Source: Natranaerobius thermophilus JW/NM-WN-LF
GTDB lineage: Bacteria; Bacillota; Natranaerobiia; Natranaerobiales; Natranaerobiaceae
DNA: 64,000 bases
NCBI RefSeq assembly: GCF_000020005.1
Contig: NC_010718.1
Location: forward strand, 2,314,001 to 2,378,000
Direction of reading: 5' to 3'
A program made the position numbers and the translations under genes. Position 1 is the stretch's first letter. Each line of letters opens with the position of its first letter. The notes under the pieces are model-generated. The model was not told the DNA's origin and ran no database searches. It saw only the letters and a program-made list of their open reading frames with translations. Below are positions 1 to 64,000 of the stretch, in pieces.

Positions 1-694
1 TAAATTTATTTTCTGCAGCGTCTTCAATTTTCTTAAGCTCTTCTTGACTTAAGACATATTCCTCAACACCTAAAGTATTAGAAATATATTCTAGAAGATA
101 GTTTTTCAACTCATAAATTGACATATCTTGATCCATATAATCTTTAATGTTTGCCACTCTACTTTTAACTGATTTTACCCCTTTTGACTTAATCTTAAGG
201 TCATTTGCCTTTAGAGCTTTGGTTAAATTGGACATTTCGGAGTTAAATAATAAGGTCCCATGGCTTAATATCCTTCCATTGGCATAATACTGGGCGTTTC
301 CTGAAATTTTCTTGCCGTCTACCAGAATATCATTTCGCCCGGAAAGTTCAGCTTTTACCCCTAGTTCATTAAGGGCCTCTATTATCGGTCTCGTAAATTT
401 CTCAAAATTATTAACATCTTCCTTGTCCGCTTTTTGAACAAAAGAAAAATTCAAATTACCTTCATCATGGTAAACTGCCCCGCCGCCAGAAATTCTTCTA
501 GCCACTATGATATCGTGCTCATCAACAAACTCTTTATTAATTTCTTCAATAGTGTTCTGATACTTACCTACGATAATAGATGGTTTGTGAATGTAAAAAA
601 ACAAATAGCTGTCTTCCGGTGCTTCATTTATTAAATATTCCTCAAGAGCAAAGTTGTAATACGGTATGTTCCAGTCCGTTTGTATGTATCTCAT
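1..694 (-). CDS. lplA: Lipoate-protein ligase A (partial, cut by window edge)
   Basis: The minus-strand frame starts at ATG 694 behind a GGAGGG ribosome site and stays open to the window edge, so the C terminus is missing. The protein (about 231 residues visible) begins MRYIQTDWNIPYYNFALEEY and carries the ligase signature RRISGGGAVYHDEGNLNFSF, followed by the DILVDGKKISGNAQYY segment that contains the lipoyl-AMP-binding lysine region. Family knowledge: such enzymes activate free lipoate with ATP and attach it to E2 or GcvH lysines in the cytoplasm. No neighbour in the window clarifies its target. The identification rests on these motifs and is firm. Confidence 0.92.
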   Translation of the reverse strand, partial: MRYIQTDWNIPYYNFALEEYLINEAPEDSYLFFYIHKPSIIVGKYQNTIEEINKEFVDEHDIIVARRISGGGAVYHDEGNLNFSFVQKADKEDVNNFEKFTRPIIEALNELGVKAELSGRNDILVDGKKISGNAQYYANGRILSHGTLLFNSEMSNLTKALKANDLKIKSKGVKSVKSRVANIKDYMDQDMSIYELKNYLLEYISNTLGVEEYVLSQEELKKIEDAAENKF

Positions 695-969
695 TTTTCA
701 TCCCTCCAGATCTATGCAAGTTTATTATTACTATTATAATAACATTAATTAGTTCAATGTGTTAACGCTTATCAATCACAAGTTATCTCGGTAAATGAAT
801 AGCTTAACAAGTCCACTCATTCTCTTCCATTAAAAAGTTCTGTTTTCATCTAAAGAATACTCAATTGCTTGATCAGATTCCGCGTAAGTCAAACAAAAAA
901 AGCCGAGAATGTGAAAATGCTTCAATTGATAATATTACACTATCATCAACTAAATACAACAGCGCCTAT
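695..969. other. AT-rich intergenic stretch with no gene seen
   Basis: Between the lplA start and the terminator of the interrupted chemoreceptor gene I see no open frame with a ribosome site, no tRNA and no convincing inverted repeat. The lplA promoter must lie here, but no clear -35/-10 pair stands out in the AT-rich sequence. Confidence 0.5.
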
Positions 970-1022
970 CCAAAATAAAAAGTGCTGTACTCCCTACATA
1001 TATAAATCATAAGAAGTACAGC
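970..1022 (-). terminator. Rho-independent terminator of the chemoreceptor transcript
   Basis: On the minus strand GCTGTACT (1022-1015) pairs perfectly with AGTACAGC (991-984) across a loop of about 23 bases. The stem is followed by a T-rich tail (CACTTTTTATTTT). It lies about 170 bases past the stop codon of the spliced chemoreceptor reading frame, so it probably ends that transcript. The long loop is unusual. Confidence 0.6.
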
Positions 1023-1192
1023 CCTTAACCTATCTTTGTTCATCTTTAATTAATATACTTTAATAGTTGTCTTCTACCTACCACTCTTTCCATACCTTTC
1101 CTGCCAGATCAGAATGAGGTTTTAAAGTCTGTTTACCTGGTTTATTTTTTATGCAATAGCAAAATCAACTAACCGTTAGCTTTTTTAACTCA

Positions 1193-1202
1193 TTAATACT
1201 TA
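1193..1202 (-). other. 3' exon of the chemoreceptor gene (last codons restored by intron splicing)
   Basis: Directly after the 3' end of the group II intron, the minus strand reads T AAG TAT TAA. Joined to the 5' exon end (TCT AAA TT), this gives TCT AAA TTT AAG TAT TAA, that is Ser-Lys-Phe-Lys-Tyr-stop. Many methyl-accepting chemotaxis proteins end in a (V/I)SxFK-hydrophobic tail, so the restored ending EEISKFKY is what one expects of the original gene. Confidence 0.85.
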
Positions 1203-3117
1203 ATCGAGTAGGAGGTAGATAATTATTTTATCTACCGACCTCTCACACCACCGAGCAAACCGTTCGGTACACGGCGGTTCCTAGTTTACGCTTTAACTTG
1301 TCGATAATATTCCGAAAAGAATAGGAAACCAAATCCTTTGATTACATCATTTCCAAGGGATTTGGATAAGACGGGGCTATTGGAAATTCTCCAGTAGCCC
1401 TTTCTTGTGTTTGCATATTCCCATGCTTTGTATTTATTGGCTCCAAAGAACTTGAGCATTTTAAATTTTGTTCTCACTTTCTTCCATTGTTTCCAGTAAA
1501 TCATGCGAATACGCCTTCTCATCCAACTGTCAGTATTTATTAACAGATTCTTCATATCAGCTGGTTTAAAGTAGTTAACCCAACCCATAATGTATCGGCT
1601 AAGTTTCTTTGCTCTGGCTTCGTTGCTTATTCCATAACTTCTAGATGTGAGTTCTTTTATTCTCGTTCTCATCTTTGTAACTGATTTAAGATGAACTCTT
1701 AATCTGGCTTTTCCTTTATGTCTGTAAAAGCCAAACCCAAGAAATCTTACCTTTCCTACATAGGCAACTACAGTTTTATCTTTATTTACTTTGAGAAATA
1801 GTTTATTTTCGATGAAGGGTAGTATGTTCTTCAAGGTGCGTCCGGCACTTCTTCTGCTTTTACAAAAGATTAGCAGGTCGTCCGCATAGCGGACGAATTC
1901 GTGCCCCCTTTTCTCAAGTTCTTTATCCAATTCGTGGAGCATTATGTTACTGAGGATAGGGCTAAGAGGCCCGCCCTGGGGCACGCCAACTTCTGTATCC
2001 TTATAGGTGTGTTTGATCATTACTCCTGCTCTTAGATATTTGTTGATAAGAGATATTACTCGACCGTCTTTTATTGTCTTAGATAGCACTTCTATCAATT
2101 TGCTCTGGTTTACTGTGTCAAAGTATTTCTCCAAGTCCATATCTACTACATATTTGTATCCTTCATTTATGTTTTGTTGACTTTTCTTAATTGCATCATG
2201 AGTACTGCGTCCAGGGCGAAAACCATAGCTGTTATCTGAGAATTGCTCCTCATATATTGGAGATAGTACTTGGGCTATTGCTTGTTGGATTACCCTGTCT
2301 ACCACTGTAGGTATGCCTAATTTTCTTTTCTTCCCATCTTCTTTAGGTATCTCTACCCTTCTGACGGGATTAGGGCGGTATTTACCGTCCAGGACTCTTT
2401 GCCTGAGGTGGTCCCCGTTTTCTTTGAGATATTGTAGAAGTTCATCTACTCCCATCCCATCAATCCCGTGAGAGCCTTTGTTGGATTTTATTTTCTTGAA
2501 TGCTTTATTCATGTTGTCTCTATCCAAAATTTCCTCTAGCAAATTCCCCTTCGACAAGTTTGCATTGGAGATGTTGTTTTCAGTTATCCTTAAAGAACTG
2601 TGCACTCCCGCATATCCTTCGTGTTCCGCACTATTCTTCTGCGGTGAGCCTTCTTTGCAGCTTTCGCCTGTCAGAAGTTGGCGGCACTTCATTCCTTTAT
2701 TGGTAACAGTCATTTACTGATCTCCTCCTAGGTTCATCCCTTCCTTAATGATGTCGACCTCATCAAGTACTATGGAATCTGCTGACTTCTCATGACAAAT
2801 CTTATTTCAACCGTGGTTCGAAGTTCATCTTGCCACGTCCATGAGACCTCCCACGGTAAGACGATTAACTTTCATTCCATGTACCCACATCATTTACACT
2901 GGTATGTCCGTGTAGTTGATTGGACTTCGTTTTGTATTGCAAACTCATCCCATACCTTATGCCTGATGATGTTCGTGTGCCTTGGGTCGGAATTTTGCCT
3001 TAAGCTTCCTTCAGATCCCACCTCACGATGGGCACCCTTGCTCTTGGCTAATGGTTGGTAACTACAAACCCCCATAGTGGACTTACACCACCTAGCTAAT
3101 CGTCATGCATGGCGCAC
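1203..3117 (-). mobile_element. Group II intron with reverse transcriptase/maturase ORF
   Basis: The minus-strand element begins with the 5' consensus GTGCG (from 3117). Domain V is near 1275-1235 (GAACCGCCGTGTACCGAACG, then a GGTGGTGTGAGAGG side), followed by a domain VI hairpin (GGTAGATA/TATCTACC). It ends CTCCTACTCGAT at 1203, with an A at -7 that can serve as the branch point. Length is 1,915 nt. The ORF lies in the domain IV position. The intron interrupts the last codons of a chemoreceptor gene, and exact removal restores a canonical C terminus, which fixes both borders. A possible EBS1 (GATTTG, about 2801-2796) could pair with the last six exon bases TAAATT using two G-U pairs; this is inference. 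The sequence looks intact and probably mobile. Confidence 0.93.
1286..2713 (-). CDS. ltrA: Group II intron reverse transcriptase/maturase
   Basis: This 475-residue protein lies inside the intron. It has RT domains 0-7 (from about residue 60), with the catalytic YADD box in FVRYADDLLIF at about residues 280-290 and the conserved YGFRPGRSTHDAI and GVPQGGPLSPILSNIMLHEL blocks. A group II maturase (X) domain follows (SRYIMGWVNYFKPADM). It ends in FSEYYRQVKA with no HNH endonuclease domain, so retrohoming would rely on endonuclease-independent priming. Family knowledge: it aids intron splicing and reverse transcribes the intron at the target. No frameshift or missing catalytic residue is seen. The first about 55 residues (TTG or ATG start region) are poorly conserved and the start is uncertain. 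Confidence 0.95.
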   Translation of the reverse strand: MTVTNKGMKCRQLLTGESCKEGSPQKNSAEHEGYAGVHSSLRITENNISNANLSKGNLLEEILDRDNMNKAFKKIKSNKGSHGIDGMGVDELLQYLKENGDHLRQRVLDGKYRPNPVRRVEIPKEDGKKRKLGIPTVVDRVIQQAIAQVLSPIYEEQFSDNSYGFRPGRSTHDAIKKSQQNINEGYKYVVDMDLEKYFDTVNQSKLIEVLSKTIKDGRVISLINKYLRAGVMIKHTYKDTEVGVPQGGPLSPILSNIMLHELDKELEKRGHEFVRYADDLLIFCKSRRSAGRTLKNILPFIENKLFLKVNKDKTVVAYVGKVRFLGFGFYRHKGKARLRVHLKSVTKMRTRIKELTSRSYGISNEARAKKLSRYIMGWVNYFKPADMKNLLINTDSWMRRRIRMIYWKQWKKVRTKFKMLKFFGANKYKAWEYANTRKGYWRISNSPVLSKSLGNDVIKGFGFLFFSEYYRQVKA

Positions 3118-4826
3118 AATTTAGAAATTTCTTCTTGCATTTCTTCAGCCTGTTTGGCAAGCTGTTCACTGGCTTTAGCTATTTCATCCATACTTGCAGT
3201 TTGCTCCTCTACAGAAGAAGAAATTTCTTCAGTACTAGATGAATTCTCTTCAGCAATAGCAGATAAATCTTGTAATGCATCTATAATCTCTTGTTTCTTA
3301 GTATCCATTTCCCCTCCCGTATCTTGAAATTCTTCGGTTTTCTGCTTAATTTTTGATATTTTATCAGCAATATCTTGGAATTTATCTTTAGTGTTATCTA
3401 CATTATTGTGTTGATTAGTTATCAACTCTTTAGTCTCTTCCATGGTATTGACTGTTTCTTCAGATTTTTCTTTTAATTCTTTAACAGCATTTTCTATTTC
3501 TTCCGAGTGTTTATTGCTTTGCTCCGCTAGCTTTCTAATCTCATCTGCAACTACAGCAAAACCTTTTCCATCTTCTCCGGCTCTGGCAGCTTCTATGCTT
3601 GCATTAAGGGCAAGTAAGTTTGTTTGTTCAGCTATATCTTTAATTGTATCAGTAACAGATTGTATCATGTTAGAACTCTCTTTAGTTTGGTTAACAACGT
3701 TATACATTGTATCAGTAGCTTCACTCACCTTTTCTGTTTCTGAAGTGAGACTATTTACTGTCTCTAAACCTTCATCTTTAGATTCAATCACTTCTTGAGT
3801 TATATCAATTAATTTTTGTACGTTTTCCTGGTCTGCATCAATAATTTCACCTAATTTTTGGGCACTATCTGAACATTTTTCTGTTTTTTCCGCTTGATTA
3901 CTCGCTCCACTTGCTATATCTTCTACTGCTTTAGATACTTCGTTAGCAGCGCTGGTATTCTCTTCAGTATTTGCACTCAATTCTTCGGAGGAAGACGCTA
4001 ACTGTTCACTGGTTTCTTTTATAGTTTTAATTAGTTCAGTGATTTTTGACTGCATTTGAACTAAAGCATTTGTTATAACACCAATTTCGTCTTGTCTTTT
4101 TAAATAATCATTAGCTTTATGTTCTTCATCAAAAGTGAAATCATATTCAGCAAGTTTATTAATTAACCCTGTCAAAACACCTATAGGTGCAATAATTTTA
4201 TTTAGTACGATAACAGAAATGATTAAAAATATTATTACTAACAAACCAGAAAACATGATAAAATAAGTATTACCTTGATTGACAATATTATTGATATCTT
4301 CCACCGGTACACCCACAAACAACATTCCAATAGCTTCTCCGTTTTCATTTTCTATTGGGACATATACCGACTCATATGGTTTTCCTAATATTTCAGCTTC
4401 CCCTTCATAGTTATCCCCTTGTTCCAATACGGTTTCTGCTACTTGTTCTTCGGATTGAGTACCAACAATTCGTTCTCCGGTTTCGTCTGTAATGCTGGTA
4501 GCAACTCTCGTAGCCCCTTTAAATAAAGTGACTACAGCTCCCGTTCTTTCTTCGATATTATCCAAAGTTCCAGTCATTTGTTCTGCAGGTACAGTTCCTT
4601 TATATAACTCCTCATCTTGAATATGCCAGTTACCTGAGTACTCCTGTTCTAGTGCATAAAGGCCCATCTCTTGATCTCCTTGTAATTTTGCATTAACTGT
4701 TGTGTCTATTACATCTTCAATTATGTAATCATTTAAAAAATTTAAAGCTACTGCAATAATAACTACCATTATGATTACACCCACAACCAACTTATTTCTG
4801 ATACTATTTACTAAAAACCTTTTCAT
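3096..4826 (-). CDS. Methyl-accepting chemotaxis protein, interrupted by the intron at its 3' end
   Basis: As read, 576 residues from ATG 4826 (site ACAGGAGGTG). TM1 is about residues 13-30. An extracellular single-Cache type sensor follows ([16 protein letters not shown] ... [20 protein letters not shown]) to about 190, TM2 is about 193-213, then a HAMP domain and a long coiled-coil signalling domain. The hairpin tip is present ([20 protein letters not shown], then [20 protein letters not shown]). The unspliced end SKLCAMHDD reads into the intron. The spliced gene is complement(1193..1202, 3118..4826), 572 residues, ending SKFKY. Family role: ligand sensing and control of CheA. A c-di-GMP-I riboswitch with a terminator precedes the gene, so its expression should respond to c-di-GMP. 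Confidence 0.93.
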
Positions 4827-4953
4827 TCAAATCACCTCCTGTAAAATAACTAGATAAACCATAAACTAAGACATTAGACCATCTTTTAGTTGTAAATTTA
4901 TTAGATCTATGCACACCTCCTTTTTCCGAGATTCCCTATAAAAACAAACAATA

Positions 4954-4986
4954 TAAAAAATACTGCCCCCAATAAAGAAGCAGTAT
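4954..4986 (-). terminator. Riboswitch expression-platform terminator
   Basis: On the minus strand ATACTGC (4986-4980) pairs with GCAGTAT (4966-4960) and is followed by TTTTTT. It begins about a dozen bases past the 3' strand of riboswitch helix P1 and about 130 bases before the chemoreceptor start, as expected for a transcription-terminating riboswitch. Confidence 0.7.
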
Positions 4987-4997
4987 AGCACCCACTT

Positions 4998-5081
4998 CCT
5001 TGGCGGCCCGACTGTCTTTACAAACTGTAAAGACTCGTAGCTTTGCGCCCCTACCTCACGATAGGTTTGCCCTTGTCAAGG
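4998..5081 (-). promoter_or_regulatory. Cyclic di-GMP-I (GEMM) riboswitch
   Basis: The minus strand contains the GEMM core: GGGCAAACC, then a tetraloop-capped helix (CTATCGTGAGGTAG), then GGCGCAAAGCTACG. A second hairpin follows (GTCTTTACAGTTTGTAAAGAC), then GTCGGGCCGCC. Helix P1 is CCTTG (5081-5077) with CAAGG (5002-4998). The conserved unpaired AAA-C and GCAAAGC segments and the tetraloop/receptor-like layout are all present. It lies 5' of the chemoreceptor and 3' of a GGDEF/HD-GYP gene on the same strand. The off/on direction cannot be read with certainty, but the adjoining terminator points to transcriptional control. Confidence 0.92.
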
Positions 5082-5137
5082 ATAAACTGTCAGTTTAAAA
5101 TTATTTGACTGTAAATATCAATTTCTTGATCACAATA

Positions 5138-6919
5138 TCAGCGTGTCATGATCTTCAAAAAAACTTCTACCAAACCAGGATCGAATTGAGTTCCAGCACA
5201 TCTTTTAATTTCTGATAGTGCTGTTTGTTGGGAAACAGGTTTTTTATAGGTCCTACCATGAGTCATAGCATCATAAGCATCAACGATCAATAATATCCTT
5301 GCCAGTAACGGAATCTCTTCACCCTTTAATCCATTGGGATAGCCGTCGCCATCCCATCTTTCATGGTGAGAATTAATCTCCTCAGCAATGTGACATAAAT
5401 TGTTTGAGTTTAAAGCTATACGTTTGCCAACTTCAGGATGTTTTTTAATAAGATGCCATTCTTTTTCTGTCAATGGTCCACGTTTTTTTAATATATCAGA
5501 TGATATAATTACTTTACCTATATCGTGCATTGTCGCCAATAGGGACAGTCTGCATAATTCATCTTCATCTAAACCCAAAGCTTTTCCAAATTCATAACAT
5601 AGATCTCTCATTCTCTTAGCATGTTCCTCTGTTTCACCACTATTTTCTTTTAATGTTCCTAATAAGATAGATATAATGTCATTTCTGACACTCGAATCTT
5701 CAACTAATTTATTCTTATACATTGAATCTTCTGCTTCTTTGAAAATTTCTTTAAAGGGTTTATCTATGTTTTCTTTTGTGGCTGTACCTACTGCAAAGTT
5801 TACCTTAATTGATTTTTTAACAATATTTTCACTTACTTCTCTAATCCTTTCCGCTATTTGATTAGCAGCTTGTTTATTTGTTTTTGGTAACAGTATGACA
5901 AACTCATCTCCACCCCACCGAGAAATAATATCTTCTTTTCTACAAGCTTTTCTTAAAGCATCAGCTACACGCTTCAAGGCCCTGTCCCCAACTTGATGAC
6001 CATATGTGTCATTGATTAATTTTAAACCATTTACATCCGCTATAATTATACTGATTGGAAGTTGTGTTTTTACATCAAGTCGTGTTAATTCTTTTTCTAA
6101 ATAAGCGCGATTATAGAGGCTTGTTAAACTATCATGGATGCTTAAATACCGAATTTCTTCTTCTTTCTTTTTACGTTCAGTTATATCATTGAAGATCACA
6201 TAATTCCCTACTAACTCCTCTTTTATTTGAACTGGAATTATTTTAAGTAACACATCTACCGGTTTATCTGTTTTACTATAACAAGTTATTTCCGCAGTAA
6301 TATTAGTTTCTCCATGACTGGTTTGCTCTTTATTCGCTATGTCAATTTTTAATACATCAAATATATTTTTCCATTTAATTTCATAAATACAATATCCAAA
6401 TAATTCATGGAATTTTTCATTAATATCTATAACTTTATTCTCATTATCTACTTGTATAACTCCATCTGAGGAATTTTTATACAAGGATTCTAACCATTTT
6501 TCTGCCTGTTTTCTTTTTGTAATATCTTCATGAGCAACTACTACTTTGCGTTTTAATGAAGTATAAATTGTTTCATAATAAGGAGTTACTCGACAGATAA
6601 ACCATCGTTCTACATCCGGTGAATGACAGGGATATTCAAATTCAAAATAATCCCTTTCATTGTTCATCACAGAACAAAGGCCATCAATAAAAAAACTGGC
6701 ACTTTCGCAGCCATTTTCAACAGCTTTATAACACACGGATAAATAATTTATTCCTTGGCCATTTTTTTTTAAATCACCATTATTACGCTTGGCAAAATTT
6801 AACCAGGAATCATTAACCTGTTCTATGACTCCATTTTCATCCAAGAGACAAATATTAGCACTTAAAGAATTTAATATTCCTTTTATTTGATTGTGATTAT
6901 TATTTGAATTAGCTGACAT
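5138..6919 (-). CDS. PAS-PAS-GGDEF-HD-GYP c-di-GMP enzyme
   Basis: 593 residues from ATG 6919 behind GGGGG. Two PAS-like sensor regions (about 10-135 and 140-250) precede a GGDEF domain with an intact SRWGGDEF motif near residue 335. A full HD-GYP domain follows, with MHDIGK near 463, HHERWDGDGYP near 520 and the DAYDAMTHGRTY block. No membrane segment is seen, so it is probably cytoplasmic. Family knowledge: GGDEF makes c-di-GMP from two GTP, and HD-GYP hydrolyses it. With both motifs intact the net activity cannot be predicted. The next gene downstream on this strand is controlled by a c-di-GMP riboswitch, so enzyme and sensor RNA are adjacent. Confidence 0.93.
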   Translation of the reverse strand: MSANSNNNHNQIKGILNSLSANICLLDENGVIEQVNDSWLNFAKRNNGDLKKNGQGINYLSVCYKAVENGCESASFFIDGLCSVMNNERDYFEFEYPCHSPDVERWFICRVTPYYETIYTSLKRKVVVAHEDITKRKQAEKWLESLYKNSSDGVIQVDNENKVIDINEKFHELFGYCIYEIKWKNIFDVLKIDIANKEQTSHGETNITAEITCYSKTDKPVDVLLKIIPVQIKEELVGNYVIFNDITERKKKEEEIRYLSIHDSLTSLYNRAYLEKELTRLDVKTQLPISIIIADVNGLKLINDTYGHQVGDRALKRVADALRKACRKEDIISRWGGDEFVILLPKTNKQAANQIAERIREVSENIVKKSIKVNFAVGTATKENIDKPFKEIFKEAEDSMYKNKLVEDSSVRNDIISILLGTLKENSGETEEHAKRMRDLCYEFGKALGLDEDELCRLSLLATMHDIGKVIISSDILKKRGPLTEKEWHLIKKHPEVGKRIALNSNNLCHIAEEINSHHERWDGDGYPNGLKGEEIPLLARILLIVDAYDAMTHGRTYKKPVSQQTALSEIKRCAGTQFDPGLVEVFLKIMTR

Positions 6920-7152
6920 GTAGTAACCCCCTTAACTTAAAAGGATTTTTTTTGTATTTTACTAATTAACTTATAATCTCAAATTGACATTTTTAACTTT
7001 TGGTTAATTTTTATATTCTTGTTAATTAATTAACATTCCTGTAGGACTTATGCCCTATATTATTTATGTTTCGTTAAACAAACATCAAAGCGAGCACTTA
7101 AAAAACATTATAAATTATTTCAAAAATTACTCCCTCATTTTAAAAATCTCAC
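6920..7152. other. AT-rich upstream region of the GGDEF-HD-GYP gene
   Basis: About 230 bases of very AT-rich sequence between the start of the c-di-GMP enzyme and the tRNA terminator. No ORF or structured RNA is apparent. It must contain the promoter of the 5138-6919 gene. Confidence 0.4.
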
Positions 7153-7191
7153 AAAAACAAAAAAAGCGGGCTCCAAATCCTCGGAACCCGC
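7153..7191 (-). terminator. Terminator following tRNA-Arg
   Basis: On the minus strand a GC stem, GCGGGTTCC (7191-7183) with GGAGCCCGC (7174-7166), is followed by a long T-rich tail (7165-7153). It sits 20 bases after the tRNA 3' end. Confidence 0.85.
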
Positions 7192-7210
7192 AACTACATT
7201 AACTTTATCA

Positions 7211-7286
7211 TGGTGCGCCTGGCAGGACTCGAACCTGCGGCACCCGGATTAGGAATCCGGTGCTCTGTCCCCTGAGCTACAAGCGC
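7211..7286 (-). tRNA. tRNA-Arg (anticodon CCU)
   Basis: Cloverleaf read directly: acceptor GCGCTTG pairs with CAGGCGC (one G-T pair), discriminator A and encoded CCA. The D arm is GCTC...GAGC, the anticodon arm CCGGA-TTCCTAA-TCCGG with anticodon CCT, and the T arm GCAGG-TTCGAGT-CCTGC. Length is 76 nt. CCU reads the rare AGG arginine codon. Confidence 0.96.
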
Positions 7287-7371
7287 ACCTTTTGAATTGC
7301 ACTGGTCTCCTGACCAACCACAATCTCTTAATTCACATTTCTATTGTACAACAGCACAAGTCAATTATCAA

Positions 7372-9000
7372 CTATAAAATTAACTCTCTAATCAGGGCTG
7401 GAGGCAATGTTCCGTAAGATAGCAGCTTATTGTGAAATTCTTTCAGATTGCTGTCACTTCCATGATGTTCCTTGTATTCGTTGATTATTTTCATTATTTC
7501 ATGTTTACCTATCAAATAACTCATGGGCTGGGTTGGTGATTGTGTATAACGTCTAACCTCTGTAATGGCGCTATCCCTTTCTAGTAAGGCATTGTCAACC
7601 ATATAATCCACAGCTTCCTGAAAGGACATTTTACCGGTATGCAAACCAGCATCAACTACAATTCTGGATGCTCTCCAGGCCTGGTCTTTCAACCTGTTCA
7701 GCTTAGTTTTGGGATCTTGAATGTAGCCCAATTCTTCCATTAGCTCTTCACAGTAAAACGCCCAACCTTCAGCAAATAAAGTGCTATTCGCTAGTTTCTT
7801 CACCTTTGACGGTGCTTTATTGGCGTGGCAAAGCTGCAAGTGATGGCCTGGATAAGCTTCGTGAAGTGCTGTTACCGGAACAGAATACCCATTGTGCTCA
7901 CCCAGTAAAGCCTGTTTTTCTTCTTCAGGCTTGTCGGGATCAACAGGAGTTACCCAGAACCTACCCGTTTGGTCCCTGTCAAAGGGCCCGGGCTGCAAAT
8001 AAGCAGCGTAAGGTATTAATGGCCTCATATATTCTGGTGTTTCTTCAATAATTAATTCCTCATCTTCGGGAATATCTACAAAATCCCGTTCTTTTACAAA
8101 TTCCTTCACCTTTTGGCACTCTTGTTTATAGTAATCTAATAATTCCTCTTCAGTAGGACGCTCTTTCTTAGTCTCTTCTATCAACTCCTGCCAATCTTTA
8201 TCAGGGTCTATTTCTTGCGCCAATCTATGGAGTTCCTTATGAGTTTCTTCAACCAGTTCTTTACCCTTTTCGTATAGGGCATCAGCATCATAATTTAAAA
8301 AGTGTGTTTCTTTTAAAAGTTCATCAAAAATTTCTTTTCCTACTGCAAATTCACCGGAAGCTGTTTCAGCTAACCTATCTAAGAAGTCGCCGTACTCATC
8401 CAGGGCATTAGCTACATTTTCAGCCTCGGCAATTACATCTTTTTTCATTGATGGTACTTCTTCTGCTATTTGTGGAATCACATCACCGAAGAAACTTTTA
8501 GCTCCTCTAAGATTTAACTGGGCCGTTTCCACAAATACAGAAGGCGGATTGGTAATTTGCTCTCTCCCTGCTTCTAATAGATCAGGGATCTGTTTCATCC
8601 TGGAGTGAATATCCTGCATTCGATCTTCTAAAGGTTTATATTCTCTGATCAATAATAGATACACACTTTGAATAGCCAAACTCACGTAACTGCTAGGATC
8701 CTTTTCATGATTTTTAATTTTTTCGATATCTCGTACTATATCTTTTAGCATAGCGTCCAAGAGCTTGTAATCAACCAACTTTTCTTTCGGTAGCATATCT
8801 TCTGATACCACACCCAATTTTAAAAGATAATCCTTGGCCTGCTCTAGTAATTCTTGTGTAGCTTCTTGGCTTTTGTCTTCTAGCTTGTGATCATAGCCCT
8901 GAATTCCAACAAAGGTAGCCATTGTTGGATTTTGCTTAAATAACCAGTCCAGTATCTCTTCAGTTAGTTCTTCCAACCTGTTCACTTCAGAAGGTACCAT
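7372..9000 (-). CDS. DUF885 family putative metallopeptidase
   Basis: 542 residues from ATG 9000 behind GGGGGGA. The family's zinc-binding-like motif HEAYPGHHLQLCH is at about residues 380-392. The second conserved block FAEGWAFYCEELMEELGY follows it, and the C-terminal YLIGKHEIMKI segment is also present. No signal peptide is visible, so it is probably cytoplasmic, whereas many relatives in other bacteria are exported lipoproteins. Its substrate is unknown; peptidase function is inferred from the HExxxGHH-like motif and from family naming. It is a single gene separated from its neighbours by about 85 and 195 bases. Confidence 0.85.
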   Translation of the reverse strand: MVPSEVNRLEELTEEILDWLFKQNPTMATFVGIQGYDHKLEDKSQEATQELLEQAKDYLLKLGVVSEDMLPKEKLVDYKLLDAMLKDIVRDIEKIKNHEKDPSSYVSLAIQSVYLLLIREYKPLEDRMQDIHSRMKQIPDLLEAGREQITNPPSVFVETAQLNLRGAKSFFGDVIPQIAEEVPSMKKDVIAEAENVANALDEYGDFLDRLAETASGEFAVGKEIFDELLKETHFLNYDADALYEKGKELVEETHKELHRLAQEIDPDKDWQELIEETKKERPTEEELLDYYKQECQKVKEFVKERDFVDIPEDEELIIEETPEYMRPLIPYAAYLQPGPFDRDQTGRFWVTPVDPDKPEEEKQALLGEHNGYSVPVTALHEAYPGHHLQLCHANKAPSKVKKLANSTLFAEGWAFYCEELMEELGYIQDPKTKLNRLKDQAWRASRIVVDAGLHTGKMSFQEAVDYMVDNALLERDSAITEVRRYTQSPTQPMSYLIGKHEIMKIINEYKEHHGSDSNLKEFHNKLLSYGTLPPALIRELIL

Positions 9001-9195
9001 TTAAATCCCCCCATTTTCAATTAAATTTAGGAGTCAATGGTTCGTGTTCATTATAATGTTGGAGCATTAGCAGTAATTGATATATCGACCACTTTATGAT
9101 ATTAAAGTAATTAAAAGACAATCACCCTTATATATTATATATTCTTGAATAAAATCCATTATCCTGTTAATTTTTGAAAAATTCCCCAAATTTAA

Positions 9196-10629
9196 TTATA
9201 CCACTACCCAGTATGTCAAGGCAAGTAAGCCTATAATCAACACATAGATCCCAAATAATCCGTTCCAAACAACTCCTACTTTAAAAGGAGTTCTATGTAC
9301 CAGTTCAGCCGTAATTAAAGTAGCTGCAGAAAAGGGGGATATCAGTAACGCCAGGGCACCGCCTAAAACAAAAGCAAAACCCAAATACGAAACTGGTACA
9401 GCATTACCCAAAGCCCCTAAACCTTCACCCAGAACCGTTATGGTTATTAGAGGATGAATACCGGTAATAGCCAGTAAGATAATTAGGACTGGAATAAGGT
9501 AAAGTATCCCTACGGTACCTGTGCCGCTAATTATAATCTCTAAAAAATTGGCCATTAACTGATCACTTTCCCCAATGGCCCCGGCAAAAAAACCAGCACC
9601 GAGAAATAAAACAACCTGCTGACCGTAATTTGGCAGTGAGTCATAAAATAATTCTTTAGATTTGATATAAAATGCCCTACCTTGATTAAGGGCCAAACTC
9701 CAGCCCCCAGCAAATATAATCGCTACTACTATAACCAGGTCCAGCATTCCAAAGGGAAGCAGTGCTTCTAGAAATACCAATATTAATATAAGAGAAAATA
9801 ATATAATTATTAACTTTTTAATTAGAGAAGATGCAAAAATTGATAATGTACCTTGTTGACTTTCAGATTCGAATTGATAGCTTGCTAAATGAGAAGCCTG
9901 GGATTCTGTTATGGTATTGGATGTTTCAGTAGATCTACCGGGTCGATATATAATCAAAGCCAATAAAAGCCCCAAAATACTCACTACAATACAAGGAAAA
10001 AATACATTTGCCCAGCTAGCACCCGAGGCATCTAAAGATACCGCCATCAGTGGTGAGGCAGGTGTCCACAACAAGGCCAGGAACAGTCCCCGCTTGATAG
10101 CCATTGACAGGAATTTTTCGGGAGTTCGGCTAACACTCCTGACAGCACGCTCAATGGTATAATATACGACAGGTACACTGGCCACCACAATTGAGACACC
10201 AATCATATACGCTATCACTGTCGCAATAATATATAAGAAACCTTCCCCTTTAATTTCCCGGTTGACAAAGCTTTTGATTTCACTGGAATAACCACCTAAA
10301 TCCATGGGAATACCCAGAACTTTGATTAATGTAACCATAGTTAAAATATTGGCCATTCTGCGCAATGAACTAAAATAACTGACTAAGGGAGCACCTTCTC
10401 CCAATAATACTAATATCCCTAAGACAATAAAGCTAAGGGATAAACCCAGGGTAATTCCCCGCACAGATGGCAAAAAGATAATCAAAGCAAATAAACAAAA
10501 AGCGGATGTTAATATATGAAGTTCGGGATAGACGAAAACTCCCCCGATATATGTAGTAATAATTCCCAGATATAGAATTCTCTTTAAATGTTCAATAGTT
10601 TTATTGTACTTTGTCAAGATTCCTCGCAT
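9196..10629 (-). CDS. Polytopic membrane protein, ion-transporter-like, unrecognised family
   Basis: 477 residues with about 11-12 hydrophobic segments and a short hydrophilic break near residues 225-260. The internal symmetry and the conserved-looking GIHPLITITVLGEGLGALGN and SPFSAATLITAEL segments resemble the ion transporter (DASS/ArsB-like) superfamily, where two such hairpin regions form the substrate site. This is a fold-level impression only; no substrate can be given. It is divergent from the gene at 10777, with about 145 bases between the starts. Confidence 0.6.
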   Translation of the reverse strand: MRGILTKYNKTIEHLKRILYLGIITTYIGGVFVYPELHILTSAFCLFALIIFLPSVRGITLGLSLSFIVLGILVLLGEGAPLVSYFSSLRRMANILTMVTLIKVLGIPMDLGGYSSEIKSFVNREIKGEGFLYIIATVIAYMIGVSIVVASVPVVYYTIERAVRSVSRTPEKFLSMAIKRGLFLALLWTPASPLMAVSLDASGASWANVFFPCIVVSILGLLLALIIYRPGRSTETSNTITESQASHLASYQFESESQQGTLSIFASSLIKKLIIILFSLILILVFLEALLPFGMLDLVIVVAIIFAGGWSLALNQGRAFYIKSKELFYDSLPNYGQQVVLFLGAGFFAGAIGESDQLMANFLEIIISGTGTVGILYLIPVLIILLAITGIHPLITITVLGEGLGALGNAVPVSYLGFAFVLGGALALLISPFSAATLITAELVHRTPFKVGVVWNGLFGIYVLIIGLLALTYWVVV

Positions 10630-10776
10630 TTGTTAGTCCCTTCCTTTGATTTGTAGATAGTTGCAGGAAAACAGTAAAACTGTCGCCAAATCATTATTTA
10701 AGATATATATCAGTATTTATCTTTATCCATCCCAAATTATAGTTTACCATAATTTAGAATCAAGGAGGTATCTTAA

Positions 10777-11562
10777 TTGAAAAGTTTATTCACTTTAAAA
10801 TCTCATGAGTCAAAACGGCTGATTGCCAAAGGAGTCTCACAACTTCCAGAGTTGAACCAGGCCTTAAAAGAAGGAAAGATTGCCCTTGCCGGGGGCACTA
10901 CTAATGGCTATATAGCAGAAGAACTAACAGGGCAACAATTAGAAAAAGGTTTCTATACTGCAGGAATTATCACAGAGGGAGTTCAATGTACCACTTCAGG
11001 TCATGAACGCCTATCCCCCATGCTCCTTAATAATGGAAAAGTGACCCAAGAAAACCTGATGGATGCCGTCAAGGGATTCACGGGAAATGATGTCTTTATC
11101 AAAGGAGCCAATGCCCTAGACCCCGATTACAATGCTGGAGTGCTCTTGGGCAGTGATGTAGGGGGCACAATGAGTATCTACCCTCTATTAACTGCCAGAG
11201 GCTGTCACTTAATCATTCCGGTAGGTAGGGAAAAACTGATCCCTTCCGTACCCGAAGCGTCCGAATCCCTTGGAATTGATACTATCGATAAAAGAATCGG
11301 TATGGCTTGCGGCATGCTAGCAATTACTAACGGCAAAGTTATTACAGAGGTAGAAGCTCTAGAACTATTATTTGATGTCAAGGCCACCCATGTAGCTTCT
11401 GGAGGAATCCATGGGTCGGAAGGTGCCTGTACTTTCACTATTGAAGGTGAAGAGGATCAGATTGAAAAGGCCTTTAACCTAATTAAAGAGTTAAAAAAAG
11501 AACCTGCCCTAGCAGGTGAAAGAAAGGAATGTTCCCAGTGCGGTTCACCCTGTGACAGGTAG
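10777..11562 (+). CDS. Conserved protein of unknown function with C-terminal Cys motif
   Basis: 261 residues from TTG 10777 behind a strong AAGGAGGT site. I do not recognise the family. Visible features are a glycine-rich ALAGGTTNGYIAEEL segment near residues 35-50, GSDVGGTMSIYPLLTARGCHLIIPVGREKL near 130-160, an ASGGIHGSEGACTFTIEG block near 210, and a tail with CSQCGSPC near 252-259 that could bind metal or a cluster. The glycine-rich early motif suggests a nucleotide or sugar-phosphate site, but this is inference. No membrane segment is present. It stands alone on the plus strand between minus-strand genes. Confidence 0.7.
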   Translation: MKSLFTLKSHESKRLIAKGVSQLPELNQALKEGKIALAGGTTNGYIAEELTGQQLEKGFYTAGIITEGVQCTTSGHERLSPMLLNNGKVTQENLMDAVKGFTGNDVFIKGANALDPDYNAGVLLGSDVGGTMSIYPLLTARGCHLIIPVGREKLIPSVPEASESLGIDTIDKRIGMACGMLAITNGKVITEVEALELLFDVKATHVASGGIHGSEGACTFTIEGEEDQIEKAFNLIKELKKEPALAGERKECSQCGSPCDR

Positions 11563-11594
11563 AAGATTAATTAAAGACTATCCTTAATCACTTA

Positions 11595-12521
11595 TTATAA
11601 ACTATCATAAACTAAATTTCCTTCACAAACATAGGACTCAATTTTTTCCTTATCTTCTAAATATGCCAGCATAGCTGTGACTGCAGTTCGGAATAACAAA
11701 TACAGGCTTTTATCCAACTGCTGACAACCGCGCTCTACTAATATTTTAGCCAAAATCTCTTCTCCGGTCATGGACTCTCCATGTTTTTTAATTAGATCCA
11801 TCACCTGTTCCAGGTTTTGTGATAGAACTTTCCGGTACTGGGAAATTGCCTGGGATAGTTCTTCTCCAGTAGCTAAAACTGGGCCATGGCCGGGGACAAT
11901 ATGTTTATCATGAATATTTTCAACGGATTCTAGACTGTTAAAAACCTGCTCTAAATTGACATTAAAAGGTAAGTGTTTATGCTTTTCCAGGACCTGAGGA
12001 GTAAATAAGGCATCACCTATAAAAGCTACTCCTCCATGGCTAATCCCAATTTGTCCTTCAGTATGACCTGGCAAAGAAATCACTTGAAAGTCAATGCCGT
12101 AATACTCCTCCCACTGCCACTCGGCAGTAACTTCCAACACGTGATCAACTTGGGCCGATTGAGCCCACACAAATTTATTACGCAAATATTCTGGAGGATG
12201 TACTCCTCCAAAAAGTCCGTAGGGCATTAATACAGGATGACGGACCCAGGCTTTTTCAAAAGGAGGAGCCAATACCTGAACACCCTGCTTCTGTAACCAG
12301 TGATGACCTCCGCAGTGATCGGCATGGGCGTGGGTAGTAAGTACTCCCTTAACTTCTACATTTAACTCTTTACTGGCCTGGCGGTATACTTTTCTCGCTT
12401 GAGAATCATCGAGACCACTATCCACCATTATGCCAGTTTGTTCGTTTTTATTGATAATCAAGCCTGTATTTGTCGGAGCCTGATAAACATAAACCCTTTC
12501 CGGTACCAGTTCATTGAGCAC
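11595..12521 (-). CDS. Metallo-beta-lactamase fold hydrolase
   Basis: 308 residues from GTG 12521 behind GGAGGAG. The MBL metal motif THAHADHCGGHH occurs near residues 61-72, with LPGHTEGQIG near 154, GDALFTP near 170 and VPGHGP near 212. These supply the usual two-zinc ligand set. A C-terminal helical, winged-helix-like tail (EEILAKILVERGCQQL) follows, as in LACTB2/RNase Z-like hydrolases. The substrate is unknown; glyoxalase II-like thioester hydrolysis or another hydrolytic role is possible. It starts about 50 bases after the upstream PDZ gene ends, so it may share that transcript. Confidence 0.88.
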   Translation of the reverse strand: MLNELVPERVYVYQAPTNTGLIINKNEQTGIMVDSGLDDSQARKVYRQASKELNVEVKGVLTTHAHADHCGGHHWLQKQGVQVLAPPFEKAWVRHPVLMPYGLFGGVHPPEYLRNKFVWAQSAQVDHVLEVTAEWQWEEYYGIDFQVISLPGHTEGQIGISHGGVAFIGDALFTPQVLEKHKHLPFNVNLEQVFNSLESVENIHDKHIVPGHGPVLATGEELSQAISQYRKVLSQNLEQVMDLIKKHGESMTGEEILAKILVERGCQQLDKSLYLLFRTAVTAMLAYLEDKEKIESYVCEGNLVYDSL

Positions 12522-12573
12522 CTTTATCTCCTCCAGTCTTTAAACAAATCGTCGACAACAAACAAAACCAATT

Positions 12574-13893
12574 TTATCCATTTTTCTTTTTACTTTTACC
12601 CAATAGCTTTCTTAATAATCCTTCAAATCTATTTTTGCCCCCTGGATTTATATACCTGTTACCATGACCATCGGTTTCTGGTGACAATATCAGTCCCAAA
12701 TGAGTACTGTGCTCATACAGAGGGGCTTTTACAAATTTTTGTTCACCATCCAGAGTTTCCACATTCATCCGTACATAGGGTTGACTTTGATAGAGATTTG
12801 TCAATAAGTCCTGCTTATTGGAGACGGGAATATTATTAATACTTAAAATCACGTCTCCAGATTTCAGCCCCATGTGTTGACCTACACTATTAGGGAGTAC
12901 ATCTAGGACTTTAATACCTCGATCATGTTGTGAATAAAGGGGTTTACGAGAAAACTCCCGGGAGTTACCGACAATAATAATGGCTTCATGTCCTAAAGGT
13001 AGCAGCAATACCGCCAACCAGGTTAGGGGACCGTAATAAGAGGATATTACAGCCAGTACTAATAAAGTAATGCTGTACAATGCCAGGTTAAAGGCGGAAC
13101 TCTTACTCTTGGCCTTGGGATTGCTGGATATGGCCATATCTCCATATCCCAATCCAACAACAACAGGTAAAAATTGATACATCATTTGATATCCCTCAGG
13201 AGCAGTAATGGTAGAACCCACGATAGGCCACCAATCGGGCATGGACATGGCAAAGTCAATATTAGCTTCTGGATAATACCAGCCGATTATCCCCATAACC
13301 GGAAGAGGCCAAAATTTTTGCAGGCTGAACCCTCCGACGATCCCTTCCTGTTCGTGTCTGACATAAATAGGACTTGGACTTATATGTCCACTGACCAAAA
13401 TCAAAAAACTTTCTGTTAAGTGAAGAATTGCTACTAAAGTGACCAGTGCGGGTACATTGATTCTGACTAGATCATTGACAATCCAAAACTCTAAAATCTC
13501 CGGATAATATTGAGCAAGTTGGGACAGTATCAAGCTGATTAAGCCGATAACACCCCCGCCATAGGCAAAACACATATATCTTGGATGAAAAAGTAAGAGT
13601 ATAATTACCATGGCCCATACATAGGGGATTCCCAACTCAATCAAGTTAACTCCGAAAAAGATTAATATAATACTGGCAAATAAACCCGCAATAATTCCCA
13701 AACCTATGGAGTAAAGAGTTAATTTCACGGGACTGTTTTTTATTCTCCCAAACAATTTTTGTTCCATCTTGACTGAACGCCGATACTGGCGAAATACCAA
13801 CAGTGTAACTAGAATATAAAGTACCGGCAGATGAGGCATCACTAAACTTTGTCCAAGGAGTTGTAGTAATGTTATCAAGTTAAAATCCTGCAT
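12574..13893 (-). CDS. minJ: PDZ-domain membrane protein, MinJ/YvjD-like
   Basis: About 439 residues. I prefer ATG 13893, which has GAGAGG ten bases upstream, over TTG 13902. There are about 8-9 transmembrane segments (residues about 15-320). A cytoplasmic PDZ domain follows near 325-400 (GIKVLDVLPNSVGQHMGLKSGDVILSINN), then a basic tail. The gene lies directly downstream of ftsE-ftsX-envC-ctp, the position of minJ (yvjD) after ctpB in Bacillus subtilis, where MinJ links MinD to DivIVA in division and swarming. The assignment combines topology, the PDZ domain and synteny; sequence identity to MinJ was not tested. Confidence 0.7.
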   Translation of the reverse strand: MQDFNLITLLQLLGQSLVMPHLPVLYILVTLLVFRQYRRSVKMEQKLFGRIKNSPVKLTLYSIGLGIIAGLFASIILIFFGVNLIELGIPYVWAMVIILLLFHPRYMCFAYGGGVIGLISLILSQLAQYYPEILEFWIVNDLVRINVPALVTLVAILHLTESFLILVSGHISPSPIYVRHEQEGIVGGFSLQKFWPLPVMGIIGWYYPEANIDFAMSMPDWWPIVGSTITAPEGYQMMYQFLPVVVGLGYGDMAISSNPKAKSKSSAFNLALYSITLLVLAVISSYYGPLTWLAVLLLPLGHEAIIIVGNSREFSRKPLYSQHDRGIKVLDVLPNSVGQHMGLKSGDVILSINNIPVSNKQDLLTNLYQSQPYVRMNVETLDGEQKFVKAPLYEHSTHLGLILSPETDGHGNRYINPGGKNRFEGLLRKLLGKSKKKNG

Positions 13894-14049
13894 TTTATTC
13901 AACCTCTCTTATCTCAACATTATTTCCCGGGCAATTAAACTTCCAGCACCCGCTAACCAAAAAAAGACACATTTATACCATGTATATCCATAATTTCGTC
14001 TATTAATGCCAGTTTTCCTGCTAATTCTCAACTATCTACTAAAATAATC

Positions 14050-14077
14050 AAAAAGCCGGCATCTAAGCCGACTTTTT
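14050..14077 (-). terminator. Terminator after the S41 peptidase gene
   Basis: Near-perfect palindrome AAAAAGTCGGC/GCCGGCTTTTT with a 6-base loop and T runs on both strands. It lies 30 bases past the stop of the S41 peptidase gene. Confidence 0.85.
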
Positions 14078-14108
14078 GAATTAAATTATATATACTTACT
14101 TTCCTCTA

Positions 14109-15539
14109 TTATTCAGTTACTTTTTCAAGTAATATTTCTAGACCGCGCTCTAGCTTTTCGTCATCTTCTTCCAAGTATTCCTCAATCATATCATGGAATT
14201 CACGAATCACCATATCTTCCATTTCACCTGTAGCTGATATACCACGGGCCTGCTGGAATTTTTCTAGAGCATCTCTGGTGTGTTCATCGAATTCACCAGT
14301 AACTTCTTCAGTAAAGTAGTCAAGTTCTTTGAGAATTGATTGTAAGGTTTCAACTTCTTCTCCTTCATCCCCCATGGATAGATCAGTACTAATAGGCTGT
14401 CGCGTTAGTTCCAAAATTTTAGGTGGGTCTATCTCTACATCAGGGTTGAGGCCTTCCTCATGGATATCCCGACCATCGGGTGTTTGATATTTGGCCATGG
14501 TATATTGAAGGGCACCGCCATGAGCTAAAGGTTCCACATTTTGCACTGATGCTTTTCCAAAAGTTGTTGAACCGGCAATGGTAGCAGTTTCAGTATCCTG
14601 CAGGGCACCTGCCAAGATTTCAGAAGCACTGGCACTGTTTTGGTTTACCAAAACCACCATAGGATAATCTACACCGTCACCAAAAGATTCATGGGTTTCT
14701 AATGTATCTTGACGTCCTACCACATGGACTATTGGACCTGCGGGAACTATTTCCTGTCCCACTTCTATAGCGGCATTAAGTAAACCACCTGGATTATCCC
14801 GTAAGTCTAGAACTAGCCCTTCCATATCTCCCTGTTCAAGCTCCGTAATGGCTTCACTGAATTCCTCCCCTGTGGTTTGAGAAAAGTTAGTGATCTCTAT
14901 ATAACCTAGATCATTTTCTTTCATTTCATGGTTAACTGTTTCAATCTCAATATCCTGTCTTGTAATTTCAAACTCCATGTTTTCATCCAAGCCAGGTCGT
15001 TCAATCTCTATTTCAACTGTAGAGCCTGGTTCTCCTCGCATTTTATCTACTGCATCTTGTAGGTCTATTCCGACAATGTCATCTCCATCAATGGATATAA
15101 TTCGGTCACCGGACCGCAATCCTTTTTCTTCACCTGGTGTACCAGAAATAGGTGCAACAATTGTCACATAATCTTCATCCATAAAGACTTCAATTCCGAT
15201 ACCGCCATAACTCCCTTCAGTTCGAACCATTAAATCTTGATAATCTCTAGGAGTTAAATAGTTAGTCTGGGGATCATCCAAAGTTTCTAGCATGCCTTCT
15301 AGGGCACCTTCCATTAATTCTCCCCGATCTACCTCTTCCAGGTATTTATTCTCTAAAATGCCAAGTACATCTTCTAATAATTCCAAATCACCTTCTGAGT
15401 CAAATTCCTCGAAGATATCTGCATTCTCTTTGACCTGACTCTGAGTATTATCTTCCATAAAAGCACTAGCACCCATAAATGTTACCAGGTTAGTAAATAT
15501 TAACAAAAATACAATCAGTAAAATTGTCCGTATGCGCAA
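14109..15539 (-). CDS. ctpB: S41 family carboxy-terminal processing peptidase
   Basis: 476 residues from TTG 15539. An N-terminal membrane anchor or signal is at about residues 5-27. A PDZ domain follows (GGIGIEVFMDEDYVTIVAPI ... GLRSGDRIISIDG), then the protease core with LVLDLRDNPGGLL, the catalytic serine in NSASASEILAGAL and the lysine in FGKASVQ. A C-terminal peptidoglycan-binding domain is near 385-445 (GDEGEEVETLQSILKELDYF). It acts outside the membrane. In Bacillus, CtpB cleaves SpoIVFA/FB to activate sigma-K signalling, and the same neighbour order (ftsEX upstream, minJ downstream) supports this ortholog. The protein is very acidic. Confidence 0.92.
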   Translation of the reverse strand: MRIRTILLIVFLLIFTNLVTFMGASAFMEDNTQSQVKENADIFEEFDSEGDLELLEDVLGILENKYLEEVDRGELMEGALEGMLETLDDPQTNYLTPRDYQDLMVRTEGSYGGIGIEVFMDEDYVTIVAPISGTPGEEKGLRSGDRIISIDGDDIVGIDLQDAVDKMRGEPGSTVEIEIERPGLDENMEFEITRQDIEIETVNHEMKENDLGYIEITNFSQTTGEEFSEAITELEQGDMEGLVLDLRDNPGGLLNAAIEVGQEIVPAGPIVHVVGRQDTLETHESFGDGVDYPMVVLVNQNSASASEILAGALQDTETATIAGSTTFGKASVQNVEPLAHGGALQYTMAKYQTPDGRDIHEEGLNPDVEIDPPKILELTRQPISTDLSMGDEGEEVETLQSILKELDYFTEEVTGEFDEHTRDALEKFQQARGISATGEMEDMVIREFHDMIEEYLEEDDEKLERGLEILLEKVTE

Positions 15540-15589
15540 GTATATCAGCCCCCGCTTCCAGTTATTGTCTGAATAATCTTACAATACTC

Positions 15590-15617
15590 AAAAAGTCGGC
15601 CTTAAAAGCCGACTTTT
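15590..15617 (-). terminator. Terminator after the envC-like gene
   Basis: Perfect stem AAAAGTCGGC/GCCGACTTTT with a 7-base loop and a T5 tail on the minus strand, 57 bases past the envC-like stop. Its core is almost the same as the terminator at 14050, so the ctp gene probably also has its own promoter. Confidence 0.85.
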
Positions 15618-15674
15618 GAGTTTATAAATTTATTTTATCATAAACCAGCTTGATTTGTCATGTTATAAGTTAAC

Positions 15675-16913
15675 TTAATTCAGATACTCCAAGGGGTTCT
15701 GAGGATTATCATTTTTCCGCACCTCAAAGTGGAGATGTGGTCCTGTACTGCTGCCTGTAGAACCTATTAAACCAACAGGTTGTCCACGAGATACTTCTTC
15801 CCCTTCGGATACGAGGATGGAATTAAGATGTGCATACCAAGTTGAGTATCCCCCACCGTGATCGACAATTACAATACGGCCATAACCCGAATTTAGAGAT
15901 CCCATAATACCTGCATATATTACTACACCTGAATCAGCTGATACTGCATTAACCGGATTCCCCTGATACTGATTAGAGCCCGGCCAGCGATGATGAGCAA
16001 TTCCAATGTCTAAACCGCTGTGGAAACTTTCACGTCCGGTAATAGGATGGGTCCTATTTCCAAAGGGTGATGTGATATAGTTTCTACCAAAATCAGGCAC
16101 AGGCCATTCTATAGGTGTAACCATTTCGCCTGACTGGCTTTGTAAATCCCGAATAGCCTCTAATAACTGATCGGCTTCATTTTCTTTTTGTCTTAATAGC
16201 TCCTGTTCCTGTTCTCGCTGTTCTTCCAATTCCGCGTGAAGCCTCTGTTGTTCCTGACGATTCTGCTCAATCTCCTGTTTTTTCTCTTCAGCTTCTGCGT
16301 ACAATGTTTGTAGATCTTCCTTCTGTTCTTCCAATTCTTCTTTTTTGGCCTGAATCCGATCTCGTTCTTCTTCAACCTCAGCAATTAATTCTAAATCCTT
16401 ATCTACTATTGACTGCACATAAGTCAGCCTGGATAGGAAGTCAATAAAATCCTGGGCTTCAAAAAGTACTTCTAAGTAGGAAACATTACCCTGTTTATAT
16501 GTAGCCCTCATCCTGGTACCCAGGAACTCTTCCTTTTCTTCCAATTCTTCTTCCGCCTGTTCCAGCTCCTCGGTGGTTTTTTCAATTTGATCCTCTGTTT
16601 CACCAATTTCGTTATCTAATTCAATGAGCTCTTGTTCTTGCTGGCTCAATCTGTAATCGATTTCCTGAATCCGTTGAACGACTTCACGCTCCTGTTGTTG
16701 TAAATGCTCAATATTTTCTTCTAGCTCATCCATTTCACTTTCTAGGCTCTGTCGTTCTTGTTCTATTTCCTGAATCTTTTCCTGAATATCCTCATCTTCT
16801 GAAGAAGCTTCTGTAATTACTATATTAGTTAGTATAAATACAGCAATCAGGGAAAAGAATATAAACTGTCTGTCCCTACGATGTTTGATGCTACTGCATT
16901 TAAAATTATTCAC
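15675..16913 (-). CDS. Murein hydrolase activator EnvC-like, M23 domain
   Basis: 412 residues from GTG 16913. An N-terminal hydrophobic segment (about 18-36) is followed by a long Glu/Gln-rich coiled coil (about 40-270) and a C-terminal LytM/M23 domain (about 290-412). In the latter, HSGLDIG, WYAHL and GPHLHFEV supply the metal ligands. Because HxxxD and HLH are present, the M23 domain may be catalytically active, unlike E. coli EnvC, which is a degenerate activator. It lies 54 bases downstream of ftsX. FtsEX controls EnvC-type or CwlO-type cell-wall hydrolases through the coiled coil, so this is very likely the FtsEX partner here. Confidence 0.9.
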
Positions 16914-16967
16914 CCCGGCGTGCCCCCTTTACTTTCCCGCTTTTTTGATAAGCTGATTGTATGATTT

Positions 16968-17864
16968 TTAAACTCGCAAAAATCGCCTTAAAGATGCAAT
17001 ACTACCTAAAGCTCCCAAAAAGGTCCCTAGAAGGATCAAGGCAATATCCATACTTTCAAAAATAGCCTCTGGTGGTTGTAAATTGATAAAACCGGCATTG
17101 CTGTAAACCCATTCGCTCAAGTAACTGTAACCATATCTCAAAATCACTACTGGTATGGCAGAACCTAAAAACCCAAGCAATAAACCTTCTAGAAGGAACG
17201 GCCACCTGATAAACCAATTGGTAGCTCCTACCAGCTTCATTATCTTAATCTCTTCACTACGGGCATAAACAGTTAACTTAATAGTATTAGAAATCAAGAA
17301 AGTTGCTGTAAAAGCCAATGCCAGCATAAGCCCAAAGGCAACATAGCGAATGATACCCGTAACTTCAAAAAGGGTTTCGACCACTTCACTGCCGTAATCC
17401 ACCATATCGACTCCGGAAATCTGTGAAATTTCATCTGCTACCCGAGGTACATCTTCAGGATATACAGTATTAACCTCAAACATATCAGGTAAAGGATTTT
17501 GATCCGGTTCGTCATAATAACCTTGGACAGCCGATTCGCCCATCTGTTCCTTCATCCGGTCCAAACCTTCCTCTTGAGAAACAAATTTAACCTTTTCCAC
17601 ACCGGATATTTTTATAAGGCTTGTCCTAATATCGTCATGATCTCGAGAAGACAGATCATCTTCTAGCCATACAGCTATTTCAACTTGTCCTCGAACTTCT
17701 TCAGTAATGTACTCCACATTTTGGTTAATTATCATAAAGACACCCAGCATCAATAGGGTGACTGTAACTACCCCTATGGAAGCCAAGCTCATCCAACCAT
17801 TTCGAAACACACTTTTAAAGGCCTCACTGAAAAAGTAGGCCCAGCTTCTAAACTTCATAACCAT
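16968..17864 (-). CDS. ftsX: Cell division protein FtsX
   Basis: About 298 residues. ATG 17864 sits 8 bases after GTAAGGGG and is preferred over GTG 17870. TM1 is near 25-45. A large extracellular loop (about 48-165) contains KISGVEKVKFVSQEEGLDRM, typical of the FtsX ectodomain. Three more TM segments (about 175-200, 220-245, 268-290) carry the FtsX permease region. It overlaps the end of ftsE by 17 bases, a classical ftsE-ftsX pair. It transmits ATP-driven movement to an external wall hydrolase regulator, here probably the adjacent coiled-coil M23 protein. Confidence 0.95.
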   Translation of the reverse strand: MVMKFRSWAYFFSEAFKSVFRNGWMSLASIGVVTVTLLMLGVFMIINQNVEYITEEVRGQVEIAVWLEDDLSSRDHDDIRTSLIKISGVEKVKFVSQEEGLDRMKEQMGESAVQGYYDEPDQNPLPDMFEVNTVYPEDVPRVADEISQISGVDMVDYGSEVVETLFEVTGIIRYVAFGLMLALAFTATFLISNTIKLTVYARSEEIKIMKLVGATNWFIRWPFLLEGLLLGFLGSAIPVVILRYGYSYLSEWVYSNAGFINLQPPEAIFESMDIALILLGTFLGALGSIASLRRFLRV

Positions 17865-18534
17865 AACCACCCCTTACCATATCCCGGACTATTTGGCCGT
17901 CGTCGATTCTAACTACTCGTTGTTTTAACCGATCTACAATTTCACGGTCGTGAGTCGCCATTATTACTGTAGTTCCTTGTAAATTAATTTTTTGAAGCAG
18001 TTCCATAATCTCTTGAGAGGTTTCGGGATCTAAATTACCCGTGGGTTCATCTGTTATTAACAGAGATGGTTGGTTTACCAAAGCACGAGCTATGGCAGCC
18101 CTCTGTTTTTCACCACCGGACAGCTTGGACACAATGTAGTCTTTTCGGTGACTCAAGCCCACCATATCCAGCAGTTTCGGAACCTTTGTCTTGATATCCC
18201 GGGGAGCTGCTTCTACCACCCTCATGGCAAAGGCTACATTTTCGGAAACTGTCCTATCAGGTAATAGATGATAATCCTGAAAAACTACACCAATAGAACG
18301 CCGTAAACGGGGAATTTGTCGTCGCTTCATTTTAGTAACGTCCCAACCATTGACAACAACTCTACCCGTTGATGGTAAAACTTCCCGATATAGCATTTTG
18401 ATAAAAGTGGATTTCCCAGCCCCACTGGGGCCTACAATAAATACGAACTCACCTTTATCTATTTTTATATTAATATCCTTTAATGCTTCTACATTTTTGT
18501 CGTAATACTTGCTCACTCCAAACATTTCTATCAA
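17848..18534 (-). CDS. ftsE: Cell division ATP-binding protein FtsE
   Basis: 228 residues, the normal family length. Walker A GPSGAGKS is near residues 35-42, the Q-loop is in VFQDYHLLPDRTVSENVAF, the ABC signature LSGGEKQR near 137, Walker B LLITDEPTGNLD near 158 and the H-loop ATHD. It starts at TTG 18534 (GGGAG about 10 bases upstream) or at ATG 18525. It is the first gene of the ftsE-ftsX-envC unit. It forms a membrane complex with FtsX at the septum or lateral wall. Confidence 0.96.
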   Translation of the reverse strand: MIEMFGVSKYYDKNVEALKDINIKIDKGEFVFIVGPSGAGKSTFIKMLYREVLPSTGRVVVNGWDVTKMKRRQIPRLRRSIGVVFQDYHLLPDRTVSENVAFAMRVVEAAPRDIKTKVPKLLDMVGLSHRKDYIVSKLSGGEKQRAAIARALVNQPSLLITDEPTGNLDPETSQEIMELLQKINLQGTTVIMATHDREIVDRLKQRVVRIDDGQIVRDMVRGGYGYEV

Positions 18535-18899
18535 AGTTCATCCACTCCCGCCTGTCAGTTTTTCGTTGGATCATGTCAGTTTTATATACTATTAGGTGAT
18601 AGTTGACTTGTAAAGTCAAAAGATCAAGAAACATCTCGGGATAACATTTCGACAGTTTGTCTTCAAATCCTTTTTTTATCGCTAATTTCCAAAAAAAAGA
18701 AATCATATAAAACAATTGTCTAAATATTTAAACTTAAACTTTATCCCTTGACTTTGTTAAAGCCTGTGGTCTATAATACTAAATAATATATTAAGCCAAG
18801 GCCTACACAGCCCTTCATAATGGCATATTTAGGGATTGCAACTAAATTATGCTAAAATTGTCAACCAGCTAGTCACAACAAAATCTTTTAAAATTGTAT
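18535..18899. other. Divergent intergenic region between ftsE and the ykkC riboswitch
   Basis: About 365 bases with no convincing gene. It must carry the ftsE promoter (minus) and the transporter operon promoter (plus). TTGACTTTGTTAAAG at about 18747 with TATAAT-like ATAATA about 20 bases further (18774) could be the plus-strand promoter, but this was judged by eye. Confidence 0.4.
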
Positions 18900-19022
18900 G
18901 GGAGTGTACCTAGGGTTCCGGCCAGACGTGTTCTGGTGCCTGGTCCAAGTGGTACAAGACATCATATTGAAGATGTCACACCGTGAGGATAAAAGCCTTC
19001 GGCGGTAGGTTCCATTAAATGG
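18900..19022 (+). promoter_or_regulatory. ykkC-family riboswitch (subtype unresolved)
   Basis: The ykkC core is present in order: CTAGGGTTCCG (18910-18920), a hairpin CCAGAcgtgtTCTGG, then TGGTCCAAGTGGTACAAG. A long variable stem follows (GACATC..GATGTC), then ACACCGTGAGGATAAAAGCC (from 18979). These blocks match the aptamer shared by guanidine-I, ppGpp, PRPP and related classes. The downstream genes are a dipeptide/oligopeptide transporter. That fits an amino-acid-starvation (ppGpp, subtype 2a) role better than guanidine export, but the bases that separate subtypes were not resolved by eye. Confidence 0.85.
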
Positions 19023-19044
19023 ACCCGACTGTCGAAGGCTTTTT
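18991..19044 (+). terminator. Terminator overlapping the riboswitch 3' end
   Basis: AAAAGCCTTCG (18991-19001) pairs with CGAAGGCTTTT (19033-19043), with additional pairing GCGGT/ACTGT and an inner GGTTCCATTAAATGGACC hairpin, then TTTTT. The 5' strand uses the conserved GGATAAAAGCC aptamer segment, so ligand binding and terminator formation are mutually exclusive. That makes it an ON-type switch by inspection. Confidence 0.85.
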
Positions 19045-19159
19045 GTATTAGTCTAACGGATTAACGTTATAAAGTGTTAGTGAGTTAAACTGTTACTTGA
19101 CTAAATGATTAAGGGAAGGGACTAGGCTAAATCTAAAATCAATAAAGGTGGTGAATTTC

Positions 19160-20137
19160 TTGGGTACACAGCAATTTATACTCAGGCGATTAATTCAAAT
19201 GATTATCAGCATTTTTGTAGTGGCAACTGTAATCTTTTTCATGTTCAGATTGCTTCCCGGTGACCCAACTACGGCAATGATAGAACCAGGTTGGTCCCAG
19301 GAAGCAACCCAAATGTTAATTGAGCGCTTTGGGCTGGACAGGCCACTACACGAACAGTATTTTCATTATTTAGTAAACCTGTTTCAATTGGATTTTGGGT
19401 ATTCATTCCATTATTCCTCACCAGTAAGTTCTGTTATTGGCGCAAAAATTGGAAACACCTTGATCCTAATGCTATCGGCTATGATTGTAGCTTATGTCAT
19501 TGGAATCCTTGGTGGAGTACTCATGGCCTGGTATCGAGGGTCTAAACTAGAAACATTCGGTATCAGTGCAGCTTTAATTTTCAGGGCCTTACCACCCTTT
19601 TTCGTTGGAATGCTTTTTATTATGTTATTTAGTTTTCATTTAGGATGGCTTCCCCACTCGGGAATGAGAACAGCTGGCTACGTAGCCGAAGGAGCTTTAG
19701 ACAGATTTTTTAACTTGGACTTTTTACGTCACTTAATATTACCTATGACAGTCTCGGCTCTATATTTTCTTGCCCAACCCCTATTGATAATGAGAAATAC
19801 CATGATGGAAGTGATGGGAGAAGATTTTGTGGAAATGGCCGACGCTAAGGGATTAAAAAAAGTTAGGATTATGTACGTCCATGCCGCGCGAAATGCGTTA
19901 CTACCTGTTGTAACTCAGGGAGCATTATTCTTGGGAATGGCCGTAGGAGGTCAGGTGTTAATCGAATACGTATTTGGCTGGCCCGGTCTGGGAGAAGAAA
20001 TTGTCCTGGCAGCTCAAAGGCACGACTATCCAGTAGCCCAGGCATCCTTTTTAATGATGGCCAGTTTGGTTATGCTTATGAACTTCCTAGCTGATCTGTT
20101 GTACGGCTACCTAGATCCAAGGGTTGTTTACAATTAA
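19160..20137 (+). CDS. Dipeptide/oligopeptide ABC transporter permease, DppB type
   Basis: About 325 residues. TTG 19160 has AAAGGTGG at a good distance and is preferred over GTG 19148. N-terminal TM FILRRLIQMIISIFVVATVIFFMFRLLPGDPT is the OppB/DppB hallmark. Five more TM segments follow, with the EAA-like loop MMEVMGEDFVEMADAKGLKK that docks on the ATPase. It is the first gene after the riboswitch. The five genes to 24912 form one operon. Confidence 0.93.
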   Translation: MGTQQFILRRLIQMIISIFVVATVIFFMFRLLPGDPTTAMIEPGWSQEATQMLIERFGLDRPLHEQYFHYLVNLFQLDFGYSFHYSSPVSSVIGAKIGNTLILMLSAMIVAYVIGILGGVLMAWYRGSKLETFGISAALIFRALPPFFVGMLFIMLFSFHLGWLPHSGMRTAGYVAEGALDRFFNLDFLRHLILPMTVSALYFLAQPLLIMRNTMMEVMGEDFVEMADAKGLKKVRIMYVHAARNALLPVVTQGALFLGMAVGGQVLIEYVFGWPGLGEEIVLAAQRHDYPVAQASFLMMASLVMLMNFLADLLYGYLDPRVVYN

Positions 20138-20183
20138 AACATCAAATAAAAACAGATATTTTTAAAAGCGAGGTGACAGACAA

Positions 20184-21056
20184 TTGGATACGCTGTTAAA
20201 GTTTTTCAGATCAGCATATGACATACTTTCTAAAGACAAAATTTCCTTTGTGGGAATCGGCATGTTAATATTTTTTATCTTAATAGCTGCTTTCGCCCCT
20301 ATTTTAGCCCCACATGACACCGATGAAATGCACAGAGATTCAGAAGGGGAAATTAGAAGGGTCGAAGGCCCATCCAGGGAACATCCCTTGGGTACAACCA
20401 ATTACGGACGAGATGTAATGAGTCAGTTGATTATGGGATCTAGAATTGCATTGGTTGTCGGTATCTTGGCTGCATTTTTTGTAACAATTATTGGAACCCA
20501 CGTGGGATTATTCGCCGGTTATTATGGAGGCTGGGTGGACAACCTGCTCATGAGGATAGTAGATATTATGTATGCCATACCTTTTATCCCCTTTGTCATC
20601 ATATTGGTGGCACTTTTGGAACCTAGCCTGGGGAATATTATTTTAGCTATTTCTCTTCTGACCTGGAGAACAGTAGCCAGGATCATTCGTTCTCAGGTGT
20701 TAACAGTGGTACAGCGCCCCTATGTCAAGGCAGCCAGGGTAGCAGGAGCCAGCAATCTTCGCATTATATATTTGTATATCTTACCAAATGTACTGCCCCT
20801 GGTACTTTTAGAAATGTCACTAATGATGGCCTGGGCTATACTGGCAGAAGCCAGTGTCAGCTTTATCGGTTTCGGAGATCCCGACTCCATCAGCTGGGGC
20901 CAAATGCTTCAAAATGCCTTTGTATCAGGCGCGGTTAGAAGGGCCTGGTGGTGGGTAATTCCACCGGGAGTTGCAATTTCCCTGACCCTACTGGCAGTTT
21001 TCTTTGCATCCCGGGCTCTAGAAGTTGCAGTCAATCCCAGGTTAAGGAGGCGATAA
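20184..21056 (+). CDS. Dipeptide/oligopeptide ABC transporter permease, DppC type
   Basis: 290 residues from TTG 20184 behind GCGAGGTG. An OppC N-terminal TM (FVGIGMLIFFILIAAFAPIL) is followed by a loop with the typical REHPLGTTNYGRDVMSQLIMGSR block. The permease core follows, with the EAA loop RPYVKAARVAGASNLRIIYLYILPN. It pairs with the DppB-type protein upstream to form the channel. Confidence 0.93.
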   Translation: MDTLLKFFRSAYDILSKDKISFVGIGMLIFFILIAAFAPILAPHDTDEMHRDSEGEIRRVEGPSREHPLGTTNYGRDVMSQLIMGSRIALVVGILAAFFVTIIGTHVGLFAGYYGGWVDNLLMRIVDIMYAIPFIPFVIILVALLEPSLGNIILAISLLTWRTVARIIRSQVLTVVQRPYVKAARVAGASNLRIIYLYILPNVLPLVLLEMSLMMAWAILAEASVSFIGFGDPDSISWGQMLQNAFVSGAVRRAWWWVIPPGVAISLTLLAVFFASRALEVAVNPRLRRR

Positions 21057-21059
21057 ATT

Positions 21060-22097
21060 ATGTCACTATTAGAAGTAAAAAATCTCAAAATTTATTACGA
21101 CACTAAAGGCAGCGATTTAAAAGCTGTAGACGATATAAGCTTTGATATCCCAGAAGGTGAAAACCTGGGACTGGTGGGAGAAAGTGGTTGTGGTAAAACT
21201 ACGGCTGCCAAATCCATCATCCGTCTGCTACCCAAAAATGGACGAATAGCAGGTGGTTCCATTAATTATAAAGGTCAAAACTTGGCCGCCATGACAACAG
21301 AAGAAATCAGAAAAACACGCTGGAAAGAAATTTCGATGATATCTCAAAGTGCCATGAGTGCTTTAAATCCAGTATACAAAGTAGGCGATCAGATTGTAGA
21401 AGCCATTAGGGCCCACGAAAAAATGCCCAAAAAAGAAGCTATGAACCGAGCAGAAGAACTCTTTGACATTGTAGGGCTGGAAAAAAAGCGTTTATCAGCC
21501 TATCCCCATCAAATGAGCGGAGGGATGAAACAAAGAGCGATTATAGCCATGGCACTTTGTCTCGATCCCGGTTTAATTATTGCCGATGAACCGACTACAG
21601 CCCTGGACGTAGTTGTTCAGGACCGGATACTAAATAAAATTGTGGAAATCCAGAAGAGCCACGGAAGTTCCATGGTATTTATCACCCACGACATCTCTGT
21701 GGTAGCTGAAACTTGTGAACGTACTTGTGTCATGTATGCCGGTAAAATCATGGAACTGGGGCCTACTTCCAAGATCTTTAAAGATCCCAGGCATCCATAC
21801 ACCATGGGACTTCAAAATGCTTTTCCCAGCATTCAATTAGATCAAAAAGAACTGATCTCAATCCCTGGTTTCCCACCAAATCTGGTGGAACCACCTGCTG
21901 GTTGCATGTTTTATGACCGCTGCCCCTTCTGTGATGAAAAATGTGAAACGGAAGAACCCGAGACGGTACAAGTGGAAAAAGGCCATTATGTATCATGCCA
22001 TTATGCAGAATATTACCAGCAATTCCGCGACAGAGCCAGTCAAAAGACAACTTGGGATGAAGTCAAAATCAGACAGCAGAAAAAGGGGGTAGTCTGA
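21060..22097 (+). CDS. Peptide ABC transporter ATP-binding protein, DppD type
   Basis: 345 residues. Walker A GESGCGKTT is near 39-47, the Q-loop in ISMISQSAMSALNPVYKVGDQ, the signature MSGGMKQR near 154, Walker B LIIADEPTTALD near 176 and the H-loop THD. The C-terminal oligo/dipeptide extension has the Cys motif CMFYDRCPFCDEKC, and further downstream a single Cys in HYVSCHYAE; in some family members these cysteines hold an iron-sulfur cluster. It starts 3 bases after the permease stop. Confidence 0.95.
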   Translation: MSLLEVKNLKIYYDTKGSDLKAVDDISFDIPEGENLGLVGESGCGKTTAAKSIIRLLPKNGRIAGGSINYKGQNLAAMTTEEIRKTRWKEISMISQSAMSALNPVYKVGDQIVEAIRAHEKMPKKEAMNRAEELFDIVGLEKKRLSAYPHQMSGGMKQRAIIAMALCLDPGLIIADEPTTALDVVVQDRILNKIVEIQKSHGSSMVFITHDISVVAETCERTCVMYAGKIMELGPTSKIFKDPRHPYTMGLQNAFPSIQLDQKELISIPGFPPNLVEPPAGCMFYDRCPFCDEKCETEEPETVQVEKGHYVSCHYAEYYQQFRDRASQKTTWDEVKIRQQKKGVV

Positions 22098-22098
22098 T

Positions 22099-23097
22099 AT
22101 GAATATGCTAGACGTCAAAAATTTAAAAAAATACTATCCCGTAAACAGCGGTTTCCTGTACTCTCTCATGAAAAAAGAAACCAAGTATGTCAAAGCAGTT
22201 GATGAAATTAACTTTTCTATAGGAGAAGGGGAAATTATTGGCCTAGCCGGTGAAAGTGGTTCAGGTAAGACTACTACCGGGGAAATAGTGACTCGGCTTC
22301 AAGAGCCCACATCAGGCCAGGTACTTTATCAAGGCCAAGATACTTCTAACTTCCAGGGAAAAGAATTGAAGAATTTTCGAAAGCTTTGCCAGATGATTTT
22401 TCAAGATCCTTACGAAACTTTAAATCCTAGGTTCACGATTAGAAGAACCGTTGAAGAACCTTTGTTAATTCACGGTTATAAAGATCCAGAACAAAGATAT
22501 GAAAAAGTTAAGGACGCCATTGAAAGAGCAGAACTCCGCCCGGCTGAAAAATACATGAACAGCTTTCCCCATGAACTGTCCGGTGGTCAAAGGCAGAGGG
22601 TAGCTATTGCCAGGGCCATCGTCCTGGATCCCATTTTGATGGTGGCCGACGAACCAGTCTCCATGCTGGACGTGTCCATCAGAGCTGGAGTTTTGAATCT
22701 GTTAAAACAGTTGAGAGAGGACATGGGTTTATCCATGCTTTACGTTTCACATGACCTGTCTACAATCAAATACATCTGTGACCGCACTATCATCATGTAT
22801 CTAGGTCGAATTGTAGAGACCGGTCCCACTAACGATGTCATTGACAATCCAGTTCATCCTTATACCCAGGCATTGATATCCTCGGTTCCAGTTCCCGATC
22901 CAGATATGGACAGGGAAGGTGCAGATATCGAAGAGGAGCTCCCTGACCAGATCGATCTTCCTAGCGGTTGTCGGTTCTGGCCCAGGTGTAATAAAGCCAC
23001 TGAGGAGTGCAAGGAAACAGATCCCGAGCTCCGTCAAGTGAAAGAAGGGCATTATGCTGCCTGTATCCTGATAGGGAAAGAAGGTGATAGCCCGTAA
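22099..23097 (+). CDS. Peptide ABC transporter ATP-binding protein, DppF type
   Basis: 332 residues, starting one base past the preceding stop and so translationally linked. Walker A is GESGSGKTT near 54, the signature LSGGQRQRVAIARA near 157, Walker B LMVADEPVSMLD and the H-loop SHD. The C-terminal extension has CRFWPRCNKATEEC. It is the second ATPase of the heterodimer. Confidence 0.95.
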   Translation: MNMLDVKNLKKYYPVNSGFLYSLMKKETKYVKAVDEINFSIGEGEIIGLAGESGSGKTTTGEIVTRLQEPTSGQVLYQGQDTSNFQGKELKNFRKLCQMIFQDPYETLNPRFTIRRTVEEPLLIHGYKDPEQRYEKVKDAIERAELRPAEKYMNSFPHELSGGQRQRVAIARAIVLDPILMVADEPVSMLDVSIRAGVLNLLKQLREDMGLSMLYVSHDLSTIKYICDRTIIMYLGRIVETGPTNDVIDNPVHPYTQALISSVPVPDPDMDREGADIEEELPDQIDLPSGCRFWPRCNKATEECKETDPELRQVKEGHYAACILIGKEGDSP

Positions 23098-23208
23098 ACC
23101 TGTAAAAGAATTTAGGCTGTTAAGAACAGAAAGTTAACGATAGATTCAAACGTATAAAGTATTATGATTGATTATCTAATTAATTTAAATTTAGAGGGAG
23201 GTCAAATT

Positions 23209-24912
23209 ATGGAAAATGCAGGACAATTTTTTAAGAAATTTTCAGTACTCATGGCAGTTTTAATAGTTACTACTGCGTTAGTAATCGGATGTGGAGACGG
23301 TGGCGATCCAGACGCATCTGATGATTTGGACCCAGATAGAAAGGTTCCAGAAGTAAGATTTGTTTCATCCACTGCTGATGATAACCAGATAAGAAATGAA
23401 GCAGTACAGCTAGTTGCTGACTGGTGGGAAGAAATCGGTTTAGAAGTAGATATTCAAACCAGAGAGTTTAACTCTCTAGTCAACAGAGTATTGGCTGCCC
23501 CCGAAGATAAGGATTTCGAAGCATATATTCTAGGTTGGAGTGGTAGAGTATCAAGATCAGACCCTGATATGTTCCTTTATTCCTTATATCATTCCAATCA
23601 AGCTGTAGATGGCGGTAACAACAGTAGTGTTTTCAAAAATGAAAAGTATGATGAACTTGTTTCGAAACAAAGAGCGGAAATGGATCTAGAAAAGCGACAA
23701 GAACTCGTCTTTGAGGCCCAGGAAGTCCTGGCAGAAGAAGTTCCTGATATCACCCTATATTACAGAGACGAAATTCAAGGTTATAACAATGAGCGATGGG
23801 AAGATCTACCAAGTATGGCGGGAGAAGGTATCTTTAACGAACAGTTCCCCTATGAGGCTACTCCCAAAACAGATGATGCAGAGTTTGTAATAGCTAACTC
23901 CGCAAACTTGGATACATTTAACCCCTTTGCGGCAGAGACAGTTTACGAATGGAAATTTTTACGACTTGTTTACGACAAATTAGTTAGATTAGATGAGAAT
24001 TTTGAGCCCCAACCCTGGGCAGCAGAAGAAATCAACGTAGTAGAAGGCGAAGACGGTGAAGTAATAGATGTAACCTTGAGAGATGATTTACAGTTCCACG
24101 ATGGAGAACCACTTGGGCCAGAAGATGTTGTCTTTACTTTCGACTACATGTTTGAAGAAGGCATACCTTATTTCCAAGCCTTTTTAGACCCAATTGAAAC
24201 AGTAGACCTCATGGACGATGATGAAACTATCAGATTTACTTTAGAAGAAGCTTATGCACCCTTTATAACCAATACTTTAGGTCAAATTCCTATCTTACCA
24301 GAACACATCTGGGCTGATGTTATGGAAGAAGAAAATTTAGATCATCCTTCTCAGTTCGACAATGCCGAAGCTATCGGAAGCGGTCCTTTCAAATTTGACA
24401 ATTGGGAAAGAGGCGAGTACATCAGAATTGTTAAAAACGATGATTACTTCAAAGCTGATGATATCGATGTGGAAGCTATCAGATACGACAAGTACAGCCA
24501 TTCTGAAGGAGTTTTCGGTGCCCTGGAGAACCAACAGGCCGATGTAAACGAAAACACTTTTGACCCTGAATACGTTCAACAAGCAGAAGATCTTGATCAT
24601 TTAACAGTAGTTAGAGAACCCGATATCGGCTTTGACTTCATTGGCCTCAATAACTACAAAGAGCCTTTTAACGATAAAGCCGTAAGACAAGCCGCTGCTC
24701 ATGCCATCGATTTAGATGAGCTTGTAGACGTTCTCTTGTACGGTTATGGAGATCCAGCAGGTGCAGGTCAGACTATTTCAACAGGTAATGAAATGTGGAA
24801 AAATGACGATGTAAAAGAATATCCTTTTGATATCGATAAAGCAAGAGAAATCTTAAAAGATGCCGGCTATGAATGGGATAGTGACGGAAGATTATATTTC
24901 CCTGAAGAGTAA
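23209..24912 (+). CDS. Circularly permuted family 5 peptide-binding lipoprotein
   Basis: 567 residues from ATG 23209 (GAGGGAGGT upstream). A lipoprotein signal has its cysteine at residue 28 (LVIGC). Residues about 50-215 (VRFVSS..., LVADWWEEIGLEVDIQ, FEAYILGWSGRVSRSDPDMF, LVFEAQEVLAEEVPDITLYY) correspond to the part that ends a normal DppA/OppA protein. Residues about 224-567 (NLDTFNPFA, LVYDKLVRL, LRDDLQFHDGEPLGPEDVVF, AIGSGPFKF, VRQAAAHAIDLDELVDVLLYG, REILKDAGYEWDSDGRLYF) correspond to its beginning and middle. The ORF then stops just where the first segment would normally continue. Total length is about normal. It is the only binding protein of this operon and is followed by a terminator, so it is presumably functional. 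Confidence 0.9.
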   Translation: MENAGQFFKKFSVLMAVLIVTTALVIGCGDGGDPDASDDLDPDRKVPEVRFVSSTADDNQIRNEAVQLVADWWEEIGLEVDIQTREFNSLVNRVLAAPEDKDFEAYILGWSGRVSRSDPDMFLYSLYHSNQAVDGGNNSSVFKNEKYDELVSKQRAEMDLEKRQELVFEAQEVLAEEVPDITLYYRDEIQGYNNERWEDLPSMAGEGIFNEQFPYEATPKTDDAEFVIANSANLDTFNPFAAETVYEWKFLRLVYDKLVRLDENFEPQPWAAEEINVVEGEDGEVIDVTLRDDLQFHDGEPLGPEDVVFTFDYMFEEGIPYFQAFLDPIETVDLMDDDETIRFTLEEAYAPFITNTLGQIPILPEHIWADVMEEENLDHPSQFDNAEAIGSGPFKFDNWERGEYIRIVKNDDYFKADDIDVEAIRYDKYSHSEGVFGALENQQADVNENTFDPEYVQQAEDLDHLTVVREPDIGFDFIGLNNYKEPFNDKAVRQAAAHAIDLDELVDVLLYGYGDPAGAGQTISTGNEMWKNDDVKEYPFDIDKAREILKDAGYEWDSDGRLYFPEE

Positions 24913-24978
24913 TCCTGATACAAATTAAAACTCCTGATCCACACTAAAACTCTGGTTAACTAAAGCTCCACTTACACT

Positions 24979-25025
24979 AAAAAGCTCCGGGTGATACAGC
25001 AATTTGCTGTCCCCGGGGCTTTTTT
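24979..25025 (+). terminator. Terminator of the peptide transporter operon
   Basis: AAAAGCTCCGGG pairs with CCCCGGGGCTTTTTT, with an inner ACAGCAATTTGCTGT hairpin. It is a strong T-tailed terminator 67 bases after the binding-protein stop. Confidence 0.93.
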
Positions 25026-25091
25026 AATGGGAAAAATAAAATTTTACAGTCATCAATACTAACTTTTACTTAATTTAATATTTTACTTAAT

Positions 25092-25427
25092 TTAATGAAA
25101 ATGCTTTTCATAAAGTTGTTCCATGCTAGCAGTTAACTCTGACCTGAAGGCTCGATATTTTTCCAGAAGCTCTTTCCCGTGCTCTGTTAGAAATGAGCCT
25201 CCACCTTCTGGACCACCGGTTTTTCTAAAAATAACTGATTTTCCCAAATTTTCTTCAATCATTTTAATTATATTCAGGGCCTGGGAATAAGACATCTCCA
25301 TATGACCTGCTGCTTTTCTAAGTGATCCTAACTCTTCGATATACTCCAGGAGCTTGGCCGGCCCGTCCCCAAAAACTCTCCCATTTTGATTTTCCAACCA
25401 AACCTTTGAGTAAACTTTATATTTCAC
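25092..25427 (-). CDS. ModE-like winged-helix DNA-binding protein (HTH domain only)
   Basis: 111 residues. The LysR/ModE-type N-terminal domain is seen in GPAKLLEYIEELGSLRKAAGHMEMSYSQALNIIKMIEENLG (about 22-62), then KTGGPEGGGSFLTEHGKELLEKYR, typical of ModE. The molybdate-binding MOP domains of E. coli ModE are absent, so ligand sensing must come from elsewhere or be lost. It is separated by 2 bases from the frameshifted c-di-GMP gene and lies at the end of the Mo/Se cluster. A ModE-type operator lies ahead of that cluster at 35088. Confidence 0.85.
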   Translation of the reverse strand: MKYKVYSKVWLENQNGRVFGDGPAKLLEYIEELGSLRKAAGHMEMSYSQALNIIKMIEENLGKSVIFRKTGGPEGGGSFLTEHGKELLEKYRAFRSELTASMEQLYEKHFH

Positions 25428-25429
25428 AG

Positions 25430-27125
25430 CTAACAGCTCCTTTTCAAATATAAAATAGCCTGAAACTCCTCTACAATTTTAGGATCAAACTGCCCACTCT
25501 TACAGCGCTTAAGTTCTTCCAGAGCTTGCTCTTGTGATAATGCTTTCCTATAAGGTCGATCTCTAGTCATAGCATCATAAGCTTCAACTATCGAATGAAT
25601 CCTACATTCTATGGGGATTTCATCTTCTTTTAATCCCAGGGGATAACCTGTTCCATCCCAACTTTCATGATGTTTTAACACTAAGTCTGCTACATCAATC
25701 AAATCAGGACACGATAAAGCAATTTTATAACCTCTTTCAGAATGTTGTTTCATTATTTCCCATTCTCTCTTATCAAGAGGTCCAGGTTTGAATAAGATTC
25801 CATCGGGGATGCCACCTTTGCCAATATCGTGTATTTTAGCCAGTAAATCAATTTTCATTAAGCTGTCTTGGGATAACTGTAATCTCCTGCCCAGTTCCTT
25901 ACCTAATTCCCCAATTCTATTAGCATGATCCGTAGTTGAATAATCCCTTTCAAGAGGTCGTTTGATAAATAGATTCACAAGGGGTGAATTGTCCCTCAAT
26001 TCAATTCGCATTTTATTTTGATACATATTTTTATCAGCTTCAGTCAAAGCACCCTTTAATGATTCTTCAGGATAACTTGCCGTTGCCTTACCCACTGATA
26101 TTTGAACGGGTAGCTTACCATTTTTCTGATTATATTTTTGAATGTTATTTAAAATCCTGTTGACCACCTTGCCCCCATTTGAATTATTTGTATTGGGAAG
26201 TAAAATTGCAAACTCATCTCCCCCTACTCTGGCAAAAATATCTGAAGACCTTAGGGATTTATCAATAATTTTAGCTGCAGTTTTAATCAGCTCATCTCCC
26301 TGCTCATGTCCTATGGTATCGTTAATTAACTTTAAACCATCCACATCAAAAGAAATAACAGTCACAGGATACTCCTGACTGTTATCCAGTCGTTCAAGTT
26401 CCTCTTCAAAATAAGCCCTGTTATAGATACCTGTCAGTTGATCGTGTAAGCTCAAATGCTCTAGTTTGTCAATGTGCTTTTGCATGCGTGTGTTTAGCTC
26501 TAACAAGTCTTGATTTAACCTTCTCATATAGAGCCATAAAATTCCTAGGGCTAGGGCTAAATTCAATACAAATGTGATCAAAAAAACCCAAGGGTCGTAC
26601 CACCACTGACCTACAGCAATAGGGTTTATAACACCAGATATTCCTGTCAGAATTGACAATCCCCCAACTACTTGACAGTGAAAATCACCTTTTTTAATGA
26701 AAATTCTGCCACCTTCTATATACAATGAAGCCATAAAAAAAGTAGAGCACCAGTGTTGAAACCAGTCCACCAGACACCGGTTCAATTGCTTCCGATAATG
26801 TCAAATCCGACAAAGCCAAGAAGAATACTCCACCAGCCAAAAAATACAATGGTTTAGGATATTTAATTTCCCAGTAGCTATAGACTCCTTTATTATAAAA
26901 TAAGGTCCCAAGAATTAAAAAAATAAATATAGCAGGGATTATATATTTAGAATTTACATTTACATATAAAAAACCGCTCAAATAGCATAAGGCCATGACT
27001 CCCAAAGAAATCGACCAATACCGCAAGTATTGTTTTTTATCATTCATCAATAAAAGAGAGAATACTATCAAGAACAAACAGACCCACGACAAGGTGAATA
27101 ATAAAAAAACTTCCAATTTCCACAT
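25430..27125 (-). pseudogene. Frameshifted membrane GGDEF-HD-GYP protein
   Basis: One gene appears to be split. The 5' frame (ATG 27125 with GGAGG upstream; ends at TAA 26694) gives 143 residues with five membrane segments, ending ...FFYGFIVYRRWQNFH. The 3' frame (open from 26785 to 25430) overlaps it and continues with FIKKGDF..., two more membrane segments, a coiled linker, GGDEF (ARVGGDEFAILLP) and HD-GYP (KIHDIGK; HHESWDGTGYP). A +1 shift near the TTTTCATTAAAAAAGG run at about 26690-26705 would join them. The 3' frame has no good ribosome site of its own. It may be a pseudogene, a sequence error at the A run, or slippage. The catalytic motifs are intact. Confidence 0.7.
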
Positions 27126-27458
27126 CCTTTCCTCCAGAGGACTAACTCTATAAATCTATAAATCAAGCAGAACTCCACTGTTTTAACTGTGTTATTAGTA
27201 TGTCAAAGACATTTCTTTGTTAATAAACAACCAAATTGAGATCTGGAAACGAGTTGGATTAGATTGGAGTGGATAGATTGGATCAAATTAGAACACATTT
27301 TAATATCTTCGTATGACAGTCCTACTTTGCCTTGAGTCTTAGGTCCTGTTTTTAGTTTGAAGAAGCTATATAAAATTTGAATGTTGATAACTGTAAAATT
27401 TCAATTTCACTTAAAAATTGCTTAGATTAGGTACATCTAATACTTTCGAACTGTCGAA
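27126..27458. other. Intergenic stretch with short degenerate repeats
   Basis: About 330 bases without a gene. It holds GATTGGA/GATTAGA-type direct repeats near 27252-27290 and, at about 27381-27420, a partial copy of a dispersed repeat also found at 39611 and (inverted) at 43650. Confidence 0.5.
27381..27420. repeat. Dispersed intergenic repeat, partial copy C
   Basis: ATGTTGATAACTGTAAAATT and following TCAATTTCACTTAAAAATTG match the first 40 bases of copy A (39611-39650) with a few changes. Only this part of the element is present. Confidence 0.6.
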
Positions 27459-28178
27459 TTACAAGTGCCTTTTATAAAACTCCACTGCCTTTTGATAATC
27501 CTGGGGACTGTCCAGGTCAAATAGGACCCCTGGTTTTTTGGTTGGCAGGGAGCAAACAGCCTCTGGAGGGATATTTTCCATAACCTGACGTCCTCCCCGA
27601 TCACCACTTACAGACATCAGCTGAGAAAATAAACTGTGGGCAAATAAAACAGGATTACCCCTCTTTCCCTGAAATAGCGGATAGATGATCTGGCAGTTAC
27701 AATTGCTTGAATTTTTGAATCGGGCAATCATCTGATTGACAAGTTCTGAAGGAATAAAGGGTTGGTCTCCCAGGAAAAAAATTATGGCCTGGGTAGAAGG
27801 AGATACAGATGTTATTCCTGTCTTCATGGAAGTCGATTGTCCGTGCTGATATTCCGGATTGTGTACCAGCTTTAGATTTGAACGATTACAAAAAAGGTCC
27901 TTTAATTCCCGTGATTTGTGGCCAGTGACTACAATCAGTTCATCCAAATTTGAATAACTGGCATTATCCACGGTATGTTCAATCACCGTCTTTTCTCCTA
28001 AAGGAAGTAAGAGCTTGTGGCTTTCGGGGCTACTGGGATCATTAAATTCGTTAGTAGCATTGAAATCATTGATAGCATTGAATTGAGCTTTGGATTGGGC
28101 TTTGGATTGGCTGGAATTGGAGCCATTATTCTTCATGCGAGAGGAAGTTCCTGCTGCTAATATTACTCCTGAAATCAT
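27459..28178 (-). CDS. MocA/MobA-like molybdenum cofactor nucleotidyltransferase
   Basis: About 239 residues from ATG 28178 (TTG 28196 also possible). The nucleotidyltransferase signature GVILAAGTSSRM starts at residue 4. VIEHTVDNASYSNLDELIVVTGH, the metal-binding FFLGDQPFI and GNPVLFAHSLF blocks follow. Between the LAAG..SRM motif and the KLLLPLGEKTVIEH block there is an about 30-residue repetitive insertion (SQSKAQSKAQFNAINDFNAT) not expected in the family. Family role: transfer of CMP or GMP to molybdopterin for XDH-type hydroxylases. It is in the cluster with YqeC, XdhC and YqeB, which points to selenium-dependent Mo hydroxylases. Confidence 0.85.
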   Translation of the reverse strand: MISGVILAAGTSSRMKNNGSNSSQSKAQSKAQFNAINDFNATNEFNDPSSPESHKLLLPLGEKTVIEHTVDNASYSNLDELIVVTGHKSRELKDLFCNRSNLKLVHNPEYQHGQSTSMKTGITSVSPSTQAIIFFLGDQPFIPSELVNQMIARFKNSSNCNCQIIYPLFQGKRGNPVLFAHSLFSQLMSVSGDRGGRQVMENIPPEAVCSLPTKKPGVLFDLDSPQDYQKAVEFYKRHL

Positions 28179-28251
28179 AGGGCTCACGCCTTTCAATCCT
28201 GATTTTCCTTCCTATTTTCCTTCCTATTTTCTTACTATTCCTTCCTATTCC

Positions 28252-29322
28252 TTACTCATATTTATAATCTACGTGTCTACAGCCATCCATTTTAAGGGAA
28301 CACCACAGTACATGGTGAAACCTCTCCATTGAAAGTTTCTTTGAAAACTCTTGTGATGTCAAATTACGGTCAATGTCTAATAGTTCCTGCAGCCCTTCGA
28401 CATTTTTTCCATTCTCTTCAATTTCAAAGCCCTCCTGCAGAATATCCAACTTGTTTATCAGCGGAATTATCCGGGCTGAACTTTTAACCTGGCTTCTAGC
28501 TCTATGACCAGCAGCCAAAACAATTTTCGAAAACAATTCGGAATCTACTATTGTTTCTGGAGCCAGGTCATTTTCCGGTGTTTGTTTTAATAGTTCATCG
28601 GCCAGTTCCCATCGGTGCACTACCTGATCTAGAGGTTTACCCAGGGCATCTATACCCGCCATTACTATCACCAGATCACAACTGGCAGGTAAAACTGGCT
28701 CGAAATTATTGTGAAGTTTTAAGGGCAGCCGAGCTGAACCATCTGCTTCCACAAGAATCTTTAGATCATGTTCGGAAAAGTAATCCCTGCCCCGATCTAT
28801 CCAAAAAGGGGAAATTCCCGTCACTTTATCTTTTTTCACTGCCTGTCCTGCAAAAATTTGCTTAGCACTTTGCTTTACGCTTCGTTCTACATTTTGTTCT
28901 ACACTGCGTTTTACGTTTTGCTTTGCACTGCGTTTTACACTTTGTTTTGCACTGACCTGAGCTAAGGAAGAAGGTTTGATGAATCTTTTCAGGCCTTTAT
29001 GAAAGTTTGTATATCTAGATGTAATTAGATATCCATCAAAAGCTCGGTTGTGCGGAAAAAACATCTTGGTGGTAGTAGTTAGAAGCACTGAATCCCCTTT
29101 TTTATGCAATTCACTGCCCAAACGGTATAAAAGCGATGTTTTGCCACCGCCCCCTATGACACCAATCACCCTCTCATGTTCATGTAAATCCAGGGCCGAA
29201 AGTAAATCGGTTCCGTTTTCAATTCCAGTTTTATTTTTATTTTTCCATTGAGTTTTTAAGTGATTGGCATCATTATAGATATGGCTTTTTCTTGAGCCTA
29301 CCACCGGAATCACCACCCTCAT
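28252..29322 (-). CDS. yqeC: Selenium-dependent hydroxylase accessory protein YqeC
   Basis: 356 residues, longer than the usual about 230-260. The P-loop-like GVIGGGGKTSLLYRLG starts near residue 55. LLTTTTKMFFP, ILVEADGSARLPLKLH and CDLVIVMAGIDALGKPLD are the YqeC hallmarks. Residues about 120-155 are a tandem array of (S)VKQ/NVKR/SAKQ-like units (DNA 28868-28960) inserted in the enzyme. About 45 N-terminal residues before the P-loop are also extra, so the true start may be internal. Family role: a late step in maturation of selenium-containing molybdenum hydroxylases, found with YqeB. Confidence 0.85.
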   Translation of the reverse strand: MRVVIPVVGSRKSHIYNDANHLKTQWKNKNKTGIENGTDLLSALDLHEHERVIGVIGGGGKTSLLYRLGSELHKKGDSVLLTTTTKMFFPHNRAFDGYLITSRYTNFHKGLKRFIKPSSLAQVSAKQSVKRSAKQNVKRSVEQNVERSVKQSAKQIFAGQAVKKDKVTGISPFWIDRGRDYFSEHDLKILVEADGSARLPLKLHNNFEPVLPASCDLVIVMAGIDALGKPLDQVVHRWELADELLKQTPENDLAPETIVDSELFSKIVLAAGHRARSQVKSSARIIPLINKLDILQEGFEIEENGKNVEGLQELLDIDRNLTSQEFSKKLSMERFHHVLWCSLKMDGCRHVDYKYE

Positions 29323-29425
29323 CCTATATCTTTAATCAAAGCTGTATTAAAGACTCATGGTTATGGTTATGGTTGGTTGGTTATGCCTCCTATTTGTTAC
29401 CTATTATACCTATTATTGTTATTTG

Positions 29426-30253
29426 TTATCTGTAAGGAAGCCTATTTTTGATAGAGGAAAATCCGATCAGATAGTGAAAAATAGTTAAAATGACTACAGC
29501 AATAATCAGCATTAATATACCTACAGCTATAGCATTTTCTAAGTTGCCCAGGGACATGTTTAAATAAATTGATATAGGTAATGTCTCTGTCTTCATTCTT
29601 ATAGCTCCCGCTAGCATGATAGTAGCTCCGAACTCACCCAAAGCCCTGGCCCATGCTAAAAGTAATCCAGTTAAAATCCCCTTCCATGCCAAGGGAAATG
29701 TAATTTCATAGAACACTTTTCCAGGAGAGTCACCCAGACTTTCTGCTGCTTGCTCCAATTTAGGATCAACACTCTGAAAAGCCGTTTGAAAGGATCTAAT
29801 TGCTAAAGGTGTTGCAATAAATGCCTGGGCGGTTACTACCCCCAATGAGCTGAACATAAACTCTATTCCTCTTGATTCCAAAAAACCTCCCGCTCCCTGG
29901 GATACAAGCAATACCAGGGCCAAACCACTGACCAAAGGTGGTAAAAATACGGGTAGGTATAAAAATGACTCCAAAATACCTTTCCCTGGGAAGTTTTCCC
30001 GAGCCAGAATATAGGCCGAGGGAATTCCGATTAAAAAAGACAGCAACAAGGCTGACAACGATGTAGCCAGGCTAAAGCCAATAGAAAACAGGATCTCATC
30101 ACTTACTAAAAGTGGAAAAAAGTTCCCGAGATGAAAACCACGGAATAACTGACCGTAAGTTAGCAGCAATAGACCACAGTATAGCCCAAGTATTATTGTG
30201 AATATGATCTTTATATAATTATTCCTAAAACTGATTAACCGCATATTTTTCAC
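29426..30253 (-). CDS. modB: Molybdate/tungstate ABC transporter permease, ModB type
   Basis: 275 residues with six membrane segments. The ModB-type cytoplasmic loop is clear: LEQAAESLGDSPGKVFYEITFPLAWKGILTGLLLAWARALGEFGATIMLAG (about residues 165-215). It is the third gene of an ATPase, binding protein, permease set within the Mo/Se cluster, which fits molybdate or tungstate uptake. Which of the two oxyanions it prefers cannot be told. Confidence 0.9.
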   Translation of the reverse strand: MKNMRLISFRNNYIKIIFTIILGLYCGLLLLTYGQLFRGFHLGNFFPLLVSDEILFSIGFSLATSLSALLLSFLIGIPSAYILARENFPGKGILESFLYLPVFLPPLVSGLALVLLVSQGAGGFLESRGIEFMFSSLGVVTAQAFIATPLAIRSFQTAFQSVDPKLEQAAESLGDSPGKVFYEITFPLAWKGILTGLLLAWARALGEFGATIMLAGAIRMKTETLPISIYLNMSLGNLENAIAVGILMLIIAVVILTIFHYLIGFSSIKNRLPYR

Positions 30254-30357
30254 CTACTATTTCCTCTCTATTTTTTTCCTAAATTATTTTATAAGCTTTT
30301 CAACTCCATTTTTTCACCTAGATTTTTATTGTTCATCTCTTTTTCCTAATGAATTCT

Positions 30358-31296
30358 TTAGTAACCATGTCTTTCAAAAACCTGTGACGCCTCATCAGAT
30401 ACCAAGAACTCCAAAAAAGCCTGCTTTCGCTCCAGGGCCTGATCATCTCCCTCTTCAGCTACAGCCATCCCCGTTATGGGTACTGTTCGGATCAGTTCAT
30501 TGGGATATTCTATTAAAGATAGTTCATCTTGAAAGCGAAGATAATTACTGGACCAGGTGATACCTATATCTCCAATGCCTAGACTGAGATACATGGGCAC
30601 TTGATTAGCAGTTCCCACCCGCCCCCTTAAATTCTCTTCTACATGGGAAGTTAGATCGGCATTTTCAATCAGGCGTTCACTACTGTCACTCAGGGCACTG
30701 AGATCTGGTTTTACCAGCAAAAAGCTGGGGGCATTGTCATCCTCAGGATCCAACTGTTTTAGGTCAGTTAGGGATTTTAACTGATCTCCTAGTTCATCAT
30801 TAGTTACCAAAACCGGATAATGCTCGGCCATGGTGTATTTATCCGTGGTATCATACTGGCTATTTACGGACATTTGAGCTAGTTTATCCAAAAATTGAGG
30901 ATCCCCTGGAATATAAACTCCTCCACCCGGACTTGACTGCAACTGGGACAGGAGTTCTCCACTATTACCATAGATTATTTGTATTTCATTACCTTGATCG
31001 CCCGTTAACTCTGTATGATCTACTTTGATTTGGTCCGGGTCATTAGTCTGGTTCTGCTTTTCTCGGTACTGTTCCAACAACTCAGTAACAGGAGCTTTGA
31101 CAGTAGCAGCACAGTAAATAATGAACTCCTGACCACCCTGGCTGGTTTGATTATTTCTATCTGTGGATGTTGAAGATCTTAAAAAGGAGAATGGGTCTAT
31201 CTGTTCCTGCAAAGTACAACCAAGCAATCCAACGAATAGGAGTGCTAAAACCAAAAACATAACTACCAACTTTTTATATAGCACTTTTGCCATCAC
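30358..31296 (-). CDS. modA: Molybdate/tungstate-binding lipoprotein, ModA type
   Basis: About 312 residues. A lipoprotein signal ends in LFVGLLGC (cysteine near 27), followed by a Ser/Thr/Asn-rich linker. The ModA core then begins: IIYCAATVKAPVTELLEQYREK, QIIYGNSGELLSQLQSS, VYIPGDPQFLDKL, then YPVLVTNDEL and FLEFLVSDEASQVFERHGY at the end. The early Thr/Ser residues (AATVKAP, GNSGEL) are those that bind the oxyanion in the family. Its start overlaps the ATPase gene by 23 bases. Confidence 0.88.
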   Translation of the reverse strand: MMAKVLYKKLVVMFLVLALLFVGLLGCTLQEQIDPFSFLRSSTSTDRNNQTSQGGQEFIIYCAATVKAPVTELLEQYREKQNQTNDPDQIKVDHTELTGDQGNEIQIIYGNSGELLSQLQSSPGGGVYIPGDPQFLDKLAQMSVNSQYDTTDKYTMAEHYPVLVTNDELGDQLKSLTDLKQLDPEDDNAPSFLLVKPDLSALSDSSERLIENADLTSHVEENLRGRVGTANQVPMYLSLGIGDIGITWSSNYLRFQDELSLIEYPNELIRTVPITGMAVAEEGDDQALERKQAFLEFLVSDEASQVFERHGY

Positions 31297-32002
31297 CTAC
31301 ACAACTTGCAGCATCACTTGAGGCCCAGGTTAGTTTCCCATAGTGGTAGTGACCTTGCACCAAGGTTCCTGTAACATTTTGGAAATATCTACTATCATTT
31401 TGATGGGATACTAAAATGGTCGGAATCCCAAACTCTTTAATCCAATCCTGGACAAAGGTTATCACCTGTTGGCGCAATTTTTTATCTAGGGCGTTGAATG
31501 GTTCATCTAGTAAAAGCAAGTTTGTTCCTCTCATCAGTGACCGAGCCAGGGCTACCCTCTGCTGCTCGCCACCGGATAATTTAGATGGATATCTCTCCAG
31601 TAGTGATTGGGAAATCTCTAAATTTCTGTTTATATAATCTAGTAGTTCTTGATTACTATTTTTTTGGGAATTCGCCAACCTTAATTTACTGGCTTTGGAT
31701 TTAATTCCGTATAGAATATTTTCTTTGACCGTCTTGTGAGGAAACAAACGAAAATCTTGAAAACAGTAGCCAATTCCACGCTGGGCCGGTGGTAAGTACT
31801 CTCCTGTTTGAGAGTTAAAAAAGGTGCTATTATCAATACTTATAACACCGGATTCGGGATTTTCTATACCACTGATACAATTCAGGAGGGTACTTTTACC
31901 AGAACCCGAAGGGCCTTCCAGCATGATCAAGGAGGACTGGGATTGAAAATTTACGTTTAATTGGAATTCCGGTAGTTTTTTGACTAGCTTAATATTGATC
32001 AC
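31274..32002 (-). CDS. modC: Molybdate/tungstate ABC transporter ATPase, ModC type
   Basis: 242 residues. Walker A GPSGSGKST is near 31-39, the Q-loop in GYCFQDFRLFPHKTVKENI, the signature LSGGEQQRVALARSLM and Walker B LLLLDEPFNALD. It lacks the C-terminal TOBE/MOP regulatory domain of E. coli ModC, as in short tungstate/molybdate ATPases. It overlaps the binding-protein gene. Confidence 0.9.
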   Translation of the reverse strand: MINIKLVKKLPEFQLNVNFQSQSSLIMLEGPSGSGKSTLLNCISGIENPESGVISIDNSTFFNSQTGEYLPPAQRGIGYCFQDFRLFPHKTVKENILYGIKSKASKLRLANSQKNSNQELLDYINRNLEISQSLLERYPSKLSGGEQQRVALARSLMRGTNLLLLDEPFNALDKKLRQQVITFVQDWIKEFGIPTILVSHQNDSRYFQNVTGTLVQGHYHYGKLTWASSDAASCVGDGKSAI

Positions 32003-32094
32003 GAAATCAGCTCCTTCATATCCAATCCAATTAGATTCATTAGATCCATTTAGATTTCCTTTAGATTCTTAGATTCTTTAAATCCTTAGATCCT

Positions 32095-32979
32095 TTAGAT
32101 TTTTGATCTTGACAGGGCCAGGCTAGCTTCCAGTACCCCACCGGCAACAGACCTGGCTTTATCGGAAATGGTCCAGCAGTGTTCCACATCGGCCCGGGGA
32201 TCAACATCCCCTACTTTCATGCCTTGTTTCACTTTTAGACCTTGTCTGATCATACCTCTTAATACTCCCGATACTTGGGCTCTAATGGGCTGGCCCTCCA
32301 CCAAAGCCACCTGCTCACCGGCTTCTACTTTGTCACCAATCCTAGCAAAGTTCTCTATCATTCCGGTTCCAGGAGAATACAGTACCCGCTCCCGGGTGTA
32401 ACCCGCAACTTCTCCCGGTACTCCAGTATTGGGAAGGGCTCTTCCCTGATAGACAACCCGTCCTAAATAATGGCCCCTCTTGGTCTCTACCACGGCATCC
32501 ACGTCCTGACCAGCTATATATCCAGGTCCCAGGGCAATGACTATAGGAGCATCGTCCTTAGATATGCCTGTATTCTTTTTCGCCAGGGTGGCCTCCACTA
32601 AAATCTGGGGCCGGACTGTTTCCAAACAGTTAAGCTCTGGATCAACCAACAGGGGGATCTCCCCCGCCTCCAATACCTTTGTTCTGTCTTCTGGCTTTTG
32701 AATCAAGTTGGCAGTAACCCGCTCCACCTGGGCACTTCCATCAAAGACGGCTTCGGCAAAGGCTACCGTTCTTCGCACCACAGTAGGTCTGGAAATCTCA
32801 GTCATCATTACAGGTATTCCGGCCCGAAATAATCTGTGAGCTACTCCTGTAGCCAGATCACCGGCACCTTTTATCAAAACCAAGTTATCATAAATATCGT
32901 TGGTTGGCTTACTCATGGGTGGCTCAATCATGGTTGACTCACTCATAGTTGGCTCATTTGTAGTTGGCTCACTTATCAT
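32095..32979 (-). CDS. yqeB: Selenium-dependent molybdenum hydroxylase maturation protein YqeB
   Basis: 294 residues if started at ATG 32979, which follows GGGGGAGGG and overlaps the XdhC gene by 11 bases. The core LVLIKGAGDLATGVAHRLFRAGIPVMMTEI begins after an about 28-residue N-terminal array of SEPT/NEPT/SEST/IEPP-like repeats. The rest (RRTVAFAEAVFDG, VEATLAKKNTGISK, VIALGPGYIAGQDVDAVVETKRGHYLGRV, GTGMIENFARIGDKVEAGE) matches the EF2664/YqeB family that occurs only with selenium-dependent Mo hydroxylase systems. The biochemical step is not established. Confidence 0.88.
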   Translation of the reverse strand: MISEPTTNEPTMSESTMIEPPMSKPTNDIYDNLVLIKGAGDLATGVAHRLFRAGIPVMMTEISRPTVVRRTVAFAEAVFDGSAQVERVTANLIQKPEDRTKVLEAGEIPLLVDPELNCLETVRPQILVEATLAKKNTGISKDDAPIVIALGPGYIAGQDVDAVVETKRGHYLGRVVYQGRALPNTGVPGEVAGYTRERVLYSPGTGMIENFARIGDKVEAGEQVALVEGQPIRAQVSGVLRGMIRQGLKVKQGMKVGDVDPRADVEHCWTISDKARSVAGGVLEASLALSRSKI

Positions 32980-33766
32980 TTCGGCCCTCCCCCTTATATC
33001 TGACCTTTTGAATCTCGGCAATAATGCTGACAGCAATCTCCGGAGGAGTATTCCCACCTATATCAAGGCCTATAGGTGCGTAGATCCTATCAATCTGTTC
33101 CTGACTGTAACCCTTATCCTTTAAACTGTTCACCACTTCTCTCACCTTATTTTTACTGCCAATCATGCCAATATAGGCCGCCTGAGAATCTAAAACCGTT
33201 TCCAGGGCTTTTTGATCGTGGGCATGTCCTCGAGTCACAATTACAATGTAAGTGTTTGGCCCTATGGAAAACTCCAATAGAGTTTCTTCAATTTCTCCGG
33301 AATATATATCATGGGCTCCGGGAAAATTTTCTCGAGAGGCAAATTCCGCCCGATCGTCCATTACAGTGATCTGATAATCCAAGTTCTGAGCCAGCTTAGC
33401 CACTTCCTGGGAAATATGACCTGCCCCTACTAGTACCAGTTCGGGAGATGTCAACATTGGTTCTACGAAAATACTGGCATTACCACCACAAACCATTCCC
33501 AATTCTGAAGCCTCTCCTTTGCTCAAACTATAGTCCAAAAATTTAGGTTGATTAGTTTGGATGCAATTAAGACCTTCTTCTATTGTCCTGGCCTCTAGAG
33601 CACCCCCGCCTACAGTACCTGCAATGCTGCCATCTTCATAAACCAGCATTTTAGCTCCTTCTCTAGCAGGACTGGAACCAGATGATTTTACTACTGTTGC
33701 TACTGCACACGGAGTTTTCTCCTTAAGTGCATCGATCACTAGTTGGTAAAACTCTCGATTATTCAT
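32969..33766 (-). CDS. XdhC/CoxF-family Mo-enzyme maturation factor
   Basis: 265 residues from ATG 33766, 7-8 bases after GGGGAG. The N-terminal XdhC/CoxI domain has VKSSGSSPAREGAKMLVYEDGSIAGTVGGGALE. The C-terminal Rossmann domain has LVLVGAGHISQEVAKLAQNL, VIVTRGHAHDQKALETVL and YIGMIGSKNKV, and the end APIGLDIGGNTPPEIAVSIIAEI is the family C-terminal motif. Family role: binding Mo cofactor and adding the terminal sulfur (or, in Se systems, guiding selenium) before insertion into XDH-type enzymes. Confidence 0.92.
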   Translation of the reverse strand: MNNREFYQLVIDALKEKTPCAVATVVKSSGSSPAREGAKMLVYEDGSIAGTVGGGALEARTIEEGLNCIQTNQPKFLDYSLSKGEASELGMVCGGNASIFVEPMLTSPELVLVGAGHISQEVAKLAQNLDYQITVMDDRAEFASRENFPGAHDIYSGEIEETLLEFSIGPNTYIVIVTRGHAHDQKALETVLDSQAAYIGMIGSKNKVREVVNSLKDKGYSQEQIDRIYAPIGLDIGGNTPPEIAVSIIAEIQKVRYKGEGRNDK

Positions 33767-33768
33767 AT

Positions 33769-34998
33769 TTATACACTCCCCTTTCCAAATTGACAGTTGG
33801 GATACTTGCATTGTTCACACTGAAGACAGAGACCGCCATGACCAAGAGCGGCGATTTCCTCTGAACTAACCCGTTCCCCTGCCAACAACCTGGGAAAAAT
33901 TAAATCGAAAACGGTAGTTTGAAAGAACATGCCACAGGCAGGTAGGCCTACTACGGGAATTTCTCTGGGAACTTCCCTGGGATTTTCCCTTGGATTTTCC
34001 CTGGGATTCTCCCTGAAGTTAACTTTATCAGCTCCGACTTCTTTCCTGTCGTGACTTGGATTAGCTGGATCTTTTGCATCACCTGAATTAGATACATCAA
34101 ATGAATCCTTTGCCTTTGGTCTGTTTTCTCCTAGTTTGGCCTCTTTCGCCTGATTCCCAGGATGATAAGCCATCAAAAACATAGCACCTGGAAGCACGGG
34201 GGCTCCATAACTGATAGTTTGGGCACCACTCATGCGAATCCCCTTGGGAGTAACATCGTCGGGATCAACGGACATTCCCCCTGTAACCACTACTAAATCG
34301 ACCTCCTGATCAATCAAGGCCTGAATATTAGTACTGATTTCACAAGGATCGTCAGGGGCGTAGCAAACCCGAGGATCTGTCAAACCATGCTCTCTGGCTT
34401 TTTCTTTCAGTACGGGATAGAAGGCATCTTCTACCCGCCCCTGATAAACTTCCTGACCTGTTACCAAAACACCCATCTCCAATTTTTCAAAGGGTTTTAC
34501 TGAAATCACAGGGCCCTCTTCTCGGCAAATCTCTTCTACTTCTTGGACTACCTGTTCTGAAACTACCAGGGGGATCACCCTGGTACCGGCAAGTTTTCCA
34601 TCCTCTTTTACCGGAGTATTATTGTGTAATGAAGCCAAAATCACTTTATCCAAAGCATTAATCCGAGTTAAAGAAGATACATTTACTTTCAATAATCCGG
34701 GGACTTCAGCCAATAGATCTACCTTCCCTTCCCCCGGACCCTTGAAGGCAATCCCGTGACCGCTAACAGCTTGGGCAATGCGGGTTCCGGCCTCGTCTTC
34801 ATGAACCTCTCCGTCTTCTAATTTCATTGAATAGATATGTTCTTTTCCTAAAGAAAGTAATACCGGAATATCCTGTTCGGTAATGACATGTCCCTTTTTA
34901 AATTTAGCTCCCTTGAATTCACCAGGTTTGATTCCTGTTATATCATGGGGAATCACCATACCAACAGCTTCTCGAGTTTTTACATACTCGTATTTCAT
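33769..34998 (-). CDS. MoeA/MogA-type molybdopterin-binding protein
   Basis: 409 residues. The C-terminal half has the MoCF/MogA domain: EMGVLVTGQEVYQGRV, DLVVVTGGMSVDPDDVTPKGI, then APVLPGAMFLMAYHPG and, after a break, VVGLPACGMFFQTTVFDLIFPRLLAGE. The break is an about 65-residue low-complexity insertion (about 282-347) ending in repeated ENPR units (DNA 33955-34020) inside a normally continuous stretch. The tail CLQCEQCKYPNCQFGKG is Cys-rich, as in this subfamily. It is the first gene of the Mo/Se operon and ends 2 bases before the XdhC start. Confidence 0.88.
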   Translation of the reverse strand: MKYEYVKTREAVGMVIPHDITGIKPGEFKGAKFKKGHVITEQDIPVLLSLGKEHIYSMKLEDGEVHEDEAGTRIAQAVSGHGIAFKGPGEGKVDLLAEVPGLLKVNVSSLTRINALDKVILASLHNNTPVKEDGKLAGTRVIPLVVSEQVVQEVEEICREEGPVISVKPFEKLEMGVLVTGQEVYQGRVEDAFYPVLKEKAREHGLTDPRVCYAPDDPCEISTNIQALIDQEVDLVVVTGGMSVDPDDVTPKGIRMSGAQTISYGAPVLPGAMFLMAYHPGNQAKEAKLGENRPKAKDSFDVSNSGDAKDPANPSHDRKEVGADKVNFRENPRENPRENPREVPREIPVVGLPACGMFFQTTVFDLIFPRLLAGERVSSEEIAALGHGGLCLQCEQCKYPNCQFGKGSV

Positions 34999-35087
34999 CT
35001 CATGTCACCCTCCACTTCGATCACATATCTTATAACTTTATAACTGCCATCTTTATTATTTCCTATCCCTCTTTATTTTTTTTTATT

Positions 35088-35111
35088 CGTTATACCAGGT
35101 TACGTACAACG
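35088..35111. promoter_or_regulatory. Candidate ModE operator
   Basis: CGTTATAC (35088-35095), 8 bases, GTACAACG (35104-35111). The half-sites are inverted repeats with one mismatch, in the 8-8-8 layout of the E. coli modA ModE site. It lies about 90 bases upstream of the first gene of the Mo/Se operon, and a ModE-type DNA-binding protein is encoded at the far end of the same cluster. Confidence 0.55.
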
Positions 35112-35163
35112 GTCGTACAAATATTATTTTACACTACTGAAACAGGTCCTGCAATAGTGCCAA

Positions 35164-35206
35164 ATAAAAAAAGCACAACCAGGGTTTAATATACCCAGTT
35201 GTGCTT
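35164..35206 (-). terminator. Terminator of the selenoprotein-candidate gene
   Basis: On the minus strand AAGCACAAC (35206-35198) pairs with GTTGTGCTT (35179-35171), with GGGT/ACCC continuing inside and TTTTTTT after. It lies 15 bases past the stop of the small gene, so that gene ends a transcript. Confidence 0.92.
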
Positions 35207-35221
35207 GATACTCTATATATT

Positions 35222-35434
35222 CTATTTGTCTTGATTGCGGGCGGCAAATTCTAACACCAGGGAAGCAATCAATAATCCGACTCCGAGCCATAACATGGCA
35301 CTGACCCCAGGAGGGGTAGCCGGTCAAACACCTGGTGGTAAGCTTCTATTTAGTAAATATAATCGCCCCAAGGATATCGCCACTATCACAACTGATACCC
35401 AAAAGACAATATTGCTGACAAGCTTTAAATTCAT
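35222..35434 (-). CDS. Candidate selenoprotein: small two-TM membrane protein with in-frame TGA
   Basis: The minus-strand frame runs from ATG 35434 (AGAGGGTG 6 bases upstream) to TAG 35222, 70 codons, with one in-frame TGA at codon 37 (35326-35324). Before it are a helix (SNIVFWVSVVIVAISLGRLY) and the segment LNRSLPPGV. After it come PATPPGVSAM and a second helix (WLGVGLLIASLVLEFAA). If TGA is Sec, the site reads LPPGV-U-P. A hairpin GCCAT-GTT-ATGGC lies 25-37 bases after the TGA (35299-35287). It has G-U at the start of its loop, the placement and loop rule of bacterial SECIS elements. A terminator follows the stop. The Mo/Se maturation cluster is adjacent. The function is unknown. The alternative is a pseudogene with a nonsense change. 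Confidence 0.7.
35287..35299 (-). promoter_or_regulatory. bSECIS-like hairpin
   Basis: Stem GCCAT/ATGGC (5 bp) with loop GTT, starting 25 bases after the in-frame TGA. A second small hairpin (ACCCC-TCCT-GGGGT) lies between TGA and this one. Bacterial SECIS elements usually have a G in the first two loop positions within about 16-37 bases of the TGA; this loop G is at +30. Confidence 0.55.
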
Positions 35435-35569
35435 TTCCAACACCCTCTAGTAAGATTAGGCTGATAGTAAGATTAGGATGATTAGATTGATCAGGTTGAA
35501 CAGGCCAGGCGATTAGAAACTAATCAATGAGCAATGATCAAGCCGATCAGTATCTAAAAACCTATTAAC

Positions 35570-36523
35570 TTAGCTTTGCTTAAATTTAATCACGTTTTTG
35601 GACTGTTCCACAATATCTTGAGAAGTCAATCCGTATTTATCCATTAGATCTTCGGCTTTTCCGCTTTCACCAAAGGTATCGTTCACAGCTACTTTTCGCA
35701 GGGGAACAGGACACTTTTCAGTTAAGACAGATGCCACGGCCTCACCCAGGCCACCAAACATATTATGTTCTTCAGCAGTTACTACGGCTCCTGTTTTCTT
35801 GGCACTATCAATGATCAACTGTTTATCAATTGGCTTGACAGAGTACATATCCAGAACCTCTGCCGAAATCCCCTGTTCTTTCAGTTCCTCAGCAGCTTTA
35901 TTAGCTCGTTCTACCATGTGACCACAGGCAACTATAGTGACATCTTCACCCTTTTTCAACAGCTTTCCTTGGCCAATGGTAAACTGTTCTCCTTCTTCGT
36001 AAATCACAGGTACTCCCGGTCTTCCCAATCTGATATAACAAGGGCCTTTAAAGCTGGCCGCTTCTTTCACCAAAGCTCTGGCAGAAGTAGCATCAGCAGG
36101 CACCATGACTTTCATATTGGGAAGAGCTCGCATCAAGGCCATATCTTCTAGCATTTGATGGGAAGCCCCGTCTTCTCCTACAGTTAAGCCACAATGGGTG
36201 GCGGCAATTTTTACATTTAATTTGGGATAACAGATGGAGTTTCGCACCTGATCATAAGCTCTACCAGTAGCAAATATAGCAAAGGTACTAGCAAACACCG
36301 TTTTACCTGTAGTAGCAAAACCAGCTGCAGTCCCCATGAGATCAGCTTCCGAAATTCCCACATTGAAAAATCGCTCTGGGAATTCCTTTTGAAAACCTGC
36401 AGTCTTAGTTGATTTAGACAGGTCGGCATCTAAAACCACTATATCTGAACGCTCTTGACCTAGTTCGATTAGCGTCTCACCATAGGCCTTTCTGGTAGGT
36501 ATTTTTTCGCCGATATTTGCCAT
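35570..36523 (-). CDS. Transketolase, C-terminal subunit
   Basis: 317 residues. It contains the pyrimidine-binding domain of transketolase (VVLDADLSKSTKTAGF, FFNVGISEADLMGTAAGFATTGKTVF, AATHCGLTVGEDGASHQMLEDMALMR) and the transketolase C domain (VDMYSVKP-like LDMYSVKPIDKQLI and VTAEEHNMFGGLGEAVASVL). The catalytic glutamate is in GISEADL. The split two-gene form, with the N subunit directly upstream (TAATG overlap at 36523), is common in Firmicutes and archaea. It moves two-carbon units in the pentose phosphate pathway. Confidence 0.95.
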   Translation of the reverse strand: MANIGEKIPTRKAYGETLIELGQERSDIVVLDADLSKSTKTAGFQKEFPERFFNVGISEADLMGTAAGFATTGKTVFASTFAIFATGRAYDQVRNSICYPKLNVKIAATHCGLTVGEDGASHQMLEDMALMRALPNMKVMVPADATSARALVKEAASFKGPCYIRLGRPGVPVIYEEGEQFTIGQGKLLKKGEDVTIVACGHMVERANKAAEELKEQGISAEVLDMYSVKPIDKQLIIDSAKKTGAVVTAEEHNMFGGLGEAVASVLTEKCPVPLRKVAVNDTFGESGKAEDLMDKYGLTSQDIVEQSKNVIKFKQS

Positions 36524-37377
36524 TACTCTTCCCCCCTTGTGCCTGCTAGGCCTTGTTCAAGTTCTTCTAATGCCTGCTCTAGTTCCTCGTCTCCTGGCGC
36601 CTTACCGTGCCAGTCAACTACATTTTCCATGTATGAAACTCCTTTGCCTTTAACAGTATCTGCCACGATCATTACAGGTTGATCTTTAACTCCCTTGGCT
36701 TCTTCGATAGCTGCATTAAACTTTTCCAGATCATGACCATCGGTCTCAATAACATACCAGCCAAAGGCTCGCCATTTATCGGAAACCGGGCCAGGATCCA
36801 TAATGTCTTCAACTTTACCGTCGATTTGCAGGCCATTGTAATCCAAAATGCCAATCAAATTATCGATCTTGTAATGAGAAGCTGTCATGGCCGCTTCCCA
36901 AATTTGACCTTCCTGGATCTCACCATCACCCAAAATGCAGTAAACATTGTAGTCTCGACCGTCCATCTTGGCAGCCAGGGCCATACCATTAGCTGCTGAC
37001 AGGCCTTGACCCAAAGATCCAGTTGTCATCTCGATACCCGGTGTACCTTTTCTATCGGGATGACCTTGCAGCCTGGAATTAATGTCTCTCAAGGTTTGTA
37101 ATTCATCTAAGGGAAAGAAACCCTTTAAAGCCAATACAGAATAAAGGCCGGGCACTCCATGGCCCTTACTCAGTACCAATCTGTCTCTATCGGGATCTTC
37201 TCCGTTTTCAGGGTCTATATTCATATGCTTAAAATAAAGGGAAGATAATATATCAGCCATGGACAGGGAACCGCCCGGATGGCCTGATTCTGCTTTATTA
37301 AGCATCTTTAAAGTTTCTACCCTGATTTTATACGCCATTTCACTGAGATAACTTTTTTCTTTAGCCGTGATGGCCAT
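36523..37377 (-). CDS. Transketolase, N-terminal subunit
   Basis: 284 residues with the thiamine diphosphate motif GDGEIQEGQIWEAAMTASHYKIDNLIGILDYNGLQ (about 150-183). SGHPGGSLSMADILSSLYF is at the start and LSKGHGVPGLYSVLALKGFF near 68. It forms the active enzyme with the C subunit encoded next. Confidence 0.95.
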   Translation of the reverse strand: MAITAKEKSYLSEMAYKIRVETLKMLNKAESGHPGGSLSMADILSSLYFKHMNIDPENGEDPDRDRLVLSKGHGVPGLYSVLALKGFFPLDELQTLRDINSRLQGHPDRKGTPGIEMTTGSLGQGLSAANGMALAAKMDGRDYNVYCILGDGEIQEGQIWEAAMTASHYKIDNLIGILDYNGLQIDGKVEDIMDPGPVSDKWRAFGWYVIETDGHDLEKFNAAIEEAKGVKDQPVMIVADTVKGKGVSYMENVVDWHGKAPGDEELEQALEELEQGLAGTRGEE

Positions 37378-37486
37378 ATTTCTTTCACCTCCATGGTGTC
37401 GATGTTGGCACTAATGCCTAATTTTTCTTTATTTAGTTAGATTTATTCTCGATTCCTGCAAAAAGAAAATTAAATGCTTACAGTTC

Positions 37487-38371
37487 TTATAATTCTTCGG
37501 GATCCACCGCTTTAAACCCTTCTCCCATAACTTCGCTAGCATTTGTGACAATTAAAAATGCGTTTTCATCCTGGGAATAAACCAGATATTTCATCTTGGA
37601 AATTTCAGTTCTACTCACAACGGCGAACAATACTTCCCGGTCCTCACCGGTATAGCCACCCTTGGCTGTAATATTGGTGACACCGCGGCCCAACTGATGT
37701 AAAATTTCCTCAGAAATTTCCTTTGATTTATTGGAAATGATAAATGCGGCTTTTTCCTGTCCAAAACCTTGCTCTACCATATCGATAACTTTACTGGAAA
37801 CAAATAAACTGACTAAGGCGTACAGGGCTATTTCGGCACCAAAGAAAATGGCTGAAGTCGCGATGATTACCATATCAAAGCCGACTATACCCTGACCCAT
37901 GGTCAGACCGGTAAACTTTTGTAATAACTGGGCAGCCAAGGCCGTTCCACCGGTAGTTCCCCGGTTCCGGAAAACTATTCCGAGTCCCAGTCCAACTGTA
38001 AGACCACCGTAAATGGCCGACAAGAATATATCGCCTGTCACATCAGGAACGAAGGTGAAAGCTTCAATTAATACTGAAAACATTATTGCACCAAAAATGG
38101 TCCTGACCGTATATTTGACCCCCATTATTTTACCCTCTGCAATTAACAGAGGAATATTAAAGGCCAGTACAGTTAAACCTACGGGAATTCCCAGTACATA
38201 TAACAGGACAATTCCCAAACCACTAACACCACCGGCAGCCAATTGATTGGGGATTAAAAAGGCATTCATACCCGCTGCTGCAATGGCACACCCGATGGCT
38301 ATCCCGATAAAATCCAGGATAAGTTCCTTTAACTTCTTTTTGTGACTTTCTTTAAAAACTATCTTTTTCAT
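37487..38371 (-). CDS. yvjA: YitT family membrane protein (DUF161 + DUF2179)
   Basis: 294 residues with 5-6 membrane segments (about 14-200) containing the YitT repeats (FLIPNQLAAGGVSGLGIVLLYVLGIPVG, FRNRGTTGGTALAAQLLQKFTG). A C-terminal soluble DUF2179 domain follows (AFIISNKSKEISEEILHQLGRGVTNITAKGGYTGEDREVLFAVVSRTE). In Bacillus subtilis the relative YvjA is encoded near prfB and ftsE, and the same position here supports orthology. The function is unknown. Confidence 0.88.
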   Translation of the reverse strand: MKKIVFKESHKKKLKELILDFIGIAIGCAIAAAGMNAFLIPNQLAAGGVSGLGIVLLYVLGIPVGLTVLAFNIPLLIAEGKIMGVKYTVRTIFGAIMFSVLIEAFTFVPDVTGDIFLSAIYGGLTVGLGLGIVFRNRGTTGGTALAAQLLQKFTGLTMGQGIVGFDMVIIATSAIFFGAEIALYALVSLFVSSKVIDMVEQGFGQEKAAFIISNKSKEISEEILHQLGRGVTNITAKGGYTGEDREVLFAVVSRTEISKMKYLVYSQDENAFLIVTNASEVMGEGFKAVDPEEL

Positions 38372-38426
38372 AGCTACTCCTCCTTTCCTGATGTGAAGGC
38401 TTGTTTTGTGTCGAGCTCGTTATCGG

Positions 38427-39576
38427 TTACTGGGACATCCTGTCATTCATTCTTTGCTTCAGATATTCCTGGATAAAATGATCCAACTTTCCATCCAGGA
38501 CGGCATCGGCATTGCCTTCTTCCAGGTTGGTTCTATGATCTTTTACCATGGTATAGGGGTGAAAAACATAAGATCTAATCTGGCTACCCCAGGCGATCTC
38601 TTTTTTATCCCCCCGCATGGCTTCTTGTTCCTGTCGGCGTTTTTCCTCTTCAATGGCTGCCAGCTTTGCCTTCAAAATCTTCATGGCAACTTCCCGGTTT
38701 TTATGCTGAGACCTTTCATTCTGACATTGAACCACAATTCCTGTAGGATGGTGGGTGATCCGAACGGCGGAATCCGTGGTATTAACATGCTGTCCTCCGG
38801 CTCCGCTGGCCCGGTATGTGTCAATCTTTAGGTCATCATCCTTGATGTCAATTTCTATATCATCATCAATTTCCGGTACCACATCCATCGATGCGAAAGA
38901 AGTATGTCTTCTACCGGAAGAATCAAAGGGTGACACCCTAACCAATCTGTGTACTCCGGCTTCTGATTTTAAGTAACCAAAGGCATACTTTCCTTTCACC
39001 ATCATGGTTACTGATTTTACACCGGCTTCATCTCCCGGTAAAAAGTCCAGGGTCTCGTAATTAAAGCCCCGGTGCTCCATCCAGCGGATGTACATTCTGT
39101 GCAACATTTCCACCCAATCCTGGCTTTCAGTCCCACCGGCACCGGCATGTAAGCTAATGATAGCATTATTTTCATCATAGCGGTCTTTCAGCATATTTTT
39201 TAGCCTGATCTCTGATAACTGTTCTTCAAATTGAAACAAGGCCTGTTTTATTTCTTTCATATTAGTTCCATCTGTTTCGTCTTCTTCAGACAACTCAATC
39301 ATGACAGAAACTTCATCCTTGAGTTCATCCAGTTCCTTTATCTCATCTAAATGTTCTTTAAGTTCCTGTCGTTCCTGGGTCACCTTTTTGGCCCGGTCTT
39401 GATCATCCCAAAAGCCGGGTTCAGTCATTTGCTTTTCAAGTTCTTTTAAGCGCTTCTCCATCCCATCCGGGTCAAAGTGAAGCCCTCATTTCGTTTAATT
39501 GTTCAGTTAGCTCTTGAAATCTGGTCTTTAATTCACCCATGTTTTGAATTCTTTTGTCACTGTTTTTGTCTTGCAC
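38427..39576 (-). CDS. prfB: Peptide chain release factor 2, with programmed +1 frameshift
   Basis: Translation starts at GTG 39576 (AGGAG 7 bases upstream), reads 34 codons to CTT, and meets TGA at 39474-39472 in the sequence CTTTGAC. A +1 shift to GAC continues into the long frame (348 more residues), giving about 382. An SD-like AGGG lies 5 bases before CTT. The RF2 SPF tripeptide (VRVSPFDSSGRRHTSF) recognises UGA/UAA, and GAGGQHVN is the catalytic GGQ. Autoregulation: low RF2 lets the ribosome pause at UGA and shift. The extra N-terminal about 12 residues relative to the internal ATG are typical-length neutral. Confidence 0.96.
39472..39477 (-). promoter_or_regulatory. prfB programmed frameshift site
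   Basis: CTT TGA followed by C (minus strand), with AGGG five bases upstream of CTT. It joins the 34-codon first frame to the main RF2 frame by +1 slippage, the conserved autoregulatory site of prfB. Confidence 0.93.
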
Positions 39577-39610
39577 AAAATCACTCCTAACTGATTTATG
39601 TTATTTTTAC

Positions 39611-39725
39611 AATGTTGTTAATTGTAAAATTTCAATTTCATTTAAAAATGGCTCTAATTCTCCTATGGCTCTAATTCTCCAGTTCACTCGTACTCGTTAA
39701 GATGTACTGTCAAACCCGCATGATT
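39611..39725. repeat. Dispersed intergenic repeat, copy A
   Basis: Contains TGTTGTTAATTGTAAAATTT, an internally doubled GGCTCTAATTCTCC unit, then GTTCACTCG...GTTAAGATGTACTGTCAAACCCGCATGATTC. The second half is closely matched by copy B at 43590, and the first half by copy C at 27381. It lies between prfB and the secA terminator. Confidence 0.7.
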
Positions 39726-39763
39726 CACCAAGGGCAAGGTCAAACCAGGCGATTAGGCAATTA

Positions 39764-39810
39764 AATAAAACATGCTGCAAGGCCCGAGTCAATATCGGAC
39801 CAGACAGCAT
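39764..39810 (-). terminator. secA terminator
   Basis: On the minus strand ATGCTG/CAGCAT and GGTCCG/CGGGCC form a two-part stem, then TTTTATTTAA. It lies 19 bases after the secA stop. Confidence 0.8.
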
Positions 39811-39828
39811 TGAATTAGAACTTAGAAC

Positions 39829-42489
39829 TTAAGCCGGTTTGCCACAGCATTTCTTGTATTTTTTACCACTTCCGCAGGGGCACGGCTCATTTCGGCCGAT
39901 CTTTTTACCCCGGCGAATGGGAGTTTTCTTGGGCTGTTCTTGAGATTCATTACCACTAGCTGTTCCTTCTGAGCCTCCACCTGAGGCCGTTTTTGCTCCA
40001 CCACCTGCAGAACCAGCTGGATTTCCGTGGTCCTGGAAGGAACTTCTAGTAGCGCCTCCACCGCCTTGTTGGCCACTCACATTGGCAACTGATTGACGCT
40101 TAGGTGCCTCTTGTTCGTTGATCTTTACTCTGAGAATTAATCGAGTAACTTCTTCTTTAATAGAGGCAATCATATTCTGGAACATCTGATAACCTTCGTA
40201 CTTATACTCAACCAGCGGGTTCTTCTGACCGTATGCCCGCAGGCCAATACCCTGTCGAAGCTGTTCCATGGCATCCAAGTGATCCATCCACTTGGAATCC
40301 ACAACTCGCAGCAGGATAACCCGTTCTACCTCGCGCATGCGCTCTTCGCCAATTTCATCTTCTTTTTCCTGATAAGCTTCCTTGGCCAGATCCATAAGAT
40401 ATTCGCGCATGGCATCAATGGCTTCTTTGGGTTCTTTATCATTTGTAAGTTCTTTAAGTTCCTGGACACTGCCCTTTTCAGGAAGCAAGAAGCTCTTTCG
40501 CCCGAATTGCATCAAGGCATCTAAATCCCATTCCTCGGGATATATCTTCTCGGAAGCGTAACTTTCAATGGCTTCCTCAATTACATCTGAGATCATATCC
40601 ATGATTTCGTCCCGCAGGTTATCACCTTGCAAGACCTGTCTTCTTTGTTCATAGATTACCTTACGCTGCTGATCCATAACATTATCGTATTCCAAGACAT
40701 GTTTTCGGATACTGAAGTTTCTACCTTCTACCTTCTTCTGAGCATTTTCAATGGCACTGGAGACAAAGGAAGAGTCAATGGCCTGATCTTCTTCCATACC
40801 CAGCTTATCCATCATAGAATAAATATTGTCTGAACCAAATAATCGCATCAAATCGTCTTCTAAAGAGACGTAAAATCTACTGGCACCGGGATCACCCTGT
40901 CTTCCGGAACGACCTCGCAGCTGATTATCAATCCTTCTACTTTCGTGACGTTCGGTACCGATGACATAAAGGCCGCCCAGCTCTTTTACACCGGGTCCTA
41001 GGACAATATCGGTACCCCTACCAGCCATGTTAGTGGCAATGGTTACAGTGCCCTTTTGGCCGGCATTTTTGATAATTTCCGCCTCTTTTTCGTGATGCTT
41101 GGCATTCAGAACTTGATGAGAAACTCCGCGTTTTTTCAACATATGGGAAAGTTCCTCGGACTTTTCAATGGACACTGTACCCACTAGTACCGGCTGACCT
41201 CGGTTGTAACATTCTTCTATATCGTCGGCCACAGCTTGGAACTTGGCCTCTTCCGTCTTGTAAACTCGGTCAGGTAGGTCTTCTCTGATCATGGGTTCAT
41301 TGGTGGGAACAATCACCACATCCATACCGTATATTTCCTGGAATTCCTCTTCTTCAGTAGCAGCTGTTCCGGTCATACCCGAGAGCTTGTTGTACAGCTT
41401 AAAGAAGTTCTGGAAAGTAATACTGGCAAGTGTCTGGTTTTCCTTTTCTATCTGCACACCTTCCTTGGCCTCAATGGCCTGGTGAAGGCCGTCACTGTAT
41501 CGTCTACCTGGCATTTTTCGGCCTGTGAACTGGTCTACTATGACCACCTGGCCGTTTTCCACCACATAGTCATTATCCCTTTTCATCAAGGCGTGGGCCT
41601 TTAGGGCCTGGTTCAAGTGGTGAGACAGCTCTAGGTTGGTATCATCATATAGATTATCCACACCTAAAAAGCGTTCCGCCTTATCAACGCCATCTTCAGT
41701 GAGCATGACGCTATTGGCCTTTTCATCTACTGTATAATCTTCATCTTGCTTGAGAATTGGTACAAACTTGGCCATTTTGTAATACAGTTCCTTGGGTTTG
41801 TCGGAAGCTCCGGAAATGATCAATGGAGTTCTGGCTTCATCCACCAGGATACTGTCTACCTCGTCAATAATGGCAAAGTTTAGCTCTCTCTGGGTCAAAT
41901 CCTTTTCGTAAAGAGCCATATTGTCCCTTAAGTAATCGAAACCGAATTCATTGTTTGTCCCAAAGACGATATCACAGGCATAAGATTCCCTGCGCTCCTG
42001 GGAATTCATACCGTGGACAATTAAACCTACTTCTAGTCCCAAAAAGTTATATACCTCACCCATCCATTCACTGTCACGCTGGGCCAGGTAATCGTTAACA
42101 GTAATGATATGCACACCTTTGCCCGTTAAGGCATTTAAATAGGCAGGCATTGTGGCAACCAGGGTTTTACCTTCACCGGTTTTCATTTCGGCAATCCTTC
42201 CCTGGTGTAGAACAACTCCACCCAAAACCTGAACATCGAAATGGCGCATTCCCAGGACTCTGTTACTGGCCTCTCTTACCACGGCAAAGGCCTCGGGTAA
42301 CAAGTCCTCCAAGGTCTCCCCCTGTTCAAGGCGATTTTTGAATTCTGGAGTCTTATTTTTTAGTTCATTATCTGAAAGAGCCTGGATTTCAGGCTCTAGT
42401 TCGTTTACCCTGTCTACATATTTTTGCAATTTTTTTAATTCCCTGTCATTGGGATCTCCAATAATCTTATATATTAAATTCTTTACCAA
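39829..42489 (-). CDS. secA: Protein translocase ATPase SecA
   Basis: 886 residues from ATG 42489. Walker A is in [24 protein letters not shown] near 100, Walker B/DEVD in [23 protein letters not shown] near 208. The preprotein-crosslinking domain and motifs are intact ([46 protein letters not shown]). The C-terminal zinc motif [15 protein letters not shown] (about 869-883) binds SecB or ribosomes. A Gly/Ser-rich linker precedes it. It drives Sec export at the membrane. In B. subtilis the secA-prfB order is the same. Confidence 0.97.
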
Positions 42490-42597
42490 TTAACATCCCT
42501 CCTTAAGCTCATGGACAATTTTATCACTTAATAGTAAGGATTACAAGCTAGTCCTGGGGAATTTCCAAGGAGTTTACAATATCTTTAACTCTTGATT

Positions 42598-43482
42598 TTA
42601 TTCATCGGGTTCTTGGGATGCGTCAGCTATATCGCGATAATAATGATATAAAGTGAGTAATAGTACAGTCAACACTCCAGTGCTGATTAGAGGTATCACT
42701 ATATATGAAATTACCGGTAGAGAATCTATTGTCAAGTTAATTCCCATGGTTACAAGCCCTATGAGAAAGAAAGTACAGACATACCAGATTAGTTGATTTT
42801 TTACGTTTCCTATATAGCTAAGAGCAGATAAAATCACTTCTATTATCGATTCTTCCCGTTCGTGTTCTAAAATTTCAAATTCTACAAAGATAAAATTAAA
42901 AGATATTAAAATCAAAACTACATTTAATACAAGACTAGAAATCAAAGCAGTCCTTCCAAATATTAAGCCCAAAATATAACCGGCTGTACCAAAGACCAAT
43001 CCGGCAGCCAAAAATACTGCACCTAAAATCAAAAACACAAAGAGAAACTTGAGAAAGTACCTGCCACCGTAACTCAAAAAAGTATCCAGTTCAAGTTTAT
43101 CTTCACAAAGGCCCTGATCTTTTCTGACAGCAGTCCGGATCAAGCCAAGATAGGCCGGTGCCAAAAATGTGGTTATAGCCCCAGCAACCAAAAATGGGAT
43201 CAACCCTATTTGAGTAGCATCAGCAGGGATATAATTTTCACCTGAATGAGGCAAGCCGATAGGCGGTGATCCAGGAAACATATAAGGCATTACCTGTTCC
43301 ATGATATAGCCAAAGTCCATATCGGCATAATCAATATAAAAATTACCTTGATTAAGCAGTAAGGGTAAGGTCAATATATAAAAGAAAATCATCAATCCTA
43401 GGGCAAAGTACAACAGTTTAGGATGATTCCTAATGGTCCCCAGGGCTTTAAGAATATTTTCGTGAATAGATGCAATGGGCAT
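42598..43482 (-). CDS. Membrane protein of unknown function
   Basis: About 294 residues. ATG 43482 lies 10 bases after TTGGAGGTG and is preferred over the in-frame start at 43509. Six membrane segments are seen (about 20-42, 92-118, 140-175, 182-208, 227-248, 255-280), with a short extracytoplasmic acidic loop after TM1. No motif allows a function. It lies 108 bases upstream of secA on the same strand. Confidence 0.7.
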   Translation of the reverse strand: MPIASIHENILKALGTIRNHPKLLYFALGLMIFFYILTLPLLLNQGNFYIDYADMDFGYIMEQVMPYMFPGSPPIGLPHSGENYIPADATQIGLIPFLVAGAITTFLAPAYLGLIRTAVRKDQGLCEDKLELDTFLSYGGRYFLKFLFVFLILGAVFLAAGLVFGTAGYILGLIFGRTALISSLVLNVVLILISFNFIFVEFEILEHEREESIIEVILSALSYIGNVKNQLIWYVCTFFLIGLVTMGINLTIDSLPVISYIVIPLISTGVLTVLLLTLYHYYRDIADASQEPDE

Positions 43483-43589
43483 TGTATTGTCACACCTCCA
43501 ATTATGCAATCAATCATAAAATGTACAGGCAATAAATTAATTTTATCATTTTAAAACTTTTGTGACTACTTATTTCTGCTTGAAAGTTT

Positions 43590-43680
43590 GACTCTAATTC
43601 TCCTGTTCACTCGTTAAGCTTACTGAGATGTATTGACTAACCCGCATAATCCGTTCAATTGAAAATTTTACAGTATCAAT
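43590..43680. repeat. Dispersed intergenic repeat, copy B
   Basis: CTCTAATTCTCCTGTTCACTCGTTAAG...GATGTATTGACTAACCCGCATAATCC matches the second half of copy A at 39670-39725 in the same orientation. Its right end (TTCAATTGAAAATTTTACAG) is an inverted form of the start of copies A and C. Confidence 0.7.
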
Positions 43681-43716
43681 AACGAAAGGTAACACCCTTG
43701 CATTGCAATAAAGAAT

Positions 43717-45126
43717 TTATGATCTATAAATCAAGCTAGTAAGAGCGTAAATACCACCAGACACCAGAGAATGCCCTCCCATTAGCAAAGGCATTGAAGA
43801 CTGATAACCACATTTGGTAAACTCTTTGATGACCGGATCCTGAACATACTCATATAAAAACAGATCTGAATAAAACCGGTCCAAATCTGCACCTTGTTGA
43901 TCAGGCAGCCCCCTTTTCATGTGATAAAACATAACCCTGGTATCTATAAGGGCGGCTTCTCCCACTTTTTCCAGATAGGAAAATAGGCCCTGGGGACCGA
44001 GGTCTTCTAGTAAATTTCCCATAAAAGAACTGACCTTTCTCTCCTGGATTCGCTTAAGGGCCTTCATGCCTCGCTCCTCGGAAAATATGCGCAGACGCAC
44101 CCGCAGATGTTCATTAATGTATGAAATTATATTGCCAGATACCCTGCCTGCCAGAATGAGTTCCCGATAATCAGTAGCCGCTATCCTAGACACTTCTTCG
44201 AGCTTGTTTTGAAGTCTGGCAAATAAGTGACCGTATTCTTCCATGAGCCAACTCGGTTTTCCGGTCAGTTGATAATACAAGAGTAGATCTACAGGTGTAT
44301 CTATATCAAAGAGGGGAGCTGTAGATTTATCCATAAGCTTTTGAGGTAGGCCGGCCTGATATCTGAGATTATTTGACAGTTCGTTGTCTGAAGCAAATTG
44401 GGGAATCTCATTGACAAGACGGGCAGGATGAAACAAAATCAGGTCTCCGGACTGGGGATTATTAGTGATCATAAAATCATCCCGGTCTTGCAGTTCTCGG
44501 ATGTAGCGTCCAAGCTCCCAGGTTTCCATCAAGGGAAGGGCCGTGCCGCCAGAAACTAAAACTCGGTCGAGCTCGTAGTCAGTTACAAGCTTTTGTAGGG
44601 TTTTTCCTAGATGAAAGCTCCCTTCCTGTTCGGAATTGATGATTTCGAGTTGGGTTTGGGGTTGCGCTGACTGAATTAGTTGTGTTGTCCGGCAGTGTTG
44701 CGCTGACCGAGCTGATTGATCTCTTTGATCCCTCTGTGACTGAGCCTGCTGTGACTGTGACTGTGACTGTGACTGATGTGACTGCTGCTGTTTTGATTGT
44801 TGCAGCTGCTTCGAGTGTTGCTGCTTCGAATGTTGCGGCGGCTCAGGTTGTTGCGGCTGCCTAGGGTGTTGCTGCTGCCTAGGGTGTTGCGGCTGTTGCT
44901 GTGGCAGCTTCTGCAGCTTTTCTAAATCTTCCCGTAATTTCTTATGATCCTTAACACTGGTAACAGCAAACACCTTGTCTATTTCAGGTATTTGTAGAAG
45001 CTTTTTTAGATAATCTAAAAACAACTCATTTTCCACTCTATTCATTAGGGACAAAAGTTCATTATCCTGATGGACTTTCCCCGAATTGTGAAAGATGACT
45101 GCTGAAACTCCCATACTATTCACCAC
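43717..45126 (-). CDS. Nucleotidyltransferase-like protein with Gln-rich insertion, unrecognised
   Basis: 469 residues. The N terminus (AVIFHNSGKVHQDNELLSLMNRVENELFLDYLKKLLQIPEIDKVFAVTS) and the segments LVSGGTALPLMETWELG, FMITNNPQSGDLILF and PLFDIDTPVDLLLYYQL resemble the glycosyltransferase-A fold of MobA/CofC-type nucleotidyltransferases, especially the FDIDTPxDL ending. A Gln/Ser/His-rich array (about residues 70-145, DNA 44690-44915) splits this domain. A C-terminal about 180-residue domain (RVSGNIISYINEHLRVRLRIFSEERG...) is not recognised. The activity is inference. The gene is isolated. Confidence 0.6.
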   Translation of the reverse strand: MVNSMGVSAVIFHNSGKVHQDNELLSLMNRVENELFLDYLKKLLQIPEIDKVFAVTSVKDHKKLREDLEKLQKLPQQQPQHPRQQQHPRQPQQPEPPQHSKQQHSKQLQQSKQQQSHQSQSQSQSQQAQSQRDQRDQSARSAQHCRTTQLIQSAQPQTQLEIINSEQEGSFHLGKTLQKLVTDYELDRVLVSGGTALPLMETWELGRYIRELQDRDDFMITNNPQSGDLILFHPARLVNEIPQFASDNELSNNLRYQAGLPQKLMDKSTAPLFDIDTPVDLLLYYQLTGKPSWLMEEYGHLFARLQNKLEEVSRIAATDYRELILAGRVSGNIISYINEHLRVRLRIFSEERGMKALKRIQERKVSSFMGNLLEDLGPQGLFSYLEKVGEAALIDTRVMFYHMKRGLPDQQGADLDRFYSDLFLYEYVQDPVIKEFTKCGYQSSMPLLMGGHSLVSGGIYALTSLIYRS

Positions 45127-45383
45127 CTCGTCTAATTAAAATCCCTTGTTAATATCAAGGTTTTTCTCATGTAGGGATAGAATAAATTAACAAACACTAA
45201 TTAATTTTTATTAAATACGCGCATCACACTTGATTACACTTGAGACATGCATCTTATGGCTTAATGTTCAACGCACATTAGCTGCATAATCATCACAGAT
45301 GCGACAGATATTCCCATGGCCACGTATCGACTCAATTATATTCTGATTACAACTGATCTCAAACTGAAGGAGGATTGATATAT

Positions 45384-46469
45384 TTGTCTATAAAGAGCTG
45401 TAGTATTACGGAACTGACAGATTTTAAATTTGGTCATGCCCAAGATTTTCAGGCAGCCACGGGTGTAACCGTAATTACCACTACAGAAGGTCAGGGAGTT
45501 ACGGCCGGGGTAGATGTCAGGGGTAGCGCCCCGGGCACTAGAGAAACAGATCTACTAGACCCCACTAACCTGGTGGAAGAAGTTCACGGCATTTTTCTTG
45601 CCGGAGGCAGTGCCTTTGGATTAGAAGCAGCAGGTGGTATCATGAAGTACTTAGAAGAATCGGGTGTGGGTGTTCCCACAGGTTATGCCAAAGTTCCCAT
45701 AGTCCCAGGTGCAATTTTGTTTGACCTGGGAATCGGCGATCCCCGGACTCGTCCCGATGCCAATATGGGCTATCAGGCCGCAAAAAATGCCGCCAACTCA
45801 AATCCCCAGGAAGGTAATTACGGCTGTGGAACGGGAGCCACTATCGGCAAGTTTGCCGGTGAAGCCCATGCCATGAAAGCAGGGGTCGGCGTATCCGCCT
45901 TTAGAACGGGAGATTTGATCGTGGCTAGTTTGGTAGCAGTTAACTGCTTTGGTGAAGTTATAGACCCGGAAACCGGTCAGATAATAGGTGGAGCTTATGA
46001 TAGCAGTACCTATCAGTTTATAAGGGCCAGGGAAGTCCTGGGCCACGACAGTGAAAGTGATAAGGAAAACAGTAATAGTGCTGACAATGGTAAAGATCAA
46101 GGTAATAGCCACGGTGACAGTGAACGCGATAGCGGCGGTTACAATGACGATAACGATGATGGTGAAAGAAGTATCTTCTCTCGCAATAATACCACTATCG
46201 GAGTCGTTGTGACCAATGCCCAGCTAACTAAAGCAGCTGCTACCAAGGTAAGCCAAATGGCCCACAGCGGCATCTCCCGCACTACCAGACCCGCTCATTC
46301 CATGCTGGATGGTGACGCTTTATTTACCATGGCTTCCGGTCGTGTAACTTCTGATTTGACTCTCATCGGTGAACTGGCCGCCCTGTCCGTGGAAAAATCT
46401 ATCATTAATGGTGTAACCAAAGCCCAGTCCAGCCATAATTTACCCGCTCACAATGATATATTTTTTTAG
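45384..46469 (+). CDS. P1 (S58) family peptidase, DmpA-like
   Basis: About 361 residues. TTG 45384 is better spaced from GAAGGAGG than TTG 45375. Family blocks are present: GVTVITTTEGQGVTAGVDVRGSAPGTRETDLLDP, IFLAGGSAFGLEAAGGIMKYLEE, GYAKVPIVPGAILFDLGIGD and NYGCGTGATIGKFAG. The NTTIGVVVTNAQLTKAAATKVSQMAHSGISRTTRPAHSMLDGD block near 275 is the N-T autocleavage region. A 45-residue acidic, Ser/Asn/Asp-rich insertion (about 221-268) lies just before it. Members cut themselves and act as aminopeptidases or amide/ester hydrolases. It is a single plus-strand gene. Confidence 0.9.
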   Translation: MSIKSCSITELTDFKFGHAQDFQAATGVTVITTTEGQGVTAGVDVRGSAPGTRETDLLDPTNLVEEVHGIFLAGGSAFGLEAAGGIMKYLEESGVGVPTGYAKVPIVPGAILFDLGIGDPRTRPDANMGYQAAKNAANSNPQEGNYGCGTGATIGKFAGEAHAMKAGVGVSAFRTGDLIVASLVAVNCFGEVIDPETGQIIGGAYDSSTYQFIRAREVLGHDSESDKENSNSADNGKDQGNSHGDSERDSGGYNDDNDDGERSIFSRNNTTIGVVVTNAQLTKAAATKVSQMAHSGISRTTRPAHSMLDGDALFTMASGRVTSDLTLIGELAALSVEKSIINGVTKAQSSHNLPAHNDIFF

Positions 46470-46478
46470 ACATTAATG

Positions 46479-46503
46479 AAGGGGGCTAAAAGGCCCCCTT
46501 TAA
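46479..46503. terminator. Terminator between the P1 peptidase gene and hpf
   Basis: AAGGGGGC-TAAAA-GGCCCCCTTT: compact stem with T/A flanks on both sides, so it can serve both converging genes. Confidence 0.75.
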
Positions 46504-46534
46504 ATTTACTCTCTTTAGTTATGTCAATACTTGT

Positions 46535-47071
46535 TTATACTTCAGGTTCTATCTGACCGTAATTTCCATCTTTACGTCTATAGACTACATTGACTTCTTC
46601 AGTTTCTGCATTTCTGAATACGAAGAAGTCGTGGCCGATCAATTCCATTTGTAGTACAGCTTCTTCAGGTGTCATGGGCTTAATGGCAAAACGCTTGGTT
46701 TTAACAATTTCAGGATCCTTGCCTTCTTCTGTTGACTCGGCACCCTCTTTCAGCAGGCTGCCACCAGACTGGCGTAACTTCCTGTTAATTTTAGTTTTAT
46801 GCTTTTTGATCTGACGCTCTACCTTGTCGATAACTTGATCGACAGAAGCGTACATATCTCCGGTACTTTGTTCACCCCGGACAAGCATCCCTCCATTCAA
46901 AAACATGGTGGCCTCGACATTGTGGTTGTCTTTAATTACACTCAAGGTGACCTGGGCCTCCACTGTGTCGTCAAAGTGCTTGTCAAGCTTTGCAAACCTT
47001 CTCTGAATGTGTTCTTTTAATGCGTTTGTAACGTCAATGTTCTTACCACTAATTGTCAGTTTCAAAGACAT
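46535..47071 (-). CDS. hpf: Ribosome hibernation promoting factor, long form
   Basis: About 178 residues starting at the ATG that follows GGAAGGAGAGTG (near 47071; an upstream in-frame GTG at 47155 is less likely). The N-terminal S30AE domain (LKLTISGKNIDVTNALKEHIQRRFAKLDKHFD) and the C-terminal dimerisation domain (VKTKRFAIKPMTPEEAVLQMELIGHDFFVFRNAETEEVNVVYRRKDGNYG) define the long HPF that forms 100S ribosomes in stationary phase. In Bacillus this gene (yvyD) is also located between the flagellar genes and secA. Confidence 0.95.
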   Translation of the reverse strand: MSLKLTISGKNIDVTNALKEHIQRRFAKLDKHFDDTVEAQVTLSVIKDNHNVEATMFLNGGMLVRGEQSTGDMYASVDQVIDKVERQIKKHKTKINRKLRQSGGSLLKEGAESTEEGKDPEIVKTKRFAIKPMTPEEAVLQMELIGHDFFVFRNAETEEVNVVYRRKDGNYGQIEPEV

Positions 47072-47212
47072 CACTCTCCTTCCAGGTCTTATATTATATA
47101 TATTCCTCAAAAATAATAAAAATCCTGCAAAATCAAATAAAAAGACTTTTATCACAAGATATTTTATTTATCTACAAAATATTATAATATATTATAATAT
47201 TTTGTCCGTATA

Positions 47213-47241
47213 TAGAAAAAGCTCCCGGAATTCCGGGAGCT
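47213..47241 (-). terminator. Terminator of the cold-shock gene
   Basis: Perfect palindrome AGCTCCCGGAATTCCGGGAGCT (10 bp arms split at the centre) followed by TTTTT on the minus strand, 36 bases after the stop. Confidence 0.88.
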
Positions 47242-47276
47242 TGTCTTCGGCCATGCTATATCATAACCCCGTGGGT

Positions 47277-47474
47277 TTATAGCTTAACTACATTAGCCGC
47301 TTGAGGACCTCGAGGTCCTTCAACAATTTCAAATTCTACATCTTGGCCATCTTCTAGTGTTTTGAAACCTTCTTCTTGAATGGCACTATAATGTACAAAA
47401 ACGTCATCTCCACCGTCTCTCTCGATAAATCCATAACCTCTGTCTGCGTTGAACCACTTAACTTTACCTTGCAT
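47277..47474 (-). CDS. Cold-shock protein, CspA family
   Basis: 65 residues, the normal length. RNP1 is [18 protein letters not shown] and RNP2 is [10 protein letters not shown]. It binds single-stranded RNA and DNA. The upstream region has a TACGGCATGCCGTA palindrome (about 47511-47524), which may be a promoter or leader element. It is a single-gene unit with its own terminator. Confidence 0.97.
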
Positions 47475-47571
47475 TAAACCAAATACCTCCTAAAATAATG
47501 TTCTAAAATTACGGCATGCCGTATTTAAGTAAGATTATACCATCACTAATTGGGCATGTCAAACCATTGTT

Positions 47572-49074
47572 TTAAAATTTTTCCTTTATTTTTGGAAAGA
47601 TCTCTTCAGAAAAGAGTTCTACCAAATCCGGGTCAAACTGGGTTCCGGCAGAATTTTTTAGCTCTTCCCTGGCATTTTGGGGCGTTACCGGACCCTTATA
47701 GGGCCTACCCCTGGTCATGACTTCATAGGCATCCACAATGGAAATCACCCGGGCCACCAGGGGAATCTCCCTACCTTGAAGGCCTGTGGGATAACCCCTG
47801 CCGTTAATCCATTCGTGATGGTACAAAATACCTTCGGCTACTGGCCGAAGTTCTTCCATGGACTGGGCAATTCGACATCCGATTTCTGGATGTTTCTTGA
47901 TTTCATGCCATTCTTCTTCATCAAGGGGGCCTTCCTTCAATAAAATGTTCTCCGGGACGGCAATTTTACCAATATCGTGTAAGGATGCAATTAGTTCTAA
48001 CTCATCCAAGGCAGCTTCAGAAAGATATAGGGCCTCTCCCATCATCCTGGCTATATGTTTCATTCTAGTAGTATGTTCTACAGTTTCCGAACATTTCTCA
48101 GGCATCATGCGCTTGAGAAATTCTACAGAAGCACCTTTCAATCTGCGACTGCTCAAAGATTTCTGGCGCTGCATCCTGTCATCGGCCTTTTTGAGTACTT
48201 CCCGAACAGGTCTACCATCACCAATCCGGGTTGCATATCCAAAGGATAAAATCACGGGAAACTTGTCCCTTTTATTTATATTTTCCCATTCAAAGGCCTC
48301 TCGAAGTTTTTTGAGCCACTGCTGAACTTCTAATTCACCCGTTTCAGTAAGTACTATTAAGAACTCGTCACCACTCCACCTGGATATAATGGCGTCATGA
48401 GGAAGTACGGATTTTAAGATCCTAACAGTCCTTTGCAAGACCTTATTCCCTTCCAGGTGACCGAAGACCTCATTTACCAGTTTCAAGTCATTGATATCAC
48501 CTAAAATAAAACTTACGGGAACATTGTTTTTCTCTAGCTCATAGATCATATTCTCCACATACTGACGGTGATAAGTACCTGTGAGCTTGTCCCTATTATT
48601 TAAGTATTCCAAACGTTCCTTGGCCAGCTTTTCCTCGGTGATATCCTGATAAATTCCAAAACCTCCTGCCATTTTATCATTGATAACTAATGGCATACCT
48701 GTAATTTTCACAAATACTGGTTTACCGTCCTTTCTTATCCTCTGACTGGATCGGTTAACCACCATGCCTTTTTGGGCCATACTTGATAGGGTTTCGGCTT
48801 CCTTAGAAAGTTCTGGTGTGGTAATCATACAATCTAAATTTTCACCAATAATTTCATCTTTATCATAACCAAAAATTTTTTCAAAGACTGGATTGACATC
48901 TATCACTTTATTGTCTTGATCTACCAGAGCAATACCATCGGGCATATGCTTAAAGAGCTGTTCATAATAGCTTTTGTGTACCCAGTAAAGCTCCTGATAA
49001 TTCCTACTATCCAAATTTTCATCTTTGCCAGTAAAGCCACCATCTCCCATAAACTTATCTTCCTTTCCCGCCAA
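47572..49074 (-). CDS. PAS-GGDEF-HD-GYP c-di-GMP enzyme
   Basis: 500 residues. A PAS domain (about 35-155, ALVDQDNKVIDVNPVFEKIFGYDKDEIIG) is followed by GGDEF with SRWSGDEF (Ser in place of the first Gly, often tolerated) near 230. HD-GYP follows with LHDIGK near 365, HHEWINGRGYP and VDAYEVMTRGRPY. It is soluble. It lies directly after the flagellar locus on the same strand, which suggests a motility-related c-di-GMP input. It is the third such protein in the window, all with the same domain order. Confidence 0.92.
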   Translation of the reverse strand: MAGKEDKFMGDGGFTGKDENLDSRNYQELYWVHKSYYEQLFKHMPDGIALVDQDNKVIDVNPVFEKIFGYDKDEIIGENLDCMITTPELSKEAETLSSMAQKGMVVNRSSQRIRKDGKPVFVKITGMPLVINDKMAGGFGIYQDITEEKLAKERLEYLNNRDKLTGTYHRQYVENMIYELEKNNVPVSFILGDINDLKLVNEVFGHLEGNKVLQRTVRILKSVLPHDAIISRWSGDEFLIVLTETGELEVQQWLKKLREAFEWENINKRDKFPVILSFGYATRIGDGRPVREVLKKADDRMQRQKSLSSRRLKGASVEFLKRMMPEKCSETVEHTTRMKHIARMMGEALYLSEAALDELELIASLHDIGKIAVPENILLKEGPLDEEEWHEIKKHPEIGCRIAQSMEELRPVAEGILYHHEWINGRGYPTGLQGREIPLVARVISIVDAYEVMTRGRPYKGPVTPQNAREELKNSAGTQFDPDLVELFSEEIFPKIKEKF

Positions 49075-49297
49075 GGAAGCACCTCCTGCTGGAGAATATT
49101 CGAACCCATCACTCTAAAAGAGAATTGTTTTTAAAAAGTTGTATTAAAAAATTCCCACAATAATTTTTGTCAGAAATACTTTCACTATAACAAATTAGAA
49201 TTGATTATAGTAATCATTGTTAATTTTTCTTAATTTTACCATAATTTTTACTACTTAACAAGATAATAATTATCACAAGTCAAGGTACCATCCCTTG

Positions 49298-50761
49298 TTA
49301 GCGAGAAGACATGTGCATATATTGGTGCTGCAGCCAGTTGCCTTCACTGTAGACATTGTTCAGTGCTTGTTCCATCCGGGAAAACTGACTCCACAAGTGA
49401 TCTTCCCGGCTCTCCAGGCGCCTTTCCATCTGATCCATTCTGTCCTCGTTGCGATCTATCTGTCTATCCAAGGTCAGCTTTCTGTTGCCAATGGCTGTTT
49501 CTCTCATATCAGCTTCCCTGGCCCCTTCGGAAAAGCTAAGCCCTTCCAGATAATTTTGCAATCTGGCACCAATGCCATGTTCGCCACCAAAGGCCTCGTA
49601 CACCTGGCTCACGCTTTCATCCTGTGCTTCTTTAAATCTATCCTTGTCAAAGGTCATTTCACCGTAGCGATCGATCTCAATACCAAATTGACTCAAAACC
49701 AAGCGATCATTTTTGAGTCCTAACCCCTCTGCATTAATGGGATCTGTCACCCTTGTACGGAAGTTTCTGGTCAAATTTCTCAAAAGGGAATCTCCCTGTA
49801 GGGGGCCTCTGTCGATCTCATCATCTGCTAAAGTAATGCGCCCTTTGTCTTGTAATTTACTAAAGATTTCATTGTAGCTCTCGACAAATTCGGAAATCTC
49901 TTCTTCGGCCTTGTTGTCGTCCAATTCAATGGAAATCAGGGAACTGACCGGTAGTTCCTGATCCGCTGAGATAGCACCGATATCTATGGTGACACCATCA
50001 ATGATATGGTCAATGGTGTTGGATTCATTTTCAAAATCCAATCCATTAATTTGGAACTTGGCATCTTGGGCTTTGTCAATTTCATTACTGAAATAATCTT
50101 CTTCCGCATTCCACAGATTCAGGCCATCCTGACCCCAAACATTTTCACTACCACCGATCTTTGTAATGCTGTGACTTTCTCCCGTTTGTTCTGCCTCTAT
50201 AACTAGCCGATCACCAATGATCTGGGCTTCTAAGGGTAGTTCCCTGTTATCCAACTCTTCGTCTCCGGTTTCTTTTAGATCACCGTCATTGATTTTATCC
50301 CTGATATCTGCCAGGCTGTCTTCGGATTCTATTTCGATGGTGTAGGGTTCTTCTTCATCACCCAGATAAAGCTCCAGGTCTCCTTCAAGTTCAAGGGGTT
50401 CATCTACATCATCTAGATCTTGGATTGACTCTATGGGCCCGGAAGAAATCCTATGGGCCCTGGCGATTTGGCTCACTTCCAGGTCATAGGTTCTGGCCAT
50501 GACATCTCGTTCTGCTGTGACAGAGATATCCTCATGGCTTGATTCTGCCTCCATGGAAAAATACAAATCCTTATCCTGTAAAGAAGACAGTTCATCCATA
50601 AAGGACTGAAGTGTTTTATTGAGCTCACGCCATTCTTCCTTGGTAGATTCCAATTGTTCAATTTCCTTTTCCATCCGCTGGATGGGTTGACGTTCAATTT
50701 CCATTAAACGCTCTACTAGCCCGTGGGTATCGAACCCACTGCTAATTCCGCCAAGCCTCAT
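49298..50761 (-). CDS. fliD2: Second FliD-like flagellar cap protein
   Basis: About 487 residues from ATG 50761 (GGGAG 9 bases upstream; the sister protein also starts MRLGG). The FliD N domain is MRLGGISSGFDTHGLVERLMEIERQPIQRMEKEI. The C domain is LQGDSLLRNLTRNFRTRVTDPI ... LDRQIDRNEDRMDQMERRLESREDHLWSQFSRMEQALNN. It shares these ends with the FliD at 53254 but diverges strongly in the middle. Family role: caps the filament and folds flagellin. The reason for two caps with one flagellin gene is not evident. Confidence 0.88.
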   Translation of the reverse strand: MRLGGISSGFDTHGLVERLMEIERQPIQRMEKEIEQLESTKEEWRELNKTLQSFMDELSSLQDKDLYFSMEAESSHEDISVTAERDVMARTYDLEVSQIARAHRISSGPIESIQDLDDVDEPLELEGDLELYLGDEEEPYTIEIESEDSLADIRDKINDGDLKETGDEELDNRELPLEAQIIGDRLVIEAEQTGESHSITKIGGSENVWGQDGLNLWNAEEDYFSNEIDKAQDAKFQINGLDFENESNTIDHIIDGVTIDIGAISADQELPVSSLISIELDDNKAEEEISEFVESYNEIFSKLQDKGRITLADDEIDRGPLQGDSLLRNLTRNFRTRVTDPINAEGLGLKNDRLVLSQFGIEIDRYGEMTFDKDRFKEAQDESVSQVYEAFGGEHGIGARLQNYLEGLSFSEGAREADMRETAIGNRKLTLDRQIDRNEDRMDQMERRLESREDHLWSQFSRMEQALNNVYSEGNWLQHQYMHMSSR

Positions 50762-50899
50762 AATTATCATCTCCCTGGTTAATTGGAATGGTCAATCAAA
50801 CTTCTTAATTTTAAATTAATTTGAATTAAATAAATAATAAACGGTATCTTCTATAAAATCGCATGGATATAAATTAAAACCAAAACTCTTACTTTAAGA

Positions 50900-52273
50900 T
50901 TAACAATGTTCATTTTCTCTCAAAATTTCTTGTATTTTAGAGCTTAGTTCTTGAAAATTTGGTACTAGTTGATAATCAACAGTTTCTTTTGCATTCGCTA
51001 AATTACTGTTCTCATAAGCATATACTAAATTAGAGAATCCTTCTCTAATTTTATTTGTACTATCATATATATTTGTATTAGGTTCTGTTGTAAAGGACAT
51101 TATAGTTCTGTCTATACTGGAAAAACCTTTTAATAAACTTGGAGTTAAATTAACAGCTTTTTCTAAATTCCCATTTTCTAAATCATCTTCTATTTGTACT
51201 AGACCTTTCACTATATTACTAATAATTTTATCGACTTTTTTTAATTTGTTTATCCTATTCAGATATGCTAAATACTTTGCATAAGCTAATTTATTCGGAG
51301 TTGTCTCCCATTGAATTGTTGAATTACTAGGTCCTGTATTAACTTCAAATAACCATATATTTTCATTATTATCTACAGCAATATCAACTCCCAGTTCATC
51401 TATTTCATGTTTATATAATTTGTTTACATGTTTTGATATATTTAAAGCTAATTGTTGTATATATTCTTCATATTTATCAGCTTTTTTTAATCCCAATTCT
51501 TTAATTAGTGTATGTTTGAAGTTGGCAACCATTCCACCTCTACTGATATTAGCTGTCACTAAACTCCTATCCTTTCCTATTCTGGCATAAGAGGTGGCCA
51601 AAACCCAGTTGCCTTTTCCATCTCGTTGAGTTACAATTCTAAAGTCAAAAGGGAACCCTTCTTCTGTTCTACAATATACATACTTCTGAACTAAGTATTT
51701 TTTAGCTATTAATTTATTCGCAAATTTTATGAATTCTTTTTTGTGTAAGTGTTTTTTTCCTTGGTCCTTTATAAGTAAGTAATGGTCTTTTTTCTTTTCA
51801 ATATATATGACACCTTTTCCCTGTCTCCCTTTAGAGGGTTTTATTATCACTGTTTGATAATTATTTATAAATTCTTCAATTGTTTTTATACTGTCTACTT
51901 TTTTGGTGGGTATTAAGTATTTAGTGTATTTTCCTGTTTTATTCATTAATACATAGAAGCCGAGTTTATCATGTATTAAATTTTTAGTGAAAGGAATCTT
52001 TTTCCTTAACGATTTCTCAATCTCAGTACGATCTTTTGCAGAAGGTGGTGAGACATTAATAATAACTTCTGGAAACAAAGTTTTCTCTTTTATCCAGATA
52101 CCATCTTTCCTTACATGACCGCAAATTGTTTCATTTTCCAAATCCACACCACTATTATCAAAAATTATGATTTCATCGCCTTCCATTTTAGCCCTTGCAG
52201 TTAAGGTATATAATATTTCGTACCTTTGAACATCAAAAGGAGATTTTTTACCATGATAGATACCTATTAACAA
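50900..52273 (-). CDS. YheC/YheD-family ATP-grasp protein
   Basis: 457 residues. The YheC/D ATP-grasp core spans about 90-345: PFTKNLIHDKLGFYVLMNK, VIIKPSKGRQGKGVIYIEKK (ATP-binding lysines), FPFDFRIVTQRDGKGNWVLATSYARIG and IWLFEVNTGPSN. In Bacillus the family is linked to the spore coat. A C-terminal about 110-residue helical extension (from IISNIVKGLVQIEDDLENGNL) is extra. It is Lys/Ile/Asn-rich and more AT-rich than its acidic flagellar neighbours. It sits between fliT and the second fliD, which looks like a later insertion. It might modify a flagellar or coat substrate, but this is inference. Confidence 0.85.
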   Translation of the reverse strand: MLIGIYHGKKSPFDVQRYEILYTLTARAKMEGDEIIIFDNSGVDLENETICGHVRKDGIWIKEKTLFPEVIINVSPPSAKDRTEIEKSLRKKIPFTKNLIHDKLGFYVLMNKTGKYTKYLIPTKKVDSIKTIEEFINNYQTVIIKPSKGRQGKGVIYIEKKKDHYLLIKDQGKKHLHKKEFIKFANKLIAKKYLVQKYVYCRTEEGFPFDFRIVTQRDGKGNWVLATSYARIGKDRSLVTANISRGGMVANFKHTLIKELGLKKADKYEEYIQQLALNISKHVNKLYKHEIDELGVDIAVDNNENIWLFEVNTGPSNSTIQWETTPNKLAYAKYLAYLNRINKLKKVDKIISNIVKGLVQIEDDLENGNLEKAVNLTPSLLKGFSSIDRTIMSFTTEPNTNIYDSTNKIREGFSNLVYAYENSNLANAKETVDYQLVPNFQELSSKIQEILRENEHC

Positions 52274-52320
52274 AATTATTACCTCCTACATTTAATCAGC
52301 TTAGAAATGCCAAAAACTTA

Positions 52321-52345
52321 ACCCCCCAAAATTTATAATGGGAGG
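52321..52345 (-). terminator. Possible terminator after fliT
   Basis: On the minus strand CCTCCCA pairs with TGGGGGG (one G-T) and is followed by TTAAGTTTTT. The tail is imperfect, so termination is probably partial. Confidence 0.4.
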
Positions 52346-52355
52346 TCAGCCCTGA

Positions 52356-52799
52356 TTAGCTCTTTTTGTCGAAAAAGACTCCTTCGCCTTTGCTTTTGTT
52401 TTTACTGGAAAAATAAGTATTGACTGTTTGCTTGTCTTGTTTCACGCGTTTGAGCTCCTCACCGATATTTAACTTTCGCTTATTGAATTCCTGCTCTAAA
52501 TTCTCAATTTTATTCATGGCTGTCTCCATATTTTCCTGACTAGAAGACTGCAGTTCCCTGATTTCAGAAAGCAGGGGCTCCTCTACCAGGTGGGCGTATT
52601 GCTCTTTGTAACCGGCAATTGTCTTTTGAAGTTCTGTAATTTCATCCATAACCTGTTTTTTCTTGTCAAATAAATTTAGGCACTCATCTATTTTTTCCTT
52701 GTTCAATAGATTTTCCTGACGCTCTGTCAGATGCAAAAACCTTTTAGTAAGTTTTCTATGTTGTTCTAAATACTGTTTCCATTCATTAAGCTTTTCCAA
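52356..52799 (-). CDS. fliT: FliT-like flagellar chaperone
   Basis: 147 residues, all helical: coiled-coil LNEWKQYLEQHRKLTKRFLHLTERQENLLNKEKIDECLNLFDKKKQVMDEITELQK. It overlaps the fliS 3' end by 14 bases, the position of fliT in Bacillus. FliT-type proteins bind FliD before export. Sequence conservation is low in this family, so the call leans on position. Confidence 0.75.
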   Translation of the reverse strand: MEKLNEWKQYLEQHRKLTKRFLHLTERQENLLNKEKIDECLNLFDKKKQVMDEITELQKTIAGYKEQYAHLVEEPLLSEIRELQSSSQENMETAMNKIENLEQEFNKRKLNIGEELKRVKQDKQTVNTYFSSKNKSKGEGVFFDKKS

Positions 52800-53208
52800 C
52801 TATGCCACCTGCCTGAGTCTTAACATTTTTGCCGGAACCCGCACTCTTAGAGGCCTCATCAAAGGTCTGGCGCAGTTCTCTCATCATCTTCATCACCTGA
52901 TCGATTTTCTCGGTATCCTTTTTGATATTGGCCTGGATGAGTTCGTTGAGCATGAAATCATATAGTCTCCATAGATTAGTAGCTACCTCTCCCTGATTAG
53001 TATCTAAAGAGTTCATGAGTTCAGCCACTATGGATTGGGCTCTTTTTAGTTTTTCATTGGCCTGTTTCAATTCTTTATTTTCCAAGTGACCTTTGGCCTG
53101 TTTCATGAACTTAAGCCCCCCGTCGAAAAGCATCAGTAAAAGCTTTTCAGAGCTTGCCGTCTTAATTTGAGTTTCCTTGTAGTTGTTATAAGGATTTTGC
53201 CCGTACAA
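52786..53208 (-). CDS. fliS: Flagellin chaperone FliS
   Basis: 140 residues from TTG 53208 behind AAAGGGGG. It begins with the FliS hallmark NPYNNYKETQIKTASSEKLLLMLFDGGLKFMKQA, followed by QSIVAELMNSLDTNQGEVATNLWRLYDFMLNELIQAN. It binds the flagellin C terminus to prevent early polymerisation, and in Bacillus also affects the FliW-CsrA balance. Confidence 0.95.
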   Translation of the reverse strand: MYGQNPYNNYKETQIKTASSEKLLLMLFDGGLKFMKQAKGHLENKELKQANEKLKRAQSIVAELMNSLDTNQGEVATNLWRLYDFMLNELIQANIKKDTEKIDQVMKMMRELRQTFDEASKSAGSGKNVKTQAGGIVGKA

Positions 53209-53253
53209 GCATAAGACCCCCTTTCAGTGTTGCATTTATGTGGTATGAGCACC

Positions 53254-54849
53254 TTACATCATCATTCCGCCCATACCGCCTCCCATAGCCTGCATTAGAG
53301 ACTGTGATTCAGCCTGAGCGCTTTGTATTCCTTCTTCCATAGCTGTGAATTGTGACCAAAGTTGTTCTTCACGCATTTCCGCCCGGTCTTCAATAGTATC
53401 TATTCTGCTTTCAGTGCGTTCAATTTCATTGGCTTCGGTGGTAAGCCGGTTCTCGATAACACTTTGATTCTGGTCTTGGGTTTGATTTCGAAGTCCAGTA
53501 GAGTCCAGTTCACCGTCGTAAACCACGCCATCCAAGTACTCTTCCATGCGAACGGCTATTCCTTCTCCGCCGCCTTCGCCGTCATTGGCGAATAGAGCTT
53601 GTACTGCTTCGGGATTTTCCTGGAGCTGTTCTTCTAATCTATCGTAATCGATAGTGAGCTCGTTGGCATCAGCTCCGCTGTAAGAGCCACCAGCTACAGT
53701 GTCACCGCCAATTTCAATACCGAAGTGTGCAGGAACTAATTCATCTACTTCATTACCATCAACTTCTATATCTTGATCACTGACATCTACCGGATCTGTA
53801 ATAGCTCTTCTGAGATTATTGGTAATATTGTTAAGGGTACTATCTCCCTGTAAAACACCGGACTGAACTTCTTCTTCACCCTCTTGGGTATCATCTTCAA
53901 GTACTGTAACATCAGTTTTGTCTTCAATTGCACTGATAGCTTCGTTGTAGTTTTCTTCAAAGCTTTCTACATTATTGATAAGAGTCTCGGTATCTTGAGA
54001 TATGGAAATGGTTTCTTGAATCTCCATATCACTCTCAGTAGCTGCAGAAATATCTACTTCCACACCATCGGCGATCTCTATTTCATTAGTGGAAGATTCA
54101 ATACCTTGAATGCCGTTTACTATGACTTTGGCATTTTGGCTTTCTTGCACTTGCAGTACTTCTCTATCATCTTCATTAACATCATTATTTTCTTCATCAT
54201 CGTTCTTTATATCAGCATCTAGTTGCAGCCAGCCTAATAAGTCACTGTCTCCATCATTGTCTGCCTTTTCCTCATTGTCTGCCTCAATATTTTCTAGTTC
54301 ATATCCTTCATCGATGTTAAACTCTAAGTATTCACCAGCTATGACGGTAGCACCCATGGGAATGGTTTTATCGTCATTATTTTCTATCTCATTGTTATTG
54401 ATTTTATCAGCGATGTCCTGAATGGTGTCTGATTCGTCCACTTTAATATCAAATTCTTCATCACCAAAATCAAAGGTCAGAGTACCTTTGTGACCATCTT
54501 CATTTTCCACATTGTTTATAGTGTCTAGTGAAGCCAGTCTTTGATTTTGGGCTTTTTGCTGTATTTCAAATGCATAATCTGCTTCTACTGCTTGATTGTC
54601 AGCGGAAACTTCAATATTTTCATTAGTAGAGCTGGCTTCCATACCTTGAAAGGTATCTTCACTCTGAAGTCCAGAGAGTTCATCACTAACTCCCGATAAC
54701 AGTTTATTGACATTTCGCCATGCGTCTTTAACTCCTTCTATCTCTTGGATATCCTGTTCGTGGCGCTGAATAGGTTGTCTTTCTAATTCTGCTAGCTGTT
54801 TTACCAGGTTTTCTGTATCAAAACCTGTTGCTAATCCTCCAAGTCGCAA
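53254..54849 (-). CDS. fliD: Flagellar filament cap protein FliD
   Basis: 531 residues from TTG 54849 (GAGGTGAG upstream). The N domain is MRLGGLATGFDTENLVKQLAELERQPIQRHEQDI and the C domain is VLQGDSTLNNITNNLRRAITDPV ... RIDTIEDRAEMREEQLWSQFTAMEEGIQSAQAESQ. The middle is extremely acidic (DNDGDSDLLGWLQLDADIKN and similar). The tail is GGGMGGMMM. It is followed by fliS and fliT, the standard order. Confidence 0.93.
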   Translation of the reverse strand: MRLGGLATGFDTENLVKQLAELERQPIQRHEQDIQEIEGVKDAWRNVNKLLSGVSDELSGLQSEDTFQGMEASSTNENIEVSADNQAVEADYAFEIQQKAQNQRLASLDTINNVENEDGHKGTLTFDFGDEEFDIKVDESDTIQDIADKINNNEIENNDDKTIPMGATVIAGEYLEFNIDEGYELENIEADNEEKADNDGDSDLLGWLQLDADIKNDDEENNDVNEDDREVLQVQESQNAKVIVNGIQGIESSTNEIEIADGVEVDISAATESDMEIQETISISQDTETLINNVESFEENYNEAISAIEDKTDVTVLEDDTQEGEEEVQSGVLQGDSTLNNITNNLRRAITDPVDVSDQDIEVDGNEVDELVPAHFGIEIGGDTVAGGSYSGADANELTIDYDRLEEQLQENPEAVQALFANDGEGGGEGIAVRMEEYLDGVVYDGELDSTGLRNQTQDQNQSVIENRLTTEANEIERTESRIDTIEDRAEMREEQLWSQFTAMEEGIQSAQAESQSLMQAMGGGMGGMMM

Positions 54850-54868
54850 GCTCTCACCTCCTTATGAC

Positions 54869-55258
54869 TCAGGCCTCTTCATCTACAATGAGGCCAACAA
54901 CCTCCTTAAGTCCTGCTATTATATCCAGGATCTTTTCCGGGGGAATCTCTCTGATCACTTCATCTTGCTCCCGGTCTATAACTTCTACCCATATTTTATC
55001 AGTTTTTTCATGTACATGGAAATCAAATCCCTTATCAATGAATTTATTTAGTTCTTCAAACTCCTCCAGTGCTTTTTTTACCTTGTCCTGGTTTAGATCT
55101 TCCCGGCGCTCTTCTGGAGCTAGCTGGTCCTGACCTAATTTGTTTTCCAAAACTTCATTTGAGGATTTTAATTTCTTGTTTGCGCCGGAAGCTCCCCCCC
55201 GGTCCAGGTTGTCTAAGCCCTTAACTTTAGAAACAGCGTCTGTTTCATTGACTCTCAC
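54869..55258 (-). CDS. flaG: FlaG-family flagellar protein
   Basis: 129 residues from GTG 55258 (GGGAGGTG upstream). The conserved C-terminal FlaG domain is FHVHEKTDKIWVEVIDREQDEVIREIPPEKILDIIAGLKEVVGLIVDE. It lies between hag and fliD as in Bacillus (yvyC). In other bacteria FlaG affects filament length. Confidence 0.9.
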   Translation of the reverse strand: MRVNETDAVSKVKGLDNLDRGGASGANKKLKSSNEVLENKLGQDQLAPEERREDLNQDKVKKALEEFEELNKFIDKGFDFHVHEKTDKIWVEVIDREQDEVIREIPPEKILDIIAGLKEVVGLIVDEEA

Positions 55259-55279
55259 CTGAACGCACCTCCCTGTATA

Positions 55280-55308
55280 TAAAGAAGAGCCGACCGACTT
55301 GGTCGGCC
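55280..55308 (-). terminator. Flagellin gene terminator
   Basis: Minus strand GCCGACC/GGTCGGC stem with a 5-base loop, then TCTTCTTT. It separates hag from flaG; partial read-through is likely. Confidence 0.75.
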
Positions 55309-55329
55309 GGCCCTGTTATTCAAGGTATA

Positions 55330-56481
55330 TTACTGAAGAAGCTGAAGAACTGATTGAGGCTGCATGTTGGCCTGAGCCATCATAGCTGTACCTGCTTCTT
55401 CAAGTACCTGCTGAGTTGAGAAGTCCATCATTTCTTCTGCCATGTCAACGTCTCTGATTCTGGATTCTGCAGCAGATAAGTTTTCAGAAGCTACACTTAA
55501 GTTGTTGATAGTGTGCTCTAATCTGTTCTGAAGAGCTCCCAGTTCAGAACGCTGGGAAGATACTGTATCTATAGCGTTATCTATATCAGTGATTGCTTCA
55601 TCAGCTGATTCTTGTTCATCTACTTCTATTCCCATTCTTGCTGTAGCTTCTATCTCCCCTTCATCATTTTCTTCTATAGTTACACTACCGCGGTCTACTG
55701 TGTTTCCGAAATCAACAGATTCGTCTGAAACTTCGTCACTTCCAATTTCGTCTAAATCTGCTTCTGCATCATCGAGAAATTCAAATTCTTGTGCTTCATC
55801 ATCAGCTAGTGCTACATATTCTCCTTCATTATTGACTAGTCCGTAGTGAGCATCTCCATTCCCATCAAATACCCCATCTAGTGTTTCATCAAGTTCAACA
55901 ACTTCATAGGTTTCACCATCAGCAACAGCTATTTCATCTAAATCCGCCTCATCATTAGTAGCAGTATATTCTTCACCAACACCTAATTCTGACGCTCCCA
56001 TATTATCAATGTTCAATTGTAAGTTTTGACCCTCATTTGCACCGATATGGAAAGTTCCAGCAAAATCACCGTCAACTAGATTTTGTGTGTTAAATTCTGT
56101 GGTTTCTTCGATTCTGTGTAATTCTTCTGCAAGTTGATCAATTTCCTCTTGAATTTCCCCTCTGTCTGCATCGATATTTGTGTCGTTAGCTGATTGTACA
56201 GCTAGCTCTCTCATTCTCTGCAGTATACTATGGGATTCTTCTAGAGCACCTTCTGCAGTTTGGATTAAGCTGATACTGTCCTGAGCGTTTCTTACTGCCT
56301 GATCAAGACCACTTACCTGACCTCTCATTTTTTCTGAAATGCTTAGACCTGCTGCATCATCAGCGGCTCTGTTGATTCGTTGTCCACTTGACAATCTTTC
56401 TAGGTTTTTCTGCATGTTTTGATTAGTTTGCTCTAAGTTGCGGTGAGCATTCAACGCTTCAATGTTCGTGTTAATTCTCAT
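55330..56481 (-). CDS. hag: Flagellin
   Basis: 383 residues from ATG 56481 behind AAGGAGGATGATTTTC; the open frame to 56553 upstream is not translated from a ribosome site. The N-terminal domain is MRINTNIEALNAHRNLEQTN and the C-terminal domain ends AQANMQPQSVLQLLQ. The D2/D3 core (about 175-295) is short and very acidic, as expected for a halophile. The filament protein is exported by the flagellar type III system with FliS. The leader is about 210 nt and includes hairpins and GGA motifs, consistent with CsrA control; the FliW and CsrA genes are next upstream. Confidence 0.96.
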   Translation of the reverse strand: MRINTNIEALNAHRNLEQTNQNMQKNLERLSSGQRINRAADDAAGLSISEKMRGQVSGLDQAVRNAQDSISLIQTAEGALEESHSILQRMRELAVQSANDTNIDADRGEIQEEIDQLAEELHRIEETTEFNTQNLVDGDFAGTFHIGANEGQNLQLNIDNMGASELGVGEEYTATNDEADLDEIAVADGETYEVVELDETLDGVFDGNGDAHYGLVNNEGEYVALADDEAQEFEFLDDAEADLDEIGSDEVSDESVDFGNTVDRGSVTIEENDEGEIEATARMGIEVDEQESADEAITDIDNAIDTVSSQRSELGALQNRLEHTINNLSVASENLSAAESRIRDVDMAEEMMDFSTQQVLEEAGTAMMAQANMQPQSVLQLLQ

Positions 56482-56696
56482 GAAAATCATCCTCCTTGAT
56501 TTTTGTTTTTTGGGCTTCCCTGCCCATTTAAATTTGCTCCTCTCGGTGGCCACCTCGAGAGAATTTTCTATGGTTAACCCTTTATTAAGGGTTGTCCCCT
56601 AAAAGTATAAACTAATAAAAATCCATTAAGATCTTCAATTATGTATGCTTAATTATATATAAACTAAGCTTTCACTCTACTCTTATATATCGACAA

Positions 56697-56723
56697 TGAT
56701 CAGCATTTTCATTAATGTGTTTA
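56697..56723 (-). promoter_or_regulatory. Candidate sigma-28 promoter of hag
   Basis: On the minus strand TAAA (56723-56720), 15 bases, GCTGATCA (56704-56697), against the sigma-28 consensus TAAA-N15-GCCGATAA. It lies about 215 bases ahead of the flagellin start. FlgM, the sigma-28 antagonist, is encoded in the same locus. Confidence 0.5.
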
Positions 56724-56804
56724 GGTAGAAATACGAGCGATTATAATATTATAAATAGCTTGTCCTTTGTTTTGCTCTGTTTTTCGGCCCCATTTGATAT
56801 TTTA

Positions 56805-57041
56805 TCATTTATTTTTCTTTTGCAGTGCATCGGACAGTTTATCCAACACATTTTCTGAAACCTGGGAAGCTTTCACATTCTCCTCCTGGATCTTTTGATA
56901 TACTTCTGCCCTGTGAATTTCCACATCTTTGGGGGCTTTGATACCCAGGCGCACTTTGTCTCCTTCTGTACCCACTACCGTAATTTCTATGTCATCACCT
57001 ATCATAATGGATTCGTTTTGCTTTCTAGTGAGTACAAGCAT
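56805..57041 (-). CDS. csrA: Translational regulator CsrA
   Basis: 78 residues: [48 protein letters not shown], an ideal CsrA core, plus a longer acidic and helical tail. It starts within the fliW stop (TGATG, one-base overlap), so the two are co-translated. It represses hag by binding GGA sites around the ribosome site; FliW relieves it. Confidence 0.97.
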
Positions 57042-57496
57042 CAGACTGCACCTCTCGCTTTGGTTCCCTGATCATTGAATAAGGGATGTTTAGTGGTATA
57101 GTCCGATGGATGTAATACTATCTGCTTACCTAAACGCCTGTCGGGATTTATAATTACAGGTCCTTTTAGATTGACTGTAGCACTTTTGATATCTTGTTCT
57201 GGTACTGTAACTAAAGTCAAGATCACGGCATTTTCAGATTCTTTGAGATCTATAGCAGCCAGGTCTTGGCTGCTAGGTTCTATCTGATAATCTTCGAAAA
57301 AGTTGGTAGGATCTATCATTACAAAGAACAGATCTTCCTGTTCCACTGATTGTAAGTACCAAAAGGGAGTTCCCTGTTCACCTTCCAAGAGAAGATATCT
57401 CTTGCAGTCGGAAAATCCAATTAAACCTGTAGGAAAGGTTATAATCTTGTCTTCATTTACTTCTATTTCCCCAAAATGAGGACTAGTTATTTTCAT
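57041..57496 (-). CDS. fliW: Flagellar assembly factor FliW
   Basis: 151 residues: [62 protein letters not shown] and [49 protein letters not shown] are the FliW blocks. It binds free flagellin or CsrA, closing the Hag-FliW-CsrA feedback loop. The partner genes csrA and hag follow immediately. Confidence 0.96.
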
Positions 57497-57595
57497 TATT
57501 TTAACACCTCTTTAAGACAGGTTCTTACTTTGAAATACTTCCACAGCTAAAGCGTAGGCTTTATGCTGCTGTTTATAGTCATTTAGTTATTTCGA

Positions 57596-58150
57596 TTATT
57601 CCACTCTGAAATCAATCCTAGGTTCAGGGTTTACATCAATATTAAGATTTCCTGAATTGATATATACTCTACGGGCGATATCTTCTAAATTTATTTCAAC
57701 CTCTTCCGGTGAATAATCCAGGTCCACTTCACCTTCCACAAAATTAATTTCAGGAGGATTTTCCGGCACCAATGCCACATTGATCTCTTTTTCCGGCCAG
57801 ATATGTTCTTCCAGTTGTTCAATGATGGGGTTACCACCATCTTCAATGCGCTGAAGCTGATCACCCCAGGCAGAAATACGGCCAATAGTTTCATGGGCCG
57901 TTTCCATACCTTCCTGGGCGCTTTTTGCCCGCAGTGAAACTATATCGTAGCGGCCGTAATCCTCCCATACATGCTTGGAATCTATCTCAACCCTGGGATC
58001 TTCAGTGGACAATTCAAACTGACGCTTTTGCTTATCCATCTGAAACTCCCGCCTACTGGCATCCACACCAGAATCCATTGGGCTAGACTGTAACTGCAAT
58101 TTTCCAAAGTTAAAATCAATTTGTAAGCGTCTTTCTAGACCAACTCCCAT
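57596..58150 (-). CDS. DUF6470 (YviE-like) protein
   Basis: 184 residues: LQIDFNFGKLQLQSSPMDSGVDASRREFQMDKQKRQFELSTEDPRVEID, then VSLRAKSAQEGMETAHETIGRISAWGDQLQRIEDGG, and a C-terminal beta-rich part. It lies between flgL and fliW, exactly where yviE is in Bacillus subtilis. The function is unknown; a link to flagella is by position only. Confidence 0.85.
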   Translation of the reverse strand: MGVGLERRLQIDFNFGKLQLQSSPMDSGVDASRREFQMDKQKRQFELSTEDPRVEIDSKHVWEDYGRYDIVSLRAKSAQEGMETAHETIGRISAWGDQLQRIEDGGNPIIEQLEEHIWPEKEINVALVPENPPEINFVEGEVDLDYSPEEVEINLEDIARRVYINSGNLNIDVNPEPRIDFRVE

Positions 58151-58194
58151 GATTATTCACCTCTTAGATTATTCACCCTTACTTTATCCGGACT

Positions 58195-59181
58195 CTATTG
58201 AAGAAAATCCAACAAAGTGGGCTGAATTATTCTAGCACCTGCTGACAGAGCCATTCGGTGCACGTTTTCCTGGCTCTTTAAGTCCATGATGGTCTTGGCC
58301 ATATCCGCTTCTTCCGTTTCGGATAAGTCTTCTTTGGTTAGATGTTCGATATCTTGTAGGCGGTTTTTACTTAGCTCTAACCTGTTTTGTCTTGCTCCGA
58401 CTTCTGCTCTATTATCCAAGTTGTTCTCAATCCAGTGATCGAGATCTTGCAAGTGTTCGTTGGAGAGTTTTTCTGTTCCACCGCCATCATCTTCCATCAT
58501 GCTATCATAAACCCCGTCCAGCATTTTAAACATATTTTGTGAGATGGCCTCATCACCGTTCTCACCATTTTCTCCGTTTTCTTCTTCATCGAAAGAGCCA
58601 AAAACTTCTTCACCGTGCAGGTTTTTAGAAATCGTTACATCGGAGCTGATGTCGGTATTAAGGCGTCCTCGATTTCCGGAGTACTCTACATCAAAGGTAT
58701 TGTATTCTCCTTCTTCGCCGTTCATTTCTTCAACGTCATCCATATCAAAGGGTTTATCAGTAGTATTATGCCCTCCAAAAATGTGCTTACCACCAAAGTC
58801 AGTATTGGCAACTTCCACTAAGTGTTCCTTTAATTCCATAACTTCTGCTGCCAGGGCCTCTCTGGACTGCTGATCCACACTGTCACTGGCTGCATATATA
58901 GTTAGTTCTCTAACCCTTTGTAGAACATCGTCAACTTCATCTAAAGCGGAATCAGTACTGGTCAACCAGGAATCGGCATCATCAACATTTTGCTTGTATT
59001 TAGCCAGTTCAGTTTCCTCAGTCCGAAGGTCCAGGGTTCTGGCAGTTCCCGCTGGATCATCGGAAGGACTTAAAATTCTTTTTCCGGTGGAAAGCTTGTT
59101 CTGGGTATGATTCATATCCCGCAAATTTGTGTTCAGATTCCTCAACATATTGTCACTCATCATTTTATTGGTCACCCGCAT
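58195..59181 (-). CDS. flgL: Flagellar hook-filament junction protein FlgL (HAP3)
   Basis: About 328 residues from ATG 59181 (AGGAGGGTG 6 bases upstream; frame start at 59208 rejected). The N domain is MRVTNKMMSDNMLRNLNTNLRDMNHTQNKLSTGKRILSPSDDPAGT and the C domain EEADMAKTIMDLKSQENVHRMALSAGARIIQPTLLDFL. It joins hook and filament with FlgK. The middle domain is acidic with a GEN repeat. Confidence 0.95.
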   Translation of the reverse strand: MRVTNKMMSDNMLRNLNTNLRDMNHTQNKLSTGKRILSPSDDPAGTARTLDLRTEETELAKYKQNVDDADSWLTSTDSALDEVDDVLQRVRELTIYAASDSVDQQSREALAAEVMELKEHLVEVANTDFGGKHIFGGHNTTDKPFDMDDVEEMNGEEGEYNTFDVEYSGNRGRLNTDISSDVTISKNLHGEEVFGSFDEEENGENGENGDEAISQNMFKMLDGVYDSMMEDDGGGTEKLSNEHLQDLDHWIENNLDNRAEVGARQNRLELSKNRLQDIEHLTKEDLSETEEADMAKTIMDLKSQENVHRMALSAGARIIQPTLLDFLQ

Positions 59182-59307
59182 ATATTCACCCTCCTGACAG
59201 TTCCTCAATAATCAGTTTCTCTATGGGTTGTTTCTTAATTAAACATCTAGATTTATCTTATTCAGATAGTTCCACTTCGCATCAAATCATAATTGTATGC
59301 TTTGAAA

Positions 59308-61014
59308 TTAGCGCCCAACAATACCCATTTGATTTATTATGGTATCCAGGGATTCATCTATGGTGGTTACTACTCGAGAAGCAGCGTTGTAGGCGTGTTG
59401 TTGTTGGACCATTTTGGTCATTTCCTCGTCCATGGATACACCACTTACGGCCTCTCGCCTGTTTTCTAGCTGATCTACTAGTAATTCCTGGTTTTCCACC
59501 ATTCGTTCAGCTTCCTGGGCTTCTACACCCAGGTCTGAAACCACAGCATCGATATAGTCATTAAAAGTTGTGTCTCCAGAAATTTTTTCATCATTATCAA
59601 AATTATCTTCACTTGGGACTTCTTTGATAATGTCTTCATCTTTTAAATTAGCCAGGCGTTTACCGTTTTCACCATTTCCACGGTACATCAATTTGTTAGG
59701 ATTAATATCCATGTTTTCGGGCTCTTGTGTTTCGTAATTGTCGCCAAATATATCTTCTAATCCCATATCAGATAGATCATCGTCATCATAGTCTCCATCC
59801 AGGTATTCTGAAAGGGTGTCATTGTCTATGTATCCCGCATTAATCAAATAAACGTCCTCTTGAATTTCTTCATTAACTGTCAATAGCTCATTGCCATCAT
59901 TCTTCCATTCGAAGAAATTATCCACCTGATTAACATCGTCTGAAAAAGGGTCCTCCCCATCCTGGGCTGCCTGGGCTTGATAGTGGTTAAAAGCCCTGTC
60001 ATCACTGTGCACAACATTGAAGCTTTCTTGGAACTGGGCCATGACACTTCGGAGTTCGTCTATGTGGTCCTGGACGATTTTATCACGGGAATCCATCAGA
60101 CCGCCCATGGCACCATCCCGGAAGTTAACTTCCTCTCCGGTATGGCTCCACTTAACTTTACCACCTCTAGGTTCTTGATCGTCTAAATAGATGTTCCCAT
60201 TGCCCTCGTTGTTTCCGTTGTCATTATCTGCATCAGCAGCTTCCGCTTCGAATTCAAGCTCATTGACCCGATTCCCTTCCACCAGGGAGGTACCGCCTAT
60301 ACTAACTCTGACATTTCCCTTATCATCTTCACTTAAATTATAATTTGTAAGCTCGGAAAGCTCGTCTAAAAGCATATCTCGCTTATCGCGGAGATCATTT
60401 GCGTTTTGGTTAGTTCGAAGCTCGATATTTTGAATCTGCTCGTTCAAATCGGCAATTTGATGACCAATGGAATTAATCTCATCAACTTTGATATCTATAC
60501 TTTCATCTAAATCTTCTTTTAAGTTTACAAACTGACCGTACATGTGGTTAACAGTATCCGCCAGGGAAACACCCCGTTCCATGACCTGGGTACGAGCGGT
60601 CCTGTCTTCCGGATTCTTGGAAAGATCCTGTAGAGACTCCCAGAACTGGTCGAATACAGATCTCAAACCACTATCCGATGGTTCTGTATATAAGGTTTCT
60701 ATTTTTTTCAGGGTATCATTTTTGTTTTCCCAATTCCCTTTAAACCGGGATTCTTCTCTAATTTGTGAATCTATGAAATCATCCCGCATCCTTTCAACAC
60801 TCTCAACTTCCACACCTGTTCCGATCTGTCCGGCAGTTCCGGGCATATTCTGGGCAGGCATGGTATATGGAGATGTGGCACTCATATGTGCTTTCTGGCG
60901 GGTATAACCATCGCGCTCGGCATTTGCTATATTATGACCAGTAGTATCAAGTGCATTTCTCTGAGCAAAAAGTGCCCTTTTAGCCGTTTCCATACCGTGG
61001 AAAGTGGATCTCAA
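59308..61014 (-). CDS. flgK: Flagellar hook-associated protein FlgK (HAP1)
   Basis: 568 residues from TTG 61014 behind AGGGGGT. The N domain is GMETAKRALFAQRNALDTTGHNIANAERDGYTRQKAHM and the C domain VSGVSMDEEMTKMVQQQHAYNAASRVVTTIDESLDTIINQMGIVGR. Length is typical. It is followed by flgL. Confidence 0.95.
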   Translation of the reverse strand: MRSTFHGMETAKRALFAQRNALDTTGHNIANAERDGYTRQKAHMSATSPYTMPAQNMPGTAGQIGTGVEVESVERMRDDFIDSQIREESRFKGNWENKNDTLKKIETLYTEPSDSGLRSVFDQFWESLQDLSKNPEDRTARTQVMERGVSLADTVNHMYGQFVNLKEDLDESIDIKVDEINSIGHQIADLNEQIQNIELRTNQNANDLRDKRDMLLDELSELTNYNLSEDDKGNVRVSIGGTSLVEGNRVNELEFEAEAADADNDNGNNEGNGNIYLDDQEPRGGKVKWSHTGEEVNFRDGAMGGLMDSRDKIVQDHIDELRSVMAQFQESFNVVHSDDRAFNHYQAQAAQDGEDPFSDDVNQVDNFFEWKNDGNELLTVNEEIQEDVYLINAGYIDNDTLSEYLDGDYDDDDLSDMGLEDIFGDNYETQEPENMDINPNKLMYRGNGENGKRLANLKDEDIIKEVPSEDNFDNDEKISGDTTFNDYIDAVVSDLGVEAQEAERMVENQELLVDQLENRREAVSGVSMDEEMTKMVQQQHAYNAASRVVTTIDESLDTIINQMGIVGR

Positions 61015-61064
61015 GTAAATCTACCCCCTAGTGAAAAATTGTCTAAATACAATAATAATAGGAT

Positions 61065-61580
61065 CTAAATCTTTTTATCTAAAAAGCTGCGGTTGCTTTT
61101 CTTGGCCGCTTTTCCCGAATCATCACCAACATCGTTACCGTAAGTGCCGGGATCATCCTGACCGGCACCTGCCACAATATCTAAACTGTAATTTATATAT
61201 GAGAGGGACTGTTGGATCAGGGAATTGTTCTTTATGTTCAAATCTTTCAAAGTAATCACGATCTCTTCCAGTTCCCTGTAAACCTGGGATAGGCGTTTTT
61301 CCAGCTCGCCTTCCGCGTATTCTATCAATTTAGAAATAGTCAGATCATCTTGAACTTCACCCAGTTCTTCAGCCAACTGGGCAATGATTTCCTGGCGCTT
61401 TCTCTCGAGTTCACCGTTTTGAAAGACTATTTTCTGTTCCTTTTTAATCAGTTCTTCTAACTGACTTAGCTCGCCCTGAATCAAGGCCTCCTGCTTCTCT
61501 TCTTCCTGTTGTACCAAAAGTTTATAAGTGGCCAACTGTTCTTCTAAATTTTCACAGAGATCTTGTAATAGTTTGTCCAT
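61065..61580 (-). CDS. flgN: FlgN-family flagellar chaperone
   Basis: 171 residues, helical, with the FlgN pattern LLQDLCENLEEQLATYKLLVQQEEEKQEALIQGELSQLEELIKKEQKIVFQNGELERKRQEI and SYINYSLDIVAGAG near the end. It precedes flgK as in Bacillus (yvyG). It binds FlgK and FlgL before export. Confidence 0.88.
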   Translation of the reverse strand: MDKLLQDLCENLEEQLATYKLLVQQEEEKQEALIQGELSQLEELIKKEQKIVFQNGELERKRQEIIAQLAEELGEVQDDLTISKLIEYAEGELEKRLSQVYRELEEIVITLKDLNIKNNSLIQQSLSYINYSLDIVAGAGQDDPGTYGNDVGDDSGKAAKKSNRSFLDKKI

Positions 61581-61654
61581 GTATAATTCACCCCATTTAA
61601 TCTAAGCCGAGATTAACTTAACTGTAGTTATCTATATATCCAGATAACTGAGAA

Positions 61655-61984
61655 TTATACTTCCCGGTCAAATTGAACTTCTCGGGCAGTTTCAATGATT
61701 TTACCGGCAATTTCGTCACCAGAAACGTCATAGGTGCCACTTTGTATGGATTCTTTTAATTCGTTGACCCGAGCTTTCTCCTGTGAATCCAGTTGAGAGA
61801 TCTTTTCCCTGGCCACCTTAATCTCCTTAGACAGACCTGTAAGTTCCAGAGAATCCTTTTTCTTGGCACCTTCTCCTCCCCGGCCCTTGCCTGTTTTCTC
61901 AATTTTTTGGACCTTATCCAGTTGGGAGATACTTTTTTGATAGGTTCTCAAATACTGATTATAGTCCCCTCTAATTTTATCCAT
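61655..61984 (-). CDS. flgM: Anti-sigma-28 factor FlgM
   Basis: 109 residues. The conserved C-terminal sigma-binding region is present: LDSQEKARVNELKESIQSGTYDVSGDEIAGKIIETA. The N terminus is long, basic and variable. It inhibits sigma-28 until it is exported through the hook. It is upstream of flgN-flgK-flgL. Confidence 0.92.
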   Translation of the reverse strand: MDKIRGDYNQYLRTYQKSISQLDKVQKIEKTGKGRGGEGAKKKDSLELTGLSKEIKVAREKISQLDSQEKARVNELKESIQSGTYDVSGDEIAGKIIETAREVQFDREV

Positions 61985-62058
61985 AACAAGTCACTCCTAA
62001 TTATACAGGAATATATTGACACAAGTCCGAAATCCTAATTTGCACCTATAAATAAAGT

Positions 62059-62105
62059 CGGCCGCTGGGAGCAAAAACTTAAATCACACAACTCCCCTGC
62101 GGCCG
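62059..62105 (-). terminator. Inverted repeat between yvyF and flgM, possible attenuator
   Basis: CGGCCGC/GCGGCCG plus GGGAG/CTCCC arms (one mismatch) around a 19-base loop, then a T-rich tail on the minus strand (ACTTTATTTAT). It is strong in stem but weak in tail. It may end yvyF transcripts or attenuate flgM. Confidence 0.5.
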
Positions 62106-62164
62106 CATTAACTCCAATTAGCTCTTATATGCTTTTAAAAGCTATTTTATATCGCTTTTTTCGC

Positions 62165-62262
62165 AAAAATTTTATCATCCTTTTATCTTATCATCTTTTT
62201 ATCTTATCATCCTATTATCCTATGATAATTATCCACCATATCTTATTATCATCCTAACATCT
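62165..62262. repeat. Degenerate TTATC/ATCCT tandem repeat
   Basis: About 95 bases made of repeated units such as TTTATCTTATCATC, TCATCCTATTATCC and ATCTTATTATCATCC. It resembles other short degenerate direct-repeat tracts in intergenic parts of this window (28198-28260, 29338-29428, 32020-32106, 35456-35495). Confidence 0.7.
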
Positions 62263-62678
62263 TATCTTCTGCGCTTGTCCACACGATCCTTAATATGTAC
62301 TTTGCCTGTTTCTTTAGTTTCATCATCTGTTTGTTTGGGCTCTCCTTTGACGGATTCAAATTGCTGGGAAAGTTCTCCTTGACAGCTTTCACAATATTTA
62401 CCTTGAGAAATCTCCTTACCACAGCGCTTACACTCAATTGTCAGGGCTTCGTATTTTGAGGTCAGTAATCTACCCTCTTCAATGAACTTTCTGATCTGTT
62501 TTTGAGATACTTCTGTTTCTTCGGAAACTTCAACAATTGTCGCACCAGGATTCTTATCCAGATACTGTTTCACCTTCAAAAAATCATCTTCTTCCTTTTG
62601 ATGACAATCAGGGCAAATATCTCGGGTCGTTTTTAAAAATAACTTTCCGCACCGCTTACAGTTTTTGAGGTTTTGCAT
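62262..62678 (-). CDS. yvyF: YvyF-like flagellar region zinc-ribbon protein (TIGR03826)
   Basis: 138 residues. It begins MQNLKNCKRCGKLFLKTTRDICPDCHQKEEDDF, a CxxC..CxxC zinc ribbon. A helix-turn-helix-like part follows (NPGATIVEVSEETEVSQKQIRKFIEEGRL) and a second ribbon CKRCGKEISQGKYCESC. This layout defines the TIGR03826 family found before flgM. The ribosome site (GGGGAAAGCC) is weak. A perfect GGTTACTA/TAGTAACC hairpin lies directly upstream. Confidence 0.9.
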   Translation of the reverse strand: MQNLKNCKRCGKLFLKTTRDICPDCHQKEEDDFLKVKQYLDKNPGATIVEVSEETEVSQKQIRKFIEEGRLLTSKYEALTIECKRCGKEISQGKYCESCQGELSQQFESVKGEPKQTDDETKETGKVHIKDRVDKRRR

Positions 62679-62688
62679 GGCTTTCCCC

Positions 62689-62708
62689 GGTTACTACTTT
62701 TAGTAACC
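62689..62708 (-). promoter_or_regulatory. Perfect hairpin in the yvyF leader
   Basis: GGTTACTA-AAAG-TAGTAACC, 8-bp stem and 4-base loop. It lies between an AGGAGGTG sequence (62725-62718) and the yvyF ATG. No T tail follows, so it is not a terminator; it may regulate translation. Confidence 0.4.
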
Positions 62709-63089
62709 CAGGTTTTCACCTCCTGTTCGTGAGAATTTGGGTTCGGATTACTCCAAATTAATAACTTTTATATAATGTTAACTTTGACATGTACTAAATC
62801 ATTATTTTGACCCTGGAAAATAATGTGGTCTATGTAACATTATTCAACACAATCTACTAAAACCCCTGTTTATCCAACTAATTTCATCATTTATTTCAAA
62901 CAATTAAATAAGCCACATTATTTGTTAATCTTTATTAAAAGGAATAACCTAATAAATCAATAATTTAATTAAAAAATTAATGAACAAAGGTTAAATCATA
63001 CCATTTACCTATTGCTAATAGTACTAATGGCTTATAGCATGGACTCAACAAAGGGATTTCCATAAAATTACTTTCCAAGGGGTGTTCTC
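62709..63089. other. AT-rich divergent intergenic region
   Basis: About 380 bases between yvyF (minus) and the pilin-like gene (plus) with no ORF of note. It must contain both promoters. TTAACATTATATAAAAG (minus strand, about 62782-62766) is a possible -35/-10 element but with poor spacing. Confidence 0.35.
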
Positions 63090-63461
63090 ATGATTAAAAT
63101 TATTAAACGACTGTTCCAGGAGGAACAGGGCTTTACCTTAATTGAGCTTTTGGCTGTTGTAGCTATTCTGGGAATATTAGTTGCAGTTGTTGCACCTAAT
63201 GTGATGCAATTTATAGAAGATGCAGAAGCTGGAGCTGAAGATGCAGAATGGGCAATAGTAGAAGATGCCATTGTTAATGCTGCAATGCAAGAAAATAAAG
63301 ATTTAGAAAATGTTAGTGCAGCTGATGCAAATGACTATATCGATGGTGATTTAAGTGCAATTGAGGAAGAAGAAAAAGAAGATATGGAAGTTCAGGGGGT
63401 TGATTTAGAGATAGAAATTGAGGACAACGAAATAGCTAGAATAAATGAGGCTAGCAACTAA
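63090..63461 (+). CDS. Type IV pilin-like protein with N-terminal methylation motif
   Basis: 123 residues from ATG 63090 behind AAGGGGTG. The prepilin peptidase site QG-FTLIELLAVVAILGILVAVVAPNVMQF is complete (cut after Gly, Glu at +5). The mature part is small and has a very acidic C-terminal half (DGDLSAIEEEEKEDMEVQGVDLEIEIEDNE) and no cysteines. No pilus assembly genes are adjacent, so the machinery must be elsewhere. It could be a pilin or a competence/type II pseudopilin. Confidence 0.9.
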   Translation: MIKIIKRLFQEEQGFTLIELLAVVAILGILVAVVAPNVMQFIEDAEAGAEDAEWAIVEDAIVNAAMQENKDLENVSAADANDYIDGDLSAIEEEEKEDMEVQGVDLEIEIEDNEIARINEASN

Positions 63462-63553
63462 AAGTTCATAAGACAATATTTCCTATCTATTGAAAATCTA
63501 CAAATTTATAAATATAGCTATTTTTTACATATTTATCGACATAATCTATACAT

Positions 63554-63585
63554 AAAAAGCGGTAGCGTCAATGCTACCGTTTTTT
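63554..63585. terminator. Bidirectional terminator
   Basis: AAAAAGCGGTAGC, 6-base loop, GCTACCGTTTTTT. It lies between the convergent pilin and regulator genes and can serve both. Confidence 0.88.
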
Positions 63586-63616
63586 GCGTTTTCGCGAATA
63601 TAAGGATTTAGTCGGT

Positions 63617-64000
63617 TTAGTTGATATCGTCTTTAACACTGATCAGGTGAACTCTCATGGCTTCAGCGGCTTCCTCTGGTTTTCCTTTTTCAACAAAGTC
63701 AACGATTTTTGTGTGATCATTTATTGATTTTGTGTATCTTTCTTCGGTAATAAATTTTAGTTGAGTTAATCTGAGCACTTCTTGAATACTAATTAAAAAT
63801 TTTAAAAGGACCGAATTCCTTGCAGCTTTGGCTAAATTTAAATCAAATTCTACGTCCAGTTCGGCTTTTTCCGATTTCGTTTCAGCTTGTGAAGCTTTTC
63901 TGATTACTTCTCTAATATTCTTAATATCTTCTTCAGTTGCCCTTTTCGCCGCTTTTCTTGCCATTTCCACTTGGATTAATTCACGAGCTTCAAATAGTTC
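63617..64000 (-). CDS. GntR/FadR-family regulator, FCD domain (partial)
   Basis: The frame continues to the window edge, so only the C-terminal about 127 residues are seen. The FCD ligand-binding domain is clear: ELFEARELIQVEMARKAAKRATEEDIKNI, then AELDVEFDLNLAKAARNSVLLKFL (metal-ligand Asp/His region with Asn in the usual His position of FH) and NDHTKIVDFVEKGKPEEAAEAMRVHLISV. The DNA-binding part and the target genes lie outside the window. Confidence 0.85.
   Translation of the reverse strand, partial: ELFEARELIQVEMARKAAKRATEEDIKNIREVIRKASQAETKSEKAELDVEFDLNLAKAARNSVLLKFLISIQEVLRLTQLKFITEERYTKSINDHTKIVDFVEKGKPEEAAEAMRVHLISVKDDIN

Follow-up and report, generated by a model that had tools for sequence, protein, structure and literature searches.

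A probable selenocysteine-containing membrane protein encoded downstream of transketolase in Natranaerobius thermophilus and two other genera

The window analysed here is a stretch of 64,000 nucleotides from the 3.19-Mb, three-contig genome of Natranaerobius thermophilus (G000). A small gene on the minus strand at 35222..35434 had been put forward, in a preliminary description made from the window alone, as a candidate selenoprotein gene. Its frame runs from ATG 35434 to a TAG stop codon at 35224-35222 and contains a single in-frame TGA as codon 37 (35324..35326, minus strand), and both the sequence and its translation agreed with that description. GAGGGTG was found upstream of the ATG, where a ribosome site had been claimed. 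With the TGA read as selenocysteine (Sec, U), the predicted product has 70 residues: MNLKLVSNIVFWVSVVIVAISLGRLYLLNRSLPPGVUPATPPGVSAMLWLGVGLLIASLVLEFAARNQDK. The TGA sits between two hydrophobic segments in the same frame. The first predicted membrane helix covers about residues 5-23 (35366..35422, minus strand; Kyte-Doolittle mean 2.3 over 19 residues) and the second about residues 43-61 (35252..35308, minus strand; Kyte-Doolittle mean 2.19 over 19 residues); the structure model presented below supports both, as had been proposed. An intrinsic terminator was located 15 bases past the stop codon (35172..35206, minus strand), where a T run comes after a fold of -19 kcal/mol (z = -5.9); it is as strong as the earlier description had it.

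Upstream of the small gene, on the same strand, lie the two halves of a split transketolase, the C-terminal subunit at 35570..36523 (Pfam and NCBIfam) and the N-terminal subunit at 36523..37377 (Pfam). The C-terminal subunit is the upstream neighbour in all three genomes compared in this work. On the other side, at 27459-34998 of the minus strand, NCBIfam identified a selenium-dependent molybdenum hydroxylase pathway cluster, which contains a MocA/YgfJ-like cytidylyltransferase, YqeC, YqeB, XdhC, a molybdopterin-binding protein and transporter parts, the last judged by eye from ORFs. YqeB and YqeC, both of which had been recognised before, are selenium-dependent molybdenum cofactor proteins.

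Homologs were sought in the class, which was represented by three genomes: N. thermophilus, a member of the same family but another genus (G001), and a member of the same order but another family (G002). In both of the latter a homolog of the N. thermophilus gene follows immediately after the split transketolase. The G001 homolog was about 51-52% identical to the N. thermophilus protein in a protein search and has one in-frame TGA. The G002 homolog, of 35% identity, was missed by similarity alone and was found by inspecting the region downstream of transketolase; its product would be MNSKIWKYLSNISLVLAFAIFIGNFARYFLDFMRTPSGVUPMPIDRAWIWLAVILFALFFVFDYIKDKTYKKELEENEADEGDK. The three-member alignment has 16 invariant columns. 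The TGA occupies the identical column in all three members, inside an invariant P-x-G-V-U-P motif, so that the homolog search proposed at the outset returned UGA at the aligned site, at the same locus, in two other genera. The codons for V-U-P are GTT-TGA-CCG, GTA-TGA-CCA and GTA-TGA-CCG: the Val and Pro codons beside the TGA vary synonymously, and the TGA is never replaced by TAA or TAG. The stop codon is TAG in every member. Cysteine is absent from all three proteins.

The sequences on either side of the TGA were compared between N. thermophilus and G001. Over the 28 codons after the TGA, 18 of the 32 nucleotide differences fall in third positions, with 11 synonymous and 11 nonsynonymous codons. 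The BLOSUM score of this region is 93 in frame but falls to -6 and 32 when the other two frames are read, while randomly placed substitutions gave 29.8 +/- 12.8 and reached 93 in none of 20000 trials. The 34 codons before the TGA scored 79 (16.4 +/- 14.0 for random substitutions), a similar degree of conservation. The in-frame score and the third-position pattern together indicate that the region past the TGA is protein-coding in the same frame as the region before it.

A rival reading is that two single-helix peptides are made, the first ORF ending at the UGA and the second reinitiating at a downstream ATG (Met47). An in-frame ATG (in AMLW) with a G-run upstream of it is indeed present in N. 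thermophilus and G001, and an ATGA overlap occurs at the TGA in G001 and G002. However, the linker between the TGA and Met47 is itself conserved in frame (P..P.GV.A), with third positions taking 6 of its 11 differences, and G002 lacks an ATG where Met47 stands. The ATGA overlap is missing in N. thermophilus and the frame that it opens is not conserved, which led us to reject the idea of a second frame entered through such an overlap of start and stop. We regard reinitiation as quite unlikely.

The genes for Sec insertion were examined in the three genomes. selA, selB, selD and tRNA-Sec all scored above cut-offs in each of them, so that the four sel genes for which a genome check had been suggested are present in N. 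thermophilus. SelB gave 404.8, 381.6 and 376.6 bits (cut-off 242) and tRNA-Sec 74.8, 71.4 and 70.3 bits (gathering score 47), with the anticodon TCA assigned by ARAGORN. In each genome selD adjoins selB and has one in-frame TGA itself; therefore, UGA is very probably decoded as Sec elsewhere in these cells. The selD genes carry SECIS-like hairpins with a 3-nt loop, GUC in G001 (L171), GGA in G002 (L172) and GGC in N. thermophilus (L173), which starts 17 nt past the UGA. GrdB contains Sec in many other bacteria. Full-length members of the GrdB family (PF07355) were found in N. thermophilus (L180) and G001 (L179 and L182), with no in-frame stop within the match, and G002 gave a partial match only.

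A hairpin 25-37 bases past the TGA had been described as in keeping with the loop-G and distance rules of bacterial SECIS elements, and GCCAT-GTT-ATGGC was found at that place (35287..35299, minus strand). In the bSECIS model the loop has 3-9 nt with a G in its first two positions, the stem has 4-16 bp, the spacing is 16-37 nt from the UGA, and the energy is -7.5 kcal/mol or lower (PMC13188914). The candidate of N. thermophilus has a GUU loop, a 5 bp stem and a spacing of 29 nt; that of G001 has the same loop and spacing with a 7 bp stem; and that of G002 has the loop UGGAUUU, a 6 bp stem and a spacing of 21 nt. All three thus lie within the loop, stem and spacing ranges of the model. Their energies with short flanks were -11.2 (G002), -7.8 (G001) and -6.3 kcal/mol (N. 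thermophilus), the limit being -7.5; in N. thermophilus the 13-nt hairpin alone gave -4.0 and the whole folded region -21 kcal/mol. Local fold z-scores were unremarkable (-1.0 to -1.6). A hairpin as good as that of N. thermophilus was found at 5.2% of the TGA triplets of the window and in 20% of shuffles, so on its own it is no better than chance: the loop G and the distance stood as described, but the element is weaker evidence than had been implied. The corresponding values were 2% and 4% for G001, and about 0.5% of the TGA triplets and 0 of 1000 shuffles for G002. The GUU loop shared by N. thermophilus and G001 is similar to the 3-nt G[G/U]N loops of selD in these genomes. The 3′ arm GGCUC is common to all three hairpins and also codes for the conserved Trp-Leu, and no compensatory double change was seen in the stems of any pair of the three members. 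It is the conservation, in two other genera, of the TGA and of the reading frame past it that exceeds chance, not the hairpin alone; the candidate SECIS elements are supportive of Sec, not decisive.

Alternatively, a near-cognate tRNA could read the UGA (as Trp, for instance), selenium playing no part. Readthrough of this kind would be expected to conserve the UGA and the frame beyond it equally well, and the weak local SECIS of N. thermophilus fits it. Against it stand the complete Sec machinery, the UGA in selD and the SECIS-like hairpins of three genomes, and no member has TGG or any other sense codon at the site. Near-cognate decoding is highly improbable on this evidence. A chance ORF or a sequencing error, with the TGA ending a short peptide or a noncoding transcript tail, would suit a short gene without a database family but is hardly credible, given that two other genera have independent homologs in which the TGA is the same and conservation is specific to the frame. 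From the sequence comparison and the selenium machinery we conclude that the in-frame UGA is highly likely to encode selenocysteine, and the UGA-containing homologs at the same locus and the presence of selA, selB, selC and selD support the reading first given to this gene. SelB and tRNA-Sec would then decode codon 37 with the use of the hairpin just downstream.

The small gene resembles other bacterial selenoprotein genes, which depend on SelB, tRNA-Sec and a bSECIS, in its in-frame UGA, its UGA-containing orthologs, the selABCD set of the genome and a downstream hairpin whose small loop contains a G and lies at 16-37 nt. The Sec form of SelD in the same three genomes likewise has an in-frame UGA and a hairpin with a small G-containing loop. 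SelD is an unrelated enzyme, however, and its loop lies 17 nt from the UGA rather than 29 or 21 nt as in the small gene.

Sequence searches of Pfam, NCBIfam, PHROGs and the PDB gave no credible family for the three members, a family match being one above the curated cut-off or, for PHROGs, which has none, one with a clear E-value. Profile matches were weak and each was confined to a single member; the best, to 7TMR-DISM_7TM (3.4e-5, one member), was judged a hydrophobicity match. One-, two- and three-member profiles searched against 398 genomes of the phylum returned only the three class members and noise near 18 bits, which was inspected match by match and rejected; the G002 member is invisible to the two-member profile, and proteins this short are easily missed. 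No homolog was found in genome contigs (one protein, then the two-member alignment), viral contigs (three-member alignment) or plasmids (one protein). A search of 378 genomes for the pattern P-x-G-V-[C/U/W]-P, which reached only part of what it was designed to cover, fetched unrelated matches. No homolog was detected downstream of further transketolase genes and 40 additional ones, a few of these loci being truncated by the end of a contig or lacking the stretch immediately after the gene. A Cys homolog was found neither in the 398 genomes of the phylum, nor in the regions downstream of about 68 transketolase genes, nor in the genome-contig scans. A literature search combining the genus with selenoproteins brought up nothing relevant. 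Our best reading of these comparisons is that the three proteins belong to a new bacterial family of small membrane selenoproteins which is, so far, restricted to this clade.

An AlphaFold2 model (mean pLDDT 76), for which all three sequences were used, comprises a helix at residues 3-31, a loop at 32-43 holding the Sec and a helix at 44-68. Helix hairpins of this kind weakly resemble many structures, and a Foldseek comparison of the model with the PDB gave nothing at E <= 0.001. The product is accordingly modelled as an alpha-helical membrane hairpin with a predicted single selenol in the short Pro-x-Gly-Val-Sec-Pro loop at the membrane surface; the charge distribution gives no clear call on which side this loop faces. 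An internal selenenylsulfide is impossible because the chain has no Cys. At the membrane surface the loop Sec might react with an oxidised substrate such as a peroxide or a disulfide, an external thiol then restoring it, or two hairpins might be paired through Se-Se; we offer either chemistry tentatively, as a possibility that we rate below even. It is similarly conceivable, if somewhat doubtful, that a cysteine form of the family does not exist, that Natranaerobiia-type anaerobes are its only hosts, and that one selenol in the hairpin loop, with no partner Cys, performs a chemistry in which Cys could not replace Sec.

Larger transporter proteins such as the YeeE/YedE transporter and SaoP offer a parallel in one respect. 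Like the predicted hairpin, they place Sec in an integral membrane protein (PMC13188914), but NCBIfam and Pfam revealed no sequence relation to them. In the 2026 inventory, with its 119 families and subfamilies, none has P-x-G-V-U-P in a two-helix hairpin; many of its families have CxxU, UxxC or a thioredoxin fold, in contrast to the new family, which is without any Cys (PMC13188914). The two-helix membrane hairpin would join that inventory. The conditions in which N. thermophilus lives combine high pH with high salt and high temperature (PMC2764116), and the question is raised why a lone selenol should be placed at the membrane surface in such an organism.

A wider point concerns the way in which such genes are detected. 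The usual route to a selenoprotein gene is to pair a UGA with a Cys homolog, and the recent finder deep-Sep may, by its own statement, miss families that have none (PMC12013277). A short, Cys-free, membrane-embedded family therefore falls into a blind spot of current annotation.

The conserved position directly behind the transketolase C-terminal subunit suggests that the small gene is co-transcribed with transketolase, and in Natranaerobius-type anaerobes it is probably carried on the transketolase transcript. We would not read a shared pathway with transketolase from this position. In G001 the homolog is followed not by the molybdenum cluster but by a protein carrying a histidine-kinase ATPase domain (L002:19-1389), so that synteny is conserved only on the transketolase side. 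The two genomes differ also in the spacer that separates the small gene from transketolase: in N. thermophilus it is filled at 35440-35530 of the window by a short repeat (CTAATC / CTAATCTTACTA), while in G001 the homolog starts only 22 nt past the stop codon of the transketolase C-subunit.
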